A stretch of DNA of 24,003 nucleotides from a virus. How positions within the stretch are numbered: position 1 is the first letter of the stretch; every line of letters begins with the position of its first letter. Under the pieces are notes generated by a model. It ran no database searches. It was not told the origin of the DNA and saw only the letters and a program-made list of their open reading frames with translations. This document shows positions 1-24,003 of this stretch, one piece after another. A program made the position numbers and the translations under genes. The DNA lies in IMG/VR virus record IMGVR_UViG_3300032298_000386, positions 1 through 24,003 of that record; one strand, written 5' to 3'.

Positions 1-107
1 CCGATAGAGGGCCATTCGTCAGAGGTAGAACAATTGACGTTAATCAAAACGTGGCTCGTGCCCTTGGTTTCTCAGGAACCGCACATTTAAATTACCATCC
101 GTGTTAA
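1..107 (+). CDS. RlpA-like protein, C-terminal end (partial)
   Basis: The frame starting at position 3 is open from the window edge to TAA at 105-107 and encodes the last 34 residues of a larger protein. It reads DRGPFVRGRTIDVN, then ARALGFSGTA, which is the hallmark end of the double-psi beta-barrel domain of RlpA/lytic transglycosylase-like proteins (consensus DRGPF..GR.IDLS..AA..LG). RlpA-type domains act on peptidoglycan or bind its denuded strands. An exported M15 peptidase gene follows 35 bases later, so the two may form a cell-wall or lysis module. The N-terminus and any signal peptide lie outside the window, so catalytic activity cannot be judged. The family call rests on a short but characteristic segment. 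Confidence 0.72.
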   Translation, partial: DRGPFVRGRTIDVNQNVARALGFSGTAHLNYHPC

Positions 108-142
108 GGGTCGGATACACATAATAGAAAGGTAAATCCCAT

Positions 143-673
143 ATGAAGAAGATTATTCTAGCTGCAATGACAGCAGCTGCCATGCTTGCGTTTGCAAGTT
201 CAGCAGAAGCAAGAGTTCATTACGGTAAACGTAGTCAATATTCAGCAAATCTCGAAGAGCCAGATACAATAGGATCGATCTTCGATGGTTGGGGAGATGT
301 TACTCCTCAGCTACGTTTTAAAAACAAAAGACAGGCTCGCGAATACAGCGAGCGTAGAGAAGCAAATTATGGTTTTGATCGTGCTGATGATTCTTATTCA
401 GGATCAATCGTAGCACTTGGCCATCAGCTTCAGCATCAGGGCTTCCGTGTGTCTGAGCATCCATCTTTTGGTGGAGTACATCATGTTCACGCTCATCACT
501 CGGCACACTATTCAGGACATGCGATCGATATTAACGTTGGTCGTGGTGTTTTTGAAGCACGCTCTGGATATGCACACCATTTTGATAACCTAGCTGCTAA
601 TTTAAGATCAGAAGGTTATACAGTTCTCTGGCGTGTACCTGGTCATTATAATCATATGCACGTGCAGAAATAA
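143..673 (+). CDS. Exported M15-type peptidase (putative endolysin)
   Basis: 176 residues. The N-terminus is a classical Sec signal peptide: MKK, a hydrophobic core at 5-18, and an AEA-type cleavage site near residue 23. The C-terminal half carries the M15 zinc-peptidase signature: S120-x-H122-x2-G125-x-A127-x-D129 (SAHYSGHAID) and the terminal HMH (H171, H173). This predicts zinc ligands H122, D129 and H173. M15 enzymes cut D-Ala or L-Ala/D-Glu bonds in peptidoglycan, and several phage endolysins belong here. The ATG at 143 follows AGAAAGG with suitable spacing. A strong hairpin terminator follows at 684-712. The signal peptide implies delivery to the periplasm without a holin, or a role in the virion or host envelope. 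The His-rich stretch at 113-119 is unusual and may be extra metal binding. The fold call is solid. The role in lysis is inferred. Confidence 0.8.
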   Translation: MKKIILAAMTAAAMLAFASSAEARVHYGKRSQYSANLEEPDTIGSIFDGWGDVTPQLRFKNKRQAREYSERREANYGFDRADDSYSGSIVALGHQLQHQGFRVSEHPSFGGVHHVHAHHSAHYSGHAIDINVGRGVFEARSGYAHHFDNLAANLRSEGYTVLWRVPGHYNHMHVQK

Positions 674-683
674 TATAAGTAAG

Positions 684-712
684 AGGGATGGCAATGTCCG
701 TGCCATCCCTTT
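684..712 (+). terminator. Rho-independent terminator after the M15 peptidase gene
   Basis: AGGGATGGCA (684-693) pairs perfectly with TGCCATCCCT (701-710) around a 7-base loop and runs into TTT. It sits 11 bases after the peptidase stop codon and just before the ClpP-like gene, separating the two transcription units. The U tract is short, so termination may be partial. Confidence 0.72.
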
Positions 713-728
713 CAATATGGAGGCTAAA

Positions 729-1295
729 TTGAACATAGAAAAAGAAAAAGACGCACAAGATATTCCTGATATTGAAAGTCATCATTATTATTTGTTCAAT
801 TCAACATTCGATGCAAGTTCTACTGGTGATGCGTTAAAGTTTATTCTCGCTCGTAATCTAATGAAAAAAGACCGTCCTAAGTTTATGAAGTTTATAATTA
901 ACTCTCCTGGCGGCGAAGTTCCTTCTGCATTTGCTCTCATCGATACGATGAAGGGTTCAAAAATTCCGGTATATACATATGGACTTGGTGAAATTGCTTC
1001 TTGTGGTTTACTTACGTTTATGTCTGGAGAAAAAGGACATCGTTACATCACTAGAAATACCGCAATTCTATCCCATCAATTCTCTTGGGGATCTATGGGT
1101 AAAGAACATGAATTGATGGCATCAGTTAAGGAGTTTAACAATACAAGCCAGCGCTTAGTAGATCATTATAGAAAGTGCACTGGTCAAAACGAATCAACTA
1201 TTAAAAAGTATCTATTACCACCAGAAGATGTTTGGTTAACGCCCAGGGAGGCAATTAAATATGGCATCGCGGATCACATTGTGGATTTTTATTGA
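729..1295 (+). CDS. ClpP-like serine protease
   Basis: About 188 residues, close to bacterial ClpP (about 195). The ClpP core is visible: the FIINSPGGEVPSAFAL strand-turn-helix, the nucleophile elbow GEIASCG (Ser91), the ILSHQFSWG histidine (His116), and PEDVWLTPREAIKYGIAD with the acid Asp167. The full Ser-His-Asp triad is therefore present. ClpP forms a barrel-shaped protease fed by AAA+ unfoldases. Phage copies could redirect host proteolysis or act in head maturation, but there is no capsid gene in view. The start is uncertain. TTG at 729 has a perfect GGAGG (719-723) five bases upstream. The ATG at 717 adds four residues but overlaps that ribosome site and sits directly on the terminator. 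I prefer TTG. Confidence 0.85.
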   Translation: MNIEKEKDAQDIPDIESHHYYLFNSTFDASSTGDALKFILARNLMKKDRPKFMKFIINSPGGEVPSAFALIDTMKGSKIPVYTYGLGEIASCGLLTFMSGEKGHRYITRNTAILSHQFSWGSMGKEHELMASVKEFNNTSQRLVDHYRKCTGQNESTIKKYLLPPEDVWLTPREAIKYGIADHIVDFY

Positions 1296-1500
1296 GTGGA
1301 TTGCAACAATAACTTTGATTGCTGGTGTTGCTCTCACTTCATGGAACGTTTATCCAGCTAACATATATATTAGTGCACTTGGTAATTTTCTTTGGTTGCT
1401 TATTGCATTACATTGGAAAAAGTGGTCTCTTATTACAATTCAATTTTTTGTTATTTTGATCTACGCTGCTGGCGTATTCAAAGTTTTTATGGGAGTATAA
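1261..1500 (+). CDS. Small multi-pass membrane protein
   Basis: 79 residues, almost entirely hydrophobic. Three candidate membrane segments lie at about 6-26, 34-50 and 56-76, separated by WNVYPAN and a basic HWKKW loop. The ATG at 1261 lies inside the end of the ClpP-like gene (35-base overlap) but has a strong AGGGAGG (1245-1251) nine bases upstream, so the overlap looks genuine and suggests coupled translation. The stop is followed one base later by the next ATG. I do not recognise a family with certainty. Length and topology fit small phage inner-membrane proteins. It could be a holin-like partner for the upstream exported peptidase, but nothing in the sequence proves that. Confidence 0.68.
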   Translation: MASRITLWIFIEWIATITLIAGVALTSWNVYPANIYISALGNFLWLLIALHWKKWSLITIQFFVILIYAAGVFKVFMGV

Positions 1501-1501
1501 T

Positions 1502-2203
1502 ATGGCAATTATTCGTTTTTCTACAGAAGAAGTTTTCGGAACTGATTCGCAAGAATATGAAATCCTAACAAATGCAGTAGCTAAAGTTGGCGATACACCA
1601 GGAGCGATCGTTGAGATTGGAACTCGTCGTGGTGGTTCTGCTAAAATGATTATTGATACATTAATAGAAAACGGTAATAATGATCGATCAATGTTTTGTA
1701 TTGATCCTTATGGTAATATCGAGATTGAATGCACTAATCTTAATATGACAATTCATAATCCCGATCGCCAGATTGAAGGAGATAAGCAGTCAAAAGAATT
1801 AACTTCTCCCCAGCGTTTTGATTATGATAATACAATGCGTAATCGCACAATTCCTTCTCTGTATTTCTATGCATATCAAGCGGGTCTAAACTTCTCGTTC
1901 TTCTGCCTAGAGGATCATGAGTTTTTCAATCGTTATGGCGATGGCGTTCCAGTTTATGACGAATATAAGAAACTAGAGAACGAATATGCTTTCGTGTTCT
2001 TTGATGGACCGCATGATAATGATACTCTACATCTAGAGTGCGAATTCTTCGTAAACCGTGCACCAGTTGGAGCAGTTTATGTATTCGATGACATATGGAT
2101 GTATGACCATGATGATATTGTAGAGAATACATATCTATTCCCCAATGGATTTGAAGTTCTCGAGAAAAGTAAAATAAAAGCATCTTACGTCAAGGTAAAA
2201 TAG
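1502..2203 (+). CDS. Class I SAM-dependent methyltransferase
   Basis: 233 residues. The Rossmann motif I reads AIVEIGTRRGGSAKMI (about 35-50). An acidic motif II region, MFCIDPYGN, follows near 65-73, and a motif IV-like FVFFDGPHDNDT lies near 165-176. This arrangement matches the Methyltransf_24/TylF-type group, which often methylates sugars or small molecules. The long insertion between motifs II and IV is family-like. The stop at 2201-2203 is followed by a late promoter at 2217, so this gene probably ends a transcription unit. The substrate is not evident. Given the carbohydrate operon starting at 4062, a sugar or glycan is plausible. The fold is clear, and the substrate is inference. Confidence 0.75.
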   Translation: MAIIRFSTEEVFGTDSQEYEILTNAVAKVGDTPGAIVEIGTRRGGSAKMIIDTLIENGNNDRSMFCIDPYGNIEIECTNLNMTIHNPDRQIEGDKQSKELTSPQRFDYDNTMRNRTIPSLYFYAYQAGLNFSFFCLEDHEFFNRYGDGVPVYDEYKKLENEYAFVFFDGPHDNDTLHLECEFFVNRAPVGAVYVFDDIWMYDHDDIVENTYLFPNGFEVLEKSKIKASYVKVK

Positions 2204-2216
2204 GTATCTCTGGAAG

Positions 2217-2224
2217 TATAAATA
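2217..2224 (+). promoter_or_regulatory. T4-type late promoter (TATAAATA)
   Basis: A perfect TATAAATA stands in the short gap between two genes, 25 bases upstream of the ATG at 2249. In T4 this octamer is recognised by the late sigma factor gp55. Transcription would begin a few bases downstream and leave a leader containing the GGAGGA ribosome site at 2240-2245. The position supports it, but the motif is AT-rich, so chance occurrence is possible. Confidence 0.6.
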
Positions 2225-2248
2225 ATATACAAATATTCCGGAGGAAAC

Positions 2249-2974
2249 ATGATTAATTTTAGCGATTATCTGAATGAGTTAAAACTTACTCTTCAATATC
2301 ATGAAGATTTAAACTCAAAGATATGGAAATCCGAAGAAAAGATTAAACCAGAAGTAAGAAAAGCTCTTCTTAAATTTGGTTATGCTTGGGCAGAGTTCGC
2401 TAAAATTCCCAAATCGATGATTCAAGATATCGTTATGACAGGTGGTAATGCTAATTTTAATTACACAAGTAAATCAGATATTGATGTTCATTTAATTGTA
2501 GATCGTAGTAAATTATTCAGCGACCCAAAATTTGTTGAAGAATATTTACAAGATAAGAAATCTCTATGGACTCTTACTCACAATGTAGATGTGTATGGTT
2601 ATCCATTAGAACCTTATGCTCAAGATGATGATATAAAATATCCAAAAAATCAAGGAGTTTATTCTTTACAAAATGATAAATGGATTGTAAAACCAATTCA
2701 TTGTGATTACGATTTTCAAAACGATCATCTACTAAAACAAAAAGTTTCTCACTATATACATGCAATAGATCATATGATCAAAAATCATATGGGAGAAGAA
2801 TCTTTTAATAATATGAAAGTTCGTTTTAAAAATATGAGAACAGCATCTTTACAACAGTATGGAGAATTTGGTAGAGAGAATCTTGTTTTCAAAGAACTCC
2901 GTAACCGTGGATACATTGAAAAGATGAATAAATATGAAACATCACTTAAAGATAAAGAGCTCTCTTTAAAATAA
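2249..2974 (+). CDS. Nucleotidyltransferase-fold protein
   Basis: 241 residues. The motif MTGGNANFNYTSKSDIDVHL (about 63-82) is the polymerase-beta nucleotidyltransferase signature: a GG-N helix turn followed by D77-x-D79, with a candidate third acidic residue in HNVDVYGYP (Asp114). Such proteins transfer nucleotides to RNA, protein or small molecules. Homologous proteins of this size are common in T4-like marine phages, where their substrate is unknown. A strong GGAGG lies ahead of the ATG at 2249. The C-terminal half is helical and charged, with no recognisable second domain. A late promoter sits directly upstream, pointing to late expression. The catalytic motif supports activity rather than a pseudoenzyme. 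Confidence 0.72.
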   Translation: MINFSDYLNELKLTLQYHEDLNSKIWKSEEKIKPEVRKALLKFGYAWAEFAKIPKSMIQDIVMTGGNANFNYTSKSDIDVHLIVDRSKLFSDPKFVEEYLQDKKSLWTLTHNVDVYGYPLEPYAQDDDIKYPKNQGVYSLQNDKWIVKPIHCDYDFQNDHLLKQKVSHYIHAIDHMIKNHMGEESFNNMKVRFKNMRTASLQQYGEFGRENLVFKELRNRGYIEKMNKYETSLKDKELSLK

Positions 2975-2983
2975 GAGTTTACT

Positions 2984-3011
2984 TTTACCCTAAAATTTAG
3001 TAAAATATAAT
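2984..3011 (+). promoter_or_regulatory. Sigma70-like promoter
   Basis: TTTACC (2984-2989), a 16-base spacer and a perfect TATAAT (3006-3011) lie in the gap after the nucleotidyltransferase gene. Transcription would start near 3018, giving a short leader with TGGAGG at 3021-3026 before the ATG at 3032. It could drive the glutaredoxin-to-SpeD genes and perhaps the heptose operon, since no clear terminator is seen downstream. Confidence 0.6.
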
Positions 3012-3031
3012 TTGTCTAATTGGAGGTTGTT

Positions 3032-3151
3032 ATGGAAATGAGCAGTGATCTAGAATTTATGGTCGAGACAGATATGATTCAACAGGGATATAATCCATAT
3101 AATCCTGTTGATGTTAATTTGTATTGGGAGAATTACTTCAATGGCAATTGA
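3032..3151 (+). CDS. Small protein, 39 residues, unknown
   Basis: Found by reading. The ATG at 3032 has TGGAGG six bases upstream and follows a good promoter. The frame runs 39 codons to TGA at 3149-3151, overlapping the glutaredoxin start at 3141. The product begins MEMSSDLEFMVETDM and contains QQGYNPYNPVD. It is acidic, with aromatic residues near the end (YWENYF) and no membrane segment or known motif. Short acidic proteins at operon heads are common in T4-like phages, where they may regulate host enzymes. The function is unknown. The strong ribosome site and the overlap with the next gene support it as real. Confidence 0.62.
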   Translation: MEMSSDLEFMVETDMIQQGYNPYNPVDVNLYWENYFNGN

Positions 3152-3404
3152 GATTTATTCGAAAAACAATTGTTCTTATTGTGAGCAAGCAAAACAAATT
3201 CTACGTATTCACAACAAAAATTTTATCGAGTATAAATTAGACGAAGACTTTACTCGAGAAGTTTTGTTATCCAAGTTTCCAGAAGCTAAGACGTTTCCTA
3301 TCATTGTTCTTGACGGTTTTAATATCGGAGGATTCGAACAACTTAAGAAACATCTTACTGAAGAAACAACCGATAATAGAAAAATTCTGTTGGAGAATAT
3401 CTAA
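3141..3404 (+). CDS. nrdC: Glutaredoxin/thioredoxin, NrdC-like
   Basis: 87 residues, the same length as T4 NrdC. The redox site is CSYC (Cys11, Cys14) after the first beta strand IEIYSKNN. The cis-proline motif TFPIIVLDG and the glutathione-side IGGFEQL loop are present, so this is a complete glutaredoxin fold. In T4 the NrdC protein reduces the phage ribonucleotide reductase, supplying dNTPs. No nrdA or nrdB lies in this window. The start at 3141 (MAIEIYSK) is preferred: GGGAG lies about ten bases upstream and the protein begins directly at the first strand. A longer frame from TTG at 3108 would add residues with no family match. The stop overlaps the next ATG by one base. Confidence 0.85.
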   Translation: MAIEIYSKNNCSYCEQAKQILRIHNKNFIEYKLDEDFTREVLLSKFPEAKTFPIIVLDGFNIGGFEQLKKHLTEETTDNRKILLENI

Positions 3405-3682
3405 TGGCATATGAACGCAATATACTACTAAAAGATTTACGTAAAAATGTTATGAACGTTTTCTTTACTAAAGTCAACGGCGAAAAACGTGAGATGCGTT
3501 GTACCTTAATGCCAGAACTTTTGCCTCCAAATTATGTCAATGAACAGGCAGAAGAAAAAGAATTCCATGACAAGAACCAAGAAGTTCTTGCTGTTTGGGA
3601 TGTGATGAAGGGAGGATGGCGCTCATTCCGCATTGACTCCGTAGAGTATGTTGAGATATTAGATCCTTATCAATATTCTTAG
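3404..3682 (+). CDS. Sm-like/SH3 beta-barrel phage protein (WYL_2 type)
   Basis: 92 residues. It matches from memory the small conserved phage family known as WYL_2/DUF2693, with a Sm-like SH3 beta-barrel: an N-terminal KDLRKNVMNVFFTKVNGE segment, MRCTLMPELLPP, and a C-terminal VLAVWDVMKGGWRSFRIDSV strand pair. The terminal W-RSFRID motif is the most conserved part. A nucleic-acid-binding or protein-interaction role is plausible from the fold, but none is established. ATG overlaps the glutaredoxin stop (TAATG), with GGAG upstream, indicating translational coupling. Nine bases separate its stop from the SpeD gene. Confidence 0.72.
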   Translation: MAYERNILLKDLRKNVMNVFFTKVNGEKREMRCTLMPELLPPNYVNEQAEEKEFHDKNQEVLAVWDVMKGGWRSFRIDSVEYVEILDPYQYS

Positions 3683-3691
3683 GAGAAAGAA

Positions 3692-4054
3692 ATGAACGAA
3701 AAAACTTATTGGGGGCATCATCTTATAATCAATGCAGGTGACTGTAACCATTCCACAATTACAGATTACAATACAATTTTTCAGTTCGCTAAACAACTTG
3801 TCAGGGAAATTGATATGGTTGCTTATGGAGAACCGCAGATTGTTAAATTTGGTCACGGAAATAAGCAAGGATACACTCTTGTTCAACTCATTGAAACAAG
3901 TAATATTTGTGCGCATTTTGTTGACGAAACTAATGATGCCTACATCGATGTTTTTTCGTGTAAACCATTTGAAGAGAAAAGAGTTATCAACCTAATTAAA
4001 ACTTTCTTTGAAGCAAAGAAGTTTGATACAATGTTTATTAACAGACAAGCGTGA
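3692..4054 (+). CDS. speD: SpeD-like pyruvoyl decarboxylase (S-adenosylmethionine decarboxylase family)
   Basis: 120 residues, the size of the bacterial class 1B proenzyme. The pattern around the self-cleavage site is IETSNICAH. Ser70, His75 and Cys90 keep exactly the +5 and +20 spacing of the Ser/His/Cys processing and catalytic triad, with DVFSC at 86-90. In typical SpeD the cleavage context is ES-H; here it reads TS-N. The nascent protein would cut itself to leave a pyruvoyl group on Ser70. The family decarboxylates AdoMet for spermidine synthesis. Some phage and bacterial homologues have become ornithine or arginine decarboxylases, so the substrate is open. AGGAGA lies just upstream of the ATG. 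Polyamines neutralise packaged DNA and aid replication. Confidence 0.8.
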   Translation: MNEKTYWGHHLIINAGDCNHSTITDYNTIFQFAKQLVREIDMVAYGEPQIVKFGHGNKQGYTLVQLIETSNICAHFVDETNDAYIDVFSCKPFEEKRVINLIKTFFEAKKFDTMFINRQA

Positions 4055-4061
4055 GGATTAT

Positions 4062-4892
4062 ATGGTCGATATCATTTGGTCTGATTTTGATCCAGAATCA
4101 GAATTTTCTATTAAACAACGTGAAGCTAAAGCAGTAAATGGTCCAGAGTATTGGCCGTCAATGCGGGAAGTGTTTAAGCATGATTGTGCAACACTCCCGC
4201 TTAATCGTTTTAGATTGTGGGCTTCTTGTCATAATGTTCCTTTTATCACACAGTATAGAACTTCTCGTTTTGTTGGCGAAGCGTTCTATCATGCTGCTCG
4301 AGATGCAGAAATCGCAGAAGCTCTAGAGGAAAATTGGATTGGTGCGCCAGAGCATATTCAAAATGCTTTGAAAGTTACTTCTGATTTTGATACATCAATG
4401 CAGCGTATTCAGGATATTGCTCATCTGTGTATTACTGGTTTCGCTAAGAAACTAAAGGATATGGAATCAATCGTTGAGATTGGCGCAGGATATGGAGACA
4501 TGTGTTCTGTTGTTCATGCTCTAGGATTCAAAGGTAAATATACTATTGTTGATATTCCAGAGACACAACCATTACAAGAATTTTATCTAGGCAAACAAGG
4601 CATTACTCCTTCATGGTCTTTCGAAGATGATAATGTAACACACTCTGATCTTGTTATTGCTACTTGGTCATTGTCAGAAACTCCAGTTGAATATCGTAAT
4701 CAATTAATGCCAAAGATTGACAAATCTAAGAATTGGCTTATACTTGCACAGTCAGAAGTTTTTGGATTAAAAGTAAATGACGATTACTTCAATAACTTTT
4801 TTATAGATAAGAATGTAGAAAAGATTCCATTGATTAGTAATGGTCTTGATGTTTGGGATGGTGGGAATATGTACTATGTCGTTAGAGAATGA
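4062..4892 (+). CDS. Putative sugar O-methyltransferase
   Basis: 276 residues. Motif I is SIVEIGAGYGDMCSV, followed by KYTIVDIPETQPLQEFYL, where the acidic Asp of motif II is followed by PE. This combination is typical of the putative sugar O-methyltransferases found in capsule and LPS clusters. A motif IV-like SDLVIATWSLSETP follows. The N-terminal third (RFRLWASCHNVPFITQYRTS) is a family-like helical region. The start at 4062 is chosen because GTGAGGAT precedes it; a longer frame from 4008 lies inside speD and lacks a ribosome site. It heads the heptose operon, and its last 17 bases overlap the next gene, so methylation of the heptose or of a glycan containing it is a reasonable inference. 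Confidence 0.75.
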   Translation: MVDIIWSDFDPESEFSIKQREAKAVNGPEYWPSMREVFKHDCATLPLNRFRLWASCHNVPFITQYRTSRFVGEAFYHAARDAEIAEALEENWIGAPEHIQNALKVTSDFDTSMQRIQDIAHLCITGFAKKLKDMESIVEIGAGYGDMCSVVHALGFKGKYTIVDIPETQPLQEFYLGKQGITPSWSFEDDNVTHSDLVIATWSLSETPVEYRNQLMPKIDKSKNWLILAQSEVFGLKVNDDYFNNFFIDKNVEKIPLISNGLDVWDGGNMYYVVRE

Positions 4893-5313
4893 TATAATTA
4901 TAGGGATAACATTTGGTTCTTTTGACTTGCTTCATGCAGGACATGTAACTATGTTGCAAGAATGCAAAAGGCAATGTGACTGGTTAATAGTAGGACTACA
5001 AACAGATCCTACTATTGACCGTCCTAAAAAGAATAAACCAGTTCAAACTTCGTTTGAACGTTGGGTGCAATTAAATTCTTTAAAATCAGTAGATGAAATA
5101 ATACCATATGACACTGAAGAAGATTTGATAAATATATTGTCTATTGTTAATATCAATATAAGATTTATTGGATCGGATTATACTAATCAATACATACATG
5201 GAAAAGATATTTGCATAAATAGAAACATCGATATAAAATATGTCGACAGACTTCATAATTATTCATCAAGCGAATTGAGAAAGAGAGTATTAGAAAATGA
5301 GTCACACAAATGA
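4876..5313 (+). CDS. Cytidylyltransferase-fold nucleotidyltransferase (HldE C-domain/TagD-like)
   Basis: 145 residues. The signature ITFGSFDLLHAGHVTML (HxGH) opens the protein, and YSSSELRKRV near the end corresponds to the (I/Y)SST-x2-R motif. Length and motifs match single-domain enzymes such as glycerol-3-phosphate cytidylyltransferase and the C-terminal ADP-heptose synthase domain of HldE. Flanked by heptose genes, its likely reaction is NTP plus heptose-1-phosphate to NDP-heptose. ADP or CDP is more likely than GDP, because GDP-heptose synthase HddC has a different fold. The start at 4876 follows GGTGGGA and overlaps the methyltransferase by 17 bases. An ATG at 4858 is possible. The base specificity cannot be read from the sequence. 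Confidence 0.78.
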   Translation: MSLENDIIIGITFGSFDLLHAGHVTMLQECKRQCDWLIVGLQTDPTIDRPKKNKPVQTSFERWVQLNSLKSVDEIIPYDTEEDLINILSIVNINIRFIGSDYTNQYIHGKDICINRNIDIKYVDRLHNYSSSELRKRVLENESHK

Positions 5314-5881
5314 TTATTTTAACGAAGTAGTCTCCATTGCTACCAATATCGATAAAGTCAAAATTCAAGTCATGGCAGAAAATCTGGCGAGAATTCGCGA
5401 CCATGCTGGTAGGGTTTTTGTGCTGGGCGTGGGTGGTTCTGCTGGTAACGCTTCCCATATGGTTAATGATCTTCGCAAACTTTGTGGGGTCGAAGCCTAC
5501 TGTCCCACCGACAACGTTCCAGAACTTACAGCTAGAACGAACGACGAAGGGTTTGACACCGTTTTCTCGGAATACCTCAGAGTAAGTAATTTAAACAAAA
5601 ACGATTGTATTTTTATTCTATCAGTTGGCGGTGGTAATAAAGATAAGAATGTATCAGTTGGTCTTGTAAAAGCAATTGATTATGCTGATTACGTTGGCGC
5701 TCATATATTCGGTATTGTTGGTAGATCAGATGGATACACAGTAGAAAAAGGTAACTGTGTGGTTGTTGTTCCTGAAGTGGCATCCAGCAGAGTTACTCCT
5801 CACTCAGAAGCATTCCAGGGTGTTGTCTGGCATTGCTTAGTTTCTAATCCTGCATTTCAGAAGAATTCTACAAAATGGTAA
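5297..5881 (+). CDS. gmhA: SIS-domain sedoheptulose-7-phosphate isomerase (GmhA-like)
   Basis: 194 residues, equal to GmhA (about 192). The phosphosugar-binding SIS motifs are present: VLGVGGSAGNASHMVNDLRK (about 42-61) and ILSVGGGNKDKNV (about 107-119). The C-terminal segment HSEAFQGVVWHCLV supplies the Glu, Gln and His that complete the active site in the family. GmhA converts sedoheptulose 7-phosphate to D-glycero-D-manno-heptose 7-phosphate, the first committed step of heptose synthesis. A transaldolase two genes downstream could provide its substrate. The gene overlaps its neighbours on both sides (17 and 7 bases). Host-like codon composition in its first 300 bases (more GC) hints at acquisition from a bacterium. 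The SIS fold is certain, and the substrate is inferred from context. Confidence 0.83.
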   Translation: MSHTNDYFNEVVSIATNIDKVKIQVMAENLARIRDHAGRVFVLGVGGSAGNASHMVNDLRKLCGVEAYCPTDNVPELTARTNDEGFDTVFSEYLRVSNLNKNDCIFILSVGGGNKDKNVSVGLVKAIDYADYVGAHIFGIVGRSDGYTVEKGNCVVVVPEVASSRVTPHSEAFQGVVWHCLVSNPAFQKNSTKW

Positions 5882-6417
5882 AGGCAGTATTTCTTGATCG
5901 TGACGGGACAATTAATAAACTTGTTCAAGGAAGAGAAAACCCTAAACATGTTTGTCCTTGGTATTACGCCGAGTTTGATTTTATTGATGGAGTGGAAAAA
6001 GCAATTAAAAAAATAAGAGGTCTTGGGTATTCTCTACACGTTGTTACCAATCAACCTGATGTTGATGATGGATATACAACCGAAGAAACTATGGAAGCTA
6101 TTCATACTTTAATTAAAACTAAATTAAATGTTGATACAATACAGGCAGCAAGAACACGTGGTACTCCTGAATATAAACCAAACTCTGGGATGCTTGATAA
6201 GATTAACAAAGAATGGATGGTATCAAAAGAACGTAGCTGGATGATTGGTGATACTTGGAAAGACGTTGTTGCTGGTCACAAAGCTGGTGTCAAGACTATA
6301 TACCTTGGTGAAATATATTCTGCTCCTCAAGAATATCTGCATATTAAGCCAGACTTTTATGCTAAAGATCTTTTGGAAGCATCATTAATAATTGAACAAC
6401 ATATAGGTGGACAATGA
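5875..6417 (+). CDS. gmhB: HAD phosphatase, heptose-1,7-bisphosphate 7-phosphatase (GmhB-like)
   Basis: 180 residues, matching GmhB/HisB-N (about 180-190). HAD motifs in order: FLDRDGT (nucleophile Asp8 and acid Asp10), HVVTNQ (motif II), YKPNSGM (motif III lysine), and MIGDTWKDVVAG (motif IV acidic pair). The squiggle region and the long capless layout fit GmhB. The cysteine/histidine zinc loop present in many GmhB proteins is not evident, since only one cysteine (CPWYY) lies in that region. Zinc binding may therefore be lost. The role inferred from context is removal of the 7-phosphate before nucleotide transfer. ATGGTAA joins its start to the isomerase stop, and its own stop overlaps the transaldolase start by four bases. 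Confidence 0.82.
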   Translation: MVKAVFLDRDGTINKLVQGRENPKHVCPWYYAEFDFIDGVEKAIKKIRGLGYSLHVVTNQPDVDDGYTTEETMEAIHTLIKTKLNVDTIQAARTRGTPEYKPNSGMLDKINKEWMVSKERSWMIGDTWKDVVAGHKAGVKTIYLGEIYSAPQEYLHIKPDFYAKDLLEASLIIEQHIGGQ

Positions 6418-7157
6418 CAATTGAAGTTTATGCAGATGGTGCTGATTATGATGGCATTTTAAAAGCAGCAGAGAATCCTAGAGTTACTGGATTTACTACC
6501 AATCCAACATTAATGAAACAAGCTGGCGTTACTAATTATGAGTTGTTTGCTCATGATATTATTAGTGCACTCAAACAACGTAGACCAGGAACAAACATCT
6601 CTCTAGAAGTATTTGCTGATGATTTCGATAGCATGTATACTCAGGCAAAAAAGATAGCCTCTTGGGGCAAAGATTATGATTATGATGTATATGTGAAGAT
6701 TCCTGTTATGAATACAAAAGGTGAACCAAGTTACGATTTGATCAAAAGACTTAACGAAGAAGGTGTAAAGGTAAATGTTACAGCTGTCTTTACTCCTAAC
6801 CAAACTCATAATATTCTAGAACATATTACTAACCCCAACGCTGATGTTATTATTTCCATTTTTGCTGGTCGTATTGCTGACACACTTAAAGACCCAGTTA
6901 ATTGGACTAAACAATGCATTAATGAAGCTATGGATAAGCCAGAAGAATTTGACAAGATTAAATTTCTTTGGGCATCTTGTAGAGAACAATATCATTTGGT
7001 TATGGCAGAAAATGCTGGTTGTCATATCATCACAATGCTCCATGATCAGATTAAGAAATTGAATTTACAAAATAAAGATTTACATAAATTCTCACAAGAA
7101 ACAGTACAAATGTTTTACAATGATGCTAGCGCATCCGGATATAGGATTGAAGTATAA
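6414..7157 (+). CDS. talC: Transaldolase family enzyme (TalC-like)
   Basis: 247 residues. It has the (beta/alpha)8 transaldolase motifs: VYADGADYD at the first strand, GFTTNPTLMKQ (26-36), ISLEVFADD, the Schiff-base lysine in VYVKIPVMN (Lys95), VNVTAVFTPNQ, and the WASCREQYH strand. The length lies between the short fructose-6-phosphate aldolase/TalC type (about 220) and TalB. Transaldolase interconverts sedoheptulose 7-phosphate and glyceraldehyde 3-phosphate with erythrose 4-phosphate and fructose 6-phosphate. Cyanophages carry talC to push host pentose phosphate flux. Here it is embedded in a heptose operon, so making sedoheptulose 7-phosphate for GmhA is the more specific inference. It overlaps the next gene by one base (TAATG). 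Confidence 0.86.
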   Translation: MTIEVYADGADYDGILKAAENPRVTGFTTNPTLMKQAGVTNYELFAHDIISALKQRRPGTNISLEVFADDFDSMYTQAKKIASWGKDYDYDVYVKIPVMNTKGEPSYDLIKRLNEEGVKVNVTAVFTPNQTHNILEHITNPNADVIISIFAGRIADTLKDPVNWTKQCINEAMDKPEEFDKIKFLWASCREQYHLVMAENAGCHIITMLHDQIKKLNLQNKDLHKFSQETVQMFYNDASASGYRIEV

Positions 7158-8161
7158 TGAAGGGATTTGAAGAAAACGAAATTTCTGCAAAGGCGCAGGG
7201 TGGTACAGAAATTGCGAAGCGTAAGTTAGCGTCAATTATTGATGAAGAATTGCTTGACAATTTTCAAATAGTTTGCTCAAGACCAAGAGAACTAGACGAA
7301 TCTAAGATTAGAATTTTTTGGTGTCATGATATGCCAGAAGATCCAGAGTCTGCTAAGTTCAGAGATACTGAATGGCGTGACAAGTTTCACAAATTCGTAT
7401 TCATTTCTAACTGGCAGTTCCAGCGTTACCAAGGAATGCATGGTATTCCTATGGACAGTAAATGTATAATTCTAGAATCTGGTATTGAACCAGCACCAGA
7501 ATCATGTTTAGAAAAAACATACGATGATAAGATTAGATTAGTTTACACCTCTACACCACAGCGTGGTCTAGAAATTCTTATTCCTGTATTCGAATTCTTA
7601 AATCAAACACAGGATGATATTCATCTAGATGTATTTTCTTCATTCAAAATTTATGGATGGGATGATTATGATAAGCAGTTCGAACCAATGTATGATGCTG
7701 TTCGTAACAATCCAAATATGACTTACCATGGATTTGTTCCTAATGCTGAACTTAAAGAACATCTAAACAAGTCTCATATCTTTGCTTATCCTTCTATATG
7801 GCCAGAGACTAGTTGTCGTGCTATGTTAGAAGCAATGTCTGCAGGTCTTGTTTGTGTGCATCCAAATCTTGGAGCTTTACCAGAAACTTCTGGCGCATTA
7901 AATGTTATGTATCAGATCGATCTTGATAAAAACATGCACGGTAGCGTTTTTGCAGGTAATCTTAATGCTGCAATAGAGCTTGTTCGACAAAAGAAACAAT
8001 ATAATATGATCGGTTTCAACAAGACATATGTTGATTCTAGATACAATATTAATTTTATTAAAAGTAAATGGGAATTTATGTTGAAAGAACTTATTAAGAA
8101 ATATCCAGACGAAGAATCTAAAAAATTCCCTCAGGCGATGTTTTCGTATAAAGCAGGTTAA
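7157..8161 (+). CDS. GT4-type (GT-B fold) glycosyltransferase
   Basis: 334 residues. The C-terminal Rossmann domain shows the GT4 pattern: IRLVYTSTPQRGLEIL (donor-domain start), YHGFVPNAELKEHL, HIFAYPSIWPETSCRAMLEA with the paired glutamates, and AGLVCVHPNLGALPE. The N-terminal domain is short and begins with AQGGTEIAKRKLA, typical of acceptor-side glycine loops, plus IFWCHDMPEDPESAKF. Retaining GT4 enzymes use NDP-sugars, including NDP-heptoses in the case of several LPS enzymes. Its place between transaldolase and the heptose kinase makes NDP-heptose the obvious donor candidate. The acceptor (host glycan, virion protein, or modified DNA) is unknown. No membrane anchor is visible, so it acts in the cytoplasm or peripherally. 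Confidence 0.83.
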   Translation: MKGFEENEISAKAQGGTEIAKRKLASIIDEELLDNFQIVCSRPRELDESKIRIFWCHDMPEDPESAKFRDTEWRDKFHKFVFISNWQFQRYQGMHGIPMDSKCIILESGIEPAPESCLEKTYDDKIRLVYTSTPQRGLEILIPVFEFLNQTQDDIHLDVFSSFKIYGWDDYDKQFEPMYDAVRNNPNMTYHGFVPNAELKEHLNKSHIFAYPSIWPETSCRAMLEAMSAGLVCVHPNLGALPETSGALNVMYQIDLDKNMHGSVFAGNLNAAIELVRQKKQYNMIGFNKTYVDSRYNINFIKSKWEFMLKELIKKYPDEESKKFPQAMFSYKAG

Positions 8162-8163
8162 AC

Positions 8164-9156
8164 ATGATTGTTACAAGAACTCCGCTACGTATTTCGTTTT
8201 TTAGTGGAGGAAGTGATATGCCATCCTTCTATGAACAGGAGGATGGCGCTGCTCTCTCCGTTACAATAAACAAATTTATATATGTGATGGCACACAAAGT
8301 TCCACACATGGGTGTTCGTTGTATGTATGATGATGTTGAAGAACAACATGACATAGAACAAATGCAGCATGCCATTACTCGAGAATCTTTAAAGTATTAT
8401 GATATTACAAAAGAAATTACAGTTGCATCTATATCAGATATCGTAACTAAAGGTTCTGGACTTGGTAGTTCCTCTGCTTTTACTGTTGGTCTTGTTAAAG
8501 CTCTCTCTACTCAAAAATATGACAACAATACACGTAAATATGTTGCAGAAATTGCATGCGAAATAGAAATGAATAAATGTGGATATCCTGTTGGTAAACA
8601 GGATCAATATGCAGCAGCTTGGGGAGGAATGAATCTATTCAAGTTCAAGAAAAACGGAGAAGTAACAGTAGACGAATTACGTTTGACTAATCCGAATGTT
8701 GAAGCTCTTGAAAATAATCTAATGCTTGTGTATTCTGGTAGAAGTAGAAATGCTAATAACATTCTTCAGAAACAACAGAAGGCGATGTTAGATGTAGAAA
8801 AGTTTAACAAAGTTAAACGCTCTAAAGACAAAGCATTCGAAGCAGTAGACTTGATCCACAAAGGTAAGATAGACGATTTCGGTAAATTACTGCATTACTC
8901 TTGGTTAGATAAAAAAGGCGTCTGCGAAGAAATTACACAAACCTATTTCGATGAGATCTATGATACAGCTATAAAAGCTGGAGCTCTTGGTGGTAAACTA
9001 CTGGGTGCTGGTGGTGGAGGATTTTTTATTTTCTACGTGCCAGAAAAATATAGAACATCTGTAGAGGGCGCTATCTCTACAAATCATACTGATTGCAGGA
9101 TCTATGATTTTCAATTTTATGGATCCGGATCTCATATGGTCTATACTAGTGGATAA
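8164..9156 (+). CDS. hddA: GHMP kinase, heptose-7-phosphate kinase (HddA-like)
   Basis: 330 residues. It starts with the sugar-kinase opening TRTPLRISFFSGGSDMP and the ITVASISD strand. It contains the ATP-binding loop KGSGLGSSSAFTVGL (96-110) and the GHMP motif 3 GGKLLGAGGGGFF near 276-288. Length and N-terminus match HddA (D-glycero-alpha-D-manno-heptose 7-phosphate kinase) better than galactokinase or mevalonate kinase. The inferred reaction is heptose 7-phosphate to the 1,7-bisphosphate, which GmhB then trims. Pairing a GHMP kinase (alpha anomer route) with an HldE-C-like nucleotidyltransferase is a mixed set compared with the two standard pathways. The gene begins two bases after the glycosyltransferase stop and is the last member of the operon. 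Confidence 0.83.
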   Translation: MIVTRTPLRISFFSGGSDMPSFYEQEDGAALSVTINKFIYVMAHKVPHMGVRCMYDDVEEQHDIEQMQHAITRESLKYYDITKEITVASISDIVTKGSGLGSSSAFTVGLVKALSTQKYDNNTRKYVAEIACEIEMNKCGYPVGKQDQYAAAWGGMNLFKFKKNGEVTVDELRLTNPNVEALENNLMLVYSGRSRNANNILQKQQKAMLDVEKFNKVKRSKDKAFEAVDLIHKGKIDDFGKLLHYSWLDKKGVCEEITQTYFDEIYDTAIKAGALGGKLLGAGGGGFFIFYVPEKYRTSVEGAISTNHTDCRIYDFQFYGSGSHMVYTSG

Positions 9157-9191
9157 ATATCATTGACTTCTATTATATTTTAAGGTAATAT
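9152..9191 (+). promoter_or_regulatory. Candidate tandem promoter (late-like and sigma70-like)
   Basis: GATAAATA (9152-9159) is one base off the T4 late consensus. TTGACT (9163-9168) and TAATAT (9186-9191) form a sigma70-like pair with a 17-base spacer. The sigma70 start would fall near the ATG at 9198 and give a leaderless or nearly leaderless message. The late-like start would keep the AAGG at 9182-9185 in the leader. Both are read by eye. Confidence 0.45.
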
Positions 9192-9197
9192 ATAACT

Positions 9198-9587
9198 ATG
9201 ACTTCTAATAATATCGTGAGTTTTCCGAAGGGTAAAACTGTTAATAAAGATATTACTATTCAGGATATCCAGCACAACATGGATATGATGAGACATTATC
9301 ATATTCAAGAAACAATACAGAATCTAGTTCCTATGATATTTAATCAATTAGATATCGCAGGTTTTGGATTGATAGAAGACGAAGTAGACTTAGATGTTAA
9401 GGATGGCGCACTCATAGTGGAAGCATTACGATCGCTGATGCTAAAACACTATGATATGCATCATCCTTTTCAGCAAGTATCAGATGCAATCTTTATTCCT
9501 CATCCAAAAGAGGAAGGAGCTTTTAAGATTGTAGATAAATTAGAAATAGAACTACAACCAATTGATGAAACTGAAGAAACCGAATAG
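9198..9587 (+). CDS. Conserved phage protein of unknown function
   Basis: 129 residues. It begins MTSNNIVSFPKGK and is acidic toward the C-terminus, ending DETEETE. The central part (IQETIQNLVPMIFNQLDIAG, then VKDGALIVEALRSLM) looks helical, with HYDMHHPFQQVSDAIF near residue 90. I recognise the general pattern of a small conserved protein found beside the RNase H gene in T4-like marine phages, but no function is known to me. It lies between the candidate promoter and the nuclease gene, seven bases from the latter, so it is probably co-transcribed with DNA metabolism genes. There is no membrane segment or metal motif. Confidence 0.6.
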   Translation: MTSNNIVSFPKGKTVNKDITIQDIQHNMDMMRHYHIQETIQNLVPMIFNQLDIAGFGLIEDEVDLDVKDGALIVEALRSLMLKHYDMHHPFQQVSDAIFIPHPKEEGAFKIVDKLEIELQPIDETEETE

Positions 9588-9594
9588 GTGAATT

Positions 9595-10452
9595 GTGATT
9601 ATTGTTGACTTGAATCAAGTGATGTTGTCAAATTTATTAATGCAACTTGGCAATCATACAAACGCTCAGCTAGAAGAAAATATGGTTCGCCATATGATTT
9701 TAAATTCTATTCGTTCATATCGTCAGAAATTTTCTGATGAATATGGAGAACTAATTATTGCTTGCGATAATACAAATTATTGGCGCAAGCAGATCTTTCC
9801 TTACTACAAAGCTAATCGTAAGAAAAATATTGAATCTTCCGAACTGGATTGGAAATCTTTGTTCGAATGCCTCAATAAAATTCGTGCAGAATTAAAAGAA
9901 TATTTCCCATACAGAGTTATAGATGTTGAATCAGCAGAAGCTGATGATATAATTTCTACATTAGTTTCTAAGTTCGGTTCGGAACTAAATACTGGTGAGA
10001 AAATCCTAATTCTATCAGGCGATAAAGATTTTATTCAGTTGCACGTATATTCTAATGTAAAGCAATATGATCCTACTCGTAAGAAATGGGTTTCCCACGA
10101 AGACCCAGAAAGATATCTCCATGAACATATTCTAAAGGGAGATGCCGGAGATGGCGTCCCTAATGTTCTTTCTCCTGATAATGTTTTTGTTGTTGGTGAT
10201 CGACAGAGACCTCTAACAGCAAAAAAGATGGAAAGAATTATGGGAACTGAACTGCAAGAAATGGATACAATCACAGCCCGTAACTATTCTCGTAACGCTC
10301 GATTGATTGATCTTAGTTTCACACCAGATTATATTCGACAAAAAGTTATGGAACAATACGAAGCTCAATCAAATAGAGATCGTAGCAAATTACTAAATTA
10401 TTTTATAGCAAACAAACTCAAAAACCTTACTGAACATTTGAGTGAATTTTAG
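9595..10452 (+). CDS. rnh: RNase H / 5'-3' exonuclease (FEN family, T4 Rnh-like)
   Basis: 285 residues (T4 RNase H has 305). The metal-binding acidic residues of the FEN superfamily are all visible: Asp5 (MIIVDLNQ), Asp58 (IACDNTNYWRK), the VESAEADDI cluster (Glu115, Asp117, Asp118), LSGDKDF (Asp143, Asp145), and the helix-hairpin LKGDAGDGVPNV (Asp183, Asp186). The helical arch has the expected YYKANRKKN basic segment. The enzyme removes RNA primers and adjacent DNA from Okazaki fragments with the phage replisome, whose clamp and loader lie on the other strand at 17.5-19.7 kb. The start is GTG at 9595, preceded by AGGTG. The next gene begins nine bases after the stop with its own AGGAG. Confidence 0.87.
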   Translation: MIIVDLNQVMLSNLLMQLGNHTNAQLEENMVRHMILNSIRSYRQKFSDEYGELIIACDNTNYWRKQIFPYYKANRKKNIESSELDWKSLFECLNKIRAELKEYFPYRVIDVESAEADDIISTLVSKFGSELNTGEKILILSGDKDFIQLHVYSNVKQYDPTRKKWVSHEDPERYLHEHILKGDAGDGVPNVLSPDNVFVVGDRQRPLTAKKMERIMGTELQEMDTITARNYSRNARLIDLSFTPDYIRQKVMEQYEAQSNRDRSKLLNYFIANKLKNLTEHLSEF

Positions 10453-10461
10453 GAGATATAA

Positions 10462-10881
10462 ATGGCTGTCCTTGGAATGTATGAGTTTTTACACAAGGTT
10501 TCTAAATTAAAAAAGACACAAGAAAAAGTTGACAATATAAAGGGCAATGATACTATGGCTCTTAGAATTGTTTTACAGGCTGTCTTTGATCCAACTGTCA
10601 AGTTTCTATTACCGGAAGGCGAACCACCATACAAGCCAAATAGTATCGTAGATCAGCAACATGTGTTTCACAGAGAAGCTGATAAGATCAGATATTTCGT
10701 TGATGGGTTTTATCCTACTCTTAATCAAGCAAAGCGAGAGTCAATGTTTGTTGAGTTTCTAGAAAGAATAGATCCACATGATGCGAAACTTGTCCTTGCT
10801 ATGAAGGATAAAAAGATGCCATTTCCGGGCATCACAATTCAACATGTTAAAGAAGCACTACCAGGGTTAATCGTAGAATGA
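10462..10881 (+). CDS. Conserved phage protein (DUF6433-like)
   Basis: 139 residues. The pattern resembles a conserved T4-like phage family (DUF6433 from memory): an N-terminal helix MYEFLHKVSKLKKTQEKVD, ALRIVLQAVFDPTVKFLLP, LPEGEPPYKPN, and a C-terminal MFVEFLERIDPHDAKLVLAM with DKKMPFPGIT. The family has no assigned function that I know of. AGGAG precedes the ATG at 10462, and its stop overlaps the next start by four bases (ATGA). It sits in a run of small conserved genes between RNase H and PhoH, a gene order common in marine T4-like phages. The family assignment is by memory of the motif pattern and is moderately sure. Confidence 0.68.
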   Translation: MAVLGMYEFLHKVSKLKKTQEKVDNIKGNDTMALRIVLQAVFDPTVKFLLPEGEPPYKPNSIVDQQHVFHREADKIRYFVDGFYPTLNQAKRESMFVEFLERIDPHDAKLVLAMKDKKMPFPGITIQHVKEALPGLIVE

Positions 10882-11075
10882 GTAAATCAGCATTAAAAAA
10901 ATTTAAAAAGAATGACTATTCAGATCAAGAAGAATATCGAGACGATCCTCGCGAACGCGAGAATAAACGTAACGCTAAAAGAGTTGAACGTGCCTTACGT
11001 ACAAGAGATATTTCTGCTTTTGTAGAAGATGACGATCAAGAATATGATCTTGAAGATAATAATTGGAAGTATTAA
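10878..11075 (+). CDS. Small highly charged protein
   Basis: 65 residues, strongly charged: a lysine-rich start (SALKKFKKNDY), an arginine/glutamate-rich middle (RDDPRERENKRNAKRVERAL) and an acidic tail (EDDDQEYDLEDNN). It is probably disordered or a single helix. It overlaps the upstream gene by four bases (ATGA), and its TAA shares a base with the next ATG (TAATG), so it is tightly coupled in the operon. A basic-then-acidic layout can occur in nucleic-acid or protein-binding adaptors, but no function is visible. Confidence 0.65.
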   Translation: MSKSALKKFKKNDYSDQEEYRDDPRERENKRNAKRVERALRTRDISAFVEDDDQEYDLEDNNWKY

Positions 11076-11317
11076 TGCCAACATATAAGTTTTTAAATAA
11101 TGATACTGGCGAAGAGTATGAAAACTTCATGTCGATATCGGAACTTGATGCATACTTGCAAGAAAATCCGCATATCACTCAACTCGTAAATGGCGCTCCT
11201 ATGATCCATTCTGGTAGAGGCATGGGTAAACCTGATAATGGTTTCCGTGATCTACTTAAACATATGAAGAAGGGAAATAATAAAGGTATAACGAGGAGCA
11301 CCATAAACACATTTTAG
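11075..11317 (+). CDS. Small conserved phage protein (MPTYKF family)
   Basis: 80 residues. The N-terminus MPTYKFLNNDTGEEYENFM resembles the beta hairpin of FmdB-like zinc-ribbon proteins but has no cysteines. The middle, SISELDAYLQENPHITQ, and the C-terminal KPDNGFRDLLKHM with a final TINTF are the pattern of a conserved small protein in T4-like marine phages. The function is unknown. The ATG at 11075 shares its A with the upstream stop and follows GGAAG. An earlier start at 11063 would lie inside the upstream gene and is rejected. It precedes the PhoH-like gene by ten bases. Confidence 0.68.
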   Translation: MPTYKFLNNDTGEEYENFMSISELDAYLQENPHITQLVNGAPMIHSGRGMGKPDNGFRDLLKHMKKGNNKGITRSTINTF

Positions 11318-11327
11318 TAGGGGTATA

Positions 11328-12089
11328 ATGCAAGAAGAAACAACAACACGTCGTTTAACCCGTAGAGAAAAAAGACTTCTTCGCCAAACAGGAAAACAAC
11401 CAAAGGAAAATTACCAAGAGAAAATAAATTTTAATCTAAGAAATTTTGATCCTTTAACTGAAAACCAAAGATGGGCATTTAAAGCATTCTCTGAAGACAT
11501 GAATTTAATGTTACATGGTATTGCAGGAACAGGTAAATCCTTCATGGCCATGTATCTTTCTCTTAGGCAAATACTTGGAGATCCTAATTCTCCTTATAAA
11601 AAGATAGTCATTGTTCGAACAGTAGTTCCAACAAGAGATATGGGATTTCTTCCTGGTAACTCTAAAGAAAAAACGAAAGTTTATGAAGCTCCTTACTACG
11701 CAATCTGTACTGAATTATTTGGTAGAGGAGACGCATACGACTACCTTAAAAATAAAAATGTTATCGAGTTTATGTCTACATCTTTTATACGTGGTATTAC
11801 TCTTAACGATTGCATAGTTATCGTTGATGAAATGCAGAACGCTACTCTACACGAGTTAGATTCTGTCATTACACGTATTGGGCATAATTGTAAAGTGATT
11901 TTCTGTGGAGACTTTAGACAGACTGACTTCACAAGAGAACACGAGAAGAACGGTCTAACAGATTTCATGAGAATTGTTAAGTCTATGAAATCTTTTTCTC
12001 TAGTAGAATTTAATGCGCAAGATATTGTGAGATCTGCATTAGTAAAAGAATATATAGTTCTAAAGGACAAAATGAGGATTGTAACATGA
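11328..12089 (+). CDS. phoH: PhoH-like P-loop ATPase
   Basis: 253 residues. The Walker A is HGIAGTGKSFMAM (about 63-75), and Walker B plus the helicase-like motif is CIVIVDEMQNATLHELDSVI (about 162-181). FCGDFRQTD is the sensor-like motif III, and an arginine-bearing IVRTVVPTRDMGFLPG segment lies between them. This is the PhoH family, widespread in marine phages, whose ATPase is linked to RNA processing in bacteria but whose phage role is unproven. The N-terminus (about 1-25) is very basic (TRRLTRREKRLLRQ), which could bind nucleic acid. AGGGG precedes the ATG at 11328. Its stop overlaps the next start (ATGA). Confidence 0.88.
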   Translation: MQEETTTRRLTRREKRLLRQTGKQPKENYQEKINFNLRNFDPLTENQRWAFKAFSEDMNLMLHGIAGTGKSFMAMYLSLRQILGDPNSPYKKIVIVRTVVPTRDMGFLPGNSKEKTKVYEAPYYAICTELFGRGDAYDYLKNKNVIEFMSTSFIRGITLNDCIVIVDEMQNATLHELDSVITRIGHNCKVIFCGDFRQTDFTREHEKNGLTDFMRIVKSMKSFSLVEFNAQDIVRSALVKEYIVLKDKMRIVT

Positions 12090-12757
12090 ACGAATCTTTT
12101 AATTTTTCTGATTACTGGCCAAAACCAGAACTCGAAAAACTATTCCATTATAAAGCATTTAATCCTGCTGATCAAAAGTATATTGAATGGGTTGTTTGGA
12201 ATTCAGGAGATGATAAAATCTTCTTTCAAGAAGATTATCACGACAGTAAATGGACAGCTACTTGGGTGATGGATTATAAATACCATGACTCCAATAATAA
12301 CTATCTGGGAGTTATGGAAACAGCTGATATTTATCCTAAATATTCTTATCAATTCTGGACGAATTTCAGAACTACTTCTTTTGTAAGAGGATACGAAATT
12401 CCTTGGGGCGGATTACAAAAAGTTGGAGATACTATAGATAAACCCCTTAAGATATCTCTATTCGACTCCACATTTTTTACATTTCCTTCGCCAGGTCGAC
12501 AGGTTGTTAAGTTCGAAGCTAGACATCCAACTTATGTAAATAAGAATGGTGTTTTGTATAACGATGTTCTTGAAGTAACATATGATCAAACCTTTAACGA
12601 AAAAACAACTGGCGCTAGAAGTTGGTTTGCTAAAGATTTTGGTATCGTCGAAACCCAATGGCGTTGGAAAGAACAAGATGTTGGCGAAATTTTACCAATG
12701 ACTATACGTATTGATAATGGTTATATAGATGAAAACAAATACCCAGTTTGGGCGTAA
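12086..12757 (+). CDS. Hypothetical protein, aromatic-rich
   Basis: 223 residues, rich in Trp, Tyr and Phe (SDYWPKPELEKLFHYKAF, WTATWVMDYKYHD, YQFWTNFRTTSF, WRWKEQD). No catalytic motif, signal peptide or membrane span is evident. The alternating aromatic and charged residues suggest an all-beta fold such as a jelly-roll or lectin-like sheet. It is coupled to PhoH by a four-base overlap, and its last 29 bases overlap the next gene. I do not recognise a family. A virion or carbohydrate-binding role is possible but speculative. Confidence 0.6.
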   Translation: MNESFNFSDYWPKPELEKLFHYKAFNPADQKYIEWVVWNSGDDKIFFQEDYHDSKWTATWVMDYKYHDSNNNYLGVMETADIYPKYSYQFWTNFRTTSFVRGYEIPWGGLQKVGDTIDKPLKISLFDSTFFTFPSPGRQVVKFEARHPTYVNKNGVLYNDVLEVTYDQTFNEKTTGARSWFAKDFGIVETQWRWKEQDVGEILPMTIRIDNGYIDENKYPVWA

Positions 12758-13400
12758 ATTATTTAAATATAATCTCGTACCAGAGGTTGAAATTGAAACA
12801 ACCAACATAGATGGTATTAGATACTATGTGTTACCGAGTGGCGATAAATTCCGTTCGGTAACAACAGTAATTTCAGAAGCGATGGATAAAACAGCGCTTC
12901 TTGAATGGAGAGCAAAAGTTGGCGAAGAAGAAGCTAGGAAAATTTCTACACAAGCTGCTCGCCGTGGAACCGCCGTACATTCCCTCGCGGAACGTTATGT
13001 CCTCAATGAAGAGGACTATCTTCGGGATGCTATGCCTTCTGGAATTGATGCTTTTAAGTCTCTTCAAACGCTAATAGACAAACATGTAGATAATATTTAT
13101 GGAGTTGAGCTTCCTCTGTATTCAGTTGTTTTAAAAACAGCTGGACGTTGTGATCTTATCGCAGAATTTGATGGAATCCCTTCTATTATTGATTTTAAAA
13201 CAAGCCGTAAATTAAAAAAGGAAGAGTGGATTGAATCCTATTTCCTCCAAACAACTTGTTACTCGATGATGTTCGAACGTATGTATAAAATAAATATTCC
13301 CCAGATCGCTATTATGATAGCGGTAGATCATGAAGAACCACAGCTATTCGTAAAGGATCGTGGGGAATATGTTAATAGAGTATTAGAAATATTTACTTAA
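12729..13400 (+). CDS. PD-(D/E)XK exonuclease (RecB/Cas4-like)
   Basis: 223 residues. The nuclease core reads from N to C: a helix with RRGTAVHSLAERY (His84), GVELPLYS (Glu126), TAGRCDLIAEFDG (Asp142), SIIDFKTSRK (Asp155 and Lys157), and YFLQTTCYSMMF (Gln174). This H...D...DxK...Q...Y order is the RecB-family motif. Similar exonucleases are common in T4-like marine phages and probably act in recombination-dependent replication or host DNA degradation. The start lies inside the upstream gene. No iron-sulphur cysteines are seen, so it is not a Cas4-type cluster enzyme. It is the last plus-strand gene before the convergence with the minus-strand set at about 13.41 kb. Confidence 0.83.
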   Translation: MKTNTQFGRKLFKYNLVPEVEIETTNIDGIRYYVLPSGDKFRSVTTVISEAMDKTALLEWRAKVGEEEARKISTQAARRGTAVHSLAERYVLNEEDYLRDAMPSGIDAFKSLQTLIDKHVDNIYGVELPLYSVVLKTAGRCDLIAEFDGIPSIIDFKTSRKLKKEEWIESYFLQTTCYSMMFERMYKINIPQIAIMIAVDHEEPQLFVKDRGEYVNRVLEIFT

Positions 13401-13421
13401 AGCTGATAATTTTAAAAAGTT

Positions 13422-14003
13422 TTACATGAATTTTTCAATATTTCTTAATTGACTATATGTATAAAAAGAAGAAATTGTATATCTTGTTCCTTCTGTTATT
13501 TTCTTTACTCCATGATGGAATGGAGCGTCGCTAGGGAATACAACAAACATACCTTTTTTTGGTTTTAATTGTTTGTTTAACTTAGTCCAGTATATCTCGC
13601 CTCCCTCGAAATTATCATTAAGATAAACCATTACAGAGAAATTTCTCCATGGGGAAATGTTTGGAGTGCCATCAGGTTCAGCGTTATCTATATGCGGAGG
13701 CAGTTCTGTTCCTGTTTTCCAACGAACTAGATCTAAAGTATCTGCATGTAGTGGTTCAGGATTTAAAGATAAATTGTTGACTATAGGAGTAGTCTTAAAG
13801 AAAATATCTTTTAAAGAAGGATATATATCTTCTTTTTTGATGACATGAAAACTGATCGTTCTATTAGACCAGTATTCTACAGGAGAAGGTTGATAATATA
13901 AATCACCTTTTTCCTGAATAAATTCCACAATAGAATTGCATATGTTATCTTCTACAAAGTTTTCTATAACATAGGGAAATTGTTCAGGTTTATAATATTG
14001 CAA
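13422..14003 (-). CDS. 2OG-Fe(II) oxygenase (prolyl-4-hydroxylase-like)
   Basis: About 193 residues. The jelly-roll iron site is complete: LPPHIDN gives His104 and Asp106, PFHHGVKKI gives His164 (or 163), and GTRYTISSF gives the 2-oxoglutarate Arg174. GGEIYW and KKGMFVVFPS are the connecting strands of the prolyl-4-hydroxylase-like family. Such proteins are frequent in marine myoviruses, and their substrates are unknown. The frame continues upstream into tRNA-Gly, which cannot be translated product. The first usable start is TTG at 14003-14001, two bases after the tRNA CCA end, with no Shine-Dalgarno. The gene may depend on processing of the tRNA transcript, or the start may be misjudged. The fold is well supported. 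Confidence 0.75.
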   Translation of the reverse strand: MQYYKPEQFPYVIENFVEDNICNSIVEFIQEKGDLYYQPSPVEYWSNRTISFHVIKKEDIYPSLKDIFFKTTPIVNNLSLNPEPLHADTLDLVRWKTGTELPPHIDNAEPDGTPNISPWRNFSVMVYLNDNFEGGEIYWTKLNKQLKPKKGMFVVFPSDAPFHHGVKKITEGTRYTISSFYTYSQLRNIEKFM

Positions 14004-14005
14004 AT

Positions 14006-14080
14006 TGGAGCGGGAGAAGGGAATCGAACCCTCGACCAACAGTTTGGAAGACTGTGACTCTACCACTGAGTTACACCCGC
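14006..14080 (-). tRNA. tRNA-Gly (TCC)
   Basis: Read on the minus strand, the 5' GCGGGTG acceptor pairs with CTCCCGC (one mismatch), then discriminator T and an encoded CCA. The anticodon stem ACAGT/ACTGT encloses CTTCCAA, giving anticodon TCC. The T-loop GGTTCGA is canonical. The 34-residue membrane protein gene ends one base upstream of its 5' end. Confidence 0.93.
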
Positions 14081-14185
14081 TTAATTACTAGCAAGCATAT
14101 TGATATCGCTCGCCACAAAACCAATGATAATTGTAATTAAAAAGAAACAAACAATTTTAATAATTGCTGAAGTTTTATGATCCAT
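14081..14185 (-). CDS. Single-pass membrane microprotein, 34 residues
   Basis: Found by reading between two tRNAs. ATG at 14185-14183 is preceded by AAAGGAT and an AT-rich spacer. The frame runs 34 codons to TAA at 14083-14081, ending one base before tRNA-Gly. The product begins MDHKTSAIIKIV, and residues 8-25 (IIKIVCFFLITIIIGFVA) form a clear membrane helix, with a short polar tail. Lysines before the helix suggest an N-in orientation. The function is unknown; small inner-membrane peptides of phages act in lysis or superinfection immunity. The ribosome site, helix and snug fit between tRNAs support it as real. Confidence 0.65.
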   Translation of the reverse strand: MDHKTSAIIKIVCFFLITIIIGFVASDINMLASN

Positions 14186-14200
14186 ATAATATATCCTTTG

Positions 14201-14276
<76 letters not shown>

Positions 14277-14277
14277 A

Positions 14278-14703
14278 TTAATACGCAGGAACCATACAAC
14301 TCTGAACCAAATCTGCTCCACCAAATAACTGGCCGAACAAATCATAAGGATCAACATACATTGCACAGTTTCTAGAAGTTGCCACAGGAACATTAGTTGG
14401 ATATCCCGGAGGCGAATAAATATTAGATGCTTCTGGAGTTGGAACATAATTGTAAACAGGAACCAAGGGAGCAGGTTGAACAGGAACTACTACCGGAACC
14501 ATTACCGTTGAACTAATAGGACCAGGACCAGCTGGAAGATACTCAACTGCTACTGGGACTGGAACAGGGACAGTTCTCACAACTTTCTTAACAACTCTTT
14601 TCTGAACATTAATATTGCAGTTATTACAATAATCAATGTTGTAATTACTAGCTATAGCAGGAGTAGTTAAAAAAAGAACAAACGCTATTGCTATTTTTTT
14701 CAT
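14278..14703 (-). CDS. Secreted Pro/Val-rich protein with signal peptide
   Basis: 141 residues. The N-terminus MKKIAIAFVLFLTTPAIAS is a Sec signal peptide (cleavage near AIA-S). A CNNCN motif lies shortly after, and a long low-complexity stretch of VPVPVPVAVEY, PVVVPVQPAPLVPVYNYVP and PPGYPTNVP follows. The C-terminus has NCAMYVDPYDLFGQLFGGADLVQSC. Four or five cysteines in the mature part could form disulphides in the periplasm. The start at 14703 is one base after the stop of the neighbouring exported Gly/Tyr-rich gene, and the two share a late promoter at 15043. I do not know a family. Proline-rich extended chains suggest an envelope-spanning or virion-decoration role. It reads more like a host envelope protein than a typical phage protein. 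Confidence 0.72.
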   Translation of the reverse strand: MKKIAIAFVLFLTTPAIASNYNIDYCNNCNINVQKRVVKKVVRTVPVPVPVAVEYLPAGPGPISSTVMVPVVVPVQPAPLVPVYNYVPTPEASNIYSPPGYPTNVPVATSRNCAMYVDPYDLFGQLFGGADLVQSCMVPAY

Positions 14704-14704
14704 C

Positions 14705-14995
14705 TTAGTACCCGTAGTAATAGTAACGACCAGGATTGTAATAATAAGCTGGAGGAGCAACCGGAGCGTAATATCCTCCACCATAAGGATATCCGTAACC
14801 ACCATAACCACCGTAACCATACCCATAACCTTGTGAAGCAATTGCTCCACCAATTACACCACCAAGAATAGCAGCACCTGCCATGGCGCCATAACCATAG
14901 CCATAACCACCGTAACCATAACCCCACGCATTAGCTGGCTGCGAAGCAGTAGTAATACCAAGAATCAATAGTAATGCAACAGCAAACTTTTTCAT
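14705..14995 (-). CDS. Secreted Gly/Tyr-rich protein with glycine-zipper segment
   Basis: 96 residues. Signal peptide MKKFAVALLLILGITTA with an ANA-W cleavage site near 23. The mature part has GYGYGG-type repeats before and after a glycine-zipper-like hydrophobic segment (AMAGAAILGGVIGGAIASQG), then a tyrosine-rich tail (PPAYYYNPGRYYYYGY). Glycine-zipper segments insert into or span membranes. Gly/Tyr repeats occur in bacterial envelope, adhesive and amyloid-like proteins. GGAG lies upstream of the ATG, and a perfect late promoter at 15043-15050 sits 48 bases from it, so it should be made late and exported. No homologue is known to me with certainty. It may alter the host envelope at lysis or block superinfection. 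Confidence 0.75.
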   Translation of the reverse strand: MKKFAVALLLILGITTASQPANAWGYGYGGYGYGYGAMAGAAILGGVIGGAIASQGYGYGYGGYGGYGYPYGGGYYAPVAPPAYYYNPGRYYYYGY

Positions 14996-15042
14996 TTGTT
15001 TTCTCCATAAAAATGTGGACTAACCTTTGATCCACTCGAGCC

Positions 15043-15050
15043 TATTTATA
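15043..15050 (-). promoter_or_regulatory. T4-type late promoter for the two secreted proteins
   Basis: The plus strand reads TATTTATA, so the minus strand has a perfect TATAAATA, in a true intergenic gap. Start of transcription would be near 15036, leaving a leader of about 40 bases with GGAG before the ATG at 14995. The tRNA-Thr, the microprotein, tRNA-Gly and the oxygenase lie downstream on the same strand with no terminator seen. Confidence 0.65.
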
Positions 15051-15065
15051 GCGGCCAACCTAATA

Positions 15066-15140
15066 TGGCTCCCTGGGATGGGATCGAACCACCGACCAAG
15101 TCGTTAACAGCGACCTGCTCTACCGCTGAGCTACCAGGGA
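15066..15140 (-). tRNA. tRNA-Asn (GTT)
   Basis: Minus strand: the acceptor TCCCTGG pairs with CCAGGGA, discriminator G, encoded CCA. The D-arm is GCTC...GAGC. The anticodon stem GGTCG/CGACT encloses CTGTTAA, anticodon GTT. The T-arm GGTGGTTCGATCCCATC is normal. Its first 21 bases double as the last codons and TAG stop of the zinc-ribbon membrane protein gene upstream. Confidence 0.93.
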
Positions 15141-15317
15141 AAAAACATAAAATCCTGCGGTAACAATAACAGCAAAGAATATTATTGACCAACATATATC
15201 GTTGATAATATCTTTCTTTACTTGACACATTACACGATCACAACCAATAGGATAGCTACGTGTAACTCTTGAACACTCTCTACAAACATAATAGTTAGGG
15301 AAGTTCATATCATTCAT
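15120..15317 (-). CDS. Zinc-ribbon-like small membrane protein overlapping tRNA-Asn
   Basis: 65 residues. The N-terminal half carries cysteines as CRECSRVTRSYPIGC then VMC (a CxxC pair and two further cysteines), a plausible zinc or disulphide knuckle. The second half is a membrane helix, DICWSIIFFAVIVTAGFYVF. The last codons (SLVAQR) and TAG stop lie inside the 5' half of tRNA-Asn, so the two products cannot both come from one processed RNA. The ATG at 15317 follows a sigma70-like promoter at 15324-15351. A second ATG three codons later is possible. A topology with a cytoplasmic Cys domain and a C-terminal anchor is inferred. The function is unknown. Confidence 0.6.
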   Translation of the reverse strand: MNDMNFPNYYVCRECSRVTRSYPIGCDRVMCQVKKDIINDICWSIIFFAVIVTAGFYVFSLVAQR

Positions 15318-15323
15318 AATATA

Positions 15324-15351
15324 ATTCTACCCTATAATTACAGAAAGTCAA
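15324..15351 (-). promoter_or_regulatory. Sigma70-like promoter (TTGACT / TAGAAT)
   Basis: On the minus strand TTGACT (15351-15346) is followed after 16 bases by TAGAAT (15329-15324), five of six to consensus. It sits directly ahead of the ATG at 15317, so the message would have almost no leader. It lies just downstream of tRNA-Cys and would restart transcription there. Confidence 0.55.
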
Positions 15352-15360
15352 GTTAATTAT

Positions 15361-15437
15361 TGGAGTGGATGATGGGATTTGAACCCACATATTACGGTTT
15401 TGCAGACCGCTACCTAACCAATTCGGTGCACATCCAC
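15361..15437 (-). tRNA. tRNA-Cys (GCA)
   Basis: Minus strand: the acceptor GTGGATG pairs with CATCCAC, discriminator T, encoded CCA. The short three-pair D stem (ACC/GGT) is as in bacterial tRNA-Cys. The anticodon stem GCGGT/ACCGT encloses CTGCAAA, anticodon GCA. The T-arm GTGGGTTCAAATCCCAT is normal. A terminator hairpin ends two bases before its 5' end. Confidence 0.93.
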
Positions 15438-15439
15438 CT

Positions 15440-15464
15440 AAAAAAGGCGGCCAGTAAGACCGCC
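15440..15464 (-). terminator. Rho-independent terminator before tRNA-Cys
   Basis: On the minus strand GGCGGTC (15464-15458) pairs with GGCCGCC (15452-15446) around a five-base loop TTACT, then runs into six T (15445-15440). It closes the HTH-like gene (stop at 15473), yet lies only two bases from the tRNA-Cys 5' end, so the tRNA either relies on read-through or on its own promoter within the hairpin. Confidence 0.85.
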
Positions 15465-15472
15465 CTCTTTAA

Positions 15473-15736
15473 TCAGAGACCAGCGGCCAGAGCTCTATAA
15501 CCAGCAGCAATTAAATTACGGCTTGGCTTACCAGCACGATACTTAGCAACAGTTTCGCCCTTTGAGTTCTTACGATCATTAAGATAGATAGCATAACCCA
15601 TCTGACGAATCTGATAAACAGCATCATGTGGATTAGCAACACCATAACGAGTCTTAATCTGCTGAGCAGTTAGTTCCTCGCCACGACCAACAAGAGCCTC
15701 AAATACCTTTTCAACCTTAGAAATACTAGCAACCAT
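15473..15736 (-). CDS. Small winged-helix/HTH-like protein
   Basis: 87 residues. The N-terminal two-thirds reads as a small helix-turn-helix: VEKVFEALVGRGEELTAQQI, then KTRYGVANPHDAVYQIRQMG as the recognition region, then a beta wing (YAIYLNDRKNSKGETVAKY). The C-terminal tail is basic (RAGKPSRNL). This pattern resembles small phage HTH proteins and could be a transcription regulator or DNA-bending factor. GGAG precedes the ATG at 15736. A strong terminator follows. Codon choice is more GC-rich than in its neighbours, consistent with high expression or recent acquisition. The DNA-binding role is inferred, with no operator visible. Confidence 0.66.
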   Translation of the reverse strand: MVASISKVEKVFEALVGRGEELTAQQIKTRYGVANPHDAVYQIRQMGYAIYLNDRKNSKGETVAKYRAGKPSRNLIAAGYRALAAGL

Positions 15737-15756
15737 TATATATTCTCCATTACATA

Positions 15757-15930
15757 TTAGAAAATGTCGATTACTCGACCGTTTGAATCGACAGCGCGAA
15801 TACGAGCATTAGGAAACTGCCACTGCAACTGTCTCATATTATCCCGATATAGTAGCGGGATATTCTGTGTATATGAATACGTACGCCAGTTACCAGACTC
15901 GTCTTGAAGTTGAACTTGAACTGTATCCAT
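15757..15930 (-). CDS. Small protein, 57 residues, unknown
   Basis: Found by reading. ATG at 15930-15928 with AGGAG nine bases upstream; 57 codons to TAA at 15759-15757. The product begins MDTVQVQLQDESGNWRTY and ends RVIDIF. It contains LYRDNMRQLQWQFPNARIRAVDSNG, and the alternating pattern suggests a small two-layer beta/alpha domain. The N-terminal QLQDESGNWRTY and C-terminal ARIRAVDSNGRVID halves look like beta strands framing one helix, a layout common among small phage proteins. There is no known motif. It stands between two other small genes on the same strand, and a sigma70-like promoter lies at 15961-15989. Confidence 0.68.
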   Translation of the reverse strand: MDTVQVQLQDESGNWRTYSYTQNIPLLYRDNMRQLQWQFPNARIRAVDSNGRVIDIF

Positions 15931-15947
15931 ATCCGTAACTCCTTTTC

Positions 15948-16145
15948 TTATCGTAACTTAATCTTACTATACTCTTCGATAAAAGTCAAGACATTTTTTA
16001 GATCAGGAAAGATAAACTTCTTATTCTGCCATTCATCATTGTGGTCGTCTCCAGAAATCTCAACCATCCAACCGTTCTCGTAACGATTTAAAGTAACGCT
16101 CTCAGAGACATTTGCAAAAACATCACTCAGTTTAACCAGTGCCAT
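15948..16145 (-). CDS. Small protein, 65 residues, unknown
   Basis: 65 residues. It begins MALVKLSDVFANVSESVTLN and contains ENGWMVEISGDDHNDEW, then FIFPDLKNVLTFIEEYSKIKLR. It reads as a small beta sheet with a C-terminal amphipathic helix. AGGAGA lies upstream of the ATG at 16145, and its own last codons overlap the promoter for the 57-residue gene. No catalytic or metal motif is seen. It is one base from the end of the next gene, so the two are co-transcribed. The function is unknown. Confidence 0.62.
   Translation of the reverse strand: MALVKLSDVFANVSESVTLNRYENGWMVEISGDDHNDEWQNKKFIFPDLKNVLTFIEEYSKIKLR
15961..15989 (-). promoter_or_regulatory. Sigma70-like promoter (TTGACT / TAAGAT)
   Basis: Minus strand: TTGACT (15989-15984), a 17-base spacer, then TAAGAT (15966-15961). 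It overlaps the end of the 65-residue gene and would drive the 57-residue gene. The -10 is weak (four of six), but the TTGACTTTT block is shared with two neighbouring promoters. Confidence 0.45.
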
Positions 16146-16146
16146 A

Positions 16147-16569
16147 TTAACTTCTCCTAGATTTGGTGCCTACAGTCGTCAAATCGACATTAGGACCAGC
16201 ATATTGCAGACCACCTTTATTATAGAGTGGCATAACCAAAGATGCTTTCTTAAGGATTTCCTCTTGAACATGCTCTGGTTCTTTATGAAGATTAGTCATA
16301 ATATCCCGCTTTGAACAATCTCCAGCAACTAGCTGTTTATTATCATGATGTCGAGTAGATCGATCAACCATCATATCATTATTATAACCCGAACGCCATA
16401 ATTTGTCAAGCACTTTTTTATCTTTTTTTAGACGAATCTGTTCTGGGTGTAAACCCTTTGATAACAACCACTTATCGTGATCTGAAATGAGCTTAGTCTT
16501 AGCCTTGACTTTCGCTTTTCGTTTACTAACAGTGGTTGTGTAATAAGCAGGGAGGATGTGCATAGACAT
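16147..16569 (-). CDS. Basic protein of unknown function
   Basis: 140 residues, strongly basic, with a lysine-rich region (VSKRKAKVKAKTKL) near the start and a conserved-looking C-terminus (KASLVMPLYNKGGLQYAGPN...). The middle has HPEQIRLKKDKKVLDKLWRSGYNNDMMV, helical and charged. AGGAGA precedes the ATG at 16569, and a second ATG two codons on could also serve. It has the best sigma70-like promoter of the window directly upstream. A T4-like phage small-gene region such as this often encodes early proteins that act on host functions. The family is not recognised, and nucleic-acid binding is only suggested by charge. Confidence 0.65.
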   Translation of the reverse strand: MSMHILPAYYTTTVSKRKAKVKAKTKLISDHDKWLLSKGLHPEQIRLKKDKKVLDKLWRSGYNNDMMVDRSTRHHDNKQLVAGDCSKRDIMTNLHKEPEHVQEEILKKASLVMPLYNKGGLQYAGPNVDLTTVGTKSRRS

Positions 16570-16590
16570 AGATTTCTCCTATCTTTGTCT

Positions 16591-16618
16591 ATTATACCTT
16601 ATTACAGAAAAAAGTCAA
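16591..16618 (-). promoter_or_regulatory. Strong sigma70-like promoter (TTGACT / TATAAT)
   Basis: Minus strand: TTGACT (16618-16613), a 16-base spacer, and a perfect TATAAT (16596-16591). It lies at the end of the 67-residue gene and in the gap before the basic protein gene, whose leader contains AGGAGA. It is probably an early promoter read by host RNA polymerase. Confidence 0.75.
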
Positions 16619-16818
16619 GCAATAATTTCTAAAATCTTTTTTAGTTTTTCAACCGAAGGTTTATACTCTTCTTCGAGTATTTTATTAGCATGTCTATGAT
16701 TCTCATAATCTAGTTCTTTTAAATATTTAAATCTGGAATCTATGACTGCTTCTAATACTACTGGTATTAGTTCTGAATATTCGACGAACGTTTTACCGTC
16801 ACTGTATATCTTCGACAT
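16615..16818 (-). CDS. Small helical protein of unknown function
   Basis: 67 residues: MSKIYSDGKTFVEYSELIPVV, then a long charged helix SRFKYLKELDYENHRHANKILEE and a C-terminal KLKKILEIIA. It looks like a helical bundle or coiled-coil subunit. Its start lies 20 bases inside the end of the 116-residue gene, and its TGA falls in the -35 box of the promoter at 16613-16618. No motif is recognised. The tight packing with neighbours supports it as a gene. Confidence 0.6.
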   Translation of the reverse strand: MSKIYSDGKTFVEYSELIPVVLEAVIDSRFKYLKELDYENHRHANKILEEEYKPSVEKLKKILEIIA

Positions 16819-17149
16819 TCTCGTTATCCTTACTACTCTCTACCATAATATATTTGGCTTCAGGATCTAGTTCCATATATGCATCAAGTATTTTCCTAAT
16901 ACTATAAAGTCTTTTGGATATATCTCGTATTGTATTATGGACAGCCACATCGTTATGACCTTCTTCCAGGTCTGTTAAAGCAGCGTCTAAATTCATATCA
17001 ACAGAATAATCTACCTGCCATTTAAATATACTACCATCTTTATCCATCTCCTCGTTTAGTTTACAAGGAGGGAACAGAATATCTTTTATCTGCTCCAATT
17101 TTTCTTCAGCTGGTGTATTATTTTTTCTTTCAACTTTAAAAGGCCACAT
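16799..17149 (-). CDS. Conserved phage protein of unknown function
   Basis: 116 residues. The segment ILFPPCKLNEEMDKDGSIF, then KWQVDYSVDMNLDAALTDLE and EGHNDVAVHNTIRDISKRL, looks like a conserved small protein of T4-like marine phages located downstream of regA. I know no function. The C-terminus is acidic. The ATG at 17149 is preceded by GAAGGAA and the recurring TATATT spacer. It starts 17 bases after the regA stop on the same strand and is probably part of the replication operon. There is no membrane segment. Confidence 0.66.
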   Translation of the reverse strand: MWPFKVERKNNTPAEEKLEQIKDILFPPCKLNEEMDKDGSIFKWQVDYSVDMNLDAALTDLEEGHNDVAVHNTIRDISKRLYSIRKILDAYMELDPEAKYIMVESSKDNENVEDIQ

Positions 17150-17165
17150 AATATAATTCCTTCAA

Positions 17166-17567
17166 TTATTTTTTCTTTCTGCCCATGTTATACTTAGCCT
17201 CTAAAGTCCAATCATTTTTTTCTTTATGATTAATGATCTTTATTTGACTCATAGATGCCATTGGTTCAGTAATTTTTTCTGGTTCTACAACCTTTAACAG
17301 GTCCCATTCTTGAAGTAACTGAACAATTTTATTACGTCTGCCCTTATCCTCGTCAGAAAAGTTAGATGGCTTACCATCTAATAAAAACATTTCTTTGAAA
17401 TGGACAATATAATACTTACCCTGTTTATGAAAAATATGACAGGACTGGTATATTTTTTTCTCTTTACGGGAAGCAACACCAATTCTTGTTAAAGTTTCCT
17501 TAATCTTTAGGAAATCTTCTTCTTCGGCTATCTTCACTTCAACTAAAGAATCTAGAAGTTCATTCAT
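17166..17567 (-). CDS. regA: RegA translational repressor
   Basis: 133 residues (T4 RegA 122). It opens ELLDSLVEVKIAEEEDFLKI and has LTRIGVASRKEKKIYQSCHI, with FHKQGKYYIVHFKEMFLLDG matching the most conserved RegA segment, then RRNKIVQLLQEWDLL. RegA binds ribosome sites of early mRNAs, including those of gp44 and gp45, to shut them off. The gene order 45-44-62-regA is exactly that of T4. The ATG at 17567 overlaps the gp62 stop (ATGA), with GGTGGAG upstream. The basic C-terminal tail (NMGRKKK) extends beyond the T4 protein. Confidence 0.9.
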   Translation of the reverse strand: MNELLDSLVEVKIAEEEDFLKIKETLTRIGVASRKEKKIYQSCHIFHKQGKYYIVHFKEMFLLDGKPSNFSDEDKGRRNKIVQLLQEWDLLKVVEPEKITEPMASMSQIKIINHKEKNDWTLEAKYNMGRKKK

Positions 17568-18061
17568 TTGACTCCACCTTTATTGTTTTTGTTCTTTATA
17601 AATTCAATTTGTTCCGCCGTAAGAATTTTCATTGCTTCTTTTGTGCGAACTGCATTGTATTTATAATAGTTCGAAACTAGATCGTGGAGTTCTTCTTGTT
17701 TCTCTCTGGTCTTTTTTTCCTCTTTTGTTTCTGGTTTAATATACATCTTTTGTTTACGAATACCATAATATAATCTATCATAATGCATCTGATCTGTTAC
17801 ACCATAATTTATATTCATTTCATTCGCATATAGAATAGTCTGTCTGTAATTTGATAGTATAGAATTGGTTCTCCACTGAGAATAATCACCATCAATTTCT
17901 ACTGGTTTTTTTCCATTCGTAATACTATTCTCATATCGCCAATCGTATTTTGGTTTCGCTGTTTTGTTCTCCAAAACATGTTTTGACCAGTTTCCAAAAC
18001 CCCCTATTGATTCTTTTTCGAAGTCTCTTACCTCGCCTAATACGTTTACGAAACTACTCAT
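17564..18061 (-). CDS. 62: Clamp loader small subunit gp62
   Basis: 165 residues (T4 gp62 187). It contains SSFVNVLGEVRDFEKESIGG, NWSKHVLENK and YDWRYENSITNGKKPVEIDG, and later GVTDQMHYDRLYYGIRKQ. The sequence itself is poorly conserved across phages, so the call rests mainly on position between gp44 and regA and on size. The start at 18061 forms an ATGA overlap with the gp44 stop, as expected for the coupled 44/62 pair that makes the 4:1 clamp loader. A longer start inside gp44 lacks a ribosome site. The long KKEEKKTREKQEE-type helix is unremarkable. Confidence 0.85.
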   Translation of the reverse strand: MSSFVNVLGEVRDFEKESIGGFGNWSKHVLENKTAKPKYDWRYENSITNGKKPVEIDGDYSQWRTNSILSNYRQTILYANEMNINYGVTDQMHYDRLYYGIRKQKMYIKPETKEEKKTREKQEELHDLVSNYYKYNAVRTKEAMKILTAEQIEFIKNKNNKGGVK

Positions 18062-18996
18062 AGGAACTCGCAAGTTACCATGACCTCTGCGCAAAATGCA
18101 GCAAAGTTAATTTCTGTATTAGCAGCAAAAGCATTTTGATATTGATACTTAGCCAAAATCAATACCAAATCCGGGATGGTTGATTTAGTAACTAACTCAG
18201 AACAATATTCATAGAACTGTGTAAATAATGCATTAACATCAGTATCAAGATTATTCTTTACCCATTTGCGAATCTCTGTAAAGTTTTTATCTTTCATGAG
18301 ATTAACAAGATCCTTAATAGATGCCTCTGACATATTAGCTAAAATACCAGAGTCAATCTTACCTGTTGCAGAATAACGTTGAATCTCATTGAGAACTCTT
18401 CTCCAATCTGGAAAATGTTTGTTGATTACTTCTGCAACAACAGCCTTATCGTATTCAACTTCCTCGCCCTCCAGAATAAAAGTTAGTCTCTTGAAAAATT
18501 GTGTAGCAAGTTTGGCCATAGCCTTCTTACTAATTTTAAAATCGACTACTGAACATCTAGAATGTAAAGGTTCAATGATACGGTTCTTGAAGTTACATGT
18601 AAGTATGAATCCACAGTTTTTTGAGAACTCTTCCATAAAGTTGCGAAGAGCGGGTTGAGTAGAATTGGCATTAAGATAGTCCGCTTCATCAAGGATGACA
18701 TATTTCCTTCCACCTGAAAGGGATACGCTGCTGGCAAAGTCCAAGATTTGGTTTCTGAGTGTGTCAATGTTTCCATTCATGCTCCCATTAATAACAATAT
18801 AATCACAACCAAGCTGTTCGAGCATAGCTCTTGCCACTGTTGTTTTACCAACACCAGCTGTACCAGATAAAATTAGATTGGGAATATTTTTTTGATCTAC
18901 GAACTGTTGAAACGTTGCTTTAAGATCACAAGGAAGAATAGTTTCTTCGATTGTTTTTGGTCTGTAACGCTCGACCCATAAGAACTCTTCATTCAT
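18058..18996 (-). CDS. 44: Clamp loader large subunit gp44 (AAA+ ATPase)
   Basis: 312 residues (T4 gp44 319). AAA+ motifs in order: WVERYRPKTIEE at the N-terminus, Walker A SGTAGVGKTTVARAM (about 44-58), Walker B YVILDEADYLN (DEAD at 103-106), sensor 1 FILTCNF, and the arginine finger LHSRCSV (SRC at 146-148). It loads the gp45 clamp at primer ends, using ATP. GGAGG sits eight bases upstream of the ATG at 18996; an ATG at 19011 would overlap that site and is rejected. A terminator separates it from gp45. Its stop overlaps gp62 (ATGA). Confidence 0.93.
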   Translation of the reverse strand: MNEEFLWVERYRPKTIEETILPCDLKATFQQFVDQKNIPNLILSGTAGVGKTTVARAMLEQLGCDYIVINGSMNGNIDTLRNQILDFASSVSLSGGRKYVILDEADYLNANSTQPALRNFMEEFSKNCGFILTCNFKNRIIEPLHSRCSVVDFKISKKAMAKLATQFFKRLTFILEGEEVEYDKAVVAEVINKHFPDWRRVLNEIQRYSATGKIDSGILANMSEASIKDLVNLMKDKNFTEIRKWVKNNLDTDVNALFTQFYEYCSELVTKSTIPDLVLILAKYQYQNAFAANTEINFAAFCAEVMVTCEFL

Positions 18997-19016
18997 ATCA
19001 AAAACCTCCATTATAT

Positions 19017-19041
19017 AAAAAAGAAGGGGACCGAAGTCCCC
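19017..19041 (-). terminator. UUCG-loop terminator between gp45 and gp44
   Basis: On the minus strand GGGGAC (19041-19036), loop TTCG, GTCCCC (19031-19026), then TTCTTTTTT (19025-19017). The C(UUCG)G tetraloop is exceptionally stable. It lies five bases after the gp45 stop and upstream of the gp44 ribosome site, so it should lower clamp-loader expression relative to the clamp. A TATAAT-like sequence right after it (near 19013) might restart transcription. Confidence 0.85.
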
Positions 19042-19046
19042 AACTA

Positions 19047-19700
19047 TTAGAAAGTTGAGTTCTGTTCAACAGCAATAAAGTACTCCACATCATCGCCAGA
19101 GAATTGAGAAATACCCTTTGAAGAAATACTTACTTCGTAATCTCCTGGAATAATTTTAATGTTCTCTGCCTTAAAGATAGCTTTAAATACCTTGTCTGTA
19201 TCGCCAATTTCTACAGTGAAATCTTTAGAAGAAGGATTCTTACTATCAGTAGCAACAAGCGAAACCTTAACACCATCTCCAACAACAGAAATCTCTGGTA
19301 GAGAAAGAATACCAGCAGCCTTCTCTACTTCGCGGAGATCAGTTTCCTTTAATATAAAAGAAACGTCAACTGAAGGCAAGTTAATCTCACGATCAGGAGC
19401 CTTAGTGACTGTGCTTTCGTCAGCATAGGTGTAATGACTAGTACGACGATCTTCTGAAATATAGACTAGCTTATCTTCGAACCGTAAATTTGGATCAGTA
19501 AACGTTGAAAGAAGTGCAATAAACTCATCTAGTTTATAGATAGCAAAACGCTTAGTAAATTCTGTTCCAACCTTGGCCTTTGCCATAATTGTTTTAGAAG
19601 GAGAAATAGTCTTAAGAACATTACCCTCTTGAACAACAATAGATGGATTAATTTTAGCAAAATTCTTTAGAACGTTTACTGTATTTGTATCAATCTTCAT
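19047..19700 (-). CDS. 45: DNA polymerase sliding clamp gp45
   Basis: 217 residues (T4 gp45 228). It opens MKIDTNTVNVLKNFAKINPS, as T4 clamp does, with QEGNVLKTISPSKTIMAKAK, DLREVEKAAGILSLPEISV and the C-terminal FSGDDVEYFIAVEQNS, the last a clear PCNA-type terminal strand. The trimeric ring tethers the polymerase, and in T4 it also activates late transcription as a mobile enhancer, consistent with the late promoters seen here. AGGAG lies upstream, with the recurring TATATT spacer. It is followed by the UUCG terminator, so clamp mRNA can be made in excess over the loader. Confidence 0.93.
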   Translation of the reverse strand: MKIDTNTVNVLKNFAKINPSIVVQEGNVLKTISPSKTIMAKAKVGTEFTKRFAIYKLDEFIALLSTFTDPNLRFEDKLVYISEDRRTSHYTYADESTVTKAPDREINLPSVDVSFILKETDLREVEKAAGILSLPEISVVGDGVKVSLVATDSKNPSSKDFTVEIGDTDKVFKAIFKAENIKIIPGDYEVSISSKGISQFSGDDVEYFIAVEQNSTF

Positions 19701-19715
19701 AATATACTTCTCCTA

Positions 19716-20588
19716 TCACTTGTTTTTTGACTTCATCATTTTCTTGCTTTTTAGCTGGCCTGGATCAGCAGTAGCCGAAGCGCCAATAGATGCAAGATCA
19801 GCAAGAGAACCACCAAATATATAAGTTCCAACATGTTGCATCTTCATCCATGGACAGAACCATGTCTTAAGATCAATTGCTTGAGCTTTCTGACAGAACC
19901 AATAATCTTCTGAAAGATAACGCTTAGAAACTGGATCAATCTCAGCTTGGAAAAACTGAAGGATCTCTCGCGAACCATCAAAATGCTCTGTACGAACATG
20001 ATCTGGTTTATATGAATATTGATCCTTATAAGCATCATAGAACTTCTGCATGGCCTTCTTTGTGACCATCATAAATCCAGTTCCAATCTCAAGAACTTCT
20101 ACTGGCTCTGCGATTGGAATAGAAGTTTGATGTCCCTTTGGATTGAAAACATAATCTCCAACGAAACGCTCTAGAACATTTGGATCATCATCAGCAACAC
20201 CCTTATCCACAGCATGTTTAATCTTTTCCCAAGAAATACACTTCTTAGGATATGGGCCACCAATAATATCATACTTCTCTTCTTCAAGAGCTTGTAACGA
20301 CATCAAAGCAATGACATCCTGAGGATTAAAACCAATGTCAGAATCAATAAACATCATGTGTTGAGATTCCGAACGCATAAACTCATCGCAACAATAGTTA
20401 CGTGCGCGAGTAATTAATGATTCGTTAAATAGATAATAAAACTGAAGAGGAATACCATACTGCGTACATAGAGCAGACAAATCTGCACAAGAACGAGCAA
20501 ACATACCTGCGCATTGCCCACCATACATTGGAGTGGCAACAAATAACTTACGCTCTCTTAGTTTTTCAATAGGGATTTTAATTTCCAT
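19716..20588 (-). CDS. GT-A glycosyltransferase-like protein
   Basis: 290 residues. The N-terminal GT-A fold reads LFVATPMYGGQCAGMFARSC, LITRARNYCCDEF and MMFIDSDIGFNPQDVIALM with a DSD metal motif (82-84). YLSEDYWFCQKAQAIDLKTW and MKMQHVGTYIFGG supply the SED acceptor motif and a terminal histidine. This is the pattern of family 2-like transferases, and similar proteins are conserved in T4-like marine phages, often near gp45. The sugar donor and acceptor are unknown. It lies in the same minus-strand run as the TET-like and TAGT-like genes, so a role in DNA sugar modification is possible. The tail is basic (LKSKKMMKSKNK). Confidence 0.72.
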   Translation of the reverse strand: MEIKIPIEKLRERKLFVATPMYGGQCAGMFARSCADLSALCTQYGIPLQFYYLFNESLITRARNYCCDEFMRSESQHMMFIDSDIGFNPQDVIALMSLQALEEEKYDIIGGPYPKKCISWEKIKHAVDKGVADDDPNVLERFVGDYVFNPKGHQTSIPIAEPVEVLEIGTGFMMVTKKAMQKFYDAYKDQYSYKPDHVRTEHFDGSREILQFFQAEIDPVSKRYLSEDYWFCQKAQAIDLKTWFCPWMKMQHVGTYIFGGSLADLASIGASATADPGQLKSKKMMKSKNK

Positions 20589-20663
20589 AATATACCTTTC
20601 TTATGCTGTAAAAATATTTTTGTAATACAAGTAGAACAATAAACTGTTTTACTCGCAGATGTT

Positions 20664-21005
20664 TCATTTCTTATCCTTATAATGGTCTGCGTATAGCATC
20701 ATTATAACGTAGTGAAGAACTTTTAGCAAGTCGTCTTTATTGCTGCCATGCTTTTTTCCATAGCGCCAGAGATACTTGATAGCTGTGTTTCGGAAGGTTG
20801 GCATAGAATCACCAAGAGCAAGCCACACATCGAAACATTCTATATTCTGCTCTTCAGTCATATAATGTTGCCCATATGTCTTGTCAATATAGGCATGAAA
20901 ATCAGAAATAATCTCATCTTCTTTATATTTATATTTAGGCGGAGAAATATTATCAGTGTTTGTACTTACACTAAAAGTTTTATCATTCTCAAAATTATAT
21001 GTCAT
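20664..21005 (-). CDS. DUF3310-like protein
   Basis: 113 residues. The C-terminal half FRNTAIKYLWRYGKKHGSNK and DDLLKVLHYVIMML is the helix pair found in the DUF3310/SaV-like small phage proteins, which have often been described as nucleotide-kinase-like but without firm function. The N-terminus, about 30 residues, is unique and polar. The ATG at 21005 overlaps the TAGT-like gene stop (ATGA), placing it third in the TET operon. Its stop lies 75 bases before the next gene, a gap with no clear hairpin. Membership of the modification pathway is inferred from operon position only. Confidence 0.72.
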   Translation of the reverse strand: MTYNFENDKTFSVSTNTDNISPPKYKYKEDEIISDFHAYIDKTYGQHYMTEEQNIECFDVWLALGDSMPTFRNTAIKYLWRYGKKHGSNKDDLLKVLHYVIMMLYADHYKDKK

Positions 21006-21790
21006 CCGAAAAAACTCTCCAAAGTATTACCAATTTCTTTTCGCATATCTTTCAAACGCAATTCAGCATTACCAGTAGATTCTCTTATATACATAGTACA
21101 TAAATCGGGAAATAATTCTGCAATCTTTTTAATAGATTCATAAACATATTCTTTAGTTCGGATAGTCTGCAATCCACCATCTTCTTTGTAATAGTTAGAT
21201 TTAACTGTTAGATAATCGAAACGAACTACTGCGCCGTTCTTTACATATTGGCGAATAGAATATTCATAGTCTTCGCCATGGTTTGTTACTCGATCTAGGA
21301 AAGGATCATGTTCCACAATAACACCAAACATTGAAGCAATAACATAACAAAGTTTTGTATAAACACGCTCTTTCATAAAATATGCATTAGAAGCTGCATA
21401 TATCCCAAAAGTCTTTGCTCCAACTTTCTCACATTCTTCAAACCCTGGAATAATAAATTCTTTTTCTAGATCTTCTAAACGTCCCAGTTTCTGTTCGCTG
21501 ATTTTCTTTTGAACTTCTTCAACGTCATCGTCAAACATTACTAATTTAGTTCCTTCCGGATAATACTTTTCAATAAAGTTACGTTGAGCTCCAATCGTAT
21601 GAACGCCAACAACTAACTTTTTATAAGGAGTATCCTTAAGAGATTCTTTGTACTTAGAAAGCTCTTCTTCGTCAGCAACAAAAATTGTAATTCTATTTGG
21701 ATCAATATTATAACTCTCGAGAACTTTCAGTGTTTTCTTCTTAATAGTCTCTGGTCTTTTATAAGATGGGATTGCTATACAATAATCCAT
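21002..21790 (-). CDS. TET-associated-type glycosyltransferase (TAGT-like, GT-A)
   Basis: 262 residues. It starts MDYCIAIPSYKRPETIKKKT and has VGVHTIGAQRNFIEKYYPEG, the LVMFDDDVEEV metal motif (DDD 87-89), GIYAASNAYFM, and NHGEDYEYSIRQY (acceptor motif about 170-182). This matches the glycosyltransferases found next to phage TET/JBP dioxygenases, which attach sugars to hydroxymethylated bases in DNA. The ATG at 21790 shares a base with the TET gene stop (TAATG), so the two are translated together, which strongly supports a shared pathway. The sugar donor is unknown. Other GT-A families could look similar, but the pairing with TET is decisive context. Confidence 0.78.
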   Translation of the reverse strand: MDYCIAIPSYKRPETIKKKTLKVLESYNIDPNRITIFVADEEELSKYKESLKDTPYKKLVVGVHTIGAQRNFIEKYYPEGTKLVMFDDDVEEVQKKISEQKLGRLEDLEKEFIIPGFEECEKVGAKTFGIYAASNAYFMKERVYTKLCYVIASMFGVIVEHDPFLDRVTNHGEDYEYSIRQYVKNGAVVRFDYLTVKSNYYKEDGGLQTIRTKEYVYESIKKIAELFPDLCTMYIRESTGNAELRLKDMRKEIGNTLESFFG

Positions 21791-23160
21791 TAGAAAAATC
21801 CTTCAAGGGTTGCTTCTTCAGCTTTACCGTATGGATCTGTCATACCATGAGCATGAAGATAATCATACCATTCTTCATCTTCCCACATTCCTGGCGATAC
21901 ACCATTCCATAATGGCTTCCATGATCTATGTTGTTTGTTCATACGACGCTCTTCAACATACTGTTTACGTAGAGCTTCATACTCATAAGATTTTAATTCT
22001 AACATATTCTCACGGAAATAACAAACTACAGAGATTCTTTCACAACTAGAATCGTCAGGATTATTAAGAACAATAGGGGTATTACCATGGATAATTTCAT
22101 GGTTGTTAACAAGTAATAAGTCTCCAGGGCGCACATTAACAGCAGTGCGATACTCAGGAAAAACAAGATAACCTCCAGTGTAATCTCCGGTACCTAGTAC
22201 CAATAAATTACTTAGGCCAGACTTGAAGTCTCCCGCATCTCGATGACAAGCAGTGCGGAAAGTTTTATTTACTGTAATTGTAGTAAATACTGTTTCAGGA
22301 ACAAGAAAGCGAGGATCAAGTTTATCTGCTGCTACTTTCTGATTGCCCCAACGCCATGGTAGTAATTCCTTGAAACCTCTGTTTAACGATTGTAGGAATG
22401 GATACGCAAGTTCGAATAGTTCTGGGCATTTTTCAGTATATGCTGTTGCACGCCCGTAAGGAATGCGAGGGTAACGATCGTACCAACCAGCCACACCTGA
22501 GAATACGGATTTAGCATAATTGGTAGTTGATGCCCACTTTTCTTTGACAATAGTTGCTTCTGCAAGGACTTCCTCCTTTGACTTATTAGATAATCCATCC
22601 ACCCAATTATCAAACCATCCATGATACTCTGGATATACTTTCGTTACTTCCGAACGTAACCAAACAGTTCCACGTGTCTCGTCTACTGGATTGTATCTTG
22701 GATTATCATACTTGGCACGAATGCTTTCTACAGAAGTATCATCAAACAGAGTTGCTGCATCATGTGTCAAGAAATCTAAAATCTCATGTTGATAAGGAGT
22801 GACCCAATCGCGCCCACCACGACCTTCAGTGGCAAGCATTTCTCCACGTGGACCAGCAGCAAGTCCACGATTCTGACTTTCTGTCGCAGCTTCTCTCAAT
22901 CCACGATAGGCACTATCCTGTTCTTCTTTACTGAAATAATTTTTTCGGAATTTGAATGCGATACGTAATTCATCATTACCCTTATCGCAATCTTCACAGT
23001 TTTTCGTACCACAATCAGCTTTTGTCATAACATCACAAAGCGGTGGCATATAACAATCAGTATCTTCTTCGATTACTTTATCGTAATGATTTTCGTCAAC
23101 AAACTGACCAAGTAGATGTTCACAATCAAGTTTTTCTCTAGCAACAATACGTCTTACCAT
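21790..23160 (-). CDS. TET/JBP-family DNA base dioxygenase
   Basis: 456 residues. The C-terminal oxygenase domain has TVNKTFRTACHRDAGDFKSG (His306 and Asp308, the H-x-D iron ligands), LSNLLVLG, GGYLVFPEYRTAVNVRPGDL, LLVNNHEIIHGNTPIV (His358, or 354, the distal ligand) and CERISVVCYFRENM (Arg375 for 2-oxoglutarate). This spacing matches JBP1 and phage TET enzymes, which hydroxylate thymine or 5-methylcytosine in DNA. The N-terminal region holds five cysteines near residues 36-58 (C-x5-C-x7-C-x4-C-x2-C), a possible zinc site. The start at 23160 follows GGAG and overlaps the MazG-like stop (TGATG). An ATG 12 bases earlier lacks a ribosome site. No cytosine methyltransferase is in view, so the substrate is open. 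Confidence 0.82.
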   Translation of the reverse strand: MVRRIVAREKLDCEHLLGQFVDENHYDKVIEEDTDCYMPPLCDVMTKADCGTKNCEDCDKGNDELRIAFKFRKNYFSKEEQDSAYRGLREAATESQNRGLAAGPRGEMLATEGRGGRDWVTPYQHEILDFLTHDAATLFDDTSVESIRAKYDNPRYNPVDETRGTVWLRSEVTKVYPEYHGWFDNWVDGLSNKSKEEVLAEATIVKEKWASTTNYAKSVFSGVAGWYDRYPRIPYGRATAYTEKCPELFELAYPFLQSLNRGFKELLPWRWGNQKVAADKLDPRFLVPETVFTTITVNKTFRTACHRDAGDFKSGLSNLLVLGTGDYTGGYLVFPEYRTAVNVRPGDLLLVNNHEIIHGNTPIVLNNPDDSSCERISVVCYFRENMLELKSYEYEALRKQYVEERRMNKQHRSWKPLWNGVSPGMWEDEEWYDYLHAHGMTDPYGKAEEATLEGFF

Positions 23161-23536
23161 CACTCGCTCCATAAAATAGATTTAATATTAGGTGGTCTCC
23201 ACCCATCTGGTTTTAAGATCTTACCATCAGCACGGCGAACTGGTTTTCCGTCAACTAATTTTGCCATGTTCGATTTATGGACTTCGTCGAAGACTCTATC
23301 CAAGGGAATACCGTAAGATGCAGCAGTCCCACACACAATGTAAATAATATCAGCCAACTCTTTAGCAATGTTTTCCAAGTCATTCTTACATTCGCCTTGT
23401 ATATATTCTTCGTATTCTTCTTTTAAAAGTCTATCCGCAAATCGCGTTCTGCTGGATCAGGAAACTCTGGTTTAGTTCCTATGTTTTGACCAACAGCTGT
23501 TTGAAATTCTTTCACATCTTGATACATATTAGACAT
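23160..23536 (-). pseudogene. mazG: MazG-like nucleotide pyrophosphohydrolase, frameshifted
   Basis: Two adjacent frames join into one family member. The first (ATG at 23536, with GGAG upstream) reads MSNMYQDVKEFQTAVGQN and stops at TAA 23425-23423. The second, one frame over, gives RLLKEEYEEYIQG then KELADIIYIVCGTAASYGI, the EExxE...ExxD metal motif of MazG/PRA-PH all-alpha pyrophosphatases, then VFDEVHKSNMAKLVDGKPV. Restoring one base in the T run at 23439-23441 (minus strand GATTTG) gives a continuous 125-residue protein. The span of 377 bases becomes divisible by three. It is either a true broken gene, a sequencing or assembly slip, or a programmed frameshift. No good slippery site is seen. 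An intact enzyme would clean up non-canonical NTPs or alarmones. Confidence 0.78.
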
Positions 23537-24003
23537 TAAGCCACTCCGGAGGGTTACGTTTTTTCCAACTATGAAGATGAGTTTTACCCATCTTATAATA
23601 ATTACGATAATTTGTTACAGGATCAGAAGAACATAGTATATATTCTGTGGCCATAGCAGATGGACAAGTTGTCATATCAAACTCTGTTAAATTCTTAGGA
23701 GGTGACTGCAACATATATGAAAGTTCACCAAAACATTTGTGAGTTTTCTCGTATCGATACGTATATTCCTGCATCAATGCAAAGAAATGATCTACCAACC
23801 AATCATAATTCTCGATGCTACTGCGGCACCATATAGCAGACGGATGATTAATGTGTGTAGCTGAATATAATACTTGTTCGCGAGCGTCATTTAATAACCA
23901 CCATTTCTTTTTACGAGTTTTAAATGATCCATTTTCTTGTAGAACTTCTACTTGTAATTGTATTTCTTGGCCGTCTAGAATACGATGTGCTGTAGAAAGA
24001 AGC
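23529..24003 (-). CDS. Conserved phage protein, N-terminus beyond window
   Basis: The frame is open from the window edge (codons in register from 24002) to TAA at 23531-23529, giving 157 residues of a larger protein. Visible features: a basic KTRKKKWWLL turn, HPSAIWCRSSIENYDWLVDH, FFALMQEYTYRYEKTHKC, a cysteine-bearing TTCPSAMATEYILC segment and a terminal WKKRNPPEWLNV. The central HPSA-x-W...NY-x-WL pattern recurs in a small conserved family of T4-like marine phages, for which I know no proven function. A start at GTA/TTG near 23800 would cut through this conserved block and is not used. The stop overlaps the start of the MazG-like gene by eight bases. Confidence 0.7.
   Translation of the reverse strand, partial: LLSTAHRILDGQEIQLQVEVLQENGSFKTRKKKWWLLNDAREQVLYSATHINHPSAIWCRSSIENYDWLVDHFFALMQEYTYRYEKTHKCFGELSYMLQSPPKNLTEFDMTTCPSAMATEYILCSSDPVTNYRNYYKMGKTHLHSWKKRNPPEWLNV

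Follow-up and report, generated by a model that had tools for sequence, protein, structure and literature searches.

Which activated sugar is made by the six-gene operon of this phage, and onto what is it transferred? The window, that is the whole stretch of DNA that was analysed, is the 24,003 nt IMG/VR virus record IMGVR_UViG_3300032298_000386 of a freshwater-type bacterial virus. Judged by its genes for a sliding clamp-loader subunit, PhoH and RNase H, the source is a T4-like phage. A first-pass annotation had described a complete NDP-heptose route at 4876-9156. All six genes and the enzyme types named there were recovered on the plus strand, in the order HxGH nucleotidyltransferase, SIS isomerase, HAD phosphatase, transaldolase (TAL), GT4 glycosyltransferase and GHMP kinase (Table 1); among them are the CTP_transf_like nucleotidyltransferase, a TIGR02134-type transaldolase with Lys95 and Phe126, and a glycosyltransferase of GT group 1 with GT-B fold. 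The junctions are, in this order, overlaps of 17, 7, 4, and 1 nt followed by a single 2-nt gap, and an O-methyltransferase-like gene upstream, with its end at 4892, shares 17 nt with the first cassette gene. The proposal of one transcription-unit-like operon is supported. In a promoter scan, promoter-like sites were not in excess over shuffles.

Table 1. Genes of the sugar cassette and the gene directly upstream (positions refer to the window)
Feature	Position	Strand	Basis
NanM-like putative sugar O-methyltransferase	4062..4892	+	TIGR04371 42.1 bits, cutoff 44; upstream-gene clustering; start at ATG 4062 inferred
HxGH nucleotidyltransferase, predicted sugar-1-phosphate cytidylyltransferase	4876..5313	+	CTP_transf_like; best PDB profile matches Pcyt2, TagD
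SIS-domain ketose/aldose phosphate isomerase, LmbN-type	5297..5881	+	SIS_2; H54, D58, E171, H179
HAD-IIIA phosphatase, LmbK/GmhB-like	5875..6417	+	TNQPD motif, without zinc-loop cysteines
Transaldolase, TIGR02134-type (TAL_FSA)	6414..7157	+	Schiff-base Lys95; Phe126 at TalB Phe178 position
GT4-type glycosyltransferase, GT-B fold (GT group 1)	7157..8161	+	Predates the cassette in related phages
GHMP sugar 1-kinase, HddA/LmbP superfamily	8164..9156	+	GHMP kinase family match

Viral stretches were collected with the kinase (58 stretches), the isomerase (148) and the transaldolase (25) as queries, and the same-order cassette recurs in the majority of some 50 distinct lineages of IMG/VR phages. All six genes are present in full length in 35 of the 53 distinct SIS-bearing loci; many of the others are contig fragments. 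Exceptions to the gene order are few (L100 is without a detectable HAD gene, L116 is rearranged). Per junction, an overlap or a gap of at most 10 nt was seen in 36-46 of 41-48 cases across the loci. Given the complete loci and the tight junctions, the clustering is not due to chance. The cassette is typically flanked by a glutaredoxin gene upstream and by RNase H and PhoH genes downstream, and the O-methyltransferase-like gene, an optional tailoring gene, precedes it in 17 of 53 related loci. The catalytic residues of the cassette enzymes are invariant or almost so across the locus set, which indicates that the genes are under selection. No match to the phage isomerase was found among 50,697 GenBank phage records, and in the closest cultured relatives, as judged by RNase H, the cassette is absent at that site.

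The order of chemical steps proposed earlier, leading from a ketose via an aldose, a bisphosphate, a 1-phosphate and an NDP-sugar to a transfer, is supported. Our preferred reading, which we consider somewhat probable, is that the operon directs the synthesis of an activated aldose with eight carbons by a CDP-octose route, and the transfer of the product. The transaldolase would move a dihydroxyacetone unit from fructose-6-phosphate or sedoheptulose-7-phosphate to ribose-5-phosphate, yielding octulose-8-phosphate, which the SIS isomerase would convert to octose-8-phosphate. The GHMP kinase would then form octose-1,8-bisphosphate, the HAD enzyme would take off the 8-phosphate, the HxGH enzyme would activate octose-1-phosphate, probably with CTP, and the GT4 enzyme would transfer the octose to an acceptor. 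Gene order, protein families, catalytic residues and subfamily placement were observed directly; we infer the chain length of the substrate, the nucleotide, the use of the donor by GT4 and the acceptor. An octose route would be expected to include a transaldolase of its own. To our knowledge, octose biosynthesis is known experimentally only from lincosamide antibiotics, and searches of an open-access library turned up no report of octose genes in phages.

The alternative that survives best, though we regard it as rather unlikely, is the synthesis of NDP-D-glycero-D-manno-heptose. Sedoheptulose-7-phosphate from fructose-6-phosphate and erythrose-4-phosphate would pass through GmhA-, HddA-, and GmhB-like steps and an HldC/HENase-like nucleotidyltransferase, with the transaldolase raising the supply of sedoheptulose-7-phosphate. 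The comparison with the HddA, HldE, and GmhA/B models suggested in the first-pass annotation did return GmhA, GmhB, HddA, and the HldE C-domain as the best curated names, and in the PDB the kinase, the isomerase, and the phosphatase match heptose enzymes. A search with the phage kinase profile gave four HddA-type structures at 178-194 bits, all others scoring less than 58 bits; GmhB is the nearest solved structure of the phosphatase. The AlphaFold model of the isomerase (pLDDT 85.8) has the SIS fold, with the GmhA proteins of E. coli and B. pseudomallei as nearest structures. Moreover, viral enzymes making ADP-heptose have been reported (Tang 2024, as related in PMC11461863). However, all curated scores are far under their cutoffs: 40 bits versus 209 for the isomerase (GmhA, TIGR00441), 69.8 versus 149.6 (TIGR00213) and 80.2 versus 178 (NF006506) for the phosphatase (GmhB), 150 versus 600 for the kinase (HddA, NF049969) and 84.7 versus 181.5 for the nucleotidyltransferase (HldE C-domain, TIGR02199).

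The lincomycin pathway of Streptomyces lincolnensis (LmbR, LmbN, LmbP, LmbK, LmbO) served as the octose reference. Locus L259 is the real lincomycin cluster: its glycosyltransferase is identical to LmbT (8IXP) over 436 residues and its genes are arranged as K / L M N Z P O S R Q T V, the order described in PMC12945683, so that this reference is secure. The chemistry of LmbR and LmbN is reported in papers citing Sasaki 2012 (PMC5854111, PMC4351081). When scored, the characterised LmbN, LmbK, and LmbP are labelled 'heptose' below threshold, just as the phage proteins are. Family names alone therefore cannot separate C7 from C8 sugars, and the curated names were not accepted as they stand.

The isomerase could be compared residue by residue. 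In B. pseudomallei GmhA the zinc ligands are H64, E68, Q175, and H183, which are reported to be conserved in all orthologues (PMC5705639). When the phage isomerases were aligned with LmbN and 15 GmhA proteins, H54, D58, E171, and H179 of the phage protein stood at these positions, so that two of the four ligands differ (H/D/E/H versus H/E/Q/H). Aspartate and glutamate occupy these two positions in 14/14 phage proteins, in 15/15 proteins of homologous bacterial clusters and in 5/5 LmbN-type proteins, whereas all 15 GmhA proteins have glutamate and glutamine. An SV[GH]GG motif and an insertion are likewise common to LmbN, bacterial-cluster, and phage proteins and absent from GmhA. Trees were built rapidly, with SH-aLRT as the sole support measure and no outgroup rooting; in the isomerase tree the phage proteins form one clade (support 99) within a bacterial clade, LmbN belongs distantly to the isomerase clade, and all 15 GmhA proteins lie on the other side (support 100). 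The phage isomerase thus has the LmbN-type quartet, motif and insertion, and groups apart from GmhA. Clustering of the isomerase with a non-heptose SIS clade was what the first-pass annotation had named as grounds against its route, and the phage isomerase does group with a clade that excludes GmhA. The aspartate/glutamate pair is also present in the SIS proteins of Caulobacter phage Cr30 and of one cyanophage, and for this reason it marks an enzyme as 'not GmhA' and not as an octose enzyme.

A similar picture was obtained for the phosphatase, a HAD-IIIA enzyme with all catalytic aspartates. Its motif TNQPD is found in 13/13 phage proteins, 17/17 bacterial-cluster proteins (three as SNQPD) and 5/5 LmbK proteins. 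GmhB proteins carry [TS]NQ[SA]G (15/15), and the GmhB form TNQ[SA]G is not found in the phage phosphatase. In the HAD tree, S. lincolnensis LmbK is nested inside the bacterial-cluster proteins, and the phage phosphatase groups on this side, away from GmhB, with moderate support (86-94); three further LmbK homologues of the lincosamide type are placed, at modest support, on the side of GmhB. With LmbK's motif and scores below the curated cutoffs, the earlier assignment as GmhB could not be upheld.

The kinase has the motifs GSGLGSSS, QD, and GAGGGG of the GHMP sugar 1-kinase superfamily and scores closer to HddA (194 bits) than to LmbP (143 bits). Scores against the curated HddA model are bimodal, with 411-419 bits for the kinases of two canonical heptose clusters and 120-183 bits for the rest. 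In the tree the phage kinase lies outside the HddA clade, which is adjoined by the kinases of the cyanophages Bellamy and SynMITS9220M01. It is not grouped with LmbP either, and associates weakly with other sugar kinases. Neither this position nor the low model score supports the name HddA.

The transaldolase bears on the question in a different way. The Schiff-base Lys95 is present in 52/52 loci and Phe126, at the position of TalB Phe178 and FSA Tyr131, in 50/52; these are the residues of a transaldolase, and an FSA-type aldolase is ruled out by Phe126 and the family score. Sedoheptulose-7-phosphate is already a normal metabolite, which argues against a heptose route with a transaldolase of its own, and no transaldolase was found within the 20 kb examined around the canonical GDP-heptose clusters L310 and L311 (GmhB-HddC-GmhA-HddA). 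The canonical GDP-heptose pathway shares reaction types, protein superfamilies and the overall order of the chemistry with the phage operon. Unlike the phage, however, it uses HddC in place of an HxGH enzyme, and its GmhA (H/E/Q/H), HddA (GG.QD), and GmhB (TNQ[SA]G) motifs are not those of the phage proteins. The phage operon is thus not of the canonical type: an HddC-type gene is lacking, and the isomerase, kinase, and phosphatase fall outside the GmhA, HddA, and GmhB subfamilies.

The nucleotidyltransferase was compared with the ADP-heptose pathway. With HxGH, an RP.KNKP loop and an arginine at -5 of an ST[ST]-like motif it belongs to the HxGH cytidylyltransferase superfamily; HxGH and the arginine at -5 of the SSS/SST motif are found in 48/48 proteins of the locus set. 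PMC11461863 reports that this arginine enables HENases to accept CTP or UTP. An HxGH nucleotidyltransferase with arginine at -5 of an STT-like motif is thus common to the phage and the CTP/UTP-using HENases of the ADP-heptose pathway, which has viral members (Tang et al. 2024). In a PDB profile search the best matches were Pcyt2 (88.7 bits) and TagD (54.9 bits), CTP enzymes, and HldE was not among the matches; of the solved structures, ethanolamine-phosphate and glycerol-3-phosphate cytidylyltransferases come closest. The phage enzyme therefore resembles CTP enzymes and probably forms a CDP-sugar. The ADP-heptose pathway differs further in its PfkB-type kinase, as opposed to the GHMP kinase of the phage, and in the phosphatase, since Tang et al. 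2024 reported no viral phosphatase for NDP-heptose synthesis. Because of the latter point a complete set of phage genes that extends to a phosphatase is unusual, be the sugar a heptose or an octose; the first-pass annotation had remarked this of complete heptose routes in a phage. Of its NDP-heptose route, the pathway shape and the enzyme types are supported; the heptose label is not established, with isomerase and kinase outside the GmhA and HddA clades and LmbK's motif in the phosphatase.

Relatives of the cassette were also found in bacteria. A genome scan with the isomerase yielded 80 loci (52-61% identity) from Alpha-, Beta-, and Gammaproteobacteria, Verrucomicrobia and others, with a phosphatase near the isomerase in 66 and a transaldolase in 65 of them. 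Type I clusters, such as those of Methyloglobulus morosus and Rhizobium tubonense, comprise an epimerase, UGD, SDR, MocA, a GHMP kinase, an NTP transferase, SIS, HAD, and TAL; eight of the lmb octose genes (lmbP, O, N, K, R, Z, L, M) have a counterpart there. Type II clusters comprise SIS, HAD, TAL, epimerases, an HldE-like HxGH-PfkB fusion, MocA, and UGD. The use of this HldE-like fusion is an observation against an octose, and the products of the bacterial clusters are predictions. Three genomes (G003, G004, G006) have a second, weaker SIS match, which is GmhA-like in G003, and match TIGR02134 only with the copy in the cluster. That at least one such genome has a GmhA apart from the cluster speaks for the octose reading. 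Compared with the bacterial and canonical clusters, the phage set looks like the SIS-HAD-TAL module combined with a GHMP kinase and a stand-alone CTP-type enzyme.

The lincomycin pathway matches the phage operon in having a transaldolase, an H/D/E/H SIS isomerase, a GHMP 1-kinase, a TNQPD HAD phosphatase, a nucleotidyltransferase and a GT-B enzyme. It differs in that LmbO is a GTP enzyme, not a CTP-like HxGH enzyme, in that counterparts of lmbL, lmbM, lmbZ, and lmbS are absent from the phage operon, and in the transaldolase: LmbR is TIGR00875-type and lies across a long branch from the TIGR02134-type proteins of the phages and bacterial clusters. As the subfamilies differ, the transaldolase step is analogous to that of LmbR at best. 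This difference is consistent with a second alternative, which we consider unlikely, namely that the transaldolase uses another acceptor aldose phosphate (e.g. arabinose-5-phosphate) and that the product is another higher or isomeric sugar, neither D-glycero-D-manno-heptose nor a lincosamide-type octose. The weak grouping of the kinase with kinases from clusters holding other branched or deoxy-sugar genes points the same way; the recurrence of the SIS-HAD-TAL module with an lmb-like gene set in many bacterial phyla argues against it. It is highly improbable that the enzymes act chiefly on the pentose-phosphate metabolism of the host, a role proposed for TalC of cyanophages, where transaldolases are common, and that the linked sugar genes are incidental: the phage transaldolase belongs to another subfamily (about 28% identity to TalC), for which reason a cyanophage TalC origin was rejected, and is locked by its 4-nt and 1-nt overlaps within a conserved nucleotide-sugar operon. 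The best reading of the sequences is that the phage enzymes resemble the lincomycin eight-carbon-sugar enzymes more than heptose enzymes, chain length itself not being readable from sequence.

Onto what could the predicted octose be transferred? No PDB sequence was matched in a search with the GT4 enzyme. In phages of Sinorhizobium and Rhizobium that lack the cassette, homologues occupy the same Grx-GT-RNaseH-PhoH position, which weakens the case for GT4 as a cassette-specific gene; the gene looks as if it predates the cassette, which would have been assembled around it. Phage Cr30 has a glycosyltransferase with 41% and a kinase with about 37-41% identity, and a TagD-like gene elsewhere; unlike in the cassette these genes do not form one operon, and neither a transaldolase nor a HAD phosphatase was found in the regions examined. 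As a default we assume that the predicted sugar decorates the cell envelope, for receptor masking or superinfection exclusion.

Since the window also encodes a TET/JBP oxygenase, along with a TET-associated glycosyltransferase, DNA is a possible acceptor beside the envelope. TET genes are present in 13 of 18 cassette contigs and also in three relatives without the cassette (Melnitz, DLP_6, Cr30), so that the co-occurrence neither proves nor excludes a DNA acceptor and was rejected as proof. A T4-type origin of 5-hydroxymethylcytosine was discarded, as a dCMP hydroxymethylase (PF00303) was not matched in eight long related contigs. It is a doubtful and decidedly speculative idea that the phage uses CDP-octose to glycosylate 5-hydroxymethylcytosine of its own DNA, formed by the TET/JBP oxygenase, giving an eight-carbon anti-restriction DNA sugar. 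RB69 illustrates that T4-like phages can place an unusual sugar on hydroxymethylcytosine and may supply the donor themselves (PMC6024577). It resembles the present phage in its T4-like nature, its proposed sugar-donor module and its GT-B transferase; in RB69, however, the sugar is a pentose and the DNA acceptor has been demonstrated, whereas for the cassette DNA is a candidate acceptor.

If the octose reading is correct, it would raise the question of which surface or DNA the phage decorates, and it would provide a simple residue test for mis-annotated 'heptose' operons, namely D/E versus E/Q in the isomerase and TNQPD versus TNQ[SA]G in the phosphatase. Many environmental phages would then encode octose chemistry, as would polysaccharide-type clusters, now annotated as 'heptose', of several bacterial phyla, and a sugar class would be added to the nucleotide sugars encoded by phages.

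Genes for the same isomerase (SIS) and GHMP kinase as in the phage cassette are clustered in three actinobacterial genomes (L262, L263 and L264), and in L263 and L264 the phosphatase (HAD) and transaldolase (TAL) genes are present as well. The L264 cluster, in the order GHMP-SIS-HAD-TAL, resembles the phage cassette in being compact and in carrying these four genes without MocA or UGD. The isomerase frame of L263 comprises 540 aa and is possibly a fusion. In the type II bacterial clusters L149, L157, L168, L170 and L180 the SIS-HAD-TAL module adjoins a gene for an HldE-like protein of reversed domain order, the HxGH domain preceding the PfkB kinase domain.

The annotated phosphoheptose isomerases of Caulobacter phage Cr30 (L001) and SynMITS9220M01 (L003) have D and E at the two metal-ligand positions, whereas GmhA has E and Q. 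Judged from these residues, their heptose annotation is therefore also doubtful.

Upstream of the cassette, the ClpP-like protease gene is kept across many related contigs, and the PHROG 36119 gene is frequent immediately 5' of the cassette. Elsewhere in the window, the TET-associated glycosyltransferase gene directly follows that of the TET/JBP oxygenase; by their domain matches the two are a DNA hypermodification pair. TET is widespread among related T4-like phages.

Genes outside the cassette in the window
Feature	Position	Strand	Match
ClpP-like protease, 5' of operon	633-1295	+	
PHROG 36119 protein	2249-2974	+	NTP_transf_2, weak
Second 2OG-Fe(II) oxygenase	13422-14066	-	PF13640
Anp1-like glycosyltransferase	19716-20588	-	weak
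TET-associated glycosyltransferase	21002-21790	-	PF20691, 49.8 bits
TET/JBP 2OG oxygenase	21790-23172	-	PF12851, 81.9 bits
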